Positions 1 through 64,000 of a stretch of DNA of 64,000 bases are shown in pieces. The position numbers and the translations under genes are program-made. Positions within the stretch are counted from its first letter, which is position 1, and every line of letters starts with the position of its first letter. The notes beneath the pieces were generated by a model, which made no database searches, had not been told where the DNA came from, and worked only from the letters and a program-made list of their open reading frames with translations. The DNA is from Paracidovorax wautersii (GTDB lineage Bacteria; Pseudomonadota; Gammaproteobacteria; Burkholderiales; Burkholderiaceae_C), in contig NZ_JAVIZX010000001.1 of assembly GCF_031453675.1 (NCBI RefSeq), forward strand, positions 2,874,001 to 2,938,000, given 5' to 3'.

Positions 1-1
1 G

Positions 2-472
2 GTCGCCACCGGCCAGCCCTGGGACGACGAGATGCGCGCGCGCATCGAGCGCCACCAGCGCGAACGCGCCGAACGCGTGCCCGGCCTGGCCACGCTGGAG
101 GAGCCGCGCGACCTTGCCGCCGCCCTGGCCCGGCACAGCCGCGCCGACACGCTGATCGTGGTGGACTGCCTGACGCTGTGGCTCACCAACTGGCTCATGC
201 CGATGGAATCATCCGAATCCAAGCCAAATAGGCCTCTAGCCCTTGACTGGAAAGCGCAGTGCGCTCTCTTTTTGGAAGCGGTTCAGGCCGCGCCCGGCCC
301 GGTGGTGCTGGTGGGCAACGAGATCGGCCTGGGCGTGATTCCTATGGGCCGCGAGGTGCGCGCCTTCGTGGATGCGCTGGGCGTGCTCAACCAGCGCGCG
401 GCCGCGGCCTGCGCGCGCGTGACGCTGGTGGCAGCAGGCCTGCCGCTGACGCTGAAGGACGAGGCGCCATGA
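2..472 (+). CDS. cobU: Adenosylcobinamide kinase/guanylyltransferase (5' partial)
   Basis: Bifunctional enzyme that phosphorylates adenosylcobinamide and transfers GMP to it in nucleotide-loop assembly of cobalamin. Only the last 156 codons are present, so the P-loop lies upstream of the window. The fragment opens with the ATGQPWDDEM segment typical of the family, then VVDCLTLWLTNW near residue 53 and NEIGLGVIPMGREVR near residue 107. Between these, bases 224-275 are a copy of a palindromic repeat found elsewhere in intergenic DNA, translated in frame as part of a linker that is normally shorter. The stop overlaps the btuF start as ATGA, indicating translational coupling. Function is secure; the effect of the insert is unknown. 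Confidence 0.93.
   Translation, partial: VATGQPWDDEMRARIERHQRERAERVPGLATLEEPRDLAAALARHSRADTLIVVDCLTLWLTNWLMPMESSESKPNRPLALDWKAQCALFLEAVQAAPGPVVLVGNEIGLGVIPMGREVRAFVDALGVLNQRAAAACARVTLVAAGLPLTLKDEAP
224..275 (-). repeat. Palindromic repeat copy inside cobU
   Basis: Read on the minus strand, the bases match the repeat seen intact at 34251-34300: a GAGAGC/GATAGC start, TGCGCTT, TCCAG, then GGGCTAGAGGCC and an ATTTGG end. It lies in frame inside cobU. The match was made by eye. Confidence 0.7.
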
Positions 473-1364
473 ACCGCTCTCCCGCCGTGGTGCGCCGCTG
501 GATGGCCGGCGTGCTGTGCGCCCTGGCCTGTGCCACCGCCGGTGCGGCCGCCGCGCAGGCGATCGACGTGACCGATGGCCGCGGCCGCCGCGTGCATTTC
601 GACCGCCCGCCCGAGCGCATCGTCAGCCTGCTGCCCTCGCTGACGGAGAGCGTGTGCGAGCTGGGCCAATGCCATCGCCTGGTCGGCGTGGACCGCTATT
701 CCAACTGGCCGGCGGCGGTGCAGCGGCTGCCGCAGATGGGCGGTGGCATCGATCCGAATGTCGAGGCCATCGTCGCGCTGCGGCCCGATGTGGTGCTGCT
801 GTCCGCCAGCACCCGCGCCAGCGACCGGCTGGAGGCGCTCGGCGTGAAGGTCGTCGCGCTCGAGCCCAAGACCCATGCCGACGTGCGCCAGGTGCTGACC
901 ACGCTGGGCGCGATGCTGGCCGTGCCGCCGCAGGAGGGCGCCGAGCGGCTGTGGCGCGTGATCGACGCCGGCGTGCAGGCGGCTGCGCAATCGCTGCCGG
1001 CCCGGGCCCGCGGCGCGCGCGTGTATTTCGAGGTGAGCCGCGGCCCGTACGCGGCCGGCACGGCGTCCTTCATCGGCGAGACGCTGGCGCGCCTGGGCGC
1101 GCGCAACGTGGTCGGGCCCGAACTGGGGCCGTTCCCGCGGCTCAACCCCGAGTTCGTCGTGCGTGCCCGTCCGGACGTGCTCATGGTGGGCAACCGCAGC
1201 ATGCAGCCCATGGTGATGTACCCGGGCTGGCAGGCACTGCCCGCCGTGCGCGACCAGCGCCTGTGCGTGTTCGGCCCGCAGGAGTCCGACATCGTTGTGC
1301 GCCCGGGGCCGCGCATGGCCGAGGCCGCGCGCCTGATGGCCCGCTGCCTGGCGGACAAGGCGCC

Positions 1365-1368
<4 letters not shown>
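469..1368 (+). CDS. btuF: Cobalamin-binding periplasmic protein of an ABC importer
   Basis: 299-residue periplasmic binding protein that would deliver cobalamin or cobinamides to the BtuCD importer encoded next. A signal peptide spans residues 1-31 (hydrophobic core, AAAAQA end). The rest is a class III (TroA/FhuD/BtuF-type) binding fold with the characteristic ERIVSLLPSLTE motif around residue 47 and RLVGVDRYSNWP just after it. The start is the ATG overlapping the cobU stop by four bases. The stop likewise overlaps the btuC start, so cobU-btuF-btuC-btuD look co-translated. The context argues for a corrinoid rather than a siderophore ligand, although the fold alone would fit either. Confidence 0.9.
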
Positions 1369-2452
<1,084 letters not shown>

Positions 2453-2456
<4 letters not shown>

Positions 2457-3253
2457 GAAACATAGCTGTAAGCGCCCGTGGATTGGGCGTTAGCGTGCCA
2501 AATGGCTGGATACTGCAGGGCGTGGACCTGGCGCTGCCAGGGGGGCGCTGGACGGGCATCGTCGGGCCCAACGGGGCGGGCAAATCCACGCTGCTGAAGG
2601 CCTTGGCGGGCGTGCTGCCCGCAGCCCGCGTGCAGGGCGACGTCGCGCTCTTCGGCCGTCCGTTGCAGGCGCTGCCGGCCCGCGAGCGGGCGCAGCAGCT
2701 GGCCTGGCTGGGCCAGAACGAAGGCACGGCCGACGACCTGACGGCCTACGACGTGGCCATGCTCGGGCGCCTGCCGCATCAGCGCTGGATGGCGCCGCCC
2801 AGCGCGGCCGACCATGCCGCCGTCGAGGCCGCGCTGCGCACCACCCAGGCGTGGGACGGGCGGCACCGCCCGCTGGCGGAACTGTCCGGCGGCGAGCGCC
2901 AGCGCGTGCTGCTGGCCCGCGCCCTGGCGGTGCAGGCGGCGGTGCTGCTGATGGACGAGCCGCTCGCCAACCTCGATCCGCCCCACCAGTCCGACTGGCT
3001 GCAGACCGTGCGCGCCCTGGTGGCGCAAGGCACCACCGTGGTCAGCGTGCTCCATGAGATGTCGATGGCGCTGCAGGCCGACGACCTGGTGGTGCTGGCC
3101 GCCGGCCGCGTCGTGCACCACGGCGCCTGCGCCGACCCCGCCACCCATGCGGCGCTGGAGCAGGTGTTCGACCACCGCCTGCAGGTGCGCCAGATCGACG
3201 GCCAATGGATCGCGCTGCCGCGCGCCGCCAGCGCATCGCCTACGCTCTTGTGA
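2453..3253 (+). CDS. btuD: Cobalamin ABC importer ATP-binding protein
   Basis: 266-residue ATPase of the BtuD/FecE/HmuV type. It has Walker A GPNGAGKST at residues 38-46, signature LSGGERQRV at about 144-152 and Walker B VLLMDEP near 164-170. It energises uptake through the BtuC homologue. The start is the ATG overlapping the btuC stop by four bases. Codons 3-18 (bases 2461-2505) closely match the genome's palindromic repeat, so the first beta-strand region appears to derive from a repeat insertion. The ATPase assignment is firm; corrinoid specificity rests on context. Confidence 0.9.
2461..2505 (+). repeat. Palindromic repeat copy forming the btuD N-terminus
   Basis: The bases run CATAGCTG, AAGCGCCCGTGGAT, GGGCGTTAGCG, GCCAAATGG and align by eye with the copies at 34251-34300 (same strand) and 44126-44171 (opposite strand). 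It is translated in frame. Confidence 0.7.
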
Positions 3254-3287
3254 ACACAGAACCAACGCCCCTTTTTCTTTTTCTTTT

Positions 3288-3857
3288 ATGCAGATAGAGA
3301 CCCCACCCGCGGAGCGCCGCTCCGACAAGCCCGACGGCGAGCGCCGCGGCATCGTGCTGGTGCACACCGGCAATGGCAAGGGCAAGAGCACGGCCGCCTT
3401 CGGCCTGGCCCTGCGCGCGCACGGCCGGGGCAAGCCGGTCAAGATCTACCAGTTCATGAAGGTGCCCACGGCCCGCTTCGGCGAGCACCGCATGTTCGAG
3501 CACCTGGGCATTCCCATCGAAGGCCTGGGCGACGGCTTCACGTGGAAGAGCCGGGACCTGGACCACTCCGCCGAACTGGCGCGCGAAGGCTGGCAGCGCG
3601 CCCGTGCGGCCATCCTGGGCGGCGAGTTCTTCCTGGTGGTGCTCGACGAGATCACCTACCCGCTGATCTACGGCTGGCTGCCCCTGCAGGAGGTGCTGGA
3701 CGTGCTGCGCGACCGCCCGCGGCACGTGCACGTGGTGCTCACCGGCCGCCGCTGCCCGCAGGAGGTGATCGACGTGGCCGACACGGTGACCGAGATGGCG
3801 CTGGTCAAGCATGCCTTCCAGGCGGGGGTGCCGGCGCAGCGGGGAATAGAAGACTGA
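3288..3857 (+). CDS. cobO: Cob(I)yrinic acid a,c-diamide adenosyltransferase, CobA/CobO type
   Basis: 189-residue cytosolic enzyme that transfers the 5'-deoxyadenosyl group of ATP to cob(I)alamin-type corrinoids. The P-loop variant GNGKGKST is at residues 29-36. Further family motifs are YQFMK, FTWKSRDL, VLDEITYPL and the C-terminal VVLTGRRCPQEVID. Length matches the CobO/BtuR family. The start is chosen because nothing in frame upstream is conserved, but there is no Shine-Dalgarno: the ATG follows a pyrimidine-rich stretch (CTTTTTCTTTTTCTTTT). It lies 34 bases after btuD and probably shares its transcript. Confidence 0.93.
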   Translation: MQIETPPAERRSDKPDGERRGIVLVHTGNGKGKSTAAFGLALRAHGRGKPVKIYQFMKVPTARFGEHRMFEHLGIPIEGLGDGFTWKSRDLDHSAELAREGWQRARAAILGGEFFLVVLDEITYPLIYGWLPLQEVLDVLRDRPRHVHVVLTGRRCPQEVIDVADTVTEMALVKHAFQAGVPAQRGIED

Positions 3858-3863
3858 TGAACA

Positions 3864-3990
3864 CCCCCCTGAGCGGCTGCGCCGCTTCCCCCCGCTCTCG
3901 CCGCACTTTGTGCGGCGGGCAGGGGGACGCCGCCGGTGGCCCGGCCGAGCCGGTTCCACGGCGTCCGCTGGCATGGCCTGCTCCGCGGCC
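3864..3990 (+). repeat. Long intergenic REP-like element, copy A
   Basis: Begins CCCCCCTGAG with the mini-hairpin GCGGCtgcGCCGC, passes a C-rich/G-rich inverted pair and ends GTCCGCTGGC..CTGCTCCGCGGCC. A second copy with the same order of blocks is at 14375-14494. Both start just after a stop codon. The sequence fills most of the gap between cobO and bluB. Confidence 0.75.
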
Positions 3991-4031
3991 ACTCGACTGC
4001 GAGGGCCGCGCCGCAGGGTGCCGCGGAAGCC

Positions 4032-4781
4032 ATGACAGGTGAGAAACCCATCGTGAGTATTGAAGAAGAATCCACAGGTCCCGGCGTGGGCCAGCCCTAC
4101 AGCCCGGCCGAGCGCGCCGCGGTCTACCGCGCCATCCGGGAGCGCCGCGACATGCGGCATTTTGCAGGTGGCACGGTGGCGCCCGCGGTGCTGGAGCGCC
4201 TGCTGCGCGCCGCGCACCTGGGGCCCAGCGTGGGCTTCATGCAGCCGTGGCGCTTCATCCGCGTGACCGATGGCGCCTTGCGGGAGCAGCTGCACGGCTG
4301 CGTGGAGGCCGAGCGCCAGTGCACGGCCCATGCGCTGGGCCAGCGGCGGGAGGACTTCCTGCGGCTCAAGGTCGAGGGCGTGCGCGATGCGGCCGAGCTG
4401 ATCGTGGTGGCCCTGGCCGACGGGCGCGAGGCGCATGTGTTCGGCCGGCGCACGCTGCCGCACATGGACCTGGCCTCGGTGGCCTGCGCCATCCAGAACC
4501 TGTGGCTGGCGGCGCGGGCTGAGGGGCTGGGCATGGGCTGGGTGTCGCTGTTCGACCCGGCTGCTGTCGCGCGGTTGATGGGCATGCCGGAAGGTGCGGA
4601 GCCGGTGGCTCTGCTGTGCCTCGGCCCGGTCCACGACTTCTATGAGGAGCCCATGCTCCAGCGCGAGCGCTGGGCGCGCCGCGCGCCGCTGGCCAGCGTG
4701 GTGTTCGACAACGCTTGGGGCCAGCCGGCGCCTTGGCTGGAGGAGGGCGGTGCGGCGGCGGAGGATGCTGCCCATGGTTGA
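4032..4781 (+). CDS. bluB: 5,6-dimethylbenzimidazole synthase
   Basis: 249-residue flavin-fold enzyme that fragments reduced FMN with O2 to make dimethylbenzimidazole, the lower ligand of cobalamin. Landmarks are the N-terminal YRAIRERRDMRHF, HLGPSVGFMQPWRFI near residue 75, the central DLASVACAIQNLWLAAR and GLGMGWVSLFDP. It is homologous to nitroreductases, but the RRDMRHF start, the context and the length identify BluB. The preceding DNA contains repeat copy A, so the later ATG (4032) was preferred to upstream in-frame codons. It overlaps cbiB by eight bases. Its product is the substrate of CobT encoded at 10641. Confidence 0.92.
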   Translation: MTGEKPIVSIEEESTGPGVGQPYSPAERAAVYRAIRERRDMRHFAGGTVAPAVLERLLRAAHLGPSVGFMQPWRFIRVTDGALREQLHGCVEAERQCTAHALGQRREDFLRLKVEGVRDAAELIVVALADGREAHVFGRRTLPHMDLASVACAIQNLWLAARAEGLGMGWVSLFDPAAVARLMGMPEGAEPVALLCLGPVHDFYEEPMLQRERWARRAPLASVVFDNAWGQPAPWLEEGGAAAEDAAHG

Positions 4782-5769
4782 CGCCGCCGGATCGCTGCTG
4801 GCCGCGCTGTGGCTGGCCATGCCGTGGATGGCGGTGCCGGCGCTGGCCCTGGCCGTCGACTGGTGGTGGGGCGAGCCGCGGCCGGCCCTGCACCCCGTGG
4901 TCTGGATGGGCAAGGCTCTGCACGGCTGCGCCGCGCAGGTGGCCCCCACGCAGGTCCGCACGGCGGACTACGCGGCCTTTGCGCGCGGCGCCGTGGCATG
5001 GCTTGCCCTGGCCGCGCTGGTGGTCGGCGTGGCCTGGGGGCTGCAGCAGGGGCTGCGGCAGCTGCATTGGCTGCTGGCCGTGCCGTTGACGGCGCTGCTG
5101 CTCAAGCCGCTGCTGGCCTGGCGCATGCTGCGCGACGAGGTGCTGCAGGTCGAGGCGGCGCTGGGCCGCTCGCTGCCGCAGGGGCGCGAGCGCCTGTCCT
5201 TCCTGGTCAGCCGCGATGTGCAGAGCCTGGGTGCCGTGGAGGTGCGCGAGTCGGCCATCGAGTCGCTGGCCGAGAACCTGAACGATTCGGTCGTGGCGCC
5301 GCTGTTCTGGTTCGCGCTGCTGGGGCTGCCCGGCGCGGCGCTGTACCGCTTCGCCAATACGGCGGACGCCATGTGGGGCTACCCTGGCATGCGCGGTGCG
5401 CGCTACTGGCAGTGGGCGGGCAAGTGGGCCGCACGTGCGGACGATGCCCTGTCGTGGCTGCCCGCCCGCATCACGGCGTGGTTGCTGAAGCTGTGCGCCC
5501 GCGGCGTGCGCTGGGCGTCTATCGCCCGGCAGGCACGGCGCACGCCATCGCCCAACAGCGGCTGGCCCATGGCGGCCATGGCGCTGGCGCTCGACATCCG
5601 CCTGCGCAAGCCCGGCGTCTACACGCTGCATGGCCGCGGGCGCCAGGCCGCGCCGCTGGACACCCGCCGCGCCGCCACGCTGGCCGCCGAAGCCGTGCTG
5701 TTGGCAGTGCCCGCCACCGCGCTGGGCGTGCTGCTGCGCGAAGGGTGGCGGCTCGGGACGGGAGGCTGA
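4774..5769 (+). CDS. cbiB: Adenosylcobinamide-phosphate synthase
   Basis: 331-residue membrane protein (CbiB/CobD family) that attaches (R)-1-amino-2-propanol phosphate to adenosylcobyric acid. Typical features are ALAVDWWWGEPRPALHPVVWMG at residues 25-46, ESLAENLNDSVVAPLFW and FRFANTADAMWGY-like motifs near the middle, and several transmembrane helices. The start at 4774 is supported by GGAGG nine bases upstream; an in-frame ATG at 4765 sits directly against that GGAGG and is less likely. The gene overlaps bluB and is two bases from the next gene, whose product supplies the aminopropanol phosphate. Confidence 0.92.
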   Translation: MVDAAGSLLAALWLAMPWMAVPALALAVDWWWGEPRPALHPVVWMGKALHGCAAQVAPTQVRTADYAAFARGAVAWLALAALVVGVAWGLQQGLRQLHWLLAVPLTALLLKPLLAWRMLRDEVLQVEAALGRSLPQGRERLSFLVSRDVQSLGAVEVRESAIESLAENLNDSVVAPLFWFALLGLPGAALYRFANTADAMWGYPGMRGARYWQWAGKWAARADDALSWLPARITAWLLKLCARGVRWASIARQARRTPSPNSGWPMAAMALALDIRLRKPGVYTLHGRGRQAAPLDTRRAATLAAEAVLLAVPATALGVLLREGWRLGTGG

Positions 5770-5771
5770 CG

Positions 5772-6794
5772 ATGGCTGGCTGGAGTCTTGCCGAAGGCGT
5801 GCCCGTGCACGGCGGCGCGGACGCGGCCGGCGTGCCGCTGCATGACTTTTCCACCAACAGCAATGCCTGCGGGCCGTGTCCGCCCGCGTTGCAGGCGCTG
5901 CAGCAGGCCGATGCATCGCACTACCCCGATCCGGCCTACGCCGCGCTGCGCGAGCGGCTGGGCGGTTTCCACGGGGTGGAGGCGGGGCGCATCGTCATTG
6001 CCGGCAGCGCCAGCGAATTCATCCACCGCATCACCGCCCTGGCCGTGCGCCGGGGGGCGCGGGCAGTCTCCCTGCCAGAGCACGCCTATGGCGACTACGC
6101 CCGTGCCGCGCGCGCCTGGGATTTGGCGCTGGTGCAGGGCGCCGCCCCTCCCGCTGCGCCGGGCCTGCAGTGGGCATGCGAGCCTTCCAGCCCCCTCGGC
6201 CGGGCCGACGACGCGTTGGCCGACTGGGCGCAGGCCGGCCCGGCAGCGCCGGGGCTGCGGGTGGTGGACTGCGCGTATGTGCCGCTGCGGCTCGATGGCC
6301 AGGCGCCGGCATGGCCCGCCGCGGCCTGGCAGCTGTGGACCCCCAACAAAGCCCTGGGGCTGACTGGTGTGCGTGCGGCCTATGCCATCGCCCCGGCCGG
6401 CGGGCCAGCGGCCGATATCGCTGCGCTGCAGGCGCTGGCCCCGTCCTGGCCGGTGGGCGCCCACGGCGTGGCGCTGCTGCAGGCCTGGACGGAGCCGACC
6501 GCGCAGCGCTGGCTGGCACAGTGCCTGCCCACGCTGCAGGTCTGGAAGGCGCGCCAGCAGGCGTTGTGCGCATCGCTGGGCTGGGGCGTGCTGCCGGGCA
6601 GCCTCGCCAACTATTTCGTCGCGAGTGTGGACTCGGCGGGCGCGGCCGCCGATCTGCCGGCTGCTCTGGCGCGCCTGCGCGCGCAGGGCATCAAGCTGCG
6701 CGACTGTGCCTCCTTTGGTTTGCCCGGGCATGTCCGGCTGGGGGTGCTGCCGCCTGCCGCGCAGGACGCACTTGCGCGCGCCTGGTCCGCGTGA
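5772..6794 (+). CDS. Threonine-phosphate decarboxylase (CobC/CobD type)
   Basis: 340-residue class I/II PLP enzyme expected to convert L-threonine O-3-phosphate to (R)-1-amino-2-propanol phosphate. The PLP lysine is K193 in WTPNKALGLTGVR, and the N-terminus has the family DFSTNSNACGPCP loop. It is preceded by GGGAGG six bases before the ATG and follows cbiB by two bases, so the two subunit-supplying steps are coupled. The histidinol-phosphate aminotransferase family is the nearest alternative, but the cbiB adjacency decides it. Naming differs between organisms (cobC in Pseudomonas, cobD in Salmonella), so no symbol is given. Confidence 0.9.
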   Translation: MAGWSLAEGVPVHGGADAAGVPLHDFSTNSNACGPCPPALQALQQADASHYPDPAYAALRERLGGFHGVEAGRIVIAGSASEFIHRITALAVRRGARAVSLPEHAYGDYARAARAWDLALVQGAAPPAAPGLQWACEPSSPLGRADDALADWAQAGPAAPGLRVVDCAYVPLRLDGQAPAWPAAAWQLWTPNKALGLTGVRAAYAIAPAGGPAADIAALQALAPSWPVGAHGVALLQAWTEPTAQRWLAQCLPTLQVWKARQQALCASLGWGVLPGSLANYFVASVDSAGAAADLPAALARLRAQGIKLRDCASFGLPGHVRLGVLPPAAQDALARAWSA

Positions 6795-6838
6795 ATTGCC
6801 GCGGTGTCCGCACGCCCCCGCAGCCTTTCGCATCCCGC

Positions 6839-6844
6839 TACGAT
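6839..6844 (+). promoter_or_regulatory. Possible -10 hexamer before the HipA-like gene
   Basis: TACGAT lies 32 bases before the GTG start. It overlaps an in-frame ATG at 6843, which would not then be translated. No good -35 is visible. Confidence 0.35.
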
Positions 6845-6875
6845 GCCGGACTTGCCGCCAGGAGGACTGCGCACC

Positions 6876-7664
6876 GTGCGAACCATTACCGTCAACCGCT
6901 ATGTCACGCCGCTGCGCGAAGGCGGTTCCATGCCCGCTGTCGTCGAAGGTGACGACCTGGGCCTGTACGTGCTCAAGTTCCGCGGCGCGGGGCAGGGCGT
7001 GCGTGCACTGCTGGCCGAGATCATCGCCGGTGGCATCGCCCGCGCGCTGGGCCTGCCGGTGCCGGAGATCGTGCTCGCCGAGCTGGACCCGGCGCTGGCG
7101 CAGACCGAGCCGGACCCCGAGATCCAGGACCTGATCCGCGCGAGCGGCGGGCTCAACGTGGCGCTCGACTATCTCTCCGGCGCCGTCAATTTCGATCCGG
7201 CGGTGGATCGGGTGCCGGCCGGGTTCGCGTCTTCCCTCGTCTGGTTCGACGCATTCGTCGGCAATGTGGACCGCACGGCGCGCAACACCAACCTGCTGAT
7301 GTGGCACCGCCAGCCCTGGCTGATCGACCATGGCGCGGCGCTGACCTTCCACCATGCCTGGAACGGCACCGTGGCCGTACCCGCCAAGCCCTTCGCGCCC
7401 ATCGCCGACCATGTGCTGCTGCCGCAGGCGGACGACTTGGCGGCGGTGGACGCCGGCCTGGCCGCGCGGCTGCCCGCCGCGGTGCTGCAGGCCATCCTGG
7501 CCGAGGTGCCCGATGCCTTTCTGGCGCAGGCCGGGGCCGACGCGTCGGAAGGGCCGCTGGCCGATCCGGCGCGCCACCGCCAGGCTTATGTGGACTACCT
7601 CACCGCGCGGCTCGCCGGGCGGCAGGGCGGCTGGCTGCAAGGAGCGATCGATGCACGCGGCTGA
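6876..7664 (+). CDS. HipA-like kinase-fold protein (HipA_2 type)
   Basis: 262-residue protein resembling the small HipA-like kinase family that pairs with DUF3037. Kinase-like elements are a glycine-containing N-lobe with K34 in YVLKF, a catalytic-loop motif VDRTARNTN (D132, N137, N139) and a metal-binding LIDHG (D151). It is much shorter than HipA (about 440 residues) and lacks the HipA N-terminal subdomain. The GTG start is preferred because AGGAGG lies ten bases upstream and the ATG at 6843 overlaps a possible -10 box. It overlaps the DUF3037 gene by 14 bases. Substrate and biological role are unknown; a toxin role is not shown. Confidence 0.8.
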   Translation: MRTITVNRYVTPLREGGSMPAVVEGDDLGLYVLKFRGAGQGVRALLAEIIAGGIARALGLPVPEIVLAELDPALAQTEPDPEIQDLIRASGGLNVALDYLSGAVNFDPAVDRVPAGFASSLVWFDAFVGNVDRTARNTNLLMWHRQPWLIDHGAALTFHHAWNGTVAVPAKPFAPIADHVLLPQADDLAAVDAGLAARLPAAVLQAILAEVPDAFLAQAGADASEGPLADPARHRQAYVDYLTARLAGRQGGWLQGAIDARG

Positions 7665-8046
7665 TGTGTACGACTACGCCATCGTGCGTGTGGTGCCGCG
7701 CGTGGAGCGCGAGGAATTCATCAACGCCGGCGTGATCCTGTCGTGCCAGCGCACCGGCTTCCTGCAAGCCGCCGTGGCGCTGGACGAGGCGCGCCTGCTG
7801 GCTCTGCACCCGCAAGTGGATCTGGAGACCGTGCGCCGCCACCTGGACGCCATCGTCGCCATCTGCGCGGGCGAGCCCGGCTGCGGCCCCATTGCCCAGT
7901 TGCCGTACCGCGCACGCTTCCACTGGCTGACGGCGCGGCGCAGCAGCATCATCCAGACCTCGCCCGTGCACACCGGGCGTTGCACGGATGCGGCTTTGGC
8001 GCTGCAGCACATCATGCGGCGCATGGTCCTGTGCGGCCCTGGCTGA
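7651..8046 (+). CDS. DUF3037 family protein
   Basis: 131-residue cytosolic protein with the DUF3037 opening YDYAIVRVVPRVEREEFINAGVI, followed by the RARFHWLTARRSSIIQTSPVHTGRC segment that ends the domain. The ATG is preceded by AAGGAG with six bases spacing. It overlaps the HipA-like gene by 14 bases, a strong sign of a functional pair; the pairing is known from other genomes, but no biochemical role is established to my knowledge. There is no antitoxin-like DNA-binding motif. Confidence 0.85.
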   Translation: MHAADVYDYAIVRVVPRVEREEFINAGVILSCQRTGFLQAAVALDEARLLALHPQVDLETVRRHLDAIVAICAGEPGCGPIAQLPYRARFHWLTARRSSIIQTSPVHTGRCTDAALALQHIMRRMVLCGPG

Positions 8047-8159
8047 CAGCCGTATCGGCCCTGGCAGACACCCCACGACGCGTTCCGCGCGGAGCATGGA
8101 CGGCACACGGCACCCCATCGCGGGGTGCGCTCGTCCACCCCTCTCCGAAAGGTTCTGCC

Positions 8160-8951
8160 ATGGCCCCCACGCCGCCCGCTCCCATCCCTGATCGCTTCAA
8201 GGACAAGGTCGTCATCGTTACCGGCGCCGGCTCCGGCATCGGTGCCGCCACGGCCCGCCGGTTCGCCGCCGAGGGCGCGCGCGTGGTGATCGCCGACCTG
8301 ACGGCCGACAAGCTGCAGGCCACGGCGAAGGACCTGCCCGCCGAGCGCACCCTGGTGCAGCCCACGGACGTGAGCCGCTATGAAGAGGTTGAGCGGCTGG
8401 TGTCCGCGGCCGTGGAACGGTTCGGCGGCGTGGACGTGCTGGTCAACAACGCCGGCATCGCCGTGCAGGGCAAGGTCACCGAGGCCAGCCTGGACGACTG
8501 GACCAAGATCCTGGCCACCAACGTGTCCGGCGTGTTCCATGGCGTGCGCGCGGCCATGCCGCATCTGCTCAAGACGCGCGGCTGCGTGGTCAACACCTCG
8601 TCGGTGTCGGGCCTGGGCGGGGACTGGGACATGAGCTTCTACAACACCTCCAAGGGCGCCGTCTCCAACTTCACGCGGGCGCTGGCGCTGGACTACGGCA
8701 AGCAGGGCGTGCGCGTGAATGCCGTGGCCCCGAGCCTCACCTTCACCGGCATGACGCAGGACATCAAGGAGGACGAGGCGCTGCTGGCCAAGTTCGCCGA
8801 GCGCATCCCGCTGGGACGCGGCGCGGAGCCGGAAGAGATCGCCTCGGTCATCGCCTTCCTGGCCAGCGACGATGCCCGCTTCGTCACCGGCGTGGTGCTG
8901 CCGGTGGATGGCGGCGTCTCCGCCTCCAACGGCCAGCCACCGCAGGCGTGA
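8160..8951 (+). CDS. Short-chain dehydrogenase/reductase
   Basis: 263-residue classical SDR using NAD(P)H. The cofactor motif is TGAGSGIG at residues 21-28, VLVNNAG is near residue 96, and the catalytic Tyr-Lys pair is Y161/K165 (YNTSK), with Ser in NTSSVSG just upstream. Asp at the end of beta-2 (IADLT) suggests NAD(H) preference. The C-terminal VLPVDGGVSAS is typical. The substrate cannot be told from sequence. It sits alone between the DUF3037 gene and cobQ and has no obvious link to cobalamin synthesis. Confidence 0.88.
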   Translation: MAPTPPAPIPDRFKDKVVIVTGAGSGIGAATARRFAAEGARVVIADLTADKLQATAKDLPAERTLVQPTDVSRYEEVERLVSAAVERFGGVDVLVNNAGIAVQGKVTEASLDDWTKILATNVSGVFHGVRAAMPHLLKTRGCVVNTSSVSGLGGDWDMSFYNTSKGAVSNFTRALALDYGKQGVRVNAVAPSLTFTGMTQDIKEDEALLAKFAERIPLGRGAEPEEIASVIAFLASDDARFVTGVVLPVDGGVSASNGQPPQA

Positions 8952-9033
8952 CCGGGCACGCCATGGCCTGCCGCCATGGCGCCCGCACCGCGCGGCAGGC
9001 GTTGAGATCGTCAACACGGTCCAGTGACTCGGG

Positions 9034-9039
9034 GACAAT
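9034..9039 (+). promoter_or_regulatory. Candidate -10 box for a leaderless transcript before cobQ
   Basis: GACAAT with only six bases to the ATG at 9046. The same GACAAT-N7-ATG arrangement occurs at 50519 and 62329. A weak -35 (TCAACA, 9011-9016) is 17 bases upstream. Confidence 0.4.
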
Positions 9040-9045
9040 AGCGGC

Positions 9046-9135
9046 ATGCGCATGTTCCCCCCTCCAGCCGCCGCCGCGGCCGTAGCCGATACCGGCACCA
9101 TTGCACACGCGCTGGGCCGCGTCGGCGCGCGATGA
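9046..9135 (+). CDS. Possible 29-residue leader ORF coupled to cobQ
   Basis: An uninterrupted 30-codon reading frame (first residues MRMFPPPAAAAAV, last GRVGAR) whose TGA overlaps the cobQ ATG as ATGA. It begins six bases after a GACAAT -10-like hexamer and has no Shine-Dalgarno, which would suit a leaderless mRNA. cobQ itself has no Shine-Dalgarno, so coupled translation from this frame is plausible. It is Ala/Pro-rich, as random high-GC frames often are, so it may be fortuitous. No similarity is recognised. Confidence 0.35.
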   Translation: MRMFPPPAAAAAVADTGTIAHALGRVGAR

Positions 9136-10592
9136 CCGCGCGCTGTGTGATGGTGCTGGGCACCTCCAGCGGCGCCGGCAAGAGCTGGCTGACCACCGCG
9201 CTGTGCCGGTGGTTCAGCAACCAGGGCCTGCGCGTGGCGCCGTTCAAGGCGCAGAACATGAGCAACAACGCCCGGGTCGTGGCGGGGCCGCAAGGGCGCT
9301 ATGGCGAAATCGGCAGCGCGCAGTACTTCCAGGCCCTGGCCGCGCGCGCCGAGCCCGATGTACGGATGAACCCGCTGCTGCTCAAGCCCGAGGCCGACAC
9401 CCGCAGCCAGGTGGTGCTGCTGGGCCAGGTGGATGCAGCGCTGTCCGCGCTGCCCTGGCGCGGGCGCAGCGCCCGCGTGTGGCCGCAGATCGCAGCGTCG
9501 CTGGATGCGCTGCGGGCCGAAAACGACGTGGTGGTGATCGAAGGCGCCGGTTCCCCGGCCGAGATCAACCTGCATGCCAGCGACGTGGTGAACATGCGCG
9601 TCGCCCGCCACGCGCAGGCCCGCTGCCTGCTGGTGTCCGACATCGACCGTGGCGGCGCCTTCGCCCACCTCTACGGCACCTGGGCGCTGCTGCCCGAAGA
9701 CGAGCGCGCGTGGATCGACGGCTTCGTGCTCAACAAATTCCGTGGCGACCCGGCCCTGCTGGCCCCGGCGCCGGAGATGCTGCGCGAGCGCACCGGCGTA
9801 CCGGTGGTGGCGACCGTGCCCATGCAGTGGCACCACGGCCTGCCCGAGGAAGACGGCGTGTTCGACGACCGCAGTCATACGTCGGGTGCCGTGCACACCA
9901 CGGTGGCCGTGGTGGCCTATCCGCGCATCAGCAACCTGGATGAATTCCAGCCGCTCAAGAGCGTGCCGGGCGTGCGCCTGGTGTGGGCGCGCAGCCCGGC
10001 CGCGCTGGCCGGCGCCGACTGGGTGGTGCTGCCTGGCTCCAAAGCGACCGCGGCCGATCTGGCCTGGCTGCGCGTGCAGGGGCTGGATGCCGCCATCGCC
10101 GCACATGCAGCGCGCGGCGGCCGCGTGCTCGGCATCTGCGGCGGCCTGCAGATGCTGGGCGAGGCGCTGATCGACAGCCATGGTGTGGACGGCAATGCAC
10201 CCGGCCTGGGCCTGCTGCCGCTGGTGACCCAGTTCGCGCCCGAGAAGACCGTGCGCCGCGCACAGGCCACCTGGGGCGCGGTGCATGGGCCCTGGCGGGC
10301 GCTGGCGGGCACGGCCGTGCAGGGCTATGAGATCCACCACGGACAGACGGCCCAGCACCCCGCGATGGCCACTGGCGGCGACCTGGCGCACGAGGTGATT
10401 CCCGGCCTGGCCTGGCAGAACGCCACGGGGCAGGTGCTGGGCCTGTACCTGCACGGGTTGTTCGAGGATCCGCAGGCGCTGCAGGCGCTGTTCGGCGCGG
10501 GCGTGCCCACGCTGGACCATGTGTTCGAGCGGCTGGCCGCCGGCGTGGACCGCTGGTTCGACAGCGGGTGGCTGCAGTCGCTGCGCCCTTGA
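9132..10592 (+). CDS. cobQ: Adenosylcobyric acid synthase
   Basis: 486-residue glutamine-dependent amidase that amidates four carboxylates of adenosylcobyrinic acid a,c-diamide. The N-terminal dethiobiotin-synthetase-like ATPase has GTSSGAGKSW at residues 10-19 and APFKAQNMSNNA. The C-terminal class I glutaminase-like domain has the nucleophile C336 in GICGGLQMLG and YEIHHG (H402). Length is normal. The start matches the family N-terminus and overlaps the stop of a short upstream frame. cobT follows after 48 bases. Confidence 0.95.
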   Translation: MTARCVMVLGTSSGAGKSWLTTALCRWFSNQGLRVAPFKAQNMSNNARVVAGPQGRYGEIGSAQYFQALAARAEPDVRMNPLLLKPEADTRSQVVLLGQVDAALSALPWRGRSARVWPQIAASLDALRAENDVVVIEGAGSPAEINLHASDVVNMRVARHAQARCLLVSDIDRGGAFAHLYGTWALLPEDERAWIDGFVLNKFRGDPALLAPAPEMLRERTGVPVVATVPMQWHHGLPEEDGVFDDRSHTSGAVHTTVAVVAYPRISNLDEFQPLKSVPGVRLVWARSPAALAGADWVVLPGSKATAADLAWLRVQGLDAAIAAHAARGGRVLGICGGLQMLGEALIDSHGVDGNAPGLGLLPLVTQFAPEKTVRRAQATWGAVHGPWRALAGTAVQGYEIHHGQTAQHPAMATGGDLAHEVIPGLAWQNATGQVLGLYLHGLFEDPQALQALFGAGVPTLDHVFERLAAGVDRWFDSGWLQSLRP

Positions 10593-10640
10593 GGCGCGGG
10601 ATAGCCTGCACCTGCCACCACCGCATCCTGATTTCTTTTA

Positions 10641-11732
10641 ATGGTTGACATGACGAAAGACCGCATGACCGCGTCCCTGGCCCTTCCCGAGATCGCTTCG
10701 CTGCACGACGGCGCGCTGGCGACCCGTCTGCAATACGTGCTGGACCACAAGACCAAGCCCCTTGGTGCGCTGGGCCGGCTGGAGGCGCTGGCGCTGCGCA
10801 TCGGACTCGTCCTGGGCCGCGAGGCGCCGGCCCTGGTGCAGCCACAGATGCTGGTGTGCGCGGCGGACCATGGCCTGGCGGCGCGGGGCGTATCGGCCTA
10901 CCCGAGCGACGTGACCTGGCAGATGGTCGAGAACTTCCTGGCGGGCGGCGCGGCGGTGAGCGTGCTGGCGCGCCAGCACGGCCTGGCCCTGACCGTGGTG
11001 GACTGCGGCGTGGCCCGGGCCATCGGGCCCCGCCCGGCCGTGCCGGGCACGCCCCGCCTGGAGTCGCGCCGCGTCGCCGCCGGCACGGCCGATGCCTCGG
11101 CAGGCCCGGCGATGACGGCCGCCGAGTGCGCTCAGGCCCTGGCCAACGGCATGGAGGTGGTGCGCGGACTTCCGGGCAACGTGCTGCTGCTAGGCGAGAT
11201 GGGCATCGGCAACACCTCGGTGGCGTCGCTGCTGCTGGCCCGGCTGTGCGGACTGGACCTGAACGACTGCACGGGCGCCGGCACGGGGCTGGATGCAGCG
11301 GGCATCGAGCGCAAGCGGGCTGTGCTGCAACAGGCGCTGGACGCCAATGCCGGCGCACGGGAGCCGCTGGATGCGCTCGCCGCGCTGGGCGGCCTGGAGG
11401 TGGCGACGCTGGTGGGCGCCGTGCTGGAGGCGGCCCGGCTGCGCCGCGTGATCGTGGTGGACGGCTTCATCACCAGTGCGGCCGTCCTGGTGGCCAGTCG
11501 CCTGCAGCCGCATGTGTTGGAGCGCTGCGTGTTCGCGCACCGCTCCGGCGAGCGCGGCCATGCCCTGATGCTGGAGCAGATGCAGGCCGAGCCGCTGCTG
11601 GATTTGGGCCTGCGGCTGGGCGAGGGCTCGGGCGCCGCACTGGCCTGGCCGCTGCTGGAGTCCGCCTGCCGGGTGCTGCGCGAGATGGCGAGCTTCGAAT
11701 CCGCCGGCGTGGCGGGCCCGTCGGCCGCCTGA
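10641..11732 (+). CDS. cobT: Nicotinate-nucleotide-dimethylbenzimidazole phosphoribosyltransferase
   Basis: 363-residue enzyme that makes alpha-ribazole 5'-phosphate from dimethylbenzimidazole (the BluB product) and nicotinate mononucleotide. It has the family motifs DHKTKPLGALGRLE, CAADHGLAARGVSAYP, EMGIGNTSVAS and DGFITSAAVL, and the catalytic-base glutamate is E328 in RLGEGSGAA. There is no Shine-Dalgarno at the ATG; it follows ATTTCTTTTA, similar to the cobO leader. In-frame ATGs at 10650 and 10665 are alternatives. cobS, often next, is absent; an unrelated transporter operon follows. Confidence 0.94.
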   Translation: MVDMTKDRMTASLALPEIASLHDGALATRLQYVLDHKTKPLGALGRLEALALRIGLVLGREAPALVQPQMLVCAADHGLAARGVSAYPSDVTWQMVENFLAGGAAVSVLARQHGLALTVVDCGVARAIGPRPAVPGTPRLESRRVAAGTADASAGPAMTAAECAQALANGMEVVRGLPGNVLLLGEMGIGNTSVASLLLARLCGLDLNDCTGAGTGLDAAGIERKRAVLQQALDANAGAREPLDALAALGGLEVATLVGAVLEAARLRRVIVVDGFITSAAVLVASRLQPHVLERCVFAHRSGERGHALMLEQMQAEPLLDLGLRLGEGSGAALAWPLLESACRVLREMASFESAGVAGPSAA

Positions 11733-11853
11733 CCGGAGACGGGCGACGGGGCGCCGCGGTGGGGCGGCTGCCTCGCCGTGGTGCAGCCCGTCCGGCCCCG
11801 GGGCATGCACGGCCGCGGTGCACTGCCGCGTGCCACCGGCGATGTTCCCTGCC

Positions 11854-11865
11854 TTTGTATACAAA
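11854..11865. promoter_or_regulatory. Putative GntR-family operator
   Basis: Perfect 12-bp palindrome TTTGTATACAAA, 54 bases before the ATP-binding gene. It fits the GT-(N)-AC half-site pattern of FCD-type GntR regulators, and one is encoded in the same operon at 16381. A degenerate second site (TTGCGTACAG) is at 11903-11912. Binding is inferred. Confidence 0.6.
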
Positions 11866-11919
11866 ATGGTGCAGGGATTGCGTTCAAAACCTGGCACATG
11901 GCTTGCGTACAGGCCGGCC

Positions 11920-12996
11920 ATGGACGCCTCCACCCCTGCAGCGGCCCCTGCCGCGATCGAGATCGTCGCCCTGACCAAGCGCTACGCGCAGGGAAGGCCG
12001 GCCGTCGATGGCATCAACCTGCGCATCGCCAGCGGCAGCTACTGCTGTCTGCTGGGTCCGTCGGGGTGCGGCAAGAGCACCACGCTGCGCATGATCGCCG
12101 GGCACGAGTCGGTGACCAGCGGCGATGTCCTGCTGGACAACCGCAACATCACCGACCTGCCGGCGGCGGCGCGCGGCACGGCCATGATGTTCCAGAGCTT
12201 CGCGCTGTTTCCGCACCTCACGGCGCTGGACAACGTGGCGTTCAGCCTCAAGATGAAGGGCGTGGCCAAGGCGGAGCGCCAGGCCCGCGCCCGCGCTCTG
12301 CTGGAGCGCGTGGCCATGGGGCACCTGGCCGAGCGCAAGCCGGCCGAGCTGTCGGGCGGACAGCAGCAGCGGGTGGCCCTGGCCCGGGCGCTGATCACCG
12401 AGCCGCGCGTGCTGTTGCTGGACGAGCCCCTGTCCGCGCTCGATCCCTTCCTGCGCATCCAGATGCGGGCGGAACTGCGCCGCTGGCAGCAGGAGCTGGG
12501 GCTGACCTTCATCCACGTCACGCACTCCCAGGAAGAGGCCATGGCGCTTGCCGACACCATGGTGGTGATGAACCACGGCCTGATCGAGCAGGTGGGTTCC
12601 CCGCACGAGGTCTACAACCGGCCCGCAAGCGAGTTCGTCGCCCGCTTCATGGGCGGCCACAACGTGATCGACACGCCCGCCGGAAAGATCGGCGTGCGCA
12701 CCGACCACCTGCAGATCGCCCGCACCGCTGAGGCGTTGCCTCCGGCGTCCAGCCACATGCGCGCCGTGGTCACCGATGTGGAATACCAGGGCACCTACGT
12801 GCTGCTGGGCCTGCAGAAAGCGGGCGCGGCGCTGTCGTCCCATGCCACCGCCGAGTACTCGGTGATGGTGTCGGAGGCGGCCTTCGCCGCCAGCCCGTAC
12901 CAGGTGGCCGACGAAGTGCTGCTGCACTGGACCCAGAGCCACGCGCATGCACTGGGGCCTGCGGCCGCCGCCGCCGCCCACCTGGCACCTGCGTGA
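11920..12996 (+). CDS. Polyamine-type ABC transporter ATP-binding protein
   Basis: 358-residue ATPase of the PotA/CysA class. It has Walker A GPSGCGKST at residues 46-54, Q-loop FQSFALFPHLTALDN, signature LSGGQQQRV at about 144-152, Walker B LLLDEPLSALD and the H-loop HVTHSQEEA. Residues 260-358 form a shortened TOBE-type regulatory domain. The ATG at 11920 follows the likely promoter/operator region; upstream in-frame codons would overlap that operator. First gene of an operon with a binding protein, two permeases, a GntR regulator and a racemase-like protein. The substrate may be a polyamine or another small nitrogen compound. Confidence 0.88.
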   Translation: MDASTPAAAPAAIEIVALTKRYAQGRPAVDGINLRIASGSYCCLLGPSGCGKSTTLRMIAGHESVTSGDVLLDNRNITDLPAAARGTAMMFQSFALFPHLTALDNVAFSLKMKGVAKAERQARARALLERVAMGHLAERKPAELSGGQQQRVALARALITEPRVLLLDEPLSALDPFLRIQMRAELRRWQQELGLTFIHVTHSQEEAMALADTMVVMNHGLIEQVGSPHEVYNRPASEFVARFMGGHNVIDTPAGKIGVRTDHLQIARTAEALPPASSHMRAVVTDVEYQGTYVLLGLQKAGAALSSHATAEYSVMVSEAAFAASPYQVADEVLLHWTQSHAHALGPAAAAAAHLAPA

Positions 12997-13073
12997 CGGC
13001 CTGACGCGCCTCCCTCTCACTTCACTTTCCCTTCTCCCACTGTCCTCCGTTTTCAACCCAAGGAGCTTTCACC

Positions 13074-14366
13074 ATGTCCGATGTGCTCGCAGAATCCACC
13101 GCCACGCCTGTCGCCCCCGCTGCGGGTGTGCAGCGCCGCTCGTTGCTCAAGGGCACGGCGGGCATCCTGGCCGCAGGGGTCTTTCCGGCGGTGCACTCGC
13201 AGGAGAAGATCGTGCTGCGCTACCTGGGCACGGCCGTGAACCAGGACAAGGCGATTGCCGAGCGCTTCGAGAAGGACACGGGCATCAAGATCCAGTACGT
13301 GGCCGTCACCACCGACGATGTGACCAAGCGCGCAGTCACCGCGCCCAACAGCTTCGACCTGATCGACACCGAATACTTCTCGCTCAAGAAGATCGTGCCC
13401 ACGGGCAACCTCAAGGGCATCGACACCAAGCGCATCAAGAACGCGGACAAGATCACCCCGCTGTTCACGACCGGCACGGTGGCGGGCAAGGCGGTGGGCG
13501 ACCAGGGCACGGCCCCCAAGAAGGTCATCTACCTGGAGGGCGAAAAGAGCAAGGTCTTCGCCAAGGCGCCGACGCAGTTCATGAGCCTGATCCCGACCGT
13601 GTACAACGCCGACACGCTGGGCATCCGGCCCGACCTCATCAAGCGGCCCATCAATTCGTGGGCCGAACTGCTGAACCCCGAATTCAAGGGCAAGACGGCG
13701 ATCCTGAACATTCCTTCCATCGGCATCATGGACGCGGCGATGGTGGTCGAGGCCATGGGGATCTACAAGTACCCCGACAAGGGCAACATGACCAAGAAGG
13801 AGATCGACCTCACCATCAAGACGCTGATCGAGGCCAAGCGTGCCGGCCAGTTCCGCGCCCTGTGGAAGGACTTCAACGAGTCGGTGAACCTGATGTCCTC
13901 CGGCGAGGTGGTGATCCAGTCGATGTGGAGCCCCGCCGTGACGGCCGTGCGCACCAAGGGCATCGACTGCGCCTTCCAGCCGCTCAAGGAGGGCTACCGT
14001 GCCTGGGCCGCCGGCTTCGGCCTGCCGGCCACCTTGAGCGGCCGCAAGCTCGACGGGGCCTACGAGTTCATCAACTGGTTCCTGGATGGCTGGGCCGGCG
14101 CCTACCTGAACCGCCAGGGCTACTACAGCGCGGTGCTGGACACGGCCAAGGCCAAGATGGAAGCCTACGAATGGGCCTACTGGATGGAAGGCAAGCCGGC
14201 CGCGCAGGACATCAAGAGTCCCAATGGCGACCTGCTGGCCAAGGCGGGCAGCGTGCGCGACGGCGGCAGCTACGAGTCGCGCATGGGCGGCATCGCTTGC
14301 TGGAATGCGCTCATGGACGAGAACAACTACATGGTCCAGAAGTGGAATGAGTTCGTGGCGGCTTGA
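13074..14366 (+). CDS. ABC transporter substrate-binding protein, PotD-like, Tat signal
   Basis: 430-residue periplasmic binding protein of the spermidine/putrescine (PotD/PotF) type. The N-terminus has a twin-arginine signal (QRRSLLKG at residues 20-27) and a hydrophobic stretch ending AVHSQE near residue 43, so it is probably exported folded. A good ribosome site AAGGAG lies 11 bases before the ATG. It is longer than E. coli PotD (348) and lysine-rich in the middle. It follows the ATPase by 77 bases; repeat copy B lies between it and the permease genes. The ligand is not certain. Confidence 0.87.
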   Translation: MSDVLAESTATPVAPAAGVQRRSLLKGTAGILAAGVFPAVHSQEKIVLRYLGTAVNQDKAIAERFEKDTGIKIQYVAVTTDDVTKRAVTAPNSFDLIDTEYFSLKKIVPTGNLKGIDTKRIKNADKITPLFTTGTVAGKAVGDQGTAPKKVIYLEGEKSKVFAKAPTQFMSLIPTVYNADTLGIRPDLIKRPINSWAELLNPEFKGKTAILNIPSIGIMDAAMVVEAMGIYKYPDKGNMTKKEIDLTIKTLIEAKRAGQFRALWKDFNESVNLMSSGEVVIQSMWSPAVTAVRTKGIDCAFQPLKEGYRAWAAGFGLPATLSGRKLDGAYEFINWFLDGWAGAYLNRQGYYSAVLDTAKAKMEAYEWAYWMEGKPAAQDIKSPNGDLLAKAGSVRDGGSYESRMGGIACWNALMDENNYMVQKWNEFVAA

Positions 14367-14374
14367 CGGTACAT

Positions 14375-14494
14375 CCCCCTGAGGCGCTGCGCGCCTTCCC
14401 TCTTCTCTCGCACTGGCGCGCGGGAAGGGGGACGACGCCAGCGCGGCGGGGCGGCCCTTGCGCGGCGTCTGCTGGCCTGGACTGCTCCGCGGCC
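14375..14494 (+). repeat. Long intergenic REP-like element, copy B
   Basis: Same block order as the element at 3864-3990: CCCCCTGAGGCGCTGCGCGCC, CTTCCC..GGGAAGGGGGACG, then CGGCGTCTGCTGGCCTGG and CTGCTCCGCGGCC. It sits between the binding-protein and permease genes of one operon, so it is probably transcribed and may fold. Confidence 0.75.
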
Positions 14495-14582
14495 TTCTGA
14501 ATGTTGAGGGCGTGTCGCCTTGTGACAGCGCGCACGGTGCCTGAGGGTTGCCACGGTTTCTTCTTGATGTCAGGTGTTGCTC

Positions 14583-15494
14583 ATGAGCACTGTCGTTTCT
14601 TCTCCTCCGTCCGCCGGTGGCACTGCCAAGGCTGGCATCGCCGCCTGGTGGCAGGCGGCGCCGCTCACGCTGGTGTTCGCGTTGTTCTTTCTGGTGCCGC
14701 TGGCGCTCATCCTGATGGTGAGCTTCTGGGACTTCAACGAATACGAGCTGCTGCCGGCGTTCACGGTCAAGAACTACCTTGCGGTCTTCGACGGCTGCGG
14801 CAACACCTCCGATATGTGCGTCACGCTGCGCACCTATCTCTCCACGCTCAAGTTCAGTTTCCTGGTGTGGCTCATCACCCTGGTGCTCGGCTTCGCGGTG
14901 GCCTACTTTCTGGCCTTCCATGTGCGCTCGTCGGGGATGCAGACGGTGCTGTTCGTGCTATGCACCATTCCGTTCTGGACGTCCAACGTGATCCGCATGA
15001 TCTCGTGGGTGCCGCTGCTGGGGCGCAACGGGCTGGTCAACCAGACCTTGATCGACCTGCACCTGATCGAGACGCCCATCGAATGGCTGCTGTTCTCGGA
15101 TTTTTCGGTGGTACTGGCCTTCGTGCACCTGTACACCATGTTCATGATCGTGCCGATCTTCAACAGCATGATGCGCATCGACCGCAGCCTGCTGGAAGCC
15201 GCCAGCGACAGCGGCGCCAGCGGCTGGCAGACGCTGTGGAACGTGATCGTGCCGCTCTCGCGCACGGGCATCATCATCGGTTCGATCTTCGTCATCACCA
15301 TCGTCATGGGCGACTTCGTCACGATCGGCGTGATGGGAGGGCAGCAGATCGCCTCCGTGGGCAAGATCATCCAGGTGCAGACCTCGTACCTGCAGTTTCC
15401 GCTGGCGGCGGCCAACGCCGTGATCCTGCTGTCCGTCGTCCTCATGATCATCTGGGGCCTGACCCGCATGGTCGACATCCGCAAGGAACTGTAG
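14583..15494 (+). CDS. ABC transporter permease, PotB-like
   Basis: 303-residue inner-membrane permease with about six transmembrane helices. The cytoplasmic EAA loop is LLEAASDSGASGWQTLWNVIVP near residues 205-226. It is adjacent to the binding protein and ends two bases before the second permease. The ATG at 14583 is chosen over a GTG at 14574; neither has a strong Shine-Dalgarno (only AGG nearby). Confidence 0.88.
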   Translation: MSTVVSSPPSAGGTAKAGIAAWWQAAPLTLVFALFFLVPLALILMVSFWDFNEYELLPAFTVKNYLAVFDGCGNTSDMCVTLRTYLSTLKFSFLVWLITLVLGFAVAYFLAFHVRSSGMQTVLFVLCTIPFWTSNVIRMISWVPLLGRNGLVNQTLIDLHLIETPIEWLLFSDFSVVLAFVHLYTMFMIVPIFNSMMRIDRSLLEAASDSGASGWQTLWNVIVPLSRTGIIIGSIFVITIVMGDFVTIGVMGGQQIASVGKIIQVQTSYLQFPLAAANAVILLSVVLMIIWGLTRMVDIRKEL

Positions 15495-15496
15495 CC

Positions 15497-16384
15497 ATGC
15501 ATGTCCGCGAATCCCGCCCCGCCAGCTTCTGGCCCCTGGCGATCGTTTTCGCCCTGTTCGTGCTGTTCATGTACGGCCCGATGCTGGTGATCTTCATCCT
15601 GAGTTTCCAGGGGCCCGAAGGCGGCCTCACCTTCCCGGTGCGCGGCGTCTCCTTGCATTGGTTCCGGCAGCTGGGCGAAGGGCTGGGGGTGGTGGACATC
15701 GGGGCGGCGCTGCGCCGCTCCCTGGGGCTGGGTGTCGCCGTCATGCTGTGCACGGTGGTGTTCTCGGTCCTGGCGGGGCTGGCATTCCGCAAGCGGCTGG
15801 CCGGTGGCAACACGCTGTTCTTCATCGTGGTGGCCAGCCTGATCATGCCGTCCATCATCGTGTCGCTGGGCATCGGCCTGGAGTTCCGCCTGCTGGACAC
15901 AGGCATCAAGGCCGTGCTGGGCGGGCTGGGGCTGGAGAGCACCCTGGAGAACTTCGGCACGTCGCTTGGCCTGTTCACGTCGGCGCTGGGCGCCCACCTG
16001 ACCTGGACGCTGCCCTTCGGGCTGCTGATCATGTTCGCCGTGTTCAACCGCTTCAACCCCGCCTACGAAGAGGCCGCACGCGACCTGGGCGCCACGCCCT
16101 GGCAGGGCTTCGCCCATGTGGTGCTGCCGCTGATCGCGCCGTCGGTGGTGGGCATCGGTATGTTCGGCTTCACGCTGAGCTGGGACGAGATCGCCCGCAC
16201 CTCGCAGGCCATCGGCGACGTGAACACGCTGCCGCTGGAGCTGCAGGGGCTCACGTCCACCGTCACCACGCCGGCCATCTACGCCCTCGGCACCGTGACG
16301 ACGGTGGTGTCTTTCGTGGTGATGGCGGTCACGCTGGGCCTGGTGTGGCTGCTGGGCCGCCGACGTGCCGGAGGCGCCGCATGA
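15497..16384 (+). CDS. ABC transporter permease, PotC-like
   Basis: 295-residue permease forming the likely heterodimer with the preceding gene. It has about six helices and the EAA loop EEAARDLGATPWQGFAHVVL near residues 192-211. The start lies two bases after the upstream stop and its own stop overlaps the GntR gene start as ATGA, so translation is coupled across the operon. Confidence 0.9.
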   Translation: MHVRESRPASFWPLAIVFALFVLFMYGPMLVIFILSFQGPEGGLTFPVRGVSLHWFRQLGEGLGVVDIGAALRRSLGLGVAVMLCTVVFSVLAGLAFRKRLAGGNTLFFIVVASLIMPSIIVSLGIGLEFRLLDTGIKAVLGGLGLESTLENFGTSLGLFTSALGAHLTWTLPFGLLIMFAVFNRFNPAYEEAARDLGATPWQGFAHVVLPLIAPSVVGIGMFGFTLSWDEIARTSQAIGDVNTLPLELQGLTSTVTTPAIYALGTVTTVVSFVVMAVTLGLVWLLGRRRAGGAA

Positions 16385-17133
16385 GCGTGGGCGTGGATGC
16401 AATGGCCGTGGGTGGGCCGCATTCGCCGGTGGGCGAAGAGGGCCTGCTGAGCGACAACGACATGTACGAGCGCATGGTCTCGGCCATCCTCGACCACCGC
16501 CTGCTGCCCGGCACCAAGCTGGTCGAGGACCGCCTGGCTGCGGCGTTCGGCGTCTCGCGCACGCGCGTACGGCCGGTGCTGGTGCGCCTGGCCAACGAGC
16601 AGGTCGTCACGCTCACGCCGCGCAAGGGCGCCTCGGTGGCGCAACCCAGCGTTCAGGAGGCCCGCGAGGTGTTCGAGGCGCGCCGGCTCATCGAGCCCCG
16701 CCTGGTCACGCTGTTCATGGGCGCGGCCACGGCGCAGGACGTGCAGCGGCTGGTGCAGTGCATTCAGGACGAAGACCAGGCGCGCGCCACGGGAGACATC
16801 CACCGCGCGATCCGCCTGTCCGGCGACTTCCATCTGCACATCGCCCAGGCGGCCGGCCACCAGACCCTGGGCCGCATCCTGCGCGAGCTGGTGTCCCGCA
16901 CGTCGCTCATCCTCATGACCTACGGTCCGGCAGGCGCCCGCGAGCGCGACGAGGCCACGGCCTGCGGCTGCCGCGAGCACCGTGCACTGATCGACGCCAT
17001 CCGCCTGCGCGATGCGCCCGAGGCGGCGCGGCGCATGCTGCAGCACCTGGAGCGGATCGAGTCGCAGCTGGAGTTCACACCGCCGCAGCAGGAGGTGCCC
17101 GATCTGGTGCGGCTGCTGGGCGGCCGGGGCTGA
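16381..17133 (+). CDS. GntR-family regulator, FCD subfamily
   Basis: 250-residue regulator. The winged helix-turn-helix spans about residues 30-90 (LLPGTKLVEDRLAAAFGVSRTRVRPVLVRL), followed by an all-helical FCD ligand domain with FHLHIAQAAGH and CREHRALIDAI histidines likely to bind metal. It overlaps the permease gene by four bases. It probably represses the operon through the TTTGTATACAAA palindrome at 11854; the ligand may be the transported compound or a product. Arg in RTRVRPVL replaces the more common RTPVREAL. Confidence 0.88.
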   Translation: MSVGVDAMAVGGPHSPVGEEGLLSDNDMYERMVSAILDHRLLPGTKLVEDRLAAAFGVSRTRVRPVLVRLANEQVVTLTPRKGASVAQPSVQEAREVFEARRLIEPRLVTLFMGAATAQDVQRLVQCIQDEDQARATGDIHRAIRLSGDFHLHIAQAAGHQTLGRILRELVSRTSLILMTYGPAGARERDEATACGCREHRALIDAIRLRDAPEAARRMLQHLERIESQLEFTPPQQEVPDLVRLLGGRG

Positions 17134-17151
17134 ACCTCTCGGGTGAACACG

Positions 17152-17895
17152 ATGCGTCAACTGCTGGTCATCAATCCCAATACCTCCGCCGGCGTGAGCG
17201 TGCTCTTGCAGCGCCACGTGCAGGCGGCCGCCGGGCCGCAGGTGCAGGTGCGTACTGCCACGGCGCGCTTCGGTGCGCCCTATATCGCGTGCGAGGCGAG
17301 CTACGCCGTGGCTTCGCACGCCGCCCTGGACGCGTGGGCGGCGGCCCTGGCGGACGGCCCCGCGCCCGATGCGGTGCTGGTCGGCTGCTTCGGCGATCCG
17401 GGGCTGATGGCCCTGCGAGAAAGCAGTCCCGTGCCCGTGACCGGCCTGGCGGAAGCCTCCTTCATCACCGCGGCAAGCCATGGACGCTTCGCCATCGTGA
17501 CCGGCGGCGCCCGCTGGGGCCCGATGCTGCAGCGCGTGGCGCAGGCGCTGGGCCACGCGCAGGCCCTCGCGGGCATCCGCACCGTGGCGCCCACGGGCGC
17601 ACAGTTGGCCGCTGACCCCATGGCCGCCCAGGCCCTGCTGGCGCGTGCCTGCGGCGATGCGGTGCGCGAGATGGGCGTGCAGGCGGTGATCCTGGGCGGC
17701 GCCGGCCTGGCCGGCATGGCCAGGGCCATCCAGCCGGAACTGGAGGTGCCCGTCATCGACAGCGTGGAGGCCGGCGCCCACTGGGCGCTGCATGGTCACG
17801 CAGAGGCTCCGGAGCGGGCCCGGCCGGCCTGCGATGTGGCGTGGGAGAGGGTGTCGCGCGAGCTGGCCGTCCTGGGGCTGCCGGCCGCCGGCTGA
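17152..17895 (+). CDS. Asp/Glu/hydantoin racemase-family protein lacking one catalytic Cys
   Basis: 247-residue member of the Asp/Glu racemase superfamily, closest by eye to hydantoin/allantoin racemases (VINPNTSAGVS start, LVGCFGDPGL with C79). In two-base racemases a second cysteine occupies the LGCAGM position near residue 184; here the segment reads VILGGAGLAGM, so glycine replaces it. The protein may not racemise, and could act as a decarboxylase, isomerase or binding protein. ATG 17152 matches the family start; an in-frame GTG at 17143 is possible. It follows the GntR gene by 18 bases as the last gene of the transporter operon. Confidence 0.8.
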   Translation: MRQLLVINPNTSAGVSVLLQRHVQAAAGPQVQVRTATARFGAPYIACEASYAVASHAALDAWAAALADGPAPDAVLVGCFGDPGLMALRESSPVPVTGLAEASFITAASHGRFAIVTGGARWGPMLQRVAQALGHAQALAGIRTVAPTGAQLAADPMAAQALLARACGDAVREMGVQAVILGGAGLAGMARAIQPELEVPVIDSVEAGAHWALHGHAEAPERARPACDVAWERVSRELAVLGLPAAG

Positions 17896-18008
17896 GGCAG
17901 CCGGCGCCCGGGCCACCCCCTGCACGGGCTCTGTGCGTCGCGTCTGCGCAGGCGATGCCCTGTGAGGAACGGGTTTGGCCGGGGATCTGCCGGCCGGACG
18001 CAGCGCCG

Positions 18009-18033
18009 GGCGGGGCGGCGAAGCGGCCCCGCC
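18009..18033. terminator. GC-rich hairpin between convergent genes
   Basis: Perfect 8-bp arms GGCGGGGC/GCCCCGCC with a 9-base loop between the ends of the racemase-like (+) and MFS (-) genes. There is no T-tract, so intrinsic termination is uncertain. Confidence 0.35.
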
Positions 18034-18042
18034 GCGCACGCC

Positions 18043-19389
18043 TCAATGGTCGTGGTGCAGATAGGCCGCCTGGCGTGGCAGCCGCAGGCTGACCAGGAAA
18101 GCCACCACCATCATCGCCGTCACGTACCAGAAGAACGCGGATTCGTGGCCGATGGACTTCAGGCCCAGCGCCACATACTCGGCCGTGCCGCCGAAGAGGG
18201 CATTGGCGATGGCGTACGCGAGGCCCACGCCCAGCGCGCGCACTTCGGGCGGGAACATCTCGGCCTTCACGATGCCGCTGATGGAGGTGTAGAAGCTCAC
18301 CACCACCAGCGCGGCGGCGATCAGCAGGAAGGCCACCACCGGGTGCGTGGTGTGCTGCAGCGCGGTGAGGATGGGCACGGTGGTGAGGGCGCCCAGCGCG
18401 CCGAAGATCAGCATGTTGTTGCGCCGGCCGATGCGGTCGGACAGGGCACCCACCAGCGGCTGCATGCACATGAACAGCAGCAGGGCCCCGGTCATCACAT
18501 AGCTGGCGGTCTTGATGGGCAGCTGCACCGTATTCACCAGGTACTTCTGCATGTACGTGGTGAAGGTGTAGAAGATCAGGGAGCCGCCGGCGGTATAGCC
18601 CAGCACGGTGAAGAAGGCCGCCTTGTGGTGGCGGAAGATGCCGCCGATGGTGCCGGCCTCCTTGTTGTTCTTGGCGGCCTCGCTCTGCGTCTCGTGCAGC
18701 GTGCGGCGCAGCAGCAGGGCGACCACGGCCGAGATGGCGCCGATCACGAACGGAATGCGCCAGCCCCAGGCCTTCAGCTCCGCCTCGGACAGCAGGGCCT
18801 CCAGCACCACGATCACCAGCACGGCCAGCAGCTGGCCGCCGATCAGCGTCACGTACTGGAACGAGGAGAAGAAGCCGCGCTGGCCCCGCAGCGCCACCTC
18901 GCTCATGTAGGTGGCGGTGGTGCCGTATTCACCGCCTACCGACAGCCCCTGGAACAGCCGGCACACCAGCAGCAGGAAGGGCGCCCAGGCGCCGATGGCA
19001 GCATAGGTCGGCAGGAAGGCGATGACCAGCGAGCCGGCGCACATCATGGTCACCGAGATGAGCATGGAGCGCTTGCGCCCGTAGCGGTCGGCAATGCGGC
19101 CGAACAGCCAGCCCCCGATCGGGCGCATCAGAAAGCCTGCCGCGAACACGCCTGCCGTGTTGAGCAGCTGGACGGTGGGATCCGACTTGGGGAAGAACGC
19201 CGAGGCGAAGTACAGCGCCGAGAACGCATACACGTAGAAATCGAACCACTCGACCAGGTTGCCGGAGGAGGCGGCCATGATCGAGAAGACGCGGTGGCGT
19301 TTCTCTTCGGCGGTGTAGGCGCGGGGCTCGGCCGAGCCGGGCGCATCGAGCGTGCCGGGCACACCGGCGGATGCTGCGGGAGAGGACAT
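18043..19389 (-). CDS. MFS permease, metabolite:H+ symporter (KgtP-like)
   Basis: 448-residue transporter of the metabolite:H+ symporter family, resembling alpha-ketoglutarate permease. It has about 12 transmembrane helices, the helix-1 motif [16 protein letters not shown], the loop 2-3 motif [13 protein letters not shown] and the later loop [13 protein letters not shown]. The start is the ATG whose codons match the family N-terminus after a short polar leader. Likely imports a dicarboxylate or related organic acid; the exact substrate is not readable. It is convergent with the preceding operon. Confidence 0.85.
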
Positions 19390-19737
19390 GCGGAAATCCA
19401 GCCTTTCTTGACGGTGCGCCCGGGGGAGCGCGCCTTGTTGTGTTGTGTTGCTGTGGCAGCCTGCCCATTGTGGGCATAGAGAAAAACCCTGGTTGTCAGT
19501 CAAAGGCTGACGCAGCGCAACGGCTCTTGAAAATCCGCAGGCCCGCTCCATCTGCGAGCCGTGCTGCTGGCCCACGGGCGGCAGCCATCTCTCTTCCTCT
19601 GCAGAACCAGTCATACAGCGCGGGGGAGCCAGGAGGGCGACTGCGCACCCCGGGGTGCTGCGGCTGCCGTCCGTCTCCACGGGGCTGGCGCGGCCACGCG
19701 CAGCCCGATGTCCTGTCTACCCGAGGAACCTGCATCC
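19390..19737. other. 348-bp divergent intergenic region
   Basis: Separates the minus-strand MFS gene from the plus-strand TerB-like gene. It holds a TGCCCAttgTGGGCA hairpin at 19462-19476 and a short GTCAG..CTGAC dyad near 19495. It probably carries divergent promoters, but I see no convincing -35/-10 pair and no coding frame worth calling. Confidence 0.5.
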
Positions 19738-20772
19738 ATGGAAAGCCAACACCTGCGCGCCGTCCTGTCCATCAGCCTGATGGCGGCCTTTGCCGACGAA
19801 CACAAGGACGAGCGCGAACGCGACCACCTGCGCGACATGGCCGAATCGCTCAGCGCCGGCAGCGGCGTGGACCTGATGAAGCTGTACCAGGACGTGCTGC
19901 TGCAGCGCGTACGCCTGGAGGACGCCGCCGGCGCACTCGACACGCCTGCGCTGCGCCACCTGGCCTTCGAGATGGCCGTGGGCGTGTGCGATGCCGACGG
20001 CGTGTGCAATGCCAAGGAAAAGGCCTTCCTGCAGCGCCTGGCTGCCGCGCTGCAGGTGCCGGCGCCCGAGGCAGCGCAGGTGATCGAGCAGGCCGACGCG
20101 CTGGCCGATGTGCCGCTGCGCGCCGAGCCCGCACCGTCCGAGGCCTGGTCCGGCCCCACGGCCGCCGTGCCGATGGCGGTGGGGGGCGCGGCGGTTGCGG
20201 CAGCGGCTGCTGTGGCGGCTGCCTCGCCCGCCGGTGCCACCGTCAACGCCGCCTCGGTGAGCGATGCCGAGATCGACTCCATGATCCTGAACGCGTCCAT
20301 CCTCAACGGCGCGCTGGAGCTGCTGCCGCAGTCGCTGGCTTCCATGGCCATCATTCCGTTGCAGACGCGCCTGGTCTACCGCGTGGGCAAGGTCTATGGC
20401 TATGAGCTGGACAAGCGGCACATCGCCGACTTCCTGGCCACGGTGGGCGTGGGGCTCACCTCGCAGTACGTGGAGCAGTTCGGCCGCAAGCTGGTGGGCG
20501 GGCTGCTGGGCAAGGTGATGGGCGGCATGGGCCGTGCGGTGGGCAGCGCGGCCACGGGCTCGGCATTCTCGTTCGCCAGCACCTACGCGCTGGGCAAGGT
20601 GGCGCAGCGCTACTACGCCGGGGGCCGCACGCTGAGCACCGACGCGCTCAAGGCCTCGTTCTCGCGCACGGTGGACGAGGCCAAGGGCCTGCAGCAGCGC
20701 TATGCCCCGCAGATCCAGGAGCGGGCGAAGGGGCTGGACGTGGGCAAGCTGCTGCGCGAGCTCAAAGCCTGA
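19738..20772 (+). CDS. TerB-like plus DUF697-like protein
   Basis: 344-residue protein. Residues 1-130 are helical and resemble TerB/DjlA-type domains (SISLMAAFADEHKDERERDHL, FEMAVGVCDADGVCNAKEKAFL). An Ala-rich linker at about 140-170 follows. Residues 190-290 resemble the DUF697 domain of YcjF-type proteins (LVYRVGKVYGYELDKRHIADFLATVGVG), with Gly/Ala-rich, probably membrane-associated helices. The start ATG is the first in frame after a stop-free leader and matches the domain onset. Function is unknown; a stress or envelope role is only a guess. Confidence 0.8.
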   Translation: MESQHLRAVLSISLMAAFADEHKDERERDHLRDMAESLSAGSGVDLMKLYQDVLLQRVRLEDAAGALDTPALRHLAFEMAVGVCDADGVCNAKEKAFLQRLAAALQVPAPEAAQVIEQADALADVPLRAEPAPSEAWSGPTAAVPMAVGGAAVAAAAAVAAASPAGATVNAASVSDAEIDSMILNASILNGALELLPQSLASMAIIPLQTRLVYRVGKVYGYELDKRHIADFLATVGVGLTSQYVEQFGRKLVGGLLGKVMGGMGRAVGSAATGSAFSFASTYALGKVAQRYYAGGRTLSTDALKASFSRTVDEAKGLQQRYAPQIQERAKGLDVGKLLRELKA

Positions 20773-20773
20773 T

Positions 20774-20840
20774 TTGCTATTAAATAGATAGCCTCATGCG
20801 CTCCATTGGCGGGCGCTGGAGCCTTATTTAATGCAAATTC
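20774..20840 (+). repeat. Palindromic repeat copy
   Basis: AATAGATAGCCTCATGCGCTCC..GGGCGCTGGAGCC, ending just at the nth stop codon. Matches the 34251 copy. Confidence 0.65.
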
Positions 20841-21477
20841 AGGGCGCTGGCGTCTTGGGCTGGTAGTCGCAGTACGGCGCCACCGCGCACTCCCAGCAGC
20901 GCGGTTTGCGCGCCTGGCAGACGTAGCGGCCGTGCAGGATCAGCCAGTGGTGCGAGTCCACTGCGTACTCGGCCGGCACGCGCTTGAGCAACTGCATCTC
21001 CACCGCCAGCGGGTTCTTGCCCGGCGCCAGGCCGGTGCGGTTGCTCACGCGGAAGATGTGCGTGTCCACCGCCATGGTGGGCTGGCCGAAGGCCACGTTC
21101 AGCACCACGTTGGCCGTCTTGCGGCCCACGCCGGGCAGCGCCTCCAGCTCCTCGCGCGTGCGCGGCACCTGGCCGCCGTGCCGCTCCACGAGGATGCGGC
21201 AGGTCTCCATCAGGTGCCGCGCCTTGCTGCGGTACAAGCCGATGGTCTTGACGTAGCCCTCCAGCCCTTCCAGGCCCAGGTCGAGGATGGCCTGCGGCGT
21301 GCCCGCCGCCGGGAACAGCTTGCGCGTGGCCTTGTTGACGCCCACGTCCGTGGCCTGGGCCGACAGCAGCACGGCGGCCAGCAGTTCGAAGACGGTGGTG
21401 TATTCCAGTTCAGTGTTGGGCTGCGGATTGGCCGCCTTGAGCGTGGCGAAGAAAGGGACGATGTGCTCGGTCTTCAT
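20839..21477 (-). CDS. nth: Endonuclease III
   Basis: 212-residue DNA glycosylase/AP lyase that removes oxidised pyrimidines. Residue numbering coincides with E. coli: the helix-hairpin-helix LPGVGRKTANV has catalytic K120, D138 is in AVDTHIF, and the 4Fe-4S cluster cysteines are C187, C194, C197 and C203. The start was set at the Met that gives this register; longer in-frame starts add unconserved residues. The gene ends at a palindromic repeat. Confidence 0.96.
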   Translation of the reverse strand: MKTEHIVPFFATLKAANPQPNTELEYTTVFELLAAVLLSAQATDVGVNKATRKLFPAAGTPQAILDLGLEGLEGYVKTIGLYRSKARHLMETCRILVERHGGQVPRTREELEALPGVGRKTANVVLNVAFGQPTMAVDTHIFRVSNRTGLAPGKNPLAVEMQLLKRVPAEYAVDSHHWLILHGRYVCQARKPRCWECAVAPYCDYQPKTPAP

Positions 21478-21573
21478 GGTGGCGTGGGTATTTTTGTCGT
21501 TGCCTCGCATTGTGCTGCGCGGCCGGCCTGCTTCCTGCGCAGCGTCTCCAGGCACCTTCGGCGGCGGCTTCCT

Positions 21574-22488
21574 TCAGCCACTGGGCGCCGGCAATGCACT
21601 GCGCAGGTAGTCGAGGAACAGGCGCACACCCAACGGCAGGGTGCGGCCGCTCAGCGTCTGGATTTCGGTGAGACGTGCGCTCATGCCGCGTTCGCGGATC
21701 TGTGCCGCATGCAGTTCGCCGCGGGCCACACGGTCCCGCACCGTGACCTCTCCGGAAATCGACAGCCCGCCGCCGTGCAGCACGAAGTGGGTCAGCGTCT
21801 CGAAATGGTTGCAGACCAGGGCCGGCTCGAACACCAGGCCGCGCTGGCTGCAGCCGATGTCGAACAGCTGCCGCACGGTGTTGTCGCGCTCCGGCAGTGC
21901 GATGGGGTGCGCATGCATCTGCGCCAGTGTCACGGAGGGGAAGCGCGCGAGCGGGTGGTCCGGCCGCATGATGGCGATCACGGGAGAGGCTTCGCGGTGC
22001 TGCACCGTGATGTCCCGTTCCGCCGAGCGGCTGTAGGTCAGGCCCACGTCGGCATCGCCGTTGAGCACGGCGACGGTGACGGCGGCAGGGCTGGCGACGC
22101 TGAGGCGGAACTGCATGCCTGGATAGCGCACCCTGAACTGGGCCATCACGCGCGGCAGGAATTCGATGGCGAAGCCGGCCGAGCTGCTCAGCCGGATCAG
22201 CCCGGTATGCACGCCCTGCAGAGCCTGGATATCGGACACCACGCGGTCGGCCTCCAGCGCCCCGCGGCGGGCGTGCGCGGCCAGCAGCTCGCCAGCGGGG
22301 CTCGGTGCCATGCCGCGAGGGCGGCGGTCGAACAGCGGCACGCCCAGCAGGTCCTCCAGCGCCGCGACCTGTCGGCTCACGGCGGACGGCGACACATTGA
22401 GCCGGGTGGCGGCCTCGCTCACGGAGCCGCTGCGCACCACTTCCAGGAAGTAGCGCAGGGCGGTTTCCTGCAATCGGCTGGACAGCAT
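21574..22488 (-). CDS. LysR-family regulator, divergent from amidase
   Basis: 304-residue LTTR. The N-terminal HTH covers residues 10-65 (FLEVVRSGSVSEAATRLNVSPSAVSRQVAALE) and is followed by a periplasmic-binding-like effector domain. It is transcribed away from the amidase gene across a 90-bp gap containing a TTGCG-type dyad at 22504-22518, a likely binding site. It probably controls the amidase and the Bug receptor; the inducer is unknown. Confidence 0.9.
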   Translation of the reverse strand: MLSSRLQETALRYFLEVVRSGSVSEAATRLNVSPSAVSRQVAALEDLLGVPLFDRRPRGMAPSPAGELLAAHARRGALEADRVVSDIQALQGVHTGLIRLSSSAGFAIEFLPRVMAQFRVRYPGMQFRLSVASPAAVTVAVLNGDADVGLTYSRSAERDITVQHREASPVIAIMRPDHPLARFPSVTLAQMHAHPIALPERDNTVRQLFDIGCSQRGLVFEPALVCNHFETLTHFVLHGGGLSISGEVTVRDRVARGELHAAQIRERGMSARLTEIQTLSGRTLPLGVRLFLDYLRSALPAPSG

Positions 22489-22503
22489 GGAGAAGATTCT
22501 GGT

Positions 22504-22518
22504 TTGCGTAAAACGCAA
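22504..22518. promoter_or_regulatory. Putative LysR operator
   Basis: Perfect inverted repeat TTGCGTaaaACGCAA in the gap between the divergent LysR and amidase genes. A weaker TCGATTGTCGA lies about 20 bases on. The arrangement suits an LTTR site; binding is inferred. Confidence 0.6.
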
Positions 22519-22578
22519 CGATACCCTCAGAAAACGTCGATTGTCGAAGGGCAGGGGCGTCCTTATGCTGCCATCGCA

Positions 22579-24078
22579 ATGACACCACCTGCCGCCGCTT
22601 CCACCCTGCCATCCGGCGCCGTCCGCGCCGCCTTGCCCAACGGCCTGGGTCTCTTGGGACGGACCGCCACCGATCTGTCCCGCGCCATCCACGGCCGGGA
22701 GGTGTCCTGCGTGGAGGTGCTTGACGCCACGCTGGCGCAGATCGACCGCCTGAACCCGGTGGTGAATGCCATCGTCGCGATGCCCGATCGCGAGGGGCTG
22801 AGAGCGCAGGCCGCCGAGCGGGATGCGCAACTCGCGCGGGGCGAGAGCCTGGGCCCGCTGCACGGCTTTCCGCAGGCGCCCAAGGACATCATGCCCGCGG
22901 CCGGCCTGGTGACCACGCGCGGCTCACCGATCTTCGCCGGGCAGGTCTCGTCCAGCGACGCCGTGGTGTATGAGCGCATGCGTGCCGGCGGCGCACTGTT
23001 CATCGGCCGCACGAACTCGCCCGAGTTCGGTTTGGGTGGGCACACCTTCAACCCGGTCTACGGCACGACGCGCAATGCGTTCGATCCAGCACGCTCCGCG
23101 GGCGGCAGCAGCGGCGGGGCCGGGGTGGCCGTCGCATTGCACATGCTGCCCGTGGCCGATGGCTCGGACATGATGGGCTCGCTGCGCACGCCGGCGGCCT
23201 TCAACAACGTCTACGGCCTGCGCACCTCGTTCGGCCTGGTGCCGCACGGGCCGACGGAAGAGGTGTTCTTCCAGCAGTTCAGCGTGGCCGGCCCGATGGC
23301 GCGCAACATACCCGACCTGGCGATGCTGCTGTCCGTGCAGGCCGGCTTCGATGCGCGCCTGCCGCTCACCCGCCGGCACGACGACGTCGCCGCGCTGGGC
23401 CGGCCGCTGGAGCGCGATGTCAACGGCACGCGCATCGGCTGGCTCGGCGATCTGGGCGGCCACCTGCCGTGCGAGCCCGGCGTGCTGCAGACCTGCGAGC
23501 AGGCGCTGGCGCACTTTCGCACGGTGGGCTGTACCGTGGACGCGGCGGTGCCTGCCTTCGACCTGGAGCAGCTCTGGAACGCCTGGATCGACCTGCGCAG
23601 TTTCAGCGTGGCGGGCGCCAACGCCGCGCTGTACCGCGACCCCGCCAAGCGGCCCCTGCTCAAGGCCGAGGCCGTGTGGGAGATCGAACGCGGCATGCGC
23701 CTGAGCGCCTTGCAGGTGTACGACGCCGCACGCGTGCGCTCGGCCTGGTACCAGGTGCTGCGCGGGCTGTTCGAACGCTTCGACTTCCTCGTCATGCCGG
23801 CGGCACAGGTCTTTCCGTTTGCGGCGGAACTGGACTGGCCGCATGCCGTGGGCGGCCGTGACATGGACACCTACCACCGCTGGATGCAGGCCGTGGTGCC
23901 CGCCACGATGGCGGGGCTGCCCGCGCTGGCTGCGCCCGCGGGCTTCGGCCCCGGCGGGTTGCCCGCAGGCTTGCAGATCATCGGCCCGGCGCAATGCGAT
24001 GCAGCGGTGCTGCAGATCGGCCACGCCTACGACCAGGCCAGCGGCCACGCGCGCGTGAGGAGTCCGCTGCTGGCGTGA
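22579..24078 (+). CDS. Amidase signature-family hydrolase
   Basis: 499-residue amidase. The Ser-cisSer-Lys triad is visible: K102 (APKDI), S177 in GGSSGG and nucleophile S201 in DMMGSLR, with the normal 24-residue spacing between the serines. The usual TGGSIR is changed to MMGSLR and VKD to PKD, which may shift specificity. Hydrolyses an unknown amide in the cytosol. It is divergent from a LysR gene and followed after 87 bases by a Bug-type receptor, suggesting uptake and hydrolysis of one compound. Confidence 0.9.
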   Translation: MTPPAAASTLPSGAVRAALPNGLGLLGRTATDLSRAIHGREVSCVEVLDATLAQIDRLNPVVNAIVAMPDREGLRAQAAERDAQLARGESLGPLHGFPQAPKDIMPAAGLVTTRGSPIFAGQVSSSDAVVYERMRAGGALFIGRTNSPEFGLGGHTFNPVYGTTRNAFDPARSAGGSSGGAGVAVALHMLPVADGSDMMGSLRTPAAFNNVYGLRTSFGLVPHGPTEEVFFQQFSVAGPMARNIPDLAMLLSVQAGFDARLPLTRRHDDVAALGRPLERDVNGTRIGWLGDLGGHLPCEPGVLQTCEQALAHFRTVGCTVDAAVPAFDLEQLWNAWIDLRSFSVAGANAALYRDPAKRPLLKAEAVWEIERGMRLSALQVYDAARVRSAWYQVLRGLFERFDFLVMPAAQVFPFAAELDWPHAVGGRDMDTYHRWMQAVVPATMAGLPALAAPAGFGPGGLPAGLQIIGPAQCDAAVLQIGHAYDQASGHARVRSPLLA

Positions 24079-24165
24079 GCGTTTTTTCCCTTGCGGGGGC
24101 GGCAGGCCATTCGAGGCCGTTCCCCGCCGGTTTGTCCGTCGTCCGTTGCCCTGGAGAGTTTCATC

Positions 24166-25146
24166 ATGCTGCGTTCCCGCTTCCTTGCCTCGACCCTCTT
24201 GCTCGGCGCCCTGGCGCTCACCGGCCCGGCGGCTGCGTGGGCTCAGGCCTACCCGGACCGCCCGGTCAAGCTCGTGATCCCTTTCGCGCCGGGCGGCGCC
24301 ACGGACATCCTGGGCCGGCTGCTGGCCACGGCGCTCGGTGAACGCCTGGGGCAGCCCATGGTGGTCGAGAACAAGCCGGGGGCCGGCACGGTGGTGGCGG
24401 CCTCCATGGTGGCGAAGGCGCCCGCGGACGGCTATACGCTGCTGCTCGGGGCCAACACCACGCTCACGCTCAACCCGGCCATCCGCAACAACCTGCCTTA
24501 CGACCCTTTGCGCAGCTTCACGCCGCTGGGGCTGGTGGCCGACATGGGCCTGCTGCTGGTGGCGCACAACGACACGCCGGGCAGCACGCTGAAGGAGGCC
24601 ATCGCGCTGACGAAGGCCGCGCCGGACAAATACTCCTACGGCTCGTACGGCACGGGGTCGTCGGTGCACTTCGGGGGCGAAGTGCTGAAGTCCACCACGG
24701 GCATGCGGATGATGCATGTGCCGTTCAATGGCAGTTCGCCCAACCTCACCGCGCTGATGGGCGGGCAGGTGCAGTACGCCGTGGACACGGTGGTGGCCAG
24801 CACGCCGCTCATCCAGGCCGGCAAGATCAAGGCGATCGCGGCCCTGAGCCCGCAGCGCCTGGCCTTGCTGCCGCAGGTGCCCACAGTGGCCGAAAGCGGC
24901 TACCCCGGCTTCGACATGGGCTCGTGGTTCGCGTTCGTTGCGCCGGCCGGCCTGCCGGAGCCGGTGCGCAAGAAGCTGGAGAAGGCGCTGCAGGACACGA
25001 TGGCATCGGCCGAGTTCCGCAAGAAGCTGGAAGGCATCGGCCTCACGCCCACCTGGGGCAGCGGCGAAGCGCTGCGCGCCCGTGTGGAGCGCGAGCTGCC
25101 CCTGATGCGCGCCGTGGCGGCGCGGGCCGATATCCGCGTGGATTGA
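24166..25146 (+). CDS. Bug/TctC-family periplasmic receptor
   Basis: 326-residue periplasmic protein of the tripartite tricarboxylate transporter receptor (Bug) family, abundant in Burkholderiales. A signal peptide ends near residue 28 (AAAWAQA). The mature start YPDRPVKLVIPFAPGGATD is diagnostic, and GANTTLTLNP and PQVPTVAESGYPGF are further motifs. A GGAGAG ribosome site precedes the ATG. No TctAB permease genes are nearby, as often for Bug receptors. The ligand may be an amide or its acid product handled by the neighbouring amidase. Confidence 0.9.
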   Translation: MLRSRFLASTLLLGALALTGPAAAWAQAYPDRPVKLVIPFAPGGATDILGRLLATALGERLGQPMVVENKPGAGTVVAASMVAKAPADGYTLLLGANTTLTLNPAIRNNLPYDPLRSFTPLGLVADMGLLLVAHNDTPGSTLKEAIALTKAAPDKYSYGSYGTGSSVHFGGEVLKSTTGMRMMHVPFNGSSPNLTALMGGQVQYAVDTVVASTPLIQAGKIKAIAALSPQRLALLPQVPTVAESGYPGFDMGSWFAFVAPAGLPEPVRKKLEKALQDTMASAEFRKKLEGIGLTPTWGSGEALRARVERELPLMRAVAARADIRVD

Positions 25147-25195
25147 CGGCAGGCTTTGAAGGCCCCGTCCCGGCCGCCGTCTGCGCTGCGGTGCC

Positions 25196-25414
25196 CTAGC
25201 CCAGTGCCGCGCCGCCCGCATCCAGCGCCGGCGGGCGCAGCAGGTCTTCGTTCACGCCCATGGCCTGGCTGGCGCGCTCCACCGCGGTCCACAGCGGGGC
25301 GGGCATCTGCAGGATGTCTTCCGGCGTGGCGGACCGGGCGATCCAGGCGCTGATCTCATGGTGCTGCTCGTGGGTGAGCAAGTCCAGGTTCAACATTTCG
25401 TCGATGGTCTTCAT
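25196..25414 (-). CDS. Small hypothetical protein (72 aa)
   Basis: 72-residue soluble protein with no recognised domain. The sequence is well mixed (TIDEMLNLDLLTHEQHHEIS, then AWIARSATPEDILQMP), which looks like a real helical protein rather than a shadow frame. It is convergent with the Bug receptor gene, 49 bases from its end. It is rich in Leu/Glu/Asp with no Cys; role unknown. Confidence 0.6.
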   Translation of the reverse strand: MKTIDEMLNLDLLTHEQHHEISAWIARSATPEDILQMPAPLWTAVERASQAMGVNEDLLRPPALDAGGAALG

Positions 25415-25704
25415 GGGGCTGTTGGTCGTTCTGTGCGTTCCGGCGGGCGGGCCGGAGGGGATGTCGTAGGTGCGGATGCGTGGCCTGAAGCACATGGTGC
25501 CAAAAATGCCGGACGCAAGCGGAGCGTGGCCCGGATGCCCTTGCGGGCCGAGGGAGTGCGGCTGGCGAAGGCTGCGGCGCGGTGCGGGCCTTCGCGCCGC
25601 GCCCGCCTGCGGCGGCGGCGCTCTGCGAATCGCCGAAACCGCGGAAACCTGCGCGGCAATTGGCGACAATGCCTGTTTTCCATTGCCACCGGGGTGCCTT
25701 TTCC

Positions 25705-26895
25705 ATGCAATTCGCCGACCGCCTGAACAACGTAGAAACCTCTGCCATCCGTGAGCTGTTCAAGCTCCTGGGCAAGCCGGGCATCATCAGTTTCGCGGGC
25801 GGGTTTCCGGACAGCGCGATGTTCGATGTGGACGGCATCAAGGAAGCCTCGCTCAAGGCACTGACCGAAGAGCCCGGCGCGGCGCTGCAGTACGGCGCTA
25901 CCGAGGGCTACAACCCGCTGCGCGAGCAGCTGGCCGCCTTCATGGCCGCCAAGGGTGCGACTGCGCTGGCGCCCGAGAACCTCATCGTCACCACCGGCAG
26001 CCAGCAGGCGCTGGACCTGCTGGGCAAGACGCTCATCAGCCCCGGCGACAAGGTGATCGTCGAAGGCCCGACCTTCCTGGCCACCATCCAGTGCTTCCGC
26101 CTCTACGGCGCCGAACTCATCAGCGCGCCCATCGACGCCAATGGCGTGAAGACCGACGAGCTTGAGAAACTCATCGCCGAGCACCGCCCCAAGTTCGTCT
26201 ACCTGATCCCCACCTTCGGCAACCCCAGCGGCGCCATGCTGAGCCTGGAGCGCCGCAAGGCCGTGCTGGAGATGGCCGTCAAGCACAACACCCTCATCGT
26301 CGAGGACGACCCCTACGGCGACCTGTACTTCGGCGAAGCGCCGCCGCCCAGCCTGCTGAACCTGTCGGCCCGCGTGCCGGGCAGCCGCGAGCTGCTGGTG
26401 CACTGCGGCAGCTTGAGCAAGGTGCTGTCGCCCGGCCTGCGCGTGGGCTGGATGATTGCCCCGGCCGAGCTGCTGGGCAAAGCCACGATGTGCAAGCAGT
26501 TCAGCGATGCGCACACCAGCACCTTCGCCCAGGCCACGGCCGCGCAGTACCTCAAGGCCGGCCGCATGCCCGCCACGCTGGCCAAGGTGCGCGCGGTGTA
26601 CGCCGAGCGCGCCCAGGCCCTGGGCGATGCGCTGCGCCAGGAGCTGGGCGACGCCATCGAGTTCGTGCAGCCGCAGGGCGGCCTGTTCGTGTGGGCGCGC
26701 CTGACGGGCGCGGGCGGCAAGGTGGCCGACGGCAACGAACTGGCGAAGCGCGCCATCGACCAGGGCGTGGCCTTCGTGCCCGGCACGCCGTTCTACTGCG
26801 CCAACCCCGACCACGCCACGCTGCGCCTGTCGTTCGCCACGGCCGATGTGGAGAAGATCCGCGAAGGCGTGGCGCGCCTGGCGCAGGCGCTGTGA
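25705..26895 (+). CDS. PLP-dependent class I/II aminotransferase (LysN/2-aminoadipate type)
   Basis: 396-residue fold-type I aminotransferase. The PLP lysine is K239 in GSLSKVLSPGLRVGW. Other landmarks are FAGGFPD, ATTGSQQALDLLGK-like VTTGSQQALD, PTFGNPSG, DDPYGDLYF and the C-terminal LRLSF. It resembles 2-aminoadipate/aromatic transaminases of the LysN-AroH group. It stands alone; a LysN role would fit the ALDH7-type aminoadipate semialdehyde dehydrogenase at 36138, but they are 10 kb apart. The ATG at 25705 matches the family N-terminus. Confidence 0.87.
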   Translation: MQFADRLNNVETSAIRELFKLLGKPGIISFAGGFPDSAMFDVDGIKEASLKALTEEPGAALQYGATEGYNPLREQLAAFMAAKGATALAPENLIVTTGSQQALDLLGKTLISPGDKVIVEGPTFLATIQCFRLYGAELISAPIDANGVKTDELEKLIAEHRPKFVYLIPTFGNPSGAMLSLERRKAVLEMAVKHNTLIVEDDPYGDLYFGEAPPPSLLNLSARVPGSRELLVHCGSLSKVLSPGLRVGWMIAPAELLGKATMCKQFSDAHTSTFAQATAAQYLKAGRMPATLAKVRAVYAERAQALGDALRQELGDAIEFVQPQGGLFVWARLTGAGGKVADGNELAKRAIDQGVAFVPGTPFYCANPDHATLRLSFATADVEKIREGVARLAQAL

Positions 26896-26908
26896 CCGGC
26901 ACGGTGTG

Positions 26909-27011
26909 CTATCGATAGCGGAGCTGTCTGCGCTTGATCAGTAAGCAATTCGAGGCGATTAATGCCTGAAAGCCAGAAGGATAAAGCGCAAGCTGCTCTC
27001 ATTTTTGATAG
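26909..27011. repeat. Inverted pair of palindromic repeat copies
   Basis: A plus-strand copy (ATCGATAGCGGAGCTGTCTG, then CGCTTGATC) is followed by a minus-strand copy ending AAGCGCAAGCTGCTCTC and TTTTTGATAG. The pair fills the gap between the aminotransferase and slyX. Confidence 0.65.
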
Positions 27012-27085
27012 TCCCCGCGGCGCACGCTGGAAGGGTTCTGCACCGACGGTGCCCCGGCAGCGCCGGCATGCGTTCCAATAGGGCC

Positions 27086-27307
27086 ATGTCCGCATCCCGT
27101 TCCCCCGACCAGCGCCTCGACGAGCTGGAAATCAAGGCCAGCTACACCGAAGACCTGCTGGACCAGCTCAACCTCACCATCTACCGCCAGCAGCGGCAGA
27201 TCGACGCGCTGGCGCGCACCATCGCGCAGCTGCGCCAGCAGATGCCCGAGGCCGGCGGTGGCGCCGCCGCGCGCAACCTGCGCGACGAGCTGCCGCCGCA
27301 CTACTGA
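27086..27307 (+). CDS. slyX: SlyX family protein
   Basis: 73-residue SlyX homologue. RLDELEIKASYTEDLLDQLN at residues 9-28 is the family signature, followed by a coiled coil up to the C-terminal DELPPHY (family usually PPHY). Function is not established. ATG 27086 gives the standard length; an in-frame ATG at 27068 would add six residues. There is no strong ribosome site. Confidence 0.88.
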   Translation: MSASRSPDQRLDELEIKASYTEDLLDQLNLTIYRQQRQIDALARTIAQLRQQMPEAGGGAAARNLRDELPPHY

Positions 27308-27431
27308 CCCTGTCCTGCGCTGCGCTCGGGCGGGTGGCAGCTCAGCGCAGGCGCCGCGTTGTCCGCACCCTGGGTCTGACTCCCTCATCGTTGATGCAAC
27401 CCGCCTTCCACCGAAGGCCAGAAAGGCAACC

Positions 27432-28430
27432 ATGCAGTACCGCAACCTCGGCAAAAGCAACCTCAAAGTCTCGGCCCTGTGCCTGGGCGCCATGATGTTT
27501 GGCGACCAGACCGACAAGGCGGAGGCCGCGTCCATCGTGGCCGACGCGCGCGCGCAGGGCGTGAACTTCATCGACACGGCCGACGTGTACACCAAGGGTG
27601 CGTCGGAGACGATGCTGGGCGAGCTGCTCCAGGGCCAGCGGCACGAATGGGTGCTGGCCACCAAGCTGGGCAACAAGATGTCCGAGCGCGTGAACGAGAG
27701 CCACTACTCCCGCAGCTGGATGCTGCGCGAGGTGGACGCCAGCCTGGCGCGTCTGCAGACCGACCATGTGGATGTGCTGTACCTGCACCGTGACTTCAAC
27801 GGCATGGACCTGCAGGAACCCTTGTTCGCCATCGACGCGCTGCTGCGCGCGGGCAAGATCCGCTACTGGGGCGTGTCCAACTTCCGCGCCTGGCGCATCG
27901 CCGAGCTGGTGCACGGCGCGCGACAGCTGGGTATGCCCGGGCCGGTCGTCTGCCAGCCGTACTACAACCTGCTCAACCGCATGCCCGAGGTCGAGATCCT
28001 GCCCGCCTGCGCACACCACGGCGTGGGCGTGACCTCGTACAGCCCCATCGCGCGCGGGGTGCTCACCGGCAAGTACCTGCCGGGCCAGGCACCGGAGCAG
28101 GGTACGCGCGCCGCTCGCGGCGACAAGCGCATGGCAGAGACCGAGTTCCGCGAAGAGTCCCTGGTCATCGCCCAGCAGCTCAAGCAGCATGCCGAGGCGC
28201 GCGGCGTGACGCTGGCCCAGTTCGCCACCGCCTGGGTGCTGGCCCACGGCGCCATCAGCTCCGTCATCGCCGGCCCGCGCACGCTGGCCCAGTGGCAGGA
28301 CTACGCCCCGGCGCTGGGCTATACCGTGACGGCCGAAGACGAGGCGCTGGTGGATTCGCTGGTAGCGCCCGGCCACCCCTCCACGCCCGGCTTCACCGAC
28401 CCGGCCTATCCGCTGCCGCCGCGGGTCTGA
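27432..28430 (+). CDS. Aldo/keto reductase (YajO/Gpr-like)
   Basis: 332-residue NADPH-dependent aldo/keto reductase with a TIM-barrel fold. Active-site residues visible are D48 and Y53 (IDTADVYTKG), K78 (LATKLGN) and the H of LYLHRDF; NADPH-binding elements include GVSNFRAW and the C-terminal VIAGPRTLAQ. Length fits the AKR11/12-like group. Reduces an unknown aldehyde or ketone. It is preceded by GAAAGG and convergent with the next reductase. Confidence 0.88.
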   Translation: MQYRNLGKSNLKVSALCLGAMMFGDQTDKAEAASIVADARAQGVNFIDTADVYTKGASETMLGELLQGQRHEWVLATKLGNKMSERVNESHYSRSWMLREVDASLARLQTDHVDVLYLHRDFNGMDLQEPLFAIDALLRAGKIRYWGVSNFRAWRIAELVHGARQLGMPGPVVCQPYYNLLNRMPEVEILPACAHHGVGVTSYSPIARGVLTGKYLPGQAPEQGTRAARGDKRMAETEFREESLVIAQQLKQHAEARGVTLAQFATAWVLAHGAISSVIAGPRTLAQWQDYAPALGYTVTAEDEALVDSLVAPGHPSTPGFTDPAYPLPPRV

Positions 28431-28487
28431 CGGCGGGGCAGGGGCCCGCGCAGGCAAGGCAAGGCGCCGGCGTGCCAGGGGGCGCGC

Positions 28488-29381
28488 TCAGTGGCCTGCA
28501 GGCCGCGCGCCGGCCTGCGCCGCGACGCCGTCCAGTTCGCGCACCACGTCGTCGCTCAGTTGCACATAGGCGGCTGCCAGGTTCTGCCGCAGGTGCGCCA
28601 CCGACGAGGTGCCCGGGATCAGCAGGATGTTGGGCGAGCGCTTGAGCAGCCACGCCAGGGCCACCTGCAGCGGCGTGGCCCCCAGGCGCAGGGCGATCTC
28701 GGACAGCGCGGTGGACTGCACGGGCGTGAACCCGCCCAGCGGGAAGAAGGGCACGTAGGGAATGCCGCTGCGGGCCAGCAGGTCCACCATGGCGTCGTCG
28801 GCACGGTGGACCAGGTTGTAGTGGTTCTGCACACAGGCCACGGTGGCGATGCGCATCGCCTGCGCCAGCTGCGTGGGCGTCACGTTGCTCAGGCCGATGT
28901 GGCGCACCAGCCCTTCCTTCTGCAGCGCGGCCAGTGCCGCCACGGGTTCCTCGATGGAACCTTCCTTCGGGCCCATCGTGTCGATCATCACCCGGAAGTT
29001 CACCACGTCCAGCGCCTCCAGGCCCAGGTTTCGCAGGTTGTCGTGCACGGCCTGGCGCAGTGCCTCGGGCGACGCCGCCGCCAGCCAGGCGCCCTGCGCG
29101 TCGCGCCGCACGCCGACCTTGGTCACCAGCGTCAGGTCGCTGGCGTAGGGGTGGAGAGCTTCGCGCACGATCTGGTTGGTGATGTGCGGGCCGTAGAAGT
29201 CGGCCGTGTCAATGTGGTTCACCCCGTTTTCCACGGCAGTGCGCAGCACGGCGATGGCCGCCTCGCGGTCCTTCGGGGGGCCGAAGACGTGGGGGCCTGC
29301 CAGCTGCATGGTGCCGTAGCCGATGCGGTTCACGGTGCGGTCGCCGAGGGGGAAGGTGCGGTGGGAGTCTGGAGCGTTCAT
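28488..29381 (-). CDS. Aldo/keto reductase (YdbC-like)
   Basis: 297-residue aldo/keto reductase. NHIDTADFYG, VTKVG and RHIGLSNVTP mark the barrel; the C-terminal IPGTSSVAHLRQNLAA binds NADPH. It differs clearly from the preceding AKR, so they are not recent duplicates. It is divergent from a LysR gene across 93 bases, which probably regulates it. Confidence 0.88.
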   Translation of the reverse strand: MNAPDSHRTFPLGDRTVNRIGYGTMQLAGPHVFGPPKDREAAIAVLRTAVENGVNHIDTADFYGPHITNQIVREALHPYASDLTLVTKVGVRRDAQGAWLAAASPEALRQAVHDNLRNLGLEALDVVNFRVMIDTMGPKEGSIEEPVAALAALQKEGLVRHIGLSNVTPTQLAQAMRIATVACVQNHYNLVHRADDAMVDLLARSGIPYVPFFPLGGFTPVQSTALSEIALRLGATPLQVALAWLLKRSPNILLIPGTSSVAHLRQNLAAAYVQLSDDVVRELDGVAAQAGARPAGH

Positions 29382-29474
29382 GGCTTGCCTTTCGTGGAAT
29401 GAGCGCAGTCTAGGAAGGCTTCGGTTGTTTGATAATCCATCGCAATCCGCACGGCCTGTTCGAATATCTGCACA

Positions 29475-30383
29475 ATGAAAGCCGACCTCAACCAGCTCCA
29501 CGCCTTTGCCGCCGTGGCCCAGGCCCAGGGTTTCCGCGGTGCGGCCCGGCACCTGGGCGCCAGCCCGTCTGCGGTGAGCGATGCCGTGCGCCGCCTGGAG
29601 GACGACCTGGGCGTGCGCCTGCTCAACCGCACCACCCGCAGCGTGTCCCCCACGGACGCCGGGCGCAGGCTGCTGGAGCGCCTGATGCCGGCGCTGCAAG
29701 AGGTGCAGGAGGCGCTGGGCGCCGCAGGCGCGCTGCGCGGAGCCCCGGCCGGCACGCTGCGCATCAACGTGCCGGTGTCGGCGCTCAAGCTGGTGCTGCC
29801 GGCCATCGTGCCGGACTTCCGCGCCGCCTATCCGCACATCCTGCTGGAGGTGATCGCGCAAGACAGCTTCGTGGACGTGCTGGCCGCGGGCTGCGACGCC
29901 GGTATCCGCTACGGAGAGAGCCTGGACCAGGACATGATCGCCGTGCCCATCGGGCCGCGTGTGCAGCACTTCGCCTGCGCCGCGTCGCCCGGCTACCTGA
30001 AGCGGCGCGGCAAGGTGGCGCATCCGCGCGAACTCATGGCGCACGACTGCCTGCGGGTGCGGTTCGAGAGCGGGTCCATGCCGCTCTGGGAGTTCGAGCG
30101 CCGGGGCGAGACGCTGCGGCTGGACCCGGCACCGGCCCTGGTGGTGCAGGCCGGGGCCGCCGCCGATCTGGCGGTGGAGGCCGCCGTGGAGGGCATGGGC
30201 GTGGTCTACCTGTTCCAGGGATGGCTGCAGCCGCACCTGGACAGTGGGGCGCTGGTGCCGATCGCCAAAGAGTGGTGGCCCCGGTTCGCGGGCCCGTTTC
30301 TGTACTACCCCGGCCACCGGCTGGTGCCCGAGCCCTTGCGCGCCTTCGTGGACTTCGTCCGGGCGCATCCCAGCACGGCCTGA
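29475..30383 (+). CDS. LysR-family regulator, divergent from aldo/keto reductase
   Basis: 302-residue LTTR of the CrgA/AaeR-like group: HTH at residues 4-62 (QLHAFAAVAQAQGFRGAARH), effector domain with GTLRINVPVSALKLVLPAI and FRAAYPHILLEV. It is transcribed away from the reductase gene and is the likely local regulator. Its stop is followed immediately by a 16-bp inverted repeat. Confidence 0.9.
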   Translation: MKADLNQLHAFAAVAQAQGFRGAARHLGASPSAVSDAVRRLEDDLGVRLLNRTTRSVSPTDAGRRLLERLMPALQEVQEALGAAGALRGAPAGTLRINVPVSALKLVLPAIVPDFRAAYPHILLEVIAQDSFVDVLAAGCDAGIRYGESLDQDMIAVPIGPRVQHFACAASPGYLKRRGKVAHPRELMAHDCLRVRFESGSMPLWEFERRGETLRLDPAPALVVQAGAAADLAVEAAVEGMGVVYLFQGWLQPHLDSGALVPIAKEWWPRFAGPFLYYPGHRLVPEPLRAFVDFVRAHPSTA

Positions 30384-30424
30384 GAGCCTGCTGACGATCC
30401 CCTGTGAGATCGTCAACAGGCTCT
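30383..30424. repeat. Inverted repeat after LysR, possible terminator
   Basis: Arms AGAGCCTGCTGACGATC and its complement (one mismatch) around an 8-base loop, starting in the LysR stop codon. It could fold strongly in RNA but lacks a T-tract. The arms share the TGTTGACGATC core found at 9004, 48779 and 59404. Confidence 0.8.
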
Positions 30425-30575
30425 GACGGTACCTCCGTCCCCGCGGAGCCACGGCGCCGGTGCGAACTTTCCGCCGGCGCTGCGGTCGCACAGGCTTCCC
30501 CTGGCCGCCCGCGAACGGGCTAGCCTGCCGCGGCGCTGCGCGCGCTCTGCCTGCTTCTCAAATCTCCGTTACCCC

Positions 30576-31169
30576 ATGACCTCTCTGGACACCCAATTCG
30601 CCCATATGCGCACCGGGCAGATGTACAACGACCTGACGCCCGAGTTGCTGGCCGCCCGTGAGCGCGCCGTGCTGCTGACGAACGAATACAACGCCTCGTT
30701 CTCGCAACCGGCGGCCGAGCGCGAGGCGCTGTTGCGCCGGCTGCTGGGCTCGGTCGGCACGCGCGTGCATTTCGAGCCCACCTTCCGCTGCGAATTCGGC
30801 AGCAACATCCACATCGGCGACCGCTTCTATGCCAACTTCGACTGCGTGATGCTGGACGGCGGCGGCATCCACATCGGCGACGACGTGCTGCTGGGCCCCC
30901 GCGTGGGCATCTACACCTCCAACCACGCCATCGATGCAGCGGAACGCGCCGCCGGAGGCTGCATCGGCAAGCCGGTGCGCATCGGGAACCGGGTGTGGGT
31001 GGGCGCGGGCACGCATGTGAACCCGGGCGTGCAGATCGGGGACGACAGCATCATCGGATCGGGCAGCGTGCTCACGTCGGACATCCCGGCAGGCGTGATT
31101 GCGGCGGGCGTGCCGTGCCGGGTGCTGCGGCCCATCACGGACGCGGACCGCACGGGCTTTCAGCCTTAG
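30576..31169 (+). CDS. maa: Sugar O-acetyltransferase, maltose acetyltransferase type
   Basis: 197-residue acetyl-CoA-dependent O-acetyltransferase. An N-terminal Mac domain (MRTGQMYNDLTPELLAARER) is followed by a left-handed beta-helix of hexapeptide repeats. The catalytic histidine is H117 in YTSNHAID, with N87 in NFDC. It acetylates maltose, glucose or a related acceptor in E. coli; the real acceptor here is unknown. It stands alone with its own upstream region. Confidence 0.88.
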   Translation: MTSLDTQFAHMRTGQMYNDLTPELLAARERAVLLTNEYNASFSQPAAEREALLRRLLGSVGTRVHFEPTFRCEFGSNIHIGDRFYANFDCVMLDGGGIHIGDDVLLGPRVGIYTSNHAIDAAERAAGGCIGKPVRIGNRVWVGAGTHVNPGVQIGDDSIIGSGSVLTSDIPAGVIAAGVPCRVLRPITDADRTGFQP

Positions 31170-31240
31170 AGGTCCTCTGCCCGAATCACCGCGCCGTGTG
31201 CATCTGCGGCCTCGGGCAGTCTGCGGCGTTGCAAATACTC

Positions 31241-31259
31241 GCAATAGCCACGCTATTGC
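31241..31259. repeat. Short hairpin element GCAATAGC-CAC-GCTATTGC
   Basis: Perfect 8-bp arms around CAC, flanked by GCGTTGCAAATACTC and TGCGTTCTGCGCCTTGCATC. From memory the flanks plus hairpin resemble a short dispersed repeat of proteobacteria. It lies between convergent maa and mog. Confidence 0.6.
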
Positions 31260-31373
31260 TGCGTTCTGCGCCTTGCATCCCCGCCCGATCCGCAGCGCCC
31301 ACTTGCCGCTCGATGCGTGCAGAGGCTCCCTTGGGCAACGCCCCGGCGGCCGCAGCCCGGGGCGGCGGGCGGG

Positions 31374-31997
31374 TCAGTCCGGCCGCGCCGGGCGTTGCGC
31401 CGTCTTGGGCCGGAAGGCCTTGCAGACGCTGGCGCGCGTTTCCAGGTAAGGCCCGCCGATCAGATCGATGCAATAGGGCACGGCGGCGAAGATGCCGGGC
31501 ACGGCGTGCGTGCCGTCATCGCGCCTGAGGCCTTCCAGCGTTTCGGCGATCGCCTTGGGCTGGCCCGGCAGGTTGATGATGAGGCTGCGGTCGCGGACCA
31601 CGGCCACCTGGCGCGACAGGATGGCGGTGGGCACGAAGGCCAGGCTGATCTGGCGCATCTGCTCGCCAAAGCCCGGCATCTCCTTGTGCGCCACGGCCAG
31701 CGTGGCCTCGGGCGTCACGTCGCGCAGGGCGGGGCCGGTGCCTCCGGTGGTCAGTACCAGGCTGCAGCCGGCGTCCACCAGCTCGATCAGCGTGGCGCTG
31801 ATGGTGGCCTGCTCGTCGGGGATGAGGCGGGCCTCGAAGGTGATGGGGTTGTGCAGCGCGCGCGTGAGCCAGTCCTGCAGCGCGGGCAGGCCCTTGTCCT
31901 CGTACACGCCGGTGCTGGCGCGGTCGCTGATGGAGACGATGCCGATGTGGACGGCCTCGGGCGCCGGCAGGGGCGCAGCGGCGGCGGACTCAGGCAT
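31374..31997 (-). CDS. mog: Molybdopterin adenylyltransferase
   Basis: 207-residue MoaB/Mog-family enzyme that adenylates molybdopterin before molybdenum insertion. Family motifs are IGIVSISDRASTGVYEDKG, TTGGTGPALRDVTPEAT and the C-terminal region after INLPGQPKAIAETL. The length and the GPALRD variant favour Mog over MoaB. It overlaps darP by eight bases, so it is probably co-transcribed with it. Confidence 0.88.
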   Translation of the reverse strand: MPESAAAAPLPAPEAVHIGIVSISDRASTGVYEDKGLPALQDWLTRALHNPITFEARLIPDEQATISATLIELVDAGCSLVLTTGGTGPALRDVTPEATLAVAHKEMPGFGEQMRQISLAFVPTAILSRQVAVVRDRSLIINLPGQPKAIAETLEGLRRDDGTHAVPGIFAAVPYCIDLIGGPYLETRASVCKAFRPKTAQRPARPD

Positions 31998-32652
31998 CGC
32001 GTTCGGCGCCTTCCTGGCGGGCCTCGGTGCCGGCGTCCTGCATCTGCTCGCGCACCAGCTGGAACAGCTCGCGGTAGGCGCGGCCCTTGCGCGGGGCCAG
32101 GCCCTGCGATTCGGCCACGTTGGCCTCCTTGCCGGCGGGCGCGTCCTTGCGCGCCTGGCGGATCAGCGCGCGGATCTGCTGCGTGTCGGTGCGCGGGTAC
32201 TGTTCCATCCACTGCAGCAGCACCTCGTCGCTGTGGATGAGGCGGTCGCGCCACTGCTCGGCCAGGTGCAGCGCCAGCTTTTCAGTGGCCGAGCCGTTGC
32301 GCTGTTCGTCCAGCGCGCCGCGCACGGCGGCCACGGCTTCTTCGTCCAGGCGGCGCATGAGCTTGCCGACGAACTGCATCTGCCGGCGCTTGCCCTCGAA
32401 GTTGGTGATGCGCTTGGCTTCGGCGATGGCGTCCTTGAGCTTTTCGGGCAGGTCCAGCCGGTCCATCAGGTCGGCACGCAGGGTGAGCAGCTCGGTGCCC
32501 AGGTCCTGGAGTTCGTCGCTTTCGCGCTTCATGTCCGTGCGGCTCGACTCGGTCGTGCCCTTGAGCTCGGCCTTCAGCTGCAGGTCCAGTTCGCTGCCTT
32601 CGGCAACGAAATGGCCTCGGACGAAATAGCCTTTTTTGGGTTTGCGTGACAT
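31990..32652 (-). CDS. darP: Dual-action ribosomal maturation protein DarP (YjgA)
   Basis: 220-residue DUF615/YjgA family protein that promotes late 50S subunit assembly. It is highly charged and helical (SRTDMKRESDELQDLG, LPEKLKDAIAEAKRI, FVGKLMRRLDEEAV). The lysine-rich start MSRKPKKGYF sets the ATG. It is divergent from pmbA, the conserved arrangement in proteobacteria, and overlaps mog at its 3' end. Confidence 0.9.
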   Translation of the reverse strand: MSRKPKKGYFVRGHFVAEGSELDLQLKAELKGTTESSRTDMKRESDELQDLGTELLTLRADLMDRLDLPEKLKDAIAEAKRITNFEGKRRQMQFVGKLMRRLDEEAVAAVRGALDEQRNGSATEKLALHLAEQWRDRLIHSDEVLLQWMEQYPRTDTQQIRALIRQARKDAPAGKEANVAESQGLAPRKGRAYRELFQLVREQMQDAGTEARQEGAERDA

Positions 32653-32740
32653 GGTGGGGGTAACGGGTGGGGCACGCGGGTGCCCGGAGAAAGACCCGGC
32701 TCCATGGTGCCGGGAAGCGGCAAGTATCATAGCTGCCGAT

Positions 32741-34150
32741 ATGAATACACCCGCCTCCCGCGCCGCTGGCGCCGTCTCTTCGCAGGCCGACAGCGGCTTC
32801 AGCTACACCCGTCCCTTCTTCGCAGACCTGGTCGATCGGGCCCTGGCCCATGCCAAGAAACTGGGTGCGACCGACGCCGGGGCCGAGGCGTCCGAAGGCT
32901 GCGGCCTGTCGGTGAGCGTGCGCAAGGGCGAGCTGGAGACGGTGGAGCGCAACCGCGACAAGTCGCTGGGCGTGACGGTCTACATCGGCAACCGCCGCGG
33001 CAATGCCAGCACCTCGGACTTTTCCGACCAGGCCATCGAACGCACCGTGCAAGCGGCCTACGACATCGCCCGCTTCACGGCCGAAGACCCCGTGGCCGGC
33101 CTGCCCGATGCGGCCGACATCGCGCCCGAGGACACGCACCGCGAGCTGGACCTGTTCCATCCCTGGGCGCTGACCAGCGAAGAGGCGGCCCGCCTGGCGC
33201 TGGAATGCGAAGCCGCTGCGCTGCAGACGCACAAGCGCATCACCAACAGCGAAGGCGCGGGCGTGTCGGCCCAGCAGAGCCATTTCTTCAGCGCGCACAC
33301 GCGGGGTTTCCGCGGCGGCTATGCCAGCTCGCGCCACAGCATGTCGGTGGCGCCCATCGCCTCGCTGCCCGGCCGGAATGCCGAGATGCAGCGCGACGCC
33401 TGGTACAGCTCCATGCGCGACGCCTCCGAGCTGGCTGCGCCGGAGCGCATCGGCCGCTACGCCGCCCAGCGCGCCCTGGCCCGCCTGGGCAGCCGCAAGA
33501 TACCGACCACGCAGTGCCCCGTGCTGTTCGAGTCGCCGCTGGCCGCGGGCCTGCTGGGCGCCTTCGTGCAGGCGGTGAGCGGCGGCTCGCTCTACCGCAA
33601 GAGCAGCTTTCTGCTGGACTCGCTGGGCAAGACCGTGTTCCCCAAGCACATCGACCTGCTGGAAGACCCCTTCGTGCTGCGCGGCAAGGGCAGCTCGCCG
33701 TTCGACGAAGAAGGCGTGCGCGTGGCTGCGCGCCGCGTGGTCGATGCCGGGCGGGTGGAGGGCTACTTCCTGTCGAGCTACTCGGCGCGCAAGCTGGGCA
33801 TGAAGACCACCGGCAACGCCGGCGGCTCGCACAACCTGGTGCTGAGCTCGCGCCGCACCCGCGCCGGCGACGACCTGGACGCCATGCTGCGCAAGCTGGG
33901 CACGGGCCTGTTCGTGGTCGAGCTGATGGGCCAGGGCGTGAACTACGTGACGGGTGACTACTCGCGCGGCGCCAGCGGTTTCTGGGTGGAGAACGGCGAG
34001 ATCGCCTTCCCGGTGCACGAGATCACCATCGCGGGCAATCTGAAGGACATGTTCAAGGGCATCGAGGCCGTGGGTGCCGACGCCTACAACTACGGCGCCA
34101 AGACGGTCGGCTCCATCCTGGTCAACCGGATGAAGGTGGCGGGGAGCTGA
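32741..34150 (+). CDS. pmbA: TldE/PmbA-type metalloprotease subunit
   Basis: 469-residue PmbA/TldE partner of the heterodimeric TldD/TldE protease, which processes modified peptides and CcdA in other bacteria. Motifs include AEASEGCGLSVSVRKGELETVE, YSSMRDASELAAPE and the C-terminal NYVTGDYSRGASGFWVENGEIAFPVHEITIAGNL split over residues 405-440. The TldD partner with the metal motif is not in the window. A strong terminator follows. Confidence 0.92.
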   Translation: MNTPASRAAGAVSSQADSGFSYTRPFFADLVDRALAHAKKLGATDAGAEASEGCGLSVSVRKGELETVERNRDKSLGVTVYIGNRRGNASTSDFSDQAIERTVQAAYDIARFTAEDPVAGLPDAADIAPEDTHRELDLFHPWALTSEEAARLALECEAAALQTHKRITNSEGAGVSAQQSHFFSAHTRGFRGGYASSRHSMSVAPIASLPGRNAEMQRDAWYSSMRDASELAAPERIGRYAAQRALARLGSRKIPTTQCPVLFESPLAAGLLGAFVQAVSGGSLYRKSSFLLDSLGKTVFPKHIDLLEDPFVLRGKGSSPFDEEGVRVAARRVVDAGRVEGYFLSSYSARKLGMKTTGNAGGSHNLVLSSRRTRAGDDLDAMLRKLGTGLFVVELMGQGVNYVTGDYSRGASGFWVENGEIAFPVHEITIAGNLKDMFKGIEAVGADAYNYGAKTVGSILVNRMKVAGS

Positions 34151-34212
34151 GGCACCCCGCGGCCGAACCCGGGCTGGAGGCCCCGGCCGGCAACCGGACA
34201 GAGAAAGACAAA

Positions 34213-34236
34213 GGGCTCCCATCGGGAGCCCTTTTT
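34213..34236 (+). terminator. Rho-independent terminator of pmbA
   Basis: Stem GGGCTCCC/GGGAGCCC, loop ATC, then TTTTT. 63 bases after the pmbA stop. Confidence 0.92.
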
Positions 34237-34250
34237 CATGTTTTGCTACA

Positions 34251-34300
34251 TGATTGATAGCTGCTTGCGCTTATCCAGCAAGCGCAAGAGGCCGATTGGG
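34251..34300 (+). repeat. Palindromic repeat, best intergenic copy
   Basis: TGATTGATAGCTGCTTGCGC, TTATCCAGCAAGCGCAAGAG, GCCGATTGGG. The inner inverted pair is TTGCGCTT/AAGCGCAA. It serves as the reference for the other copies. Confidence 0.8.
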
Positions 34301-34324
34301 CCTTGAATGGGCTCCGCGCGGCCG

Positions 34325-36010
34325 TCAGCGCTGCTTCGCCAGCGCCGCATCGCGGATGCCGTCCAGCGTGCCCGTGGGCGTGATGGCCTGGGCGTCCAGC
34401 AGGCAGTGCAGTACCGCAGGCAGGCCGCTGGCACGGGCGCGGGCCAGGGCGGGGGCGAAGTCTTCCGTGCGCTCCACGCGCTCGCCGTGCCCGCCGAAAG
34501 CCACGGCGTAGGCCTTGAAGTCGGGGTTCTTCAGCATCGTGGCGCTGACGCGGCCGGGGTACTCGCGCTCCTGGTGCATGCGGATGGTGCCGTACATGGC
34601 GTTGTCCAGCAGCACCACGAGGATGGGCAGGCCGTACTGCACGGCGGTGGCGAACTCCTGGCCGTGCATCAGAAAGTCGCCGTCGCCCGCAAACACGACG
34701 ACCTCGCGCTGGGGCCACAGGCGCTTGCCGCCCACGCCCGCCGGCAGGCCGTAGCCCATGGAGCCGCTGGTGGGCGCCAACTGGCTGGCGTAGGTGGTGA
34801 AGGGCCAGAAGCGGTGGATCCAGGTGGCGAAGTTGCCGGCGCCGTTGCAGAAGATGGTGTCGGCGGGCAGCACCTCCTTCAGGTGCTGCATCACCGCGCC
34901 CATCTGCAGCGTGCCGGGAATGCGGATGGGGGCCGGGTCGCTCCAGGCGAGGTATTCGGCGTGCGCCGCGGCCGTGTGTTCGGCCCAGCGCACCGGCGCC
35001 GTGGGCCGCACGCCCGCCAGCGCGGCGGTAAAGGCCTGCGGCGTGGCGTGGATGGCCTGGGCGGGGCGGTACAGGCGGCCCAGCTCGTCGGCATCGGCAT
35101 GCACATGCACCAGTCGCTGCTGCGGCACGGGAATGTCGAACAGCTCGAAGCCCTGCGACGGAATCTCCGACAGCCGCCCGCCCACGACGAGCACCAGGTC
35201 GCTCGCGCGGATGCGCGCCAGCAGCTTGGGGTTCACGCCCAGGCCCAGGTCGCCGCCGTAGTGGGGGTGGGTGTGCGGGAACAGCATCTGCCGGCGGAAC
35301 GAGCAGTACACGGGCAGGCTCCAGGCCTGGGCGAAGGCGACGAAGTCCTGCACGGCGCGCTCGGACCAGCGGCTGCCGCCCAGGATGGCGACCGGGCGTT
35401 CGGCCTGCGAAAGGCGCTCGGCCAGTTCCTGCAGCGCGGCCGCGCCGGGGTGCGTCTCGGGCACGGTGTAGGGCAGGGCGTCGGCCACCTGCACGGCGTC
35501 GGTCAGCATGTCTTCCGGCAGCGCGATCACCACGGGGCCGGGGCGGCCGGACGTGGCGACGTGGAAGGCCCGCGAGACCAGCTCGGGCACGCGGCGTGCG
35601 TCGTCGATCTGCACCACCCACTTGGCCATGGTGCCGAAGACGGCGGGGTAGTCCAGCTCCTGGAAGGCCTCGCGGCCCAGCGCGCCGCGCGCCACCTGGC
35701 CCACGAAGACGATGAGCGGCGTGGAGTCCTGGTGCGCGATGTGGATGCCGGCAGACGCATTCGTGACGCCCGGCCCGCGCGTCACGAAGCAGATGCCGGG
35801 GCGCCCGGTGAGCTTGCCCTGCGCCTCGGCCATCATGGCCGCGCCGCCTTCCTGGCGGCAGACGGTGACGCCGAGCTGCGCGTCATGCAGCGCGTCCAGC
35901 ACGGCCAGATAGCTTTCGCCGGGTACGCAGAAGAGCTGCTGCACGCCGTGCAGGATGAGCTGGTCGACGAGGATCTGGCCGCCGGTGCGGGAGGTAAGGG
36001 CTGGGTTCAT
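34325..36010 (-). CDS. Thiamine diphosphate-dependent enzyme, acetolactate synthase-like
   Basis: 561-residue ThDP enzyme. N-terminal PYR domain with catalytic E54 (CRQEGGAAMMAE), central nucleotide-binding-like domain, and C-terminal PP domain with GDGDF..LLDN near residues 441-468. It resembles the ALS/benzoylformate-decarboxylase/glyoxylate-carboligase group; the substrate is not evident, and there is no small regulatory subunit nearby as for biosynthetic acetolactate synthase. It lies 127 bases downstream of the ALDH7-type gene on the same strand, so a catabolic pair is likely. Confidence 0.87.
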   Translation of the reverse strand: MNPALTSRTGGQILVDQLILHGVQQLFCVPGESYLAVLDALHDAQLGVTVCRQEGGAAMMAEAQGKLTGRPGICFVTRGPGVTNASAGIHIAHQDSTPLIVFVGQVARGALGREAFQELDYPAVFGTMAKWVVQIDDARRVPELVSRAFHVATSGRPGPVVIALPEDMLTDAVQVADALPYTVPETHPGAAALQELAERLSQAERPVAILGGSRWSERAVQDFVAFAQAWSLPVYCSFRRQMLFPHTHPHYGGDLGLGVNPKLLARIRASDLVLVVGGRLSEIPSQGFELFDIPVPQQRLVHVHADADELGRLYRPAQAIHATPQAFTAALAGVRPTAPVRWAEHTAAAHAEYLAWSDPAPIRIPGTLQMGAVMQHLKEVLPADTIFCNGAGNFATWIHRFWPFTTYASQLAPTSGSMGYGLPAGVGGKRLWPQREVVVFAGDGDFLMHGQEFATAVQYGLPILVVLLDNAMYGTIRMHQEREYPGRVSATMLKNPDFKAYAVAFGGHGERVERTEDFAPALARARASGLPAVLHCLLDAQAITPTGTLDGIRDAALAKQR

Positions 36011-36137
36011 GGGGTCGCCGGAAAGGATGTCAGGAAGAACAAGAGCGAATGCGGGGCTTGGCCGCCGTGAAGGCGGCGCGGCCCCCGGCCGCAGGGCTTG
36101 CGGGGGTGGCCCCTCGGGTGGCCTGGGGTGGCGCGGC

Positions 36138-37691
36138 TCACACGTCGAACTGCACGCCCTGCGCCAGCGGCAGCGCTCGGGAGTAGTTGATGGTGTTGGT
36201 GGCGCGGCGCATGTAGGCCTTCCAGCTGTCGGAGCCGGCCTCGCGGCCGCCGCCGGTTTCCTTCTCGCCACCAAAGGCACCCCCGATCTCCGCGCCGCTG
36301 GGGCCGATGTTCACGTTGGCGATGCCGCAGTCCGAACCGCTCGCCGACAGGAAGCGCTCGGCTTCGCGCAGGTCGAGCGTGAAGATCGACGACGACAGGC
36401 CCGCGCCCACGGCGTTGTTCCAGGCGATGGCGTCATCCAGCGCTTCGTAGCGCACCACGTACAGGATGGGCGCGAAGGTCTCGCGCAGTGCCGGGCCGGT
36501 GTGGGCGGGCAGTTCCACCAGGGCGGGGCGCACGTAGAAGGCCTGGTCACCGCCGATGCCTGCGATGCGTTCGCCGCCGTGCACGGTGGCGCCGGCGCGG
36601 CGCGCCTCGTGCAGGGCCTGCTGCATGGCCTCGAAGGCCGCGCCGTCGATCAGCGGGCCCACCAGGGTGCCGGCCGCGCGCGGATCGCCCACCTGCACGC
36701 CCGCATAGACCTTGGCTAGGCGCGGCACCAGCGCGTCGTAGATGCTGGCGTGCACGAACAGCCGGCGCAGTGTGGTGCAGCGCTGCCCGGCCGTGCCCAT
36801 GGCCGCGAAGGCGATGCCGCGCAGGGCCAGGTCCAGGTCGGCGGACGGGGCCACGATGGCGGCGTTGTTGCCGCCCAGCTCCAGGATGGCGCGGGCGAAG
36901 CGCGCGGCCAGCTGCGGCGCCACGGCGCGGCCCATGGTGGTGGAGCCGGTGGCGGACACCACGGGCACGCGGTGGTCCTGCACCAGTGCCTCGCCCACCG
37001 CGCGCTGGCCGATCAGCAGCTGCAGCAGGCCATCGGGGGCGCCACCGCCGTCGGCATTGAAGCGGGTGAGGGCGCGCTGCGCGATGGCGTGGGTGGCCAG
37101 AGCGGTCAGCGGTGTCTTCTCGGAAGGTTTCCACACCACGGCGTTGCCGCACACCAGGGCCAGCGCAGCGTTCCACGACCACACGGCCACGGGGAAGTTG
37201 AAGGCCGAGATCACGCCGCACACGCCCAGCGGGTGCCAGGTTTCCATCATGCGGTGGCCGGGGCGCTCGGTGGCGATCGTCAGGCCGTAGAGCTGGCGCG
37301 ACAGGCCCACGGCGAAGTCGCAGATGTCGATCATCTCCTGCACCTCGCCCAGCCCTTCGGACGGGATCTTGCCGGCCTCCAGCGTGACCAGGCGGCCCAG
37401 GTCGTCCTTGGCGGCACGCAGCTCCTCGCCCAGCAGCCGCACGAACTCGCCCCGGCGCGGTGCCGGCACATCGCGCCATTGCAGGAAGGCGGCGTGCGCC
37501 TGGCCGATGGCGTCCGAGGTGCCCGGCACGGTGTGCTGATGCACCTGGGCCACGGTGTCGCCTGTCAGGGGTGAGCGCACGGGCAGGTCGCCGCCTTCCC
37601 AGGCGGTGCGCGGCACGCCCAGGCGGTCGAGCAGCGCGTGGACTTCTGCTGCAGCGGAGGGGAGTGCGGTGGGGGCGGAGGATGGGGTCAT
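36138..37691 (-). CDS. ALDH7-type aldehyde dehydrogenase (aminoadipate semialdehyde type)
   Basis: 517-residue NAD-dependent dehydrogenase of the ALDH7 family, which includes L-piperideine-6-carboxylate/alpha-aminoadipate semialdehyde dehydrogenases. Catalytic Cys is near residue 304 (GTAGQRCTTLRRLFVH) and the general base Glu near 268 (LELGGNNA); ALDH7 features are MMETWHPLGVCGVISAFNFP and the C-terminal GGEKETGGGREAGSDSWK. Its start ATG follows a Pro/Ala-rich leader not conserved in the family. It is divergent from a LysR gene and upstream of the ThDP enzyme. A lysine-catabolic role is plausible but unproved. Confidence 0.88.
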   Translation of the reverse strand: MTPSSAPTALPSAAAEVHALLDRLGVPRTAWEGGDLPVRSPLTGDTVAQVHQHTVPGTSDAIGQAHAAFLQWRDVPAPRRGEFVRLLGEELRAAKDDLGRLVTLEAGKIPSEGLGEVQEMIDICDFAVGLSRQLYGLTIATERPGHRMMETWHPLGVCGVISAFNFPVAVWSWNAALALVCGNAVVWKPSEKTPLTALATHAIAQRALTRFNADGGGAPDGLLQLLIGQRAVGEALVQDHRVPVVSATGSTTMGRAVAPQLAARFARAILELGGNNAAIVAPSADLDLALRGIAFAAMGTAGQRCTTLRRLFVHASIYDALVPRLAKVYAGVQVGDPRAAGTLVGPLIDGAAFEAMQQALHEARRAGATVHGGERIAGIGGDQAFYVRPALVELPAHTGPALRETFAPILYVVRYEALDDAIAWNNAVGAGLSSSIFTLDLREAERFLSASGSDCGIANVNIGPSGAEIGGAFGGEKETGGGREAGSDSWKAYMRRATNTINYSRALPLAQGVQFDV

Positions 37692-37854
37692 GGGCAAGGA
37701 GGTCAACGGTTCGACCGGGAGCGCGGGGGCAGGCGCTGCCGGCGGGAAGAAGCGGAAGGGGCGCGCGGCGGTGGCGCGCCCAGGCGTGGCCGCACTATCG
37801 CCCAGCGGTGTGCGGATGCATAGCAAAAAAAGGGAACGAGTTGTTGCGCTGCGG

Positions 37855-37912
37855 GAATGAAGTGGCATGATGCCGCCCGAGTGGAAGGGGAAGGTGTCCC
37901 GCTACTTCATTC
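37855..37912. promoter_or_regulatory. Inverted repeats between ALDH and LysR genes
   Basis: Perfect arms GAATGAAGT (37855) and ACTTCATTC (37904) 40 bases apart, with a palindrome GGCATGATGCC at 37864-37874 between them. The position just before the LysR start suits a regulator binding or autoregulation site. Confidence 0.5.
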
Positions 37913-37937
37913 TCCAGTCGCATGAAACACTTGCCCC

Positions 37938-38849
37938 ATGTTCCGTAAACGCTTTCTGCCCCCGGTGGCCGATCTGATGGCCTTCGAGGCCGCTGCCCGC
38001 CATGCCAGCATCTCGCGCGCCGCGGAGGAACTGCATCTCACCCAGAGCGCCGTCTCGCGCCAGATCCGGCAGCTGGAAGCCCAGCTCGGCCAGGCGCTGT
38101 TCGCGCGGGTGCGCCAGCGCGTACTGCTCACCGATGCCGGTCGCCTGTACGCCGCCGACGTGCGCGCCGTGCTGCAGCAGCTGTCGGCCGCCACGCAGAA
38201 AGCCATGGCCCTGGCCGATGGCGGCGGCTTGCTCCACCTGGCCGTGCTGCCCACCCTGGGCGCGCGCTGGCTGGTGCCGCGCCTGCCCGATTTCGCGGCG
38301 CGCCACCCGGAGGTGACGGTCAACCTCTCGGCCCGGACCGAGCCGTTCGACTTCGGGCAGGAGCCCTTCGACGCCGCCATCCACTACGGCGCGCCGCACT
38401 GGGCCGGAGCGGTGTGCGACTTCCTCATGCCCGAAGAGGTGGTGCCCGTCTGCAGCCCGGGGCTGCTGGCGCGCCATGCCGTCGCCGCGCCCGCCGGTGT
38501 GGCGGGCCTGACCCTGTTGCACCAGACGACGCGCCCCACGCTGTGGGCCGACTGGTTCGAACAGGCCGGCGTGGCGGCGCCGCAGGCGCTGCGCGGCCCG
38601 CGCTTCGAGCAGTTCGCGATGATTGCGCAGGCGGCGGCTTCCGGCTTGGGCGCTGCGCTGCTGCCGCGCTTCCTGGTGCAGGAGGAACTGGCGTCGCGCA
38701 CGCTGGTGGAGTTGCCGGGCGGCGCGCTCACCGGCAGCGACGCCTATTACCTGGCCGTGCCTTTGGCCCGGGCCGAGGCACCGGTGGTGCGGGCGTTCCG
38801 CGACTGGATGCGGCAGGCGATTCCGGTCCCGCCGGCGGGCCAGGGGTAG
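37938..38849 (+). CDS. LysR-family regulator, GcvA-like
   Basis: 303-residue LTTR of the GcvA-like type: HTH at residues 10-67 (AFEAAARHASISRAAEELHLTQSAVSRQIRQLE), effector domain from about 95 with FDAAIHYGAPHWAGAVCDFL. It is divergent from the ALDH7-type gene across 246 bases and is the probable regulator of that gene and the ThDP enzyme. Confidence 0.9.
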   Translation: MFRKRFLPPVADLMAFEAAARHASISRAAEELHLTQSAVSRQIRQLEAQLGQALFARVRQRVLLTDAGRLYAADVRAVLQQLSAATQKAMALADGGGLLHLAVLPTLGARWLVPRLPDFAARHPEVTVNLSARTEPFDFGQEPFDAAIHYGAPHWAGAVCDFLMPEEVVPVCSPGLLARHAVAAPAGVAGLTLLHQTTRPTLWADWFEQAGVAAPQALRGPRFEQFAMIAQAAASGLGAALLPRFLVQEELASRTLVELPGGALTGSDAYYLAVPLARAEAPVVRAFRDWMRQAIPVPPAGQG

Positions 38850-38891
38850 GAGGGGCGGGCGGAGGCCCCGCCGCAGCCAGGGCCTGCGCGG

Positions 38892-39104
38892 TCAGGCGGC
38901 GGCGAGCGCTTCCTGCGCGTCCTCGCACCACCAGTGGGCGGCGGCATAGAAACCTTCCCAGACGCAGCCATTGCAGCCGCGGCCGCAGCAGCTGGTGGGA
39001 AACGGCGGCGGCGGGCGCAGTGCCACGCCGCGGGCGCTGGCGGCGGACTGCAGGGCAGCGAACGCGCGGGCAGCGTCGTCCGCGCTGGCCAGGGGCGGGG
39101 TCAT
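38892..39104 (-). CDS. Oxidoreductase-like domain protein (short)
   Basis: 70-residue protein with the cysteine motif SCCGRGCNGCVWEGFY near residues 40-55, characteristic of the small oxidoreductase-like N-terminal domain family (CCxxGCxxCVWE). It probably binds metal or takes part in redox chemistry; function is not established. It sits 10 bases downstream of the next minus-strand gene (39115), so they may be co-transcribed. Confidence 0.8.
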   Translation of the reverse strand: MTPPLASADDAARAFAALQSAASARGVALRPPPPFPTSCCGRGCNGCVWEGFYAAAHWWCEDAQEALAAA

Positions 39105-39114
39105 GGCAAGGGAA

Positions 39115-39357
39115 TTACGGGCGCGGCTGGCCGCTGGCGCGCGCACGCAGCCAGCCCCAGCGGCCAATGAAGGCCACGCCCAGCACCAGCGCAAACCAGC
39201 CCACCAGGTAGACCTGTCCCATCAGATCGCGCACCGACAGCGACTTGGCGTAGTACGGCGCGAGCAGGATCACGATACCGATGATCGTGCAGGTGACGCC
39301 CTTGAACAGCAGTTCGGAGTGTTCCTTGTGGCGGCGGGCGGGGGACGGAGAGGGCAT
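39115..39357 (-). CDS. Small membrane protein with two predicted helices
   Basis: 80-residue protein with basic N-terminus (ARRHKEHSE), two transmembrane segments at about 20-39 (GVTCTIIGIVILLAPYY) and 50-67 (VYLVGWFALVLGVAFIG) and a basic tail. No named family recognised. Upstream of the cysteine-motif gene and divergent from rbgA. Confidence 0.7.
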   Translation of the reverse strand: MPSPSPARRHKEHSELLFKGVTCTIIGIVILLAPYYAKSLSVRDLMGQVYLVGWFALVLGVAFIGRWGWLRARASGQPRP

Positions 39358-39608
39358 GGCTTGGGCAGGTCGAATGGAGCGGGGCGCGGAGGCATTATGG
39401 CAACCCTGAACAGGTCCCCACGATGCGGCGCGCGCTGCCTGGGGGATCGGCTGCAAGCGCCAACCGCAGCCATAACCGTGCCCACGGCGAGGATTCGTAG
39501 CGCGGCAGATCGTCTCCGGCGGCGATGCGCAGCGCGCGATGGACTGGTTCAGCGTTGCCTTATCCTTGGCGCCCTGATTCCCCACCCCCCGAGCGAAAGA
39601 TCTTCTCC

Positions 39609-40595
39609 ATGGCCATCCAGTGGTTTCCCGGTCACATGCACAGCACGCGCAAGGCGATCGGCGAGCGCATCAAGGACATCGACGTGGTGATCGAGCTGCT
39701 GGACGCCCGCCTGCCGGGCTCCAGCCGCAACCCGCTGCTGGCCGAGCTGACGGGGCATAAGCCGTCGGTGAAGGTGCTCAACAAGCAGGATGTGGCCGAC
39801 CCCGCGCGCACGCCGCTGTGGCTGGACTGGTACAACGCGCAGGAGGGCATCCGCGCCATCGGCCTGGATGCCTCCGAGCCCGCCCCGGCGCGCCGCCTCA
39901 TCGACGCCTGCCATGCGCTCGCGCCGCAGCGCGGCGGCATGGCCAAGCCCATGCGGGTGCTGATCTGCGGCATTCCCAACGTGGGCAAGTCCACGCTCAT
40001 CAACACGCTCAGCAAGAAGAGCCAGGCCAAGACGGGCGACGAGGCCGGCATCACCAAGCTGGAGCAGCGCATCACCCTGGCCGACGACTTCTATCTGTGG
40101 GACACGCCCGGCATGCTGTGGCCGCGCATCACCATCCCGCAAAGCGGCTACAAGCTGGCCGCCAGCGGGGCCGTGGGCAAGAACGCCTACGACGAGGAAG
40201 AGGTGGCGCTGGAACTGCTGGCCTACCTCAAGCAGCCCTACGCGCCGCTGCTGGAGGCCCGCTACAAGCTGGGGCTGAGCCCGGCGGCCATCGACGCCTT
40301 GCGGGAGGAAGAGCTGCTGGAGGCCATCGCCCGCAAGCGCGGGGCGGTGATGTCCGGCGGGCGCGTCAACCTGCAGAAGGCCGCCGAGCTGGTGATGACC
40401 GACCTGCGCAGCGCCGTCCTGGGCCGCATCACGCTGGAGACGCCGGCCGAGTTCGAGGCGTGGTGCACCGAGTCCGAGGCACTGGAGGCCGAACGCTCGG
40501 CCAAGAAGGCCGCCCGCGAGGCGCGCAAGGGCGGGCGCAAGCGGAGCGGTGCACCGGCGGGCGGCGCGGATTCGGAGGCCGGCGAAGAGTCTTGA
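39609..40595 (+). CDS. ylqF: Ribosome biogenesis GTPase YlqF/RbgA
   Basis: 328-residue circularly permuted GTPase that assists 50S assembly. The G4 motif NKQD (residues 57-60) precedes G1 GIPNVGKST (near 123-131) and G3 DTPG (near 165), the permuted order. The N-terminal WFPGHMHSTRKAI is diagnostic. The C-terminal tail from about 290 is Lys/Arg/Glu-rich. The gene ends against a palindromic repeat. Confidence 0.94.
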   Translation: MAIQWFPGHMHSTRKAIGERIKDIDVVIELLDARLPGSSRNPLLAELTGHKPSVKVLNKQDVADPARTPLWLDWYNAQEGIRAIGLDASEPAPARRLIDACHALAPQRGGMAKPMRVLICGIPNVGKSTLINTLSKKSQAKTGDEAGITKLEQRITLADDFYLWDTPGMLWPRITIPQSGYKLAASGAVGKNAYDEEEVALELLAYLKQPYAPLLEARYKLGLSPAAIDALREEELLEAIARKRGAVMSGGRVNLQKAAELVMTDLRSAVLGRITLETPAEFEAWCTESEALEAERSAKKAAREARKGGRKRSGAPAGGADSEAGEES

Positions 40596-40650
40596 TGAAA
40601 AACGGCTCCAGCGCCCGTCCTGACTTCGCAGTCAGCTATTGAATTGATAG
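40596..40650 (-). repeat. Palindromic repeat copy
   Basis: On the minus strand CTATCAATTCAATAGCTGAC, then GGGCGCTGGAGCCGTTTTTC, directly after the ylqF stop. Confidence 0.65.
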
Positions 40651-40685
40651 TTGGTCTGGTGTGGTGGCCCCGCGGCCTGTGCGCC

Positions 40686-40720
40686 GGGCTCTGGGCTCTG
40701 GGCTCTGGGCTCTGGGCTCT
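40686..40720 (+). repeat. Tandem heptamer GGGCTCT x5
   Basis: Five perfect head-to-tail copies of GGGCTCT between the convergent ends of ylqF and the 953-residue gene. Non-coding. Confidence 0.97.
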
Positions 40721-40781
40721 GCGCACGGCGGGCGTTGGCCGGGCGTTGAGCCCTTCCCTTCCATCACCCAGCGCCGCGCGT

Positions 40782-43643
40782 TCACCAGCGGATCGGTGCG
40801 TCCTCGCCGTGCCAGAAGATCAGCCGCCAGGCCTCGGCAAAGCGCGAGGTGCCGGCGGCGAACGGATCCAGCCCCGGCCCCTTGCGCAGCAGCACCAGGT
40901 AGCCGCCGCGGCTGCCCGCCACCAGCGTGCGCCCGTCGCGCGCCATGTCGAGGCCGCACAGTGCGCCGCCGCCGACAGGGTGGCGCCACAGTCCGGGGCC
41001 GGAGGCGGGGCGGTCCTGCAGATCGGCCCGCAACCCTCCGTTTCCGTCGCCACGCACCACCAGGCCTTGGGCGGTGGCTGTGGGCGCATCGCCCGCTGCC
41101 GGCCACGCAAGGCCGGCGGGCGCAGCCCCGTCAGCAGGCGGCACGCGCTGAACGCCTGTGGCATCCGTGCGGTAGAGGTGGCCGCTGCGGGTGCGCAGCA
41201 GCGCGGATTGGCCGTCGTCGCTGGGCAGGATCTGCGTAGGCCCAGCGGCGGCGGTCGCTGCGCCGTCCTCTTCCCCTGCGTTCGGCCCATCGTCCGAGAG
41301 GGCTTCCGCGGGCATCGGCAGGCGGGCCAGCACGGGGCCGTCCCAGCCCTCGCGCATGGTCAGGACGCCGTCACCGGCGTCTATGGCGAAGCAGGTGCGT
41401 GATGCCGACCGGCCCACGCTGCGCACACCGTCCAGCGGCTGCACCTGCAGCCCGTCCGCGCTGGCACGCAGCCACTGCGCAGCCTGGTCCTGGGCGGGGG
41501 CGATGCGCGCCACGATGGTGCCGCCGTCCAGCAGAAACACCGGGCCCACCGCCCGCCCCGCGGCGGCGGCGTGGCCGGCAAAGGCCTCGGGGGCGAAGGC
41601 GAACCGGTGGTGCAGGCGCGCGGCCAGGTCCGCATCGGCATGGCGGCTGACCACGCGCGCCAGCTGCAGCACGGTGTCGGCGCGGTGGCGGCGGGCGTCC
41701 TCCGGCCAGGGCGGCAACGCACCACCGCCGCTGCCCGGCGCGGCGGCCTCGGACTCGGACTCGGACTCTGCGGCTAGGCGGGCACGCACCTGCGCTACGA
41801 AGGCCCGGCCATCGGCCTGCCAGGCGTCGGACGCGGCCAGCAGCGCGGTGGGGAGGACCGCGTCGTCTGGCAGGTGCGGGGCGAAGGGCGGTGTGCGGAG
41901 CAGCTGTACCTCGGCGGCGATGCGGCGGGCCTCGGCGTCGCGCGCTGCGGGCTGGGCGCTGGTCTGCTCCAGGCGCTGCGCGATCCCGGCAAACAGCCGC
42001 AGCAGCCGCGCCGTGTGGTCCACGGCATGCAGCGGCAGGGGCACGCGCTCGTCGCCCTGCCGCTGGGCATAGGTGATGCGCAGGGCCGGGCGGCCTGCGC
42101 CATCGCGTTCGATGTCGATCTGGTAGCTGGCCAGCGTGTCGTCATCCGCGTCGCCCGGGCCCGGGGGGCCGTTCTCCCAGCTGAGCTTGAGCGCACGCCC
42201 CCAGCGCCTGCCGTGGCGCACGCAGGGCTGGCGCGCACCGACCCACAGATCGCCCTCCCACCAGCCGTTGCGCTCGCTGTCCCACCAGTCGTCGTACTGC
42301 GCGGTGAAGACGGGCCGCAGCGTCAGCGCCTCGGCGCGTGCCGGTGTCAGTTCGGCCAGCAGGCGCTGGTGCAGCGGGTGCCCGGCGCGGCGCTGGCCTT
42401 CGGCCTTGCGCCAGTAGTCGACCACGCCCTGCCAGGCCAGCGCGCAGGCCTGCAAGGCTTCGGTGGGTGCCGCCGCCTGCGGTCCGGCGAGCGGCTGCCA
42501 GGCACCGGGGCGGCCATCGGCGCCGTAGGCGCGGAACAGCTGGGCGAATCCGGGCGCCAGGGCTGGCGCCGTGCGGCGCCAGGGCGCGGCGGCCAGACGG
42601 CGCACGCCCGCCGCCGCGGCCCCCAGCAGGCTGCGCGCCTCGGGGGCGGGCACGTCGGAGAACCAGAAATCCCAGGCCTTCCACTCGGTGAGAAAGAGCC
42701 CGTCGTGGTAGGTGTCGCCATCCTCGTCCTGGTGGCGGCGCGTGAGCAGGAAGTCGGTCTGCCCGAACCAGCCCTGGGCCTTGTGCCGGGTCTTGTCGGG
42801 CAGGGCGGCGCGCAGCAGCTGGTGCAGCTGCGCCAGCGTGGGCGCGGGGCCTGGGCAGAGGGCGGCATCCATCGGGAGTTGCGCCTCGGGGTCCCCTCGC
42901 AGCACCGGCTCGCCGGCCTGCAGTGCGGCGCGCAGGCGGGGCAGATCGACCAATGCGCTGACGCTGTCGGGCGCCGGCGCCATGGGCTGCAGAAGCCCAG
43001 GCACCAGCCGCAGTGCCAGGGCTTCATGGGCCAGCGCGGCGTGGCGTGGGTCTTGCCGGGCGGCATCCAGGCACAGGCCGATGTGCTTCTCCCCTGGAAG
43101 CTGCACGCGCACGCCAGACGTGAACACGGCCACGGCGGCTTTTAAGGTGCCGTGCACGGCCAGGGCGGCGGGCGGCGCGTGCGCTGCAGCGTTTGCATCG
43201 ACAGACGCGTCCTCTGGGCCGTCCCCGCACCACAGGAGGCCGGCCACCTGCAGGCGGCCCTCCACCTCGACGGCGGCATCGCCCGAGAGCAAAGCGTGAC
43301 CGCACGACAGGTCGCCGCGTACGTACAGCGCACAGCCGGCGGGTGTGCTGGGAGCGATGAGCGCGCCTGCGACGCGCAGCGCGCCCTGTACCAGCAGCAG
43401 ACACGGTGCGGCCGGCGCGTCGGCGCCTCCCGCGGGCAGGGAGTCAGCCAAGCCGGCCAGCGGCGCCTGCAGATCGAGCGACGCCAACTCCAGATCTCCG
43501 TGCACCTGCAATACCCACGCATGGTCGTGCCCGACGGCGGATGCCTCGGCGCGTGCCATCAGGGCCTGCGACAGCGCATGGCCAGCCGGAAAGGCCGCGG
43601 CGGCTTCGTACAGGGGAATAAGCGTGGCGTGGGACAGGGGCAT
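40782..43643 (-). CDS. 953-residue protein with repeat N-terminus, function unknown
   Basis: Large protein not assigned to a named family. Residues about 40-190 contain short repeats of the form hydrophobic-x-G-x-L (VHGDLELAS, VQGALRVAG, VRGDLSCGH, VEGRLQVAG, VHGTLKAAV), suggesting a beta-solenoid like polymer-forming cytoskeletal proteins. The central part is Trp-rich (TEWKAWDFWF, DDWWDSERNGWWEGDLW). A Ser-Glu run is near residue 625. Residues about 690-953 have beta-propeller-like strands (GHLYRTDATG, DMARDGRTLVAGSRGGYLVLL). No signal peptide or membrane helix. The frame is consistent throughout; role unknown. Confidence 0.72.
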   Translation of the reverse strand: MPLSHATLIPLYEAAAAFPAGHALSQALMARAEASAVGHDHAWVLQVHGDLELASLDLQAPLAGLADSLPAGGADAPAAPCLLLVQGALRVAGALIAPSTPAGCALYVRGDLSCGHALLSGDAAVEVEGRLQVAGLLWCGDGPEDASVDANAAAHAPPAALAVHGTLKAAVAVFTSGVRVQLPGEKHIGLCLDAARQDPRHAALAHEALALRLVPGLLQPMAPAPDSVSALVDLPRLRAALQAGEPVLRGDPEAQLPMDAALCPGPAPTLAQLHQLLRAALPDKTRHKAQGWFGQTDFLLTRRHQDEDGDTYHDGLFLTEWKAWDFWFSDVPAPEARSLLGAAAAGVRRLAAAPWRRTAPALAPGFAQLFRAYGADGRPGAWQPLAGPQAAAPTEALQACALAWQGVVDYWRKAEGQRRAGHPLHQRLLAELTPARAEALTLRPVFTAQYDDWWDSERNGWWEGDLWVGARQPCVRHGRRWGRALKLSWENGPPGPGDADDDTLASYQIDIERDGAGRPALRITYAQRQGDERVPLPLHAVDHTARLLRLFAGIAQRLEQTSAQPAARDAEARRIAAEVQLLRTPPFAPHLPDDAVLPTALLAASDAWQADGRAFVAQVRARLAAESESESEAAAPGSGGGALPPWPEDARRHRADTVLQLARVVSRHADADLAARLHHRFAFAPEAFAGHAAAAGRAVGPVFLLDGGTIVARIAPAQDQAAQWLRASADGLQVQPLDGVRSVGRSASRTCFAIDAGDGVLTMREGWDGPVLARLPMPAEALSDDGPNAGEEDGAATAAAGPTQILPSDDGQSALLRTRSGHLYRTDATGVQRVPPADGAAPAGLAWPAAGDAPTATAQGLVVRGDGNGGLRADLQDRPASGPGLWRHPVGGGALCGLDMARDGRTLVAGSRGGYLVLLRKGPGLDPFAAGTSRFAEAWRLIFWHGEDAPIRW

Positions 43644-43696
43644 GGCAGGCGCGAGGGGGCTTCGGCATCCTAGCCCAGTGCCAGTGGCCGCAGACC

Positions 43697-43722
43697 CAAA
43701 GAAAAGGGCCCCGAGGGGCCCT
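43697..43722 (-). terminator. Rho-independent terminator
   Basis: On the minus strand AGGGCCCCtcGGGGCCCT followed by TTTTCTTT, 27 bases after the stop of the 83-residue gene. Confidence 0.88.
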
Positions 43723-43748
43723 GCGCGGTCAGCAAAGAAGCGGCGCCG

Positions 43749-44000
43749 TCAGGCCGCCGGGTCGCTCTCGGCGGGGGCGGTGTCCTCTCCTTGCACGCGG
43801 ATCTTGCCCTCGTTCACATACAGCTCGAACTGGTCGCGTGGAATGGCGGTCAGACCGGCGGCATCGTTGTCGGCCGTCCAGCTCAGGGTCACGCTGTCGG
43901 GCGCGTGTTCCAGCTCCACCGGGCCTTGCGGAATGGCGATCGGCATGCCGTCGCCTTCGCGGTACGTCACGTGTCCGTGGATGGTGGCGTGTTGGGTCAT
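43749..44000 (-). CDS. Small hypothetical protein (83 aa)
   Basis: 83-residue acidic cytosolic protein (HATIHGHVTYREGDGMPIAIP, VELEHAPDSVTLSW) with alternating beta-type pattern. A strong AAGGAGG ribosome site and a good terminator mark it as a real, independently expressed gene. No family recognised; no signal peptide. Confidence 0.8.
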   Translation of the reverse strand: MTQHATIHGHVTYREGDGMPIAIPQGPVELEHAPDSVTLSWTADNDAAGLTAIPRDQFELYVNEGKIRVQGEDTAPAESDPAA

Positions 44001-44125
44001 GGGTGGGTCCTCCTTGGAGTCAATGGCGCCTGCGGGGTGCAGGGCGTCGCGGACTCCATTACAGGGCAAGGGGCAGCCTCGGCCCTGTCAGAAATCACGC
44101 CCGTTTCGGTTGGAAACAAATGGAG

Positions 44126-44171
44126 GGCAAAAACGGCTGCAGCGCCCGTGGATGGTGCGCAAGCTGCTATG
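44126..44171 (-). repeat. Palindromic repeat copy
   Basis: On the minus strand CATAGCAGCTTGCGCACCAT, CCACGGGCGCTGCAGCCG, TTTTTGCC; close to the copy in btuD. It ends at the 3' edge of the MFS gene. Confidence 0.7.
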
Positions 44172-45402
44172 TATTTTGCGCTTCCGGACGGCGCGCCAGC
44201 CGCGCGTCGTGAACCATGGCCAGGCCGTTCAGCAAGGCCACGCCGGCGCCCGCCACGCAGGTCGCACCCCAGCCGCCGTGCTGCCACGCCCACGAGCCCA
44301 GCGCGGAGCCGCCGGCCGCGCCCGCGAAGTAGGTCGTCATGTAGACGGCATTCAGGCGCGAGCGTGCCTCGGGCGCCAGCTGGTAGATCACGTTCTGGTT
44401 GCTGATGTGCACGCCCTGTAGGGCCAGATCGATCAGCAGCATGCCCAGCAAGAACGCCACCAGGCTGCCGCCGCCCAGCCACAGCAGCGCCCAGCTGCCC
44501 AGCACCAGCAGCACGGACACGCGGGTGGTGAGCTGCTCCAGGCCGCGGTCCGCCAGGCGCCCGGCGGCGTTGGCCATGAGCGCACCCGCCACGCCGGCCA
44601 GGCCCACCAGCCCGATGTGCACGTCGCTCAGGCGGTGCGCGGGCCCGGCCAGCATCAGGGCCATGGTGGAGAACAGCACGCTCACCGAGCCGAACGAGAG
44701 CCCGCCCAACAGCGCACGGCTGCGCAGGCGCGGATGGCGCCGCGCCAGCGTGCCCAGCGAACGCAGCACCTGCGCGTAGCTGGGGGCCTGCGGGTTGCGC
44801 AGGGCGGGCAGCGCAAACCACAGCGCCACCGCCACGGCGAGCATGGCCACGCCGGCGACGCGGTACACCAGATTCCAGCCGCCCAGTCCCGACAGCAGGC
44901 CCGCCACGCTGCGCGCCGCGAGGATGCCGGTGAGCAGCCCGCTCATCACCAGCCCTACGGCCTGGCCGCTGCGCCCCGGCGCGGCCAGCGCCGCGGCCAT
45001 GGGCACCAGCACCTGCGCCGCCACGGAGAACAGGCCCGTCATGAGCGTGCCCAGGGCGAGCATCGCGAACCCCTGCGCGAAGCCGCTGAGGAACAGGCCG
45101 ACGGCCGCCAGCACGATGAGCGCCACGATCAGCCGGCGGCGCTCCAGCTTGTCGCCCAGCGGCACCAGCAGGAGCAGGCCCAGCGCATACGACACCTGGG
45201 CCAGCGTGACGGTGAGCGCGGCCGTCGCCTCGCTGACACGCAACTGCATGGCGATCGAGTGCAGTAGGGGCTGGTTGTAGTAGTTGGAGCCCGCGCACAG
45301 GCCGCAGGCGGCGGCCATCAGCAGCAGCACGGGGGTGGACAGGCCTGCGGCGGCCGCGGGGGCAGGAGAGGAGGAGGGAGCAGAGGACAAACGGGACGGC
45401 AT
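44167..45402 (-). CDS. MFS efflux transporter, probable SoxR target
   Basis: 411-residue major-facilitator transporter with about 12 helices. Start of helix 1 is STPVLLLMAAACGLCAGSNYYNQPLLHSIA, a feature of the YnfM/AraJ-like drug efflux branch; loop 2-3 has PLGDKLERRRLIV. The start at MPSRLSS is not supported by a Shine-Dalgarno; an in-frame ATG 36 bases upstream is possible. It follows the RidA-family gene by 71 bases and probably shares its SoxR-controlled promoter, suggesting export of redox-active compounds. Confidence 0.83.
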   Translation of the reverse strand: MPSRLSSAPSSSPAPAAAAGLSTPVLLLMAAACGLCAGSNYYNQPLLHSIAMQLRVSEATAALTVTLAQVSYALGLLLLVPLGDKLERRRLIVALIVLAAVGLFLSGFAQGFAMLALGTLMTGLFSVAAQVLVPMAAALAAPGRSGQAVGLVMSGLLTGILAARSVAGLLSGLGGWNLVYRVAGVAMLAVAVALWFALPALRNPQAPSYAQVLRSLGTLARRHPRLRSRALLGGLSFGSVSVLFSTMALMLAGPAHRLSDVHIGLVGLAGVAGALMANAAGRLADRGLEQLTTRVSVLLVLGSWALLWLGGGSLVAFLLGMLLIDLALQGVHISNQNVIYQLAPEARSRLNAVYMTTYFAGAAGGSALGSWAWQHGGWGATCVAGAGVALLNGLAMVHDARLARRPEAQNT

Positions 45403-45473
45403 GGGGAGCGGTGGGCGCGGGAACGTGGTCGGACCCATGGGAAGGAAAAGATGGGCGTGAGCGGATCCCGGCG

Positions 45474-45905
45474 TCAGGGGGCGGCCAGCACGGCGGTGGC
45501 GTCGATCTCGAACAGCATGCCATCGAGTGCGAGCCGGGGCACGGGAATCAGGGTGCAGGCGGGCAAGGGCGCATCCGCCCACAGCGCCTTGAGGGCCTGT
45601 CCGAACACGCCCAGCCGCTCCTCCGTGTGGTCCACGATCAGCACGGTCAGCTTGGCTACGTCGCCAGGCCGGGCACCGGCTGCGGCGAGCGCGGTCTGCA
45701 GGTTGGTCAGCGCCTGCCGTACCTGCGCGGCGAAACCGGTGGCCAGCACGCCGTGCGCGTCTTCGCCGCCCTGGCCCGCGATGTAGACGGTGCGCACCGG
45801 CCCCTGGGCGATGGCGACGTGCGAATAGCCGTTGGGCTGCGGGTCGTACAGGCCGGCGGGGTTGTTGAAGGAGAGTGCAGACTGGGTGGATGAGGACTGG
45901 GGCAT
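45474..45905 (-). CDS. RidA/YjgF-family protein
   Basis: 143-residue member of the RidA superfamily, which hydrolyses reactive enamines/imines or has related roles. GYSHVAIAQGPVRTVYIAGQ, LTNLQTALAAAGARPGDVAKLTV and the C-terminal LFEIDATAVL are typical. The canonical RidA Arg in the CTL(I)PVPRLA segment appears as CTLIPVPRL. AAGGA precedes ATG 45905. First gene of the SoxR-box-controlled minus-strand unit. Confidence 0.85.
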   Translation of the reverse strand: MPQSSSTQSALSFNNPAGLYDPQPNGYSHVAIAQGPVRTVYIAGQGGEDAHGVLATGFAAQVRQALTNLQTALAAAGARPGDVAKLTVLIVDHTEERLGVFGQALKALWADAPLPACTLIPVPRLALDGMLFEIDATAVLAAP

Positions 45906-45954
45906 GGAAGAAATCCTTGGCAAGTGAAGGGCGCCATTCGCATGGCAGGAGGGC

Positions 45955-45985
45955 AGTGTCAGACCTCAACTAAACTTGAGGTCAA
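45955..45985 (-). promoter_or_regulatory. Predicted MerR-type promoter of the ridA-MFS unit
   Basis: On the minus strand -35 TTGACC (45985-45980) and -10 GACACT (45960-45955) separated by 19 bases, the long spacer typical of promoters activated by MerR/SoxR proteins. The SoxR box lies in the spacer. Confidence 0.65.
45964..45981. promoter_or_regulatory. soxR: SoxR box
   Basis: CCTCAACTAAACTTGAGG, an 18-bp near-palindrome differing from the E. coli soxS box CCTCAAGTTAACTTGAGG only in the centre. It lies between the divergent ridA-like and soxR genes and probably regulates both. Confidence 0.9.
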
Positions 45986-46065
45986 GCCTGTTCCGGCCCT
46001 CACTGCCAGCGCTGTTGTGCGCTGTCGGCGTTCCGCTTCCGCGTTTTTTTGATTCCTTGCCGCGC

Positions 46066-46665
46066 ATGCCTGCTCCCCACACCTCTACCGCTGCCGATCC
46101 GTCCCCTGCCGCCGCCAGCGCGCCTGCCGAACTGACCGTGGGCGAGGTGGCCGCGCGCAGCGGCCTGGCCGTGTCGGCGCTGCATTTCTACGAGTCGAAG
46201 GGGCTCATCGCCGCGGTGCGCAATGCCGGCAACCAGCGCCGCTATCCGCGCTCCATCCTGCGCCGGGTGGCAGTGATCAAGGTGGCGCAGCGCATGGGCG
46301 TGCCGCTGGCGGGGATCGCGCAGGCGCTGCAGGCCCTGCCCCAGGGGCGCACGCCGACGGCGGCCGACTGGCGCCGCATGTCGGCGCGATGGAAGGACGA
46401 CCTGGAGGAGCGCATCCGCATCCTGGAGCAGCTGCGCGATCAGCTCGATGGCTGCATCGGCTGTGGCTGCCTGTCGCTGAAGGACTGCCCGCTGCGCAAC
46501 GCCCAGGACAAGCTGGCCGAGTCGGGACCGGGACCGCATTTCGAAGAAGCAGCGGCCGGTGCGGTGGCCACGGCGGCGCCCGAGCCGCAGGCTGCGCAGC
46601 GGCCGGAATGGATCTGGCCCCAGCCACGCATCAAGGCGCCGCGCAAGCGTGCCGGCAAAGGCTAA
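46066..46665 (+). CDS. soxR: Redox-sensitive transcriptional activator SoxR
   Basis: 199-residue MerR-family sensor. Residues 23-90 form the winged HTH ([40 protein letters not shown]). The 2Fe-2S cysteines are C130, C133, C135 and C141 in [12 protein letters not shown], the SoxR signature. The C-terminal tail is about 40 residues longer than in E. coli SoxR and is Ala/Pro/basic. ATG 46066 gives a short unconserved N-terminal extension. A SoxR box is in the divergent promoter region. Confidence 0.94.
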
Positions 46666-46725
46666 CTGCTGGGTTGTGCTCCCCGGACCCGGGCGCTGAA
46701 CCAGGAGGCCCGCCGCCGTGCGGCG

Positions 46726-47286
46726 TCAGTACGGCGCTTCGTCGTCCGACCGGTCGCGGGAGCGGTCGGGCGTGGACGGCACCGTCTGCGCACGCCGCGC
46801 CGCCGGCCGGTCGAACAGCGTCTGCACCAGGGGCACGGCCCAGAAGATCACCAGGGCCAGTCCGGTAGCCAGCACGGCCGTGGTCTCCAGCCCCAGCCCG
46901 GCGGCTACGCCGATGGCCGCCGTGAGCCAGATGCCGGCGGCCGTGGTCAGGCCCTTGACCTGGTTTTCGGCATCGCCTTTCAGGATGGTGCCTGCACCGA
47001 GGAAGCCTACGCCCGCGATGATGCCCTGCAGTACGCGGCTGTTGTCGCCGGCCGAGATGCCGGCCTGCTGCGCCGCCAGCACGAACATCGCCGCTCCCAT
47101 GCTCACCAGCATGTGGGTGCGCACGCCGGCCGCCTTGCCCTTGTGCTCGCGCTCCAGGCCCAGCAGGCCGCCCAGCAGCGCAGCAATCGCCAGCCGCAGC
47201 ACGATGCGGGTGAACTGCTCCAGGTCGGGCACGTCGGAGAACTCCGCCGACACCGTGCCGGCCATGCTGTCCCACCACGCGCTCAT
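46726..47286 (-). CDS. MgtC/SapB family membrane protein
   Basis: 186-residue membrane protein with four to five transmembrane helices. LRLAIAALLGGLLGLEREHKGKAAGVRTHMLVS (split near residues 31-63) and GAGVGFLGAGTILKG-like IIAGVGFLGAGTI are the MgtC signatures. MgtC proteins affect the F1F0 ATPase, magnesium limitation and survival in hosts in other bacteria; the role here is unspecified. The C-terminal tail is charged and lacks the ACT-like domain of long MgtC. Confidence 0.88.
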   Translation of the reverse strand: MSAWWDSMAGTVSAEFSDVPDLEQFTRIVLRLAIAALLGGLLGLEREHKGKAAGVRTHMLVSMGAAMFVLAAQQAGISAGDNSRVLQGIIAGVGFLGAGTILKGDAENQVKGLTTAAGIWLTAAIGVAAGLGLETTAVLATGLALVIFWAVPLVQTLFDRPAARRAQTVPSTPDRSRDRSDDEAPY

Positions 47287-47516
47287 GGCACGGCCCTCCA
47301 GGCCAGTGCGGCGCGGCGCTTGAGGAGGATATCGATGTGGTGGGCCATGGTCGTCAATGTGTGGGGCAAGCGGAGATGCGCCGCGTCGGAGCGAGCCAAG
47401 CCTGTGCCAACAGGCAGACGTGCTGCGCGCGATGCGCCACTGTGACGCTGCCGATGCTGGCCGGACAGCGCCGCGCGGCGCGACCGGAAGTAGGCTGCGT
47501 CCGACAGATGCGGGGA

Positions 47517-48296
47517 TCAGGCCATCCAGGGCAGTGTGGCCCACAGCCCGTGCCAGGCCAACAGATCCGCGGGCTGCGCCGCGTCACCGGCGGGGTGCGG
47601 ACCGAGGCTAAGGCCTGTTTCTTGGAGCCCGGGCAACTGAAGCCCGCTGACCAGTTCCAATCGTTCGCCGCTCACCGGGTGCGGCAGGCTCAGGTGCCAG
47701 GCATGCAGCCACAGCCGCTGCTGGCCCAGGCGCTCCGCCCACCACCGGTTGAGCGGCCCTTTGCCATGGGTGGCGTCGCCCAGGATGGGATGGGCGATGT
47801 GCTTGAGGTGCCTGCGGATCTGGTGCCGGCGGCCGGTGGTGGGCAAGGCCTCCACCAGCGAGGCGCGGGTGGTGGCAAAGCGCGGGTCGGCACTGGCGCC
47901 GACCTCCGCCCGCGCCAGCCGGCGCAGCGTGGTGTGCGCATCCTGCACGGGCGCGTCGGGCGGCGCATCGTCCGGGCGCAGGGGGTGGTCCACCTCGGCG
48001 CTCTCCGGCGCCCAGCCGCGCACCAGGGCCAGGTAGCGCTTGCGCACGCTGTGCTGCTCGAACGCCAGCGACAGCGCCCGCGCAGCGGCCGGATGCAGCG
48101 CCATCACCAGTACGCCGCAGGTGCCCTTGTCCAGCCGGTGCACCGGGTAGACATGCTGCCCGATCTGATCGCGCAAGGTCTGCATGACGAACCGCGTCTC
48201 CCCTGCGTCGAGCCCGGTGCGGTGGACCAGCCAGCCTGCGGGTTTGTACACGGCGACAAGGTGGTCGTCGCGCCAGAGAATGTGCAGTGGGGGCAT
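47517..48296 (-). CDS. RluA-family pseudouridine synthase, TruC-like
   Basis: 259-residue RNA pseudouridine synthase. Catalytic D56 is in VHRLDKGTCG; the C-terminal motifs HQIRRHLKHIAHPILGD and NRWWAERLGQQRLWLHAW match TruC (tRNA Psi65). There is no S4 domain, as for TruC. ATG 48296 fits the family start MPPLHILWRDDHLVAVYKPAGW. Confidence 0.87.
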   Translation of the reverse strand: MPPLHILWRDDHLVAVYKPAGWLVHRTGLDAGETRFVMQTLRDQIGQHVYPVHRLDKGTCGVLVMALHPAAARALSLAFEQHSVRKRYLALVRGWAPESAEVDHPLRPDDAPPDAPVQDAHTTLRRLARAEVGASADPRFATTRASLVEALPTTGRRHQIRRHLKHIAHPILGDATHGKGPLNRWWAERLGQQRLWLHAWHLSLPHPVSGERLELVSGLQLPGLQETGLSLGPHPAGDAAQPADLLAWHGLWATLPWMA

Positions 48297-48439
48297 GGAA
48301 GACACGGGCAGAAGCGGATGCGCGCAAGAGGCGGGCCGCAGCATAACCGCAAGGGATGGCTTGGCGATCGCATCGCGCCAAACGGTGCTGCATGCCGATC
48401 CGTTGGCCAGCAACCCCGCAAGGAAAGGAGGGGACGCCG

Positions 48440-48775
48440 ATGTCGGCAGGCGACTGGAAGGACCTATACGCTGCGGCGCAGACCGGCGATCTGGCGCGGG
48501 TACGCCACCACATCCAGGAAGGGGTGAATCCCGATTACCAGCACCCCGAGGTGCTCTGCACGCCGCTGGTGGCCAGCCTGGTGCACGGCCATGGTGCGGT
48601 GGCGCGCTACCTGCTGGAGCACGGGGCCAGTCCCACCCTGCGGTCCGACTTCGACGACATGACGCCGCTGCAGGCCGCGCAGCGGTTCGGCCGCGAGGAC
48701 ATCGTGGCGCTGCTGAAGGCGCGCGGAGCCGCCGAAGAGCGCCGCCCTTTCTGGTGGCGCTGGCTGCCGCTCTAA
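48440..48775 (+). CDS. Ankyrin-repeat protein
   Basis: 111-residue protein made mostly of about three ankyrin repeats (LYAAAQTGDLARVRHHIQEG, TPLVASLVHGHGAVARYLLEHG, TPLQAAQRFGREDIVALLKARG). Probable protein-interaction module; partner unknown. A strong AAGGAGG lies upstream of ATG 48440. The stop is directly followed by the CGTGTTCACGATC repeat core. Confidence 0.85.
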   Translation: MSAGDWKDLYAAAQTGDLARVRHHIQEGVNPDYQHPEVLCTPLVASLVHGHGAVARYLLEHGASPTLRSDFDDMTPLQAAQRFGREDIVALLKARGAAEERRPFWWRWLPL

Positions 48776-48778
48776 CAA

Positions 48779-48791
48779 CGTGTTCACGATC
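48779..48791 (+). repeat. CGTGTTCACGATC repeat core
   Basis: Copy of the GTGTTGACGATC family after the ankyrin gene stop; one mismatch to the core at 59404. Confidence 0.55.
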
Positions 48792-48885
48792 ACCCGGGGG
48801 CCACGCAGCGGCGCGATTGCGTTGCGGCGTGGGCCGGCGGCGAAGCACCGATGCAGCCGTGACGCGGGCCGCAGGCCGCCAGCAT

Positions 48886-49179
48886 TCAGCGCCCCGGCGT
48901 GATCTGGATCGTGCCCAGTCCCAGCGGGCTGGCGTTGGCTCTTCGCCGCGGCAGCCACCAGTGCACCCAGCCGCCGCGCAGCCACGCCGCCAGATACAGC
49001 AGGGCACAGGCGAACAGCGCAGGCTGGTCAAGATTCCATGTGCCGTACAGCCAGAAAGGCTGCCCGGCCAGGCCTGCCACGCAGGCCCAGCGCCGTAGCG
49101 TGTCGGTGCGCGCCTGCGACAGGGCAGCCGCCACGGCGCCGCACAGCAGGCCTGCCGCGAAGAACGGGTCGAAGCCCAT
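48886..49179 (-). CDS. Small membrane protein (97 aa)
   Basis: 97-residue protein with probably three hydrophobic segments (FFAAGLLCGAVAAALS, WACVAGLAGQPFWLYGTW, ALFACALLYLAAWLRGGW) and a basic tail. No family recognised. It is 24 bases downstream of the SOS-box-linked gene on the same strand and may be co-transcribed with it. Confidence 0.62.
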   Translation of the reverse strand: MGFDPFFAAGLLCGAVAAALSQARTDTLRRWACVAGLAGQPFWLYGTWNLDQPALFACALLYLAAWLRGGWVHWWLPRRRANASPLGLGTIQITPGR

Positions 49180-49203
49180 GGGTTGCAGCCTTCCTGCCCG
49201 CGC

Positions 49204-49515
49204 TCAGTGGACGATGCGCACATCGAAGTAGGCGCCCTCGGCATCGCCCAGGTCGCGGAAGCCGGCCTGGCGCGCCGCCGTGCTGGCCTTGTTCCACTGC
49301 CGCAGCAGTTCGAGGTGCTCGGCCGTCACCTCGTCCGGGGCGGCGTCTTCGAGGCTTCCGATGGCGCGCAGTGCCATGACGACGTCGCCGGGCCCGCGGA
49401 AGACGCGCTCCAGTTCGCGGGCATAGCGGCTCTCGGCCTCGATGCGGCTGCGCTCGGGCAATGCATGCGGGAAGTCGCGCAGCGCGACGGTGTAGGTGGC
49501 TTCCAAGGTTTCCAT
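49204..49515 (-). CDS. Hypothetical protein (103 aa), probable SOS gene
   Basis: 103-residue acidic, helical, soluble protein (LEATYTVALRDFPHALPERS, AESRYARELERVFRGPGD). No family recognised. The ribosome site CAGGAG lies before ATG 49515, and a LexA-box-like dyad is 34 bases upstream, so DNA-damage induction is likely if LexA is present in this organism. A membrane-protein gene follows on the same strand. Confidence 0.68.
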   Translation of the reverse strand: METLEATYTVALRDFPHALPERSRIEAESRYARELERVFRGPGDVVMALRAIGSLEDAAPDEVTAEHLELLRQWNKASTAARQAGFRDLGDAEGAYFDVRIVH

Positions 49516-49548
49516 GGCGGGCTCCTGTGCAGGTTCGAAGACTATTGA

Positions 49549-49568
49549 TACTGTGTAAATATACAGTC
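49549..49568. promoter_or_regulatory. LexA (SOS) box
   Basis: TACTGTGTAAATATACAGTC has the CTGT-N8-ACAG core and an AT-rich centre. On the minus strand it overlaps a -10-like TATATT with an upstream TTGTAG. Regulates the minus-strand 103-residue gene, possibly also the plus-strand gene at 49683. Confidence 0.85.
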
Positions 49569-49682
49569 ATTTCACCACTTCCTACAAGCGGGAACGCCCC
49601 TGGACGGCGGGGTGCACGGCCGCAGGTTCCTAGGCTGGACCTTCTGATTTTTTGGCGACCCCCTGATTGAAAGGACCGACCC

Positions 49683-49952
49683 ATGACCGTTTCCGCCCGC
49701 GAATCCCTGAAAGAATTGATCGACTATGACGACGCGCGCGCCAGCGCCCCCTTCGAACACACGACGGCAGCATTGGCCGGACTGGGGCTGGTCGTTTGTG
49801 CCATGCGGTCGCGCACACGCTGCGGTGCCGTGCTGCAGGCCGTGCTGGGCGGGGTGCTGTTGATGCGTGCGGCTTCGGGTCAGGGTGGGGTGCGCAAGTG
49901 GACGCATGCGCCTGATGCCGATCGTGGGCCGGAACTGATCGTTCCCCGGTGA
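49683..49952 (+). CDS. Small hypothetical protein (89 aa), two hydrophobic stretches
   Basis: 89-residue protein with a short polar start, hydrophobic stretches at about 28-41 (TAALAGLGLVVCAM) and 48-62 (AVLQAVLGGVLLMRA) and a charged tail with GVRKWTHAPDAD. Probably membrane-associated. No family recognised. It begins 115 bases downstream of the LexA-box-like dyad. Confidence 0.6.
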   Translation: MTVSARESLKELIDYDDARASAPFEHTTAALAGLGLVVCAMRSRTRCGAVLQAVLGGVLLMRAASGQGGVRKWTHAPDADRGPELIVPR

Positions 49953-50019
49953 GTTTGTGAGGATCGCCCCTGCTGACCGGCGGGGCGCCTCGATGCGCCG
50001 GCGGGCGGCGTGACAGCCC

Positions 50020-50394
50020 TCAGGCCAGCTGGCGCTTGTCCGCGAACATCTGCCGGCGCAGTTCGATCACCTGCCGTGCCACCTGCGCACGCAGCGTGGC
50101 GCGTCCCAGGCCGGTGATCGCAACCACCTGGGCGGGCTGCAGCGGCGCCTCGGGCAGGTGGGCCTCCACCATGCCGGCGGCGCGCAGCACGCGCACCTTG
50201 TCGATGTCGGCCTCGTCCGTGATGGCCAAGGGAAAGTGTTCGCTGTTTGCCAGATTCCGCAGGAATTCCATGGGCATCGCCGTCTCCCAGCGTCGTTGGA
50301 AGTCCATTGTGTTCTGCAGGTCGCTGCCGGGCAACAAAGGCCCTGCCGGGGACTGGGAGGTCTGGGGGGCAGCGGTACCGGGCGCGGGTTTCAT
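50020..50394 (-). CDS. Hypothetical protein, start uncertain
   Basis: Up to 124 residues. The credible part runs from about residue 30 (FQRRWETAMPMEFLRNLANS) through SEHFPLAITDEADIDKVRVL, AAGMVEAHLP and QPAQVVAITGLGRATLRAQV. The first 30 residues are Pro/Ala-rich, so an ATG at 50307 or 50277 may be the true start; none has a clear ribosome site. No family recognised. Confidence 0.55.
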   Translation of the reverse strand: MKPAPGTAAPQTSQSPAGPLLPGSDLQNTMDFQRRWETAMPMEFLRNLANSEHFPLAITDEADIDKVRVLRAAGMVEAHLPEAPLQPAQVVAITGLGRATLRAQVARQVIELRRQMFADKRQLA

Positions 50395-50518
50395 GCAGAA
50401 GAGAAGGGCGGAAGGCGGGGGAAGGAGCAGCGGAAGCCGCATGCACAGCGACCGGCATCATCGCCTGCGCCTGGCGCTATGCATGTAGGAGCAAGGCCCT
50501 TTGTGCGTGCCGGTGCCC

Positions 50519-50524
50519 GACAAT
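50519..50524 (+). promoter_or_regulatory. Candidate -10 box for a leaderless transcript
   Basis: GACAAT seven bases before the DHH gene ATG. No good -35 is visible. Confidence 0.4.
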
Positions 50525-50531
50525 CGGTGCC

Positions 50532-51467
50532 ATGATCACGATTCCTGCAAAAACCCGGCTGCCGCTGCAACTGCTGGTGGCGCCCAGCGCCCAAGATCCC
50601 CAGCCGCTCATCCTCTACCACGGCCGCTGCGCCGACGGCTTCGGTGCGGCGCTGGCCGCCTGGCGCTTCTATGGCGGGCAGGCCGAATGCATCGGCCTGT
50701 CGCACGGACAGGTGCAGTCCCTGGACGACTTGCCTCCGCTGGACGGGCGCGCCGTCTACATCCTCGACTTCTCGTTTGCGCCGCAGCTGCTTTCGGCCAT
50801 CGACGAGCGCGCCGCCAAGCTCATCATGCTCGACCACCACAAAAGCGCGGCCGAGCAGCTGGCCGGCTTTGCCTGCCGCTGCGGCGTGGTGCACTTCGAC
50901 ATGGACAAGTCCGGTGCCCGGCTGGCGTGGGAGTTCTTCCATCCCGATGCGCCCATGCCCGACCTGGTGCGCTTCATCGAGGACCGGGATCTGTGGAACT
51001 GGGCCTATCCGCAGACGGCGGGCTATGTGGCCGCGCTGGACATGGAGCCCTTCGACTTCGACCGCTGGGATGCGATCGCCCGGTTCACGCCCGAGCAGAC
51101 GCAGGCCTTCGTCGCGCGGGGCGAGGCCATGGACGAGAAGTTCCGCCACCTGGCGGCGGACGTGGCCGGCGGCGCGCAGCCGTTGGTGTTCGACGGCGAG
51201 CAGGGCCTGATGGTCAACGCCCCGGGCGCCTTCCACAGCCTGGTCGGCGAGATGCTGTCCCAGCAGTCCGGCACCTTCGCGCTGATGTGGGCGGTGGGCA
51301 AGGATGGCAAGGTCAAGATCGGCCTGCGCTCGCAGCGCGGCTACGACTGCTCGGTGCTGGCCACCCGCATGGGCGGCGGCGGCCATGCGCAGGCGTGCGG
51401 ATTCCGCATGGGTGCAGAGCGGCTGCCCGAGCTGCTGGGCGGCGTTTTCGCTTCCACGCCCGGCTAG
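50532..51467 (+). CDS. DHH-superfamily phosphoesterase
   Basis: 311-residue DHH/DHHA1 phosphoesterase. Metal-binding motifs are HGRCADGFGAALA (D35), LDFS near residue 76, LDHHKSA near residue 100 and the C-terminal MGGGGHAQACGF. Likely hydrolyses short oligonucleotides, cyclic dinucleotide products or phosphoanhydrides; the precise substrate is unknown. The ATG follows a GACAAT hexamer by seven bases and has no clear ribosome site, consistent with a leaderless mRNA. Confidence 0.88.
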   Translation: MITIPAKTRLPLQLLVAPSAQDPQPLILYHGRCADGFGAALAAWRFYGGQAECIGLSHGQVQSLDDLPPLDGRAVYILDFSFAPQLLSAIDERAAKLIMLDHHKSAAEQLAGFACRCGVVHFDMDKSGARLAWEFFHPDAPMPDLVRFIEDRDLWNWAYPQTAGYVAALDMEPFDFDRWDAIARFTPEQTQAFVARGEAMDEKFRHLAADVAGGAQPLVFDGEQGLMVNAPGAFHSLVGEMLSQQSGTFALMWAVGKDGKVKIGLRSQRGYDCSVLATRMGGGGHAQACGFRMGAERLPELLGGVFASTPG

Positions 51468-51630
51468 CTGCAGCCCTGCCATGCGGATGGCGCATGGCGT
51501 GCGTTGCGGCCAGCGCATCGCTACCCCGGTCGAGCGCCTTTCCAATCGGTGACAGCAGCGCGGCCTCCGGAGCGTGCGCCATGGGGGCGCCATGCAGCGG
51601 CCGTGCACTGCCTCACGCAAAGAGATGCCC

Positions 51631-52434
51631 ATGCCACCCATCCATCGCCGCGCGGCCGTCCAGGCCGCTGCCATGGCCCTCGCAGCCGTTGCGGTCCCGA
51701 CCCTGGCAGCGGCTGCCGGTCCATCGTCCGGCAAACCGCCAGGCCGTGAAGCCAGCGGCCAGAAGGTGCTGATCGTGGTGTCCAGCCACGACCGCAAGGG
51801 GCCGGACCTGGTGGCCGGGTTCTGGTTCCCGGAGCTCACCCACCCCGCACAGGTATTCGCAGAAGCCGGCCTGGCCTATGACATCGCCAGCCCCCGGGGC
51901 GGCATGCCCCCGTTCGACGGCTTCGACCTCCGCGACGAGGGCAATCGCTGGTTCTGGATCCAGCCGGAGCAGCGCGACAAGCTGGCCCGCAGCCTGCCGC
52001 TGGCGCAGGTGGATGCCTCCCAGTACGCGGCCGTGGTGCTGGTCGGCGGACACGGGCCGATGTGGGACTTTGCGCGCAACCGGGAACTGCAGGCCATCGT
52101 GCGCTCCGTCTATGAACGGGGCGGGGTGGTGGGCGCCGTATGCCACGGGCCGGCGGGCCTGCTCGATCTGAAGCTGTCCGACGGTCGTGCATTCCTGGCG
52201 GGCCGGCGGCTGACGGCCTTCACCCATGCCGAGGAGGTGTCGCGCCAGTACGACCGCCTGGTGCCCTTTGTGCTGGAGTCTGCCCTGAAGGACGATGGTG
52301 CCGTGTTCGAGCACGCCGGTGTTTTCGAAAGCCGCGTGGTGGTGGACGGCCGGCTGGTCACGGGCCAGAACCCCGCTTCGGCCCGGCCTTTCGGCGAGGC
52401 GGTCGCAGCGCTGCTGGCCCGACCGGCCCGGTAG
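51631..52434 (+). CDS. DJ-1/PfpI family protein with signal sequence
   Basis: 267-residue class I glutamine-amidotransferase-like protein related to Hsp31/PfpI. The nucleophile elbow has C171 in GAVCHGPAGLL. FWFPELTHPAQVFAEAGL and ASPRGGMPPFD are typical of the Hsp31-like branch (chaperone/glyoxalase III). Residues 1-30 form a signal-like sequence (IHRRAAVQAAAMALAAVAVP) with twin arginines, so export is likely. ATG 51631 has AAAGAG eight bases upstream; ATG 51625 is possible. Confidence 0.83.
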   Translation: MPPIHRRAAVQAAAMALAAVAVPTLAAAAGPSSGKPPGREASGQKVLIVVSSHDRKGPDLVAGFWFPELTHPAQVFAEAGLAYDIASPRGGMPPFDGFDLRDEGNRWFWIQPEQRDKLARSLPLAQVDASQYAAVVLVGGHGPMWDFARNRELQAIVRSVYERGGVVGAVCHGPAGLLDLKLSDGRAFLAGRRLTAFTHAEEVSRQYDRLVPFVLESALKDDGAVFEHAGVFESRVVVDGRLVTGQNPASARPFGEAVAALLARPAR

Positions 52435-52497
52435 CATCCGGGGATCTGGCAGCGGCGCGCCGCCGCTCGGCGTCCTCCTGCTTTCGGCACACCGCAA

Positions 52498-53406
52498 ATG
52501 ACTGATCTTCCTCTCTCCGCCCTGCGGGCCTACCAGGCGCTGGCGCGCTGCGGCAGCTTCACGGCGGCGGCGCGGGACCTGGGCTGCGCACAGTCCGCCG
52601 TGAGCCGGCAGATCGCGACGCTCGAGGCGCACCTCCAGCAGACGCTGGTCCTGCGCGGCCACCGCCGCGTGCAGCTGACGCAGGCCGGCATGCTCTACCT
52701 GGAGACGGTGCAGCGCGTGCTCGCCGAACTGGAGCAGGGTGCGCAGCGCCTGTCGCGGCCAGACGCCAGGCCGGTGGTCAAGATCCTGTCCATGCCTTCG
52801 TTCGCGGCGCGGTGGCTGCTGCCGCGTTGCACGGGCCTGCGGGAGGCGCGTATCGAGGTGCAGCTCGAACTCGCCACGTCGATCTGGGACGCCGACTTCC
52901 ACCGGGAGCGGTTTGACCTCGCGGTCCATTACGGCGACGGTGCCTGGCCGGGCGCCCAACTGCTGATGCATGACAGCCTGGTGCCCGTCGCGGCGCCCGG
53001 GCTCGTCGGCGCGGGTGGGCTGCAGCGCATCGATGACCTGGCCCGTTTCTGTTGGTTGCACGACAGCCTGCGCAGCAGCAAGTGGCCGCAGTGGCTGGCC
53101 GCGCACGGCGTGGAGCGCCTCGCGGGCGAGCGAGACATGAAGCTGCAGGACGCCGAAACCACGCTTTCCGCCGCCGTGTCGGGGTTGGGCATTGCGATGG
53201 GCCATGCCGTGCTGGTGGAAAACGATCTGCGCGAAGGGCGGCTGGTGCGGGCCTGGCCCGCGCAGGTGCCGCTCGCGGCCGGCTACCACCTGCTGCAGTC
53301 CCGGCGGGCCGCGGGCAACGCCACGGCGCGTGCGCTGGCGGCCTGGCTGCTGGCCGAGGCAGAAGCCTTTCGCCAGGCGGAGGATCCGGCGCGCCCGGCA
53401 CCGTGA
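52498..53406 (+). CDS. LysR-family regulator, GcvA-like
   Basis: 302-residue LTTR: HTH at residues 5-62 (SALRAYQALARCGSFTAAARD, QSAVSRQIATLE), effector domain with PSFAARWLLPRC and FDLAVHYGDGAWPGAQLL. It follows the PfpI-type gene on the same strand by 63 bases and is convergent with the DUF1501 gene. Target unknown. Confidence 0.88.
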   Translation: MTDLPLSALRAYQALARCGSFTAAARDLGCAQSAVSRQIATLEAHLQQTLVLRGHRRVQLTQAGMLYLETVQRVLAELEQGAQRLSRPDARPVVKILSMPSFAARWLLPRCTGLREARIEVQLELATSIWDADFHRERFDLAVHYGDGAWPGAQLLMHDSLVPVAAPGLVGAGGLQRIDDLARFCWLHDSLRSSKWPQWLAAHGVERLAGERDMKLQDAETTLSAAVSGLGIAMGHAVLVENDLREGRLVRAWPAQVPLAAGYHLLQSRRAAGNATARALAAWLLAEAEAFRQAEDPARPAP

Positions 53407-53430
53407 TGGGGCGTCGCCCGGCGGCGGCAG

Positions 53431-54702
53431 TCAGGCCAGCCGGAGGTCCTTCGGCTTGGCCCCCGGGAATACGCGCGAGAGCGCTGCGCCGTTGAGCCCA
53501 TACATCCGTGCAAAGAGCCCGCCCAGCACGCCGCGGTAGTCGTTGAGCACCGGGTAGTCGCGGTTCTGGAACAGCGTGTTCGCGGTCAGCGCCTGCTGCT
53601 CCCCGGCGATGCGCCCGCCCGCGATGGCGCCGCCCAGCACCCACAGCACGCTGCCGTGGCCGTGGTCCGTGCCGCGGTTGCCGTTCTCACGGAAGGTGCG
53701 GCCGAACTCGCTGACCACCACCACCGTCGTGCGGTCCCAGGCCGGGCCCATCTCGTCGGCGAAGGCGGCCAGGCCGCGGCCCAGCTCCTCGAAGCGGTTG
53801 GCGAGCGCTCCCGTGGCGTTGCCCTGGCCCACGTGCGTGTCCCAGCCGCCCACATCGACGAAGCCCAGGTTGTAGCGCGACTGCATGAGGCGCGCCATGC
53901 GCCGTGCCGTCCCCTCGAAGCCTTTGGTGCTGAGGGCGTTGCGGCTGGCCGCATCCATCTCGCCCTGCATGGTGCGCGCGACCTCATCGCGCGTCTGGAA
54001 GCCCTCAGCCACGGGGCCGGCCAGCGGCGTGCCCTGGTACATGGAGGCGATCAGCCCGGCCTGCCGCTCGTCGATGCCCGGCTTGGCCGCACCGGCGGCG
54101 GCCAGCGCCGTGTTGGGCACGTCGTATCCGCCGCGCAGCACCAGGGGCAAGGTGTCGGTGAAAGCCATGGGCGCGAGGTGGTCGTGCCAGCGCGGCTGCG
54201 CGCCGAGTTCCAGCGCCAGCCGGTTCAGGAAGCCCGAGCGGTAGTCTCGCCGCCCCCCCACCGGCTGGCCCAGTTCGATGCTGTCCTGCGTGTCGAAGTG
54301 GCTGCGGGTGAGGTCGTCCGTGCCCGAAAACGGCACGAACGCCAGCTGCTTCTTCGCGTACAGCGGCTGCAGCGAGCCGGCCAGCGACGGGTGCAGGCCC
54401 CAGTCGGCGGTGAGGGGCAGGGCGCTGCCTTCGCCGCTGCCGGGGCGCGCGATGGCGATGTTGGGACGGCTCTCGTAGTAGAAGTCGCTGGCGGTGGGCA
54501 CCAGCAGGCTGGCGCAGTCGTAGCCGCCGCGCAGGAAGACGAGCAGGAAGCGCGCGTCCGTGGCGCCCTGCGGCGTAGCCGCCAGGCTGGCCTGCAGCAC
54601 ACCGGGCGCGGCCAGGGCGGCGAGCGCCTGCAGGCAGTGGCGGCGCGTGGACGCGAAGCCCGGGTGGGACGGGGAGCGTGAGAGGTCGATGGGGTGGGTC
54701 AT
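53431..54702 (-). CDS. DUF1501 family protein with Tat signal
   Basis: 423-residue exported protein of the DUF1501 family, distantly related to sulfatases/alkaline phosphatases. Twin-arginine signal STRRHCLQALAALAAPG at residues 18-34. Domain motifs include FLLVFLRGGYDCASLLVP, DDLTRSHFDTQDSIELGQP, FVDVGGWDTHVGQG and VVVSEFGRTFRENGNRGTDHGHG. The ribosome site AAAGG precedes the ATG. It is partner and downstream gene of the DUF1800 gene; function is not established. Confidence 0.9.
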   Translation of the reverse strand: MTHPIDLSRSPSHPGFASTRRHCLQALAALAAPGVLQASLAATPQGATDARFLLVFLRGGYDCASLLVPTASDFYYESRPNIAIARPGSGEGSALPLTADWGLHPSLAGSLQPLYAKKQLAFVPFSGTDDLTRSHFDTQDSIELGQPVGGRRDYRSGFLNRLALELGAQPRWHDHLAPMAFTDTLPLVLRGGYDVPNTALAAAGAAKPGIDERQAGLIASMYQGTPLAGPVAEGFQTRDEVARTMQGEMDAASRNALSTKGFEGTARRMARLMQSRYNLGFVDVGGWDTHVGQGNATGALANRFEELGRGLAAFADEMGPAWDRTTVVVVSEFGRTFRENGNRGTDHGHGSVLWVLGGAIAGGRIAGEQQALTANTLFQNRDYPVLNDYRGVLGGLFARMYGLNGAALSRVFPGAKPKDLRLA

Positions 54703-54783
54703 GGCGGGCCTTTCCTTTCGGTGGGCGGCGACGTAGGCGGGGCCGGCTGCCGAGCAGCGCGGCACCCGCGCACGGCGGCGGCA

Positions 54784-56467
54784 TCAGGCGTACATGAATT
54801 CGGGGGATGACAGCAGAAAGGTGTTCCACTCGGCCGGGGAGGCGGCACGCGCCAGGGCCATGCGCGTGGCCGGCGCCAGCTGCGGCTCCAGGGCACGGAA
54901 GGCGGCGTTCTGCGCCAGGGCCGGCGGCTGCACGCGGGGCGGTGGCGCGCCCTCGGTGCGGTACAACGCGGCGGGCGCCCGCGCCGCCCAGCGCGCGTGC
55001 GGTCTCGAAGCGCACGGCCATCTGGCCCGAGCTGGTCCAGGCGGCTGCATCCAGCGGGTAGCCGTCCGGCGTCGCGCGGCCATAGAGCGGCTCGGCCAGC
55101 CGCTGCAGCCACGACAGCGCCGGGTCGGGATTGGCCAGCACGCGGTCGGAATAGCCCAGGCGCAGCCCGGCCATCACGTACTGCACGGGGTCGCGCAGCC
55201 GGGTGCCGAGCGACGCCTCGAAGGCCTCGTGGCCGAACAGCGTGCGCAGCACCGCGCCGATGTCGCCATCGGTCTGCTGGAAGCGCTCGGCCAGCGCCTG
55301 CAGCAGCGCGGGCGGCGGTGCGTCGCCCACCAGGTACGCGGCCAGCTTGCGGGTGACGAAGCGCGCGGTGGCCGGCGCGCGGGCCAGCCGGTCCAGCGCC
55401 TCGTCCAGCTCGGCCATGCCCTGGCCCTGCAGGGGCTGGCCCAAAAGCTCCTTGGCGTTCCAGTCGTGGCGTTGCGGGTGAAATTCATACAGCCCGCGGC
55501 GCACGTAGTGGCGCGTCCACTCGGGCTTGAGCTTCGGCGGTGCCTCGTCCAGCGGGCGCAGCGACACGCCATGGCCTGTCAGCACGCGCGCCAGCTCCTG
55601 CACGTCGCGCTGGCTGTAGCCGCCGTCCACGCCCAGCGTGTGCAGTTCCATCAATTCGCGCGCGTAGTTCTCGTTGATGCGGCCGGCGGCGTTCTGCGCG
55701 TTGTCCAGATAGCGCAGCATGGCCGGGTGGCGCACCGTGGCGCCCAGCAGGTCGCGGAAGCGGCCCAGCGCATGCGGGCGGATGGCGCGGTCCTCGTAGT
55801 CGCCCACCATCGCGCGGATGTCGGCCTTGCCGGCGAATACGTTGAAGTGGTTCAGCCAGAACCAGGTCATCTTCTCCTGCAACTGCGCGGGCGAGTACAC
55901 GGCGCGCAGCACGAAGCGCCGTTCGGCCTCGCGCTGCAGGGTGCGCAGGTCGCGCTGGTACGCCTCCTGCGCCGCCTTGCGCGCCTCTTCCTTCGGTTCG
56001 TTCTTCAGGGCCTGCTGGCGCGCCTGCAGGTCGATGGCCAGGGTCTCCATCGGCGTGCGGGTGATGGCCATGGCGTCGATCTGGGCCTGGGCTTCTGGCG
56101 GCAAGGGGGCCTGCGGCGCGGGCCGCAGCAGGGCGGCCACCGTGGCCGAGGGGCCGATGCGCTGCAGCCTCTCGAGCGACGCCGCGTTGGCGCCCCAGGT
56201 GAGCCGGTCCAGCAGGCGCACGCCCTCGGCGGGAGAGCGGGGCGCATCGCGCAGGCTCTCCGCGGCGAGCGCGCCGGGCGGCGCGGCCAGTGTCAGCCCG
56301 GCGGCACCGCACAGGCCGACAGCAGCGGTGGTCAGCCACTGGCGGCGGCCAAGCACCCCGGCGCCTGCGCGGCCGACGGGGCCAGCTGCAGCTGCAGCCG
56401 CGGTGCGGACCGCGGCGTTCACGGAAAACAGCATGGTGTTGGAGGAGGAGTGCCTGTTGGGGCGCAT
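54784..56467 (-). pseudogene. DUF1800 family protein, frameshifted near the C-terminus
   Basis: Full-length DUF1800 protein except for a frame change. From MRPNRHSSSN (alternative start at MLFSVNAA, 56434) the frame encodes a Tat-like signal (LGRRQWLTTAAVGLCGAAG) and the DUF1800 domain (LLDRLTWGAN, MTWFWLNHFNVFAGK, NENYARELMELHTLGVDGGY). After RFETARALGGAGA, near 54971-54985, similarity continues in another frame (PAALYRTEGAPPP to LLSSPEFMYA, stop 54784). One extra base in a GC-rich run, or two missing, explains it. It could be a true mutation or a sequencing error. Confidence 0.83.
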
Positions 56468-56565
56468 GGTGCGCCGCAGCGTCCTCCGCCGCAAGGGCCG
56501 TGCGCGGGTTTTACCCGGCCTACACAGATGTATCGCGCTGTAGGGCGGTGCTGCGCCCGCTGCGT

Positions 56566-57840
56566 TTACCGGCCGCTGTCGCGCTGCACGGCCGGGGACG
56601 CCTCTTCGAAGCGGTCCACCTTGCGCAGGGGCTTGAACACCCAGGCCCAGGTGCCCACCACGCCTAGCGTGCACACGCCGCCCAGGATGGCTGCCGGCAC
56701 CACGCCCAGCCAAGCGGCGCTGGTGCCGGCGCGGAACTCGCCCAGTTCGTTCGACGAACCGATGAACAGCATGTTCACCGCATTCACCCGGCCACGCATG
56801 TCGTCAGGGGTGGAGAACTGCACCAGCGCACCGCGGATGTACACGCTCACCATGTCGGCCGCACCCGCCACCATCAGCGCCACGAACGACAGCCAGAACA
56901 GCGTGGACAGCGAGAACACCAGGTTGGCCACGCCGAAGATGGCCACCGCGATGAACATGCGACGGCCCACATGCCGGTTGAACGGCCGCGTGCTGAGGTA
57001 CAGGCCCGTGGCGACCTCGCCGATGGCCATGGCGCTACGCAACGCGCCCAGGCCCTGCGGGCCCACGTGCAGCACCTCGTGCGCATAGATGGGCAGCAGC
57101 GCCACCACGCCGCCCAGCAGCACGGCGAACAGGTCCAGCGAGATGGTGCCCAGGATGATGGGCCGCGAGCGGATGAAGTGGATGCCCGCGCCGAAGCGCT
57201 GCCACATGGTGCCCAGCGCGGCCGACAGCGGCGCGGCATGCGCCACCGTCACGCGGGCCAGCATGGCCGTGCCCAGCGCGAAGCACGCCAGGCAGACCAG
57301 GTAGGTGAGCTCGCCCCCGCCGGCCGCATACAGCAGGCCGCCGAGGAAGGGGCCGCCGATGTTGGCCGAGCGCATGAGCATGCTGTTGGCCGCGATCGCC
57401 TGCGCCAGTTGGGCGCGCGGCACGATCTGCGGGAGCAGGCTCTGCAGGGCCGGGCCCGAGAACGCCCGCGTGCAGCCGAACAGCACCAGCACCGCATAGA
57501 TGCCGTTCACGCCGGCTGCGCCGTGTCCGGACAGCCACCACAGCAGCCCGCTGCATACGGCACCCACGGCCCAGCTGGCCGCCAGGATGGGCTTGCGGCT
57601 GAACCGGTCGATCAGGTCTCCGGCCGGCATCAGCAGGCACAGCATGGGCAGGAACTGCGCCAGCCCCACATAGGCCAGCGCCAGCGGCTCGCGCGTCAGG
57701 TCATAGACCTGCCAGGCCACCACCACGGCCTGCACCTGGGTGGCGAACACGGCCAGCACGCGGGCCATGAGGAAGGAGACGAAACCGGCGTGGCGGTACA
57801 CGCTCTCGGGCGCGGGAGGCAGGGGTGGTGTGTCGGTCAC
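56566..57840 (-). CDS. MFS exporter, EntS-like
   Basis: 424-residue major-facilitator protein of the MFS_3/EntS-like group with about 12 helices. VWAQQVQAVVVAWQVYDLT-like VFATQVQAVVVAWQVYDLT near residue 32 and the loop DLIDRFSRKPIL are typical. The start is GTG, as no ATG is available at the conserved N-terminus. Substrate unknown; the family exports siderophores and drugs. 98 bases upstream of the DUF1800 gene on the same strand. Confidence 0.83.
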   Translation of the reverse strand: MTDTPPLPPAPESVYRHAGFVSFLMARVLAVFATQVQAVVVAWQVYDLTREPLALAYVGLAQFLPMLCLLMPAGDLIDRFSRKPILAASWAVGAVCSGLLWWLSGHGAAGVNGIYAVLVLFGCTRAFSGPALQSLLPQIVPRAQLAQAIAANSMLMRSANIGGPFLGGLLYAAGGGELTYLVCLACFALGTAMLARVTVAHAAPLSAALGTMWQRFGAGIHFIRSRPIILGTISLDLFAVLLGGVVALLPIYAHEVLHVGPQGLGALRSAMAIGEVATGLYLSTRPFNRHVGRRMFIAVAIFGVANLVFSLSTLFWLSFVALMVAGAADMVSVYIRGALVQFSTPDDMRGRVNAVNMLFIGSSNELGEFRAGTSAAWLGVVPAAILGGVCTLGVVGTWAWVFKPLRKVDRFEEASPAVQRDSGR

Positions 57841-58502
57841 GGAGATGGGGCAGCGGCGGTGGCGGAAGGGAGAGCCACCGCCCCGTGCGGGCGACAGAGC
57901 GGAGCGAACGGCGGGGTTCGGGCTGGCGGCGCGGGAACGGGCAGAGCGGGCGGCTGCAATGCGAAGCGGCCGATGCTACCGCTTTCCACGCTTTCGTGTG
58001 CGCAGGCAGCCTGTGCCGTGCTGGCGGCTGCGTGCGTCAGCGGTCCTGGCCCGCCGCACTGCGCGGTGAGCGAGTCGCCCACGCGGATGGCCATGGAAAA
58101 GGGGCGGAGGCCAAGCGGTGGGAGTTGTGCGCAGAAGCGGTGGTGCGGCCAGGCCTGGAGGGCGCGCCACAGCCGCTAAAAGCCGCCCTTGCTTCGCCGC
58201 ATTTTCAGCCGAAAAAGCGCCGGAATATACCTGCTTTCGGGCCCGCCCAAAGCAAGTGCTTCGTGTCCGCCCGCGCTGCCCAAAAACCGGGCAACGCACC
58301 GCGGCCCAAGGCTGGCGCGGCTTGCGCGGGTTATTCGTACAGTTTTCCACAGATCGATTCACAGACATTGGGAACAACTTTTTTTGCTGTGCAGGACCGG
58401 GCCCGCCATCGTCGACAATCTCGCCCGGCCTGCAGGCGCCGCCAGCGGCTGGCGCTCTGCTCGCCGCCTTCCCTTCGTTTTTTTCTTTGCCGGGTCTTCC
58501 AC
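57841..58502. other. 662-bp intergenic region
   Basis: Between the divergent MFS exporter and RarD-like genes. No convincing coding frame. It contains an AT-richer island at 58330-58390 with TTTTCCACA (one mismatch to a DnaA box) and a T7 run, a GACAAT hexamer at 58414-58419 and a CGCCAGcggCTGGCG hairpin near 58441, followed by a T-rich stretch. It may hold the RarD promoter and leader; nothing else is recognised. Confidence 0.5.
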
Positions 58503-59411
58503 GTGTTCAAGGGCTTGATCGCCTCCGTCCTCGCGTCCGCGCTGTTCGGGGCCATGTACTACCTCTCGCCCTTGCTGGCACCGCTCGATGGCGAGCAGAT
58601 CTTCGGCTGGCGGGTGCTGCTCACCCTGCCGTTCACCACGGCGCTCCTGCTGTGGCAGGGCCAGGGCGCGCGCGTGCGCACGCTGCTGCTGCGGGTCTGG
58701 CGGCTGCCGTCGCTGGCGCTGGCGCTGGGCCTGCTGCTCAGCGCGGCCCTGCTGGGCGTGCAGCTGTGGCTGTTCATGTGGGCGCCGCTGCATGGCCGGG
58801 CGCTGCCGGTATCGCTGGGCTACTTCCTGCTGCCGCTGATGATGGTGCTGACGGGCCGCGTGCTGTACCGCGAGCGTCTCACCCCCGCGCAGCAGGCCGC
58901 GGCCGTGCTGGCCGCCGCCGGGGTGCTGTACGAACTGGTGCGCGCGGGCAGCATGTCGTGGGAGACCTGGCTCGTCGCGCTGGGCTACCCCGTGTACTTC
59001 GTGCTGCGCCGCCGCCTGGGCACCGACCACCTGTGCGGGCATTGGGTGGACATGGTGCTGATGCTGCCGGCCGCACTGTGGTTCATGCTGCGCGATCCGT
59101 CCTCGCTGCCGCTGGCGGCAGGGCAGGCCCATCTGTGGACGCTGCTGCCCGCGATGGGCGCGCTCAGCGGCGTGGCCCTGGCGCTGTACATGGCGGCCAG
59201 CCGGCTGCTGCCGCTGGGCCTGTTCGGGCTGCTGAGCTATGTGGAGCCGGTGCTGCTGGTGCTGGTGGCGCTGCTGCTGGGCGAAGGGGTCGCCCGCGCG
59301 CAGTGGCCGATGTACGGCTTCATCCTGGCGGCCGTCGTGGCCATGATGGTCGACGGTATCTGGCGCCTGCTGCGCGAGCGGCGCACGCGCAGGGCGCTAA
59401 GAACGTGTTGA
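58503..59411 (+). CDS. EamA/RarD-like transporter
   Basis: 302-residue drug/metabolite transporter with about ten helices, closest to RarD (SVLASALFGAMYYLSPLLAPLDGEQIFGWR at residues 8-37). The start is GTG 58503; no ATG is available upstream of the conserved start. The last codons (RALRTC, stop at 59409) run into the repeat beginning CGTGTTGACGATCTC, so the C-terminus may have been changed by the repeat. Substrate unknown. Confidence 0.84.
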   Translation: MFKGLIASVLASALFGAMYYLSPLLAPLDGEQIFGWRVLLTLPFTTALLLWQGQGARVRTLLLRVWRLPSLALALGLLLSAALLGVQLWLFMWAPLHGRALPVSLGYFLLPLMMVLTGRVLYRERLTPAQQAAAVLAAAGVLYELVRAGSMSWETWLVALGYPVYFVLRRRLGTDHLCGHWVDMVLMLPAALWFMLRDPSSLPLAAGQAHLWTLLPAMGALSGVALALYMAASRLLPLGLFGLLSYVEPVLLVLVALLLGEGVARAQWPMYGFILAAVVAMMVDGIWRLLRERRTRRALRTC

Positions 59412-59529
59412 CGATCTCGCAGGGGTCGCGTTGGAGCGCAATCGGGATGGGTGGATGTCTCGGGTGCGCCGCATGGGCTCGTGCCCATGCAAGCAGCCGC
59501 GGCCTCCCATCACCCGATTTCGCTCCAAC
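59404..59529. repeat. Structured repeat element after the RarD-like gene
   Basis: Begins CGTGTTGACGATCTC. It contains near-perfect outer arms GTTGGAGCGCAATCGGG (59430) and CCCGATTTCGCTCCAAC (59513-59529) and an inner perfect hairpin GCATGGGC-TCGT-GCCCATGC (59471-59490). No transposase is present; it resembles a MITE or structured RNA. Confidence 0.8.
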
Positions 59530-59582
59530 CCGAAGGGCAGTGGTGTGGGCGGGCGGGCTGCCGGGCGGTAGGCAGGCAGGCG

Positions 59583-60215
59583 TCAGCCCTGCCACTGGCC
59601 CGGTGCGAGTCCGTCCAGCGCGTACGGCCCGATGGCCGCGCGGATGAGGCGCAGCGTAGGGAACCCCACGGCCGCCGTCATACGGCGCACCTGGCGGTTG
59701 CGGCCCTCGCGGATGGCCAGCTCGATCCACGCGGTGGGGATGTTCTTGCGCTCGCGGATGGGCGGGTCGCGCTCCCACACGGTGGGCGGCGGGTCCATCA
59801 GGCGCGCGCGGGCCGGGCGCGTGGGGCCGTCGTTCAGCGGCACGCCGTGGCGCAGCGCTGCGATGGCGTCGTCGCCGGGCGAGCCCTCCACCTGCACCCA
59901 GTAGGTCTTCTCCATCTTGAAGCGCGGGTCGGCGATGTGCGCCTGCAGCTTGCCGTCATCGGTCAGCAGCAGCAGGCCTTCGCTGTCCGCATCCAGCCGG
60001 CCGGCCACATACACGCCGGGCACGTCGATGAATTCCTTGAGGCCCTTCCACCGCCCCTCCGGGGTGAATTGGCTCAGCACCCCGTAGGGCTTGTGGAAGC
60101 GGATCAGCCGGGCCGGCGCGCGCTCCACGGCGGGCGCGGGCCGCGCCGGTGCCGCGCCCGTGCGCTGGATCTGCAGGCGTGGGCGGGGCGGTCGGTCGGC
60201 AGGGTTTTGGGTCAA
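59583..60215 (-). CDS. rluE: RsuA/RluE-type pseudouridine synthase, TTG start
   Basis: 210-residue rRNA pseudouridine synthase. Catalytic D75 is in [15 protein letters not shown]; other motifs are [12 protein letters not shown] and [23 protein letters not shown]. The lack of an S4 domain matches RluE (23S rRNA Psi2457). No ATG or GTG precedes the conserved region in frame; the start is TTG at 60215, with GGAG six bases upstream. Both lie in a palindromic repeat copy (60212-60269). The first 33 residues are Pro/Arg-rich and unconserved. Confidence 0.85.
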
Positions 60216-60269
60216 ATTGGGCTCCAGCGCTTTATCAGAAATCGCATGTAGCTATTAAAATAATAGCAA
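60212..60269 (-). repeat. Palindromic repeat copy at the rluE start
   Basis: On the minus strand AATAGCTACATGCGATTTCTG, AAAGCGCTGGAGCCCAATTTG. It supplies GGAG and the TTG start of the RluE-type gene. Confidence 0.68.
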
Positions 60270-60271
60270 TA

Positions 60272-61168
60272 TCAGGCGGCGATGAAGAGGGCCGGGTCCA
60301 CCATGGTGCGGTTCAGCATCACGCCCCAGTGCAGGTGCGGGCCGGTCACGCGGCCGGTGGCGCCGACCTTGCAGAACGCCTGGCCGGTGGCGAGCACGTC
60401 GCCCACCTGCACGTCCATGCGGCTGAGGTGGCAGTACATGGTGAGCAGGCCGCCGCCGTGGTCCAGCCAGACCGTGCCGCCGTTGAAGAAATAGTCGCCC
60501 ACGTCGATCACCCTGCCGGGCAGCGGCGCCACCACGGGCGTGCCGGTGGCGGCCGCGATGTCCATGCCGCTGTGTGGATTGCGCGCCTGGCCGTTGAAGA
60601 CGCGGCGCAGACCGAACGAGCTGGAGCGGCGCCCCGGTACCGGCACGCGCATCTGCAGATCGGCCGCGCGGGGCAGCGGGGTTGAGAAGGTGGCCATCAC
60701 CGTGCGCTGGTGGTCACGCTCGCGCTCGTAGCGGGCGTTGTCCTCGGCGGACAGGTCGACCGTGCGCGGGGCCACGTTCAGGCGCTGCTCGCTGTATTTC
60801 TTGGCGGCTACCTGGTAAGCCAGCGTGCGCGGTGCCTCGCCGGCGACCTCCACGCGGATCTCCGCGGGCCCGACGGGCGCGGCCAGAGGGATGCCCACCA
60901 GGGCCGTCCATTCGATCATGTCGCCCAGCACCAGCAGGGGCACGTCGCCGGCCTGCGCGGTGGGCCGCTGCGCCGCCGGACCGAGCGACAGGCGCGCCAC
61001 GCCGCCCGGCACCTGGAGCGGATGCGGCCAGACCTGGGCGCCTGCCGGTGCAGCGGCCCAGGCCGCGGGCACCGCCGCAAGGGCCGCACCGGCGCCGGCT
61101 GCCCGCAGCAGGGTGCGGCGGTGTGCGGACAGGGGCAGGGCGGAGGCGGGGAAGGGGGGAAGCGTCAT
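60272..61168 (-). CDS. M23 family metallopeptidase with signal sequence
   Basis: 298-residue LytM/peptidase-M23 protein. A signal with twin arginines (AHRRTLLRAAGAGAALAAVPA) covers the first about 40 residues. The metal site is formed by NPHSGMDIA near residues 195-203 and GPHLHWG near 274-280, with YCHLSRM between, so the enzyme looks active. It would cleave peptidoglycan cross-bridges in the periplasm. ATG 61168 precedes the signal; it ends two bases from the repeat at the rluE start. Confidence 0.88.
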   Translation of the reverse strand: MTLPPFPASALPLSAHRRTLLRAAGAGAALAAVPAAWAAAPAGAQVWPHPLQVPGGVARLSLGPAAQRPTAQAGDVPLLVLGDMIEWTALVGIPLAAPVGPAEIRVEVAGEAPRTLAYQVAAKKYSEQRLNVAPRTVDLSAEDNARYERERDHQRTVMATFSTPLPRAADLQMRVPVPGRRSSSFGLRRVFNGQARNPHSGMDIAAATGTPVVAPLPGRVIDVGDYFFNGGTVWLDHGGGLLTMYCHLSRMDVQVGDVLATGQAFCKVGATGRVTGPHLHWGVMLNRTMVDPALFIAA

Positions 61169-61337
61169 GGCGGATCGTGGGGAAAGACGGGGAACACGCC
61201 GATCTTCGCACCGCGGCCAGGGCATGGACGGTCAGCGCATATCCAAACATGAAAGTCTGCTGAAGAAACGGCAGCGGTGCGCCGCAAGATGCCGCCTCTT
61301 CCGTTGGTTTCAGCGCTTTCAAGAAAAGGTGTTTGGT

Positions 61338-62120
61338 ATGGCAATGCAGTATGCAGGGGCGCGCCGCGCCGTGTGGACGGTGGCGGGCGCCCTGGCGGTG
61401 GGTGCGCTCCTGGCCGCGTGCGGCGGCAGCGACGACGCGACGATCGCATCCGACGATTTCACGCAGGGCCTGGCGCAGTGGAAGATCGAGCAGCAAAGCG
61501 CGGCCGGCACCGTGACCGCCACCGGCGGCGTGCTGGACATCGTGCAGCCCTCCGGGGCCACGCTGTGGTTTCGCCAGAAGTTCACCGGCGACTACGAGAT
61601 CACCTTCTCGGCCACGCCCGTGCCGATCAGCTTCGCGGGCACTGCCTTCGTCGACCGCATCTCCGACCTGAACATGTTCTGGAATGCGGTGGACCCGCGC
61701 ATCGGCTCGGGCGATCCCACGCAGAACAGCTTCGACGGCTCGCTCAATGCGTACAACCCGGTCCGGCTCTACTACGTGGGCTACGGTGCCAACGGCAACA
61801 CCACCACGCGCCTGCGCCGCAACGACGGCACGGCCAGCCGCCCGCAGATCACCGGCTACGCCACGCCGGCATCCGCTACCGCAGACGACCGCGCCGGCGG
61901 CATGACGGCGGCCACCACGCTCATTGCGAACCAGGCCACGCGCGTGCGCATCGTCTCGCGCGCTGCCACGGCCAGCGACCCGGCCACCCTGCAGTGGTAT
62001 GCCGACGGCGCGCTGGTGTTCAGCTACGCCGACCCGGCGCCGTACCGGGAAGGCTGGTTCGCTCTGCGCACCACCACCAGCCACTGGCAGATCCGCGACT
62101 TCCAGGTGCGCAGGCTGTGA
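61338..62120 (+). CDS. Lipoprotein with DUF6250-like domain
   Basis: 260-residue lipoprotein. Signal with lipobox VGALLAACGG, modified cysteine C28; Gly at +2 is compatible with outer-membrane sorting. The mature part is a beta-rich jelly-roll-like domain (DFTQGLAQWKIEQQSAAGTV, TGDYEITFSATPVP, FYVGYGANGN-like RLYYVGYGANGNTTTRLRRN), probably carbohydrate-related. Divergent from the M23 peptidase gene. Role not established. Confidence 0.8.
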   Translation: MAMQYAGARRAVWTVAGALAVGALLAACGGSDDATIASDDFTQGLAQWKIEQQSAAGTVTATGGVLDIVQPSGATLWFRQKFTGDYEITFSATPVPISFAGTAFVDRISDLNMFWNAVDPRIGSGDPTQNSFDGSLNAYNPVRLYYVGYGANGNTTTRLRRNDGTASRPQITGYATPASATADDRAGGMTAATTLIANQATRVRIVSRAATASDPATLQWYADGALVFSYADPAPYREGWFALRTTTSHWQIRDFQVRRL

Positions 62121-62328
62121 GCGGCGGCTGACGGGCGGCAGGGGCGATCGGCAGCGCTCGCCTGCGGCGCTGTGCCGCCGCTGCAGTCGCATCCCTTCCG
62201 GGCCGGCGGCGATTCCGATGCCCTCCGACGAGAGCGGAACTGACTACCGCGGGGCCTGGGCACCGCCACGGGCTCCGTGGTGCGAGCGGTGGCGGCGTCA
62301 GCCTACAGGGCGCTTGCGGGGCGAACTC

Positions 62329-62334
62329 GACAAT
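62329..62334 (+). promoter_or_regulatory. Candidate -10 box for a leaderless transcript
   Basis: GACAAT, seven bases before ATG 62342. It overlaps the in-frame ATG at 62333, arguing against that start. Confidence 0.45.
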
Positions 62335-62341
62335 GCCCGCC

Positions 62342-63628
62342 ATGTCACGCTCCCGCCGCAGCACCATGCTGATTGCCTTCCTGACCTTCATCGCCACGGT
62401 CGCCCTGGTGCTCGTCGCTCTCAACTTCACGGCCGGCGAGAAGAAGGTGCAGCAGCAGCTGCCGCGGCTGTACACCACCGCCAGCCCGCAGTTCGAGCGG
62501 GCGTTGGGCAGCCTGCTCGGCCCCGGTGTGCTGCCGGGCAACGAGGTGGTGGAGCTGCTCAATGGCGACCAGATCTTTCCGCCCATGCTGGCGGCCATCC
62601 AGGCGGCGCAGAAGAGCGTCACTTTTGAAACCTACATCTACTGGTCGGGCGACATCGGCAAGCGGTTCGCCGATGCGCTGGCCGAGCGCGCGCGGGCCGG
62701 CGTCAAGGTGCATGTGCTGCTCGACTGGGTGGGCAGCGCCAAGATGGAGGAAAGCTACCTCACCGAGATGAAGAACGCCGGCGTGGAGATCGAGAAGTTC
62801 CACAAGCCCCACTGGTACAACCTGGCGCGGCTGAACAACCGCACCCACCGCAAGCTGCTCGTCACCGACGGGCAGGTGGGCTTCACGGGCGGGGTCGGCA
62901 TTGCGCCCGAGTGGACCGGCAACGCGCAGGACCCGGAGCATTGGCGCGATTCGCACTACCAGGTGCGCGGGCCGGTGGTGGCGCAGATGCAGGCCACCTT
63001 CCTGGACAACTGGCTCAAGGTGACGGGCGAGGTGCTGCATGGCGAAGAGTATTTCCCCCAGCTCGACGCCGTGGGGCCGCACCGCGCGCAGATGTTCTCC
63101 AGCTCGCCGTCGAGCGGCAGCGAGAGCATGCAGCTGATGTACCACCTGGCCATCACGGCGGCCGAGCGCACCATCGATCTGTCGGCGGCGTACTTCGTGC
63201 CCGACGAACTCACGCGCAAGCTGCTGCAGGACGCGCTGGCGCGCGGCGTGCGCCTGCGGCTCATCACGCCGGGCGAGCACACCGACACCGAGACGGTGAA
63301 GGCCGCCTCGCGCGGCACCTGGGGCGAGCTGCTGCGTGCCGGCGCCGAGATCTACGAATACGAGCCCACCATGTACCACTGCAAGGTGATGATCGTGGAC
63401 GGGCTGCTGGTCTCCGTGGGCTCCACCAACTTCGACAACCGCTCGTTCCGCCTGAATGACGAGGCCAACCTCAACGTGTACGACGCCGCCTTCGCGCAGC
63501 GGCAGACCGCCGTGTTCGAGGCCGATCTGCAGCGCTCGCGCCGCGTGACGCTGGAGGCCTGGGAGAACCGCCCCTGGACCGAGCGGGCCATGGAGCGCGT
63601 CACACGGCTGCTGGAAGCGCAGCTGTGA
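62342..63628 (+). CDS. Phospholipase D/cardiolipin synthase-like protein
   Basis: 428-residue PLD-superfamily membrane protein. N-terminal transmembrane helix at about residues 7-30, then two HKD motifs: H169/K171/D176 (HRKLLVTD) and H346/K348/D353 (HCKVMIVD). It resembles cardiolipin synthase ClsB/ClsC-type enzymes acting on phosphatidylglycerol, but the substrate is not certain. ATG 62342 is chosen over 62333 because a GACAAT hexamer overlaps the latter. Confidence 0.88.
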   Translation: MSRSRRSTMLIAFLTFIATVALVLVALNFTAGEKKVQQQLPRLYTTASPQFERALGSLLGPGVLPGNEVVELLNGDQIFPPMLAAIQAAQKSVTFETYIYWSGDIGKRFADALAERARAGVKVHVLLDWVGSAKMEESYLTEMKNAGVEIEKFHKPHWYNLARLNNRTHRKLLVTDGQVGFTGGVGIAPEWTGNAQDPEHWRDSHYQVRGPVVAQMQATFLDNWLKVTGEVLHGEEYFPQLDAVGPHRAQMFSSSPSSGSESMQLMYHLAITAAERTIDLSAAYFVPDELTRKLLQDALARGVRLRLITPGEHTDTETVKAASRGTWGELLRAGAEIYEYEPTMYHCKVMIVDGLLVSVGSTNFDNRSFRLNDEANLNVYDAAFAQRQTAVFEADLQRSRRVTLEAWENRPWTERAMERVTRLLEAQL

Positions 63629-63666
63629 TTGGATCGGCCGCCGGCGCCCGCCAATCCAGCGCAGGC

Positions 63667-63722
63667 TGCTATCAAATTTGAGTAGGGAAGCGCGTCTGTC
63701 CGGCAGGTGCGCGCTCGGGGCC
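63667..63722 (+). repeat. Degenerate palindromic repeat copy
   Basis: GCTATCAAATTTGAGTAGGG, AAGCGCGTCTGTCCGGCAGG, TGCGCGCTCGGGGCC; the most diverged copy, after the phospholipase-type gene. Confidence 0.45.
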
Positions 63723-63737
63723 GCCGTCCGCGGCCCC
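63717..63737. terminator. GC-rich hairpin after the phospholipase-type gene
   Basis: GGGGCCGC-CGTCC-GCGGCCCC, perfect 8-bp stem without a T-tract. Confidence 0.4.
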
Positions 63738-63859
63738 ACTACAGCGTAATCAGCGCGCGCCTACAGTCCGCACGCAGTGCCGTTCCGAGGATGGTGCAGC
63801 GCCCCGCGTTCACGCGCAGGGTCCGCTCCCCACAAACCACACCACATCGGAGAACCCCC

Positions 63860-64000
63860 ATGGCCAAGCCACGATACGACGAAGCGCAGCTCAAGGACCT
63901 CTTGCTGCAGATGATGGAAACCGAACTGGGCGGCGAGCAGGTGTACCGCACGGCGCTCACCTGCGCGCTCAACGACGACCTGAAAGAAGAGTGGGAAGGC
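63860..64000 (+). CDS. Hypothetical protein (3' partial), ferritin-like look
   Basis: First 47 codons of a gene cut by the window end. The start KPRYDEAQLKDLLLQMMETE and GGEQVYRTALTCALNDDLKE suggest a helical, possibly ferritin-like or rubrerythrin-like protein. A TCGGAGAA ribosome site lies upstream. Too short to assign. Confidence 0.6.
   Translation, partial: MAKPRYDEAQLKDLLLQMMETELGGEQVYRTALTCALNDDLKEEWEG

Follow-up and report, generated by a model that had tools for sequence, protein, structure and literature searches.

The window, a stretch of 64 kb from Paracidovorax wautersii, is part of a 4.57 Mb chromosome of the GTDB genus Paracidovorax. Between the gene 32741-34150(+) and the convergent gene 34325-36010(-) it carries a copy of a palindromic repeat at 34240..34312(+), which is located 3′ of the former gene and scores highest of all window copies with a profile built from copies outside the window (54.2 bits; 68.7 bits with a covariance model). 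This copy folds as three small hairpins (-26.0 kcal/mol), the middle stem being CTTGCGCTT-ATCCAGC-AAGCGCAAG, followed by AGGCC-GATTG-GGCCT. Just upstream, at 34210..34234(+), a separate stem resembling an intrinsic terminator is present, which does not belong to the element.

Further copies were placed on both the + and the - strand by the covariance model, in agreement with the initial annotation, which had described the repeat in both orientations (scores in brackets are those of the covariance model, followed by the outside-copy profile). One copy at 60200..60272(-) is located 3′ of gene 60272-61168(-) (69.6/50.7 bits), one at 20771..20843(+) lies amid the convergent genes 19738-20772(+) and 20839-21510(-) (57.7/33.0 bits), and one at 40584..40656(-) is found directly 3′ of gene 39609-40595(+) in the convergent gap before 40782-43643(-) (45.2/27.7 bits). 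The copies at 44115..44187(-) (37.2/25.4 bits) and 63617..63691(-) (34.1/29.3 bits) overlap the 3′ end of gene 44167-45330(-) and the stop of gene 62366-63628(+), respectively. A copy at 212..284(-) (50.2/37.0 bits) lies within a cobU-like gene (2-472, +) with the open frame kept, and a degenerate copy at 2445..2507(+) (26.9/18.1 bits) is situated around the start of a frame that ends at 3253 and by eye looks like an ABC-type ATPase. The locus at 26903..27017 represents a long composite form (26903-26976(+)/26944-27017(-); profile 20.8 and 16.3 bits), in which two inverted 5′ halves surround a central hairpin and which folds mostly as one hairpin of 115 nt (-41.6 kcal/mol). The composite form was also seen at L031 3561-3635, L039 18321-18385, L057 17975-18036 and L044 19452-19519; apart from such inverted pairs the listed copies are dispersed.

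The consensus of 86 copies, TTGCTATNNAATTNATAGCTGCTTGCGCTTGNTGNANAAGCGCTGGAGGCCNATTTGNCT, has a GC content of 48% and consists of GCTAT-loop-ATAGC, a GCGCTT-loop-AAGCGC core and GGCC-ATTT-GGCTT. The start originally proposed, GATAGCTG, is indeed present, but it is located in the interior, after GCTATTNAATT, and the element extends over ~65 bp rather than ~50 bp. In columns 18-21, before the stem, ATAG was found in 66 of the 86 copies, GTAG in 12, AGAG in five, GGAG in two and TGAG in one, and AGC at columns 20-22 is invariant (86/86). In the standard form the two ends do not make up an inverted repeat, and the consensus carries no CGTC motif. Among copies of the genome of the window such as L002 and L008, both GATGGAT and the reverse complement ATCCATC occur as the 7-base loop, as if it were inverted in some of them. 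Comparison with Rfam gave no family at gathering score in the window, and for six loci with copies no more than microRNA models below threshold, all of them in L307.

The repeat family is real. A profile of 79 copies outside the window, which together with seven window copies make up the 86 aligned, recovered all nine loci proposed for the 64 kb, as 10 matches of 16.3-54.2 bits, since the locus at 26909 is an inverted pair; in 100 dinucleotide-preserving shuffles of the window no match reached 10 bits. As the 79 copies had been chosen with a profile iterated over sequence including the window, the independence of this test is incomplete. When a profile was built without iteration from 27 outside copies with an exact core, four loci reached at least 12 bits, compared to none in shuffles. 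The iterated profile yielded 145 matches with E<0.01 in 864 kb compared to none in the reversed sequence, and 104 of these remained after removal of strand and overlap duplicates. Of 110 deduplicated matches, the alignment includes the 86 that lie within the stretch with E<=1e-3 and a model end >=47; the palindromic duplicates L027 and L029 were dropped, as were the 10 kb that L052 shares with L033. All 86 rows, including the seven window copies, entered the covariance model that placed the copies of the window.

In 20 roughly evenly spaced stretches (400 kb in total) 45 loci were detected at E<=0.05, corresponding to ~514 per genome, so that we estimate ~500 copies per genome. A strict pattern matched the genome of the window 38 times and a broader one 239 times, palindromic copies being counted on both strands, and the reversed-pattern controls gave no match in either case. 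Of the 250 genomes and 141 genera of the GTDB family, 30 and 19, respectively, carried the strict pattern (reversed control 0), whereas it was found in none of the 366 sampled genomes of the class outside the family; in the genomes sampled the repeat is thus restricted to one bacterial family. The strict pattern misses divergent versions, as is evident from G088 of the same genus with one strict match but at least 150 matches to the covariance model. The earlier suggestion that similar palindromic motifs are common in Comamonadaceae was borne out: among 36 genomes reached via RAYT loci, 14 carried the strict pattern, including members of Diaphorobacter, Acidovorax, Paenacidovorax, Simplicispira and Comamonas. 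The highest counts of the 36 were obtained for an Acidovorax MAG (93), Diaphorobacter nitroreducens (42) and Paenacidovorax caeni (38), followed by Simplicispira metamorpha and Comamonas suwonensis (21 each), and the pattern was absent from the sampled Variovorax, Pseudorhodoferax, Hydrogenophaga and Massilia. Consensus matches with E<=0.01 occurred in two plasmids and in no phage record. Duplicate genomes (G265=G250, G292=G213) were left out. The 17 Paracidovorax genomes split into eight with at least 148 covariance-model matches, the scoring being capped at 150, and nine with 3 to 38. As a separate observation, G015 (L071) contains 187 strict copies together with 20 Y1 transposase matches, several of them as split frames.

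Genes were classified with a codon model that was initialised with fixed amino-acid frequencies and then retrained on the genes it called. Among gaps of at least 70 bp, an element was contained in only three of 90 divergent ones, in 51 of 276 co-directional ones and in 24 of 65 convergent ones (p=9e-6 and 0.002). Coding sequence, which makes up 86% of the DNA, holds no more than 12 of the 104 copies. The 64 co-directional copies were nearer to the upstream stop than to the downstream start in 42 cases (p=0.017), with median distances of 24.5 bp and 64 bp, respectively; their orientation relative to the genes was not significantly biased (39 versus 25, p=0.10). Copies prefer convergent gaps and 3′ ends and avoid divergent gaps. 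A similar layout is reported in PMC5217627 for the intergenic copies of a motif fragment of Acidovorax ebreus, 44 of which are convergent, four divergent and 59 co-oriented.

Some copies lie inside conserved genes. In uvrA the element is inserted in frame at one site in seven of 22 aligned loci (E<=1e-5) from five genera, namely Paracidovorax (the genome of the window, G088 and G263), Diaphorobacter, Paenacidovorax, g141 and g16. Of 28 distinct loci, 24 had been submitted to this comparison, and G120 and G072 failed the motif. The uvrA gene of G260 carries the insert in a decayed form, and the other 13 of 17 Paracidovorax genomes have a shorter linker without the element. An in-frame palindromic insert absent from other orthologues, comparable to Rickettsia palindromic elements, was thereby found in uvrA. 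In purL an antisense element occurs at one site in nine of 28 loci with E<=1e-5 and in 19 of 28 with E<0.01, values that refer to a very small search space, and the 28 loci do not differ in length at this site. The PurL protein of the genome under study is seven residues longer at the element site than the best solved chains, e.g. 1t3t of Salmonella. Both the uvrA and the purL copies are old. The peptides encoded by the element in UvrA and PurL show that repeats of this kind can be incorporated durably into conserved enzymes. The cobU-like protein is 11-14 positions longer than family profiles and longer than three of seven solved homologues but approximately equal in length to the other four, and the copy was not retained as a clear insertion. 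The intragenic matches in MurD (E=1e-4) and TrpF (E=0.05) showed no clear insertion and may be due to chance.

To what extent copies keep their position was analyzed with 400 kb each of two congeneric species, G262 and G257, whose aligned DNA is 86.7% identical; the stretches had been chosen around one site already known as shared. Out of 36 elements of G262, 27 were mappable to G257, and 25 of these 27 sites carried the element there; in the reverse direction an element was present at 25 of 26 sites. With 25 of 27 mappable sites common to both species, these copies are old and position-stable, and in the species pair compared they are largely immobile. At two further loci the element was found by eye at the same site in nine and eight of 11 Paracidovorax species. 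For the copy 3′ of gene 32741-34150, similarity stops at or near the gene end in 16 relatives and no empty site was found among them; for a plasmid region of Comamonas sp. C11 no other plasmid spanning the element was found. As a side observation, L059 11743-13514 contains 1.3-1.8 kb that are 97% identical to G257 and G258; this is well beyond the identity seen in general, and the stretch is possibly a shared mobile element or rRNA.

Sequence conservation between the two species is uneven along the element. In 23 in-register pairs the ungapped identity amounted to 0.97 for the arms, 0.67 for the core and 0.85 for the right arm, compared to 0.45 and 0.57 for the flanks; with a gapped aligner and 25 pairs, 0.815 was obtained for the element and 0.74-0.75 for 40-bp flanks. 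The commonest core in G262 and G257 is of another type (TATATGCCCTAGTGGTATATGCGC in G257), and such species-specific cores raised concerted evolution as an explanation. Nevertheless, identity was higher for the 23 orthologous pairs (0.80) than for paralogues (0.64 and 0.67) or for non-orthologous copies of the two species (0.64); with two pairs out of register included, the same four classes gave 0.76, 0.58, 0.66 and 0.61. Because orthologous copies resemble each other more than the other classes do, concerted evolution is at most partial, and it was rejected.

Compensatory changes in the stem, proposed with the initial annotation as a check of the family, turned out to be weak among paralogues and strong at one orthologous site. 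In the 86 paralogues, 47 cells were changed on both sides compared to 34.4±5.7 in shuffled alignments (18 of 500 shuffles as high), RNAalifold returned no consensus structure, and scanning all column pairs revealed no clear stem de novo. At one orthologous convergent site aligned from 11 species, by contrast, a 17-bp stem had 86.1% of its cells paired versus 74.0±1.6 in shuffles (0 of 500), slid versions of the stem paired in only 27-46%, and 10 pairs were changed on both sides versus 5.3±1.4 (1 of 500). Of five measures at this site one was unremarkable, with 16 further pair types compared to 14.1 (96 of 500). The hairpin at this site has thus been kept by compensatory changes across the 11 species. 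The copy tested is of a symmetric form with A- and T-tracts and resembles a bidirectional terminator. In general, folding indicates a modest excess of structure in elements over control gaps, with a mean z of -1.25 compared to -0.70 for 100 control segments (p=0.002).

The literature searched contains no name or function for the element, in line with the initial annotation, which knew of none. Two motif pairs, GCTTAT(N)5AAGCG of Acidovorax ebreus and ATAGCT(N)22CAAAAG of Polaromonas naphthalenivorans with 114 and 125 copies, were listed in 2017 as unexplained "potential novel motifs" (PMC5217627). They match parts of the present element and, judged by their sequence, probably represent it, although the accessible portion of that paper gives them without a described element, mutual link, age or structure. 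The accessible passages of PMC2755013 concern CRISPR only, and a term search of PMC12306157 gave no match. A repeat that is abundant in a widespread environmental family has no name in the literature searched and no Rfam match at gathering score in the window.

By description the element resembles several known repeats. GTAG-tagged REPs are dispersed imperfect palindromes of 20-40 bp with up to hundreds of copies per genome (PMC2817692, PMC3733652, as far as accessible). Like these, the present element lies mainly after genes, in convergent and co-directional gaps, with some copies inside genes such as uvrA, but it is ~65 bp long with an extra AT-rich hairpin, and instead of GT(A/G)G at the 5′ foot of the stem it mostly has ATAG. 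Since CGTC at one end, which defines CGTC-REPs, is lacking as well, the repeat belongs to neither of the two REP tag classes described; Acidovorax, Polaromonas, Delftia, Comamonas and Rhodoferax are not mentioned in the main text of PMC3733652. REPINs (PMC3116915, in the part available) are inverted doublets and in this respect like the composite form with its two inverted halves around a spacer, whereas the present element mostly has ATAG heads and composites are a minority form. The BRE repeats of Bordetella and other Betaproteobacteria (75-91 bp with 69% GC, in tandem in some cases, and listed in PMC3110155 with no more than 29 copies per genome) are also dispersed, occur in Comamonadaceae and have some intragenic copies; compared by description, the present element differs in length, GC content, its hundreds of copies and the lack of tandem arrangement. 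Rickettsia palindromic elements are palindromic repeats situated in frame inside conserved genes. They belong to another bacterial class, and, likened to them by description, the present element differs in that most copies are intergenic.

The repeat appears to be a variant of the palindromic repeats known from bacteria, one that is old and stable in position. We consider it probable that it is an untagged REP-like repeat of one family, which multiplied long ago and now occupies fixed inherited sites, chiefly 3′ of genes. A short non-autonomous, hairpin-forming DNA would have multiplied in ancestors of the Comamonadaceae, possibly by single-strand hairpin transposition through a RAYT or IS200-type enzyme, and in the species pair compared the copies would have been passed on vertically at fixed places, chiefly just 3′ of genes. 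Copies that are transcribed may form a hairpin at the 3′ end of the mRNA, which might stabilise this end, and might therefore be tolerated or kept; the symmetric A-A′ form with its A- and T-tracts may end transcription from both sides. Based on placement and one well-tested site, a putative role as 3′-end hairpin is most likely the function, being the best supported. Shared sites could also result from neutral retention of old insertions; the gapped identity of the element, 0.815, exceeds that of the flanks (0.74-0.75) only modestly. Conserved sites together with compensatory changes make it possible to separate "selfish relic" from "useful 3′-end signal" for hundreds of copies.

A further-reaching version, which appears possible though rather unlikely, is that of an immobile 3′-end element with several hundred copies kept by selection on arms and pairing while the core turns over between species. 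It would act as a signal, post-transcriptional or in DNA architecture, that is dispersed over the genome and read by a putative recognition protein of its own.

A classical REP/RAYT system, in which a RAYT of the genome recognises and moves the hairpins and co-evolves with them, we hold to be unlikely. A single protein of the genome matches PF01797; NCBIfam classifies it as a RAYT (NF047646, 81.7 bits with a cut-off of 80), and an element copy precedes its start by ~80-105 bp. Of 20 element matches in 80 named RAYT loci, eight were located within 150 bp of the RAYT gene, and in seven loci (L103, L110, L116, L119, L120, L143, L162) the RAYT stop codon is separated from a motif flanking the gene by an element or a remnant of it; the cores that differ between species would fit co-evolution as well. 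Against this stands the comparison with other genes of the same loci, in which RAYT flanks were not enriched: downstream 4/79 versus 7/214 at 20 bits (p=0.34) and 8/79 versus 12/214 at 8 bits (p=0.14), upstream 2/78 versus 7/227. A copy within 500 bp was found in only seven of the 80 loci, two of them with copies on both sides and one of these two inverted, and the RAYT gene between two inverted copies, as described for GTAG-REPs, is not the general arrangement of these loci. PF01797 matches occurred in 20 of 22 genomes regardless of element number, and the draft genome G141 with 32 strict copies had none. RAYT genes have a flanking motif of their own (ATGTCCC..AATTAA and TCTGACCC..AATTA in six of 20 loci, the only placeable ones), which, judged from its sequence, resembles the GGGGWSAS repeats of TIRYTs (PMC3733652; subclass 2.1 in PMC6006769). 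The head of the element, ATAG in most copies and GTAG in only 12, also argues against it. GTAG-REPs have a cognate RAYT; for the present element a RAYT as cognate mobiliser, suggested by the copies near RAYT genes, was not supported in view of the missing enrichment and of PF01797 being present in element-poor genomes and absent from the element-rich G141. The flanking motif was seen downstream of the RAYT gene in L080, L140, L148, L154, L160 and L162.

In addition to the old REP-like repeat that we favour, it is conceivable, but quite doubtful, that the arms (GCTATTNAATTNATAGC, GCGCTGG) form a genome-wide binding site at which a nucleoid or regulatory protein recognises the DNA, with the core freer to vary. 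The nearly identical arms of the two species, the more variable core, the stable positions and the invariant AGC would agree with such a site. On the other hand, the strict pattern is absent from 220 of the 250 family genomes, which would be unusual for a nucleoid site, and the compensatory pairing at the orthologous site takes in the core.

Ordinary look-alike intrinsic terminators would likewise be expected at 3′ ends, and symmetric copies such as G000:C1:2645070-2645116, which with its orthologues has A- and T-tracts on both sides and a stem of up to 17 bp, do have the features of an intrinsic terminator. Typical copies, however, showed a GC-rich stem directly followed by a T-run no more often than controls (7/104 compared to 15/192), and this simple terminator scan does not support termination as a general function. 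In gaps with an element a separate terminator was not significantly rarer (2/14 versus 10/29; 2/38 versus 20/163), and the copy at 34240 itself already lies behind a terminator-like stem. Since homology moreover extends over the whole element including the AT-rich hairpin outside the stem, we regard this explanation as very unlikely. A MITE of a DDE insertion sequence, which the many short copies and the patchy copy number between species might suggest, is highly improbable, as the standard form lacks terminal inverted repeats; neither a parent element nor a target duplication came to light among the copies analyzed.

The element-poor Paracidovorax genomes G253 and G256 carry a different sequence at two orthologous places (L308 2023-2092, L311 2024-2093, L325, L326). 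It shares the GCTAT/GCTAC..ATAGC arm, continues with a stretch containing CAATG and CGGCATG, and is perhaps a third subfamily.
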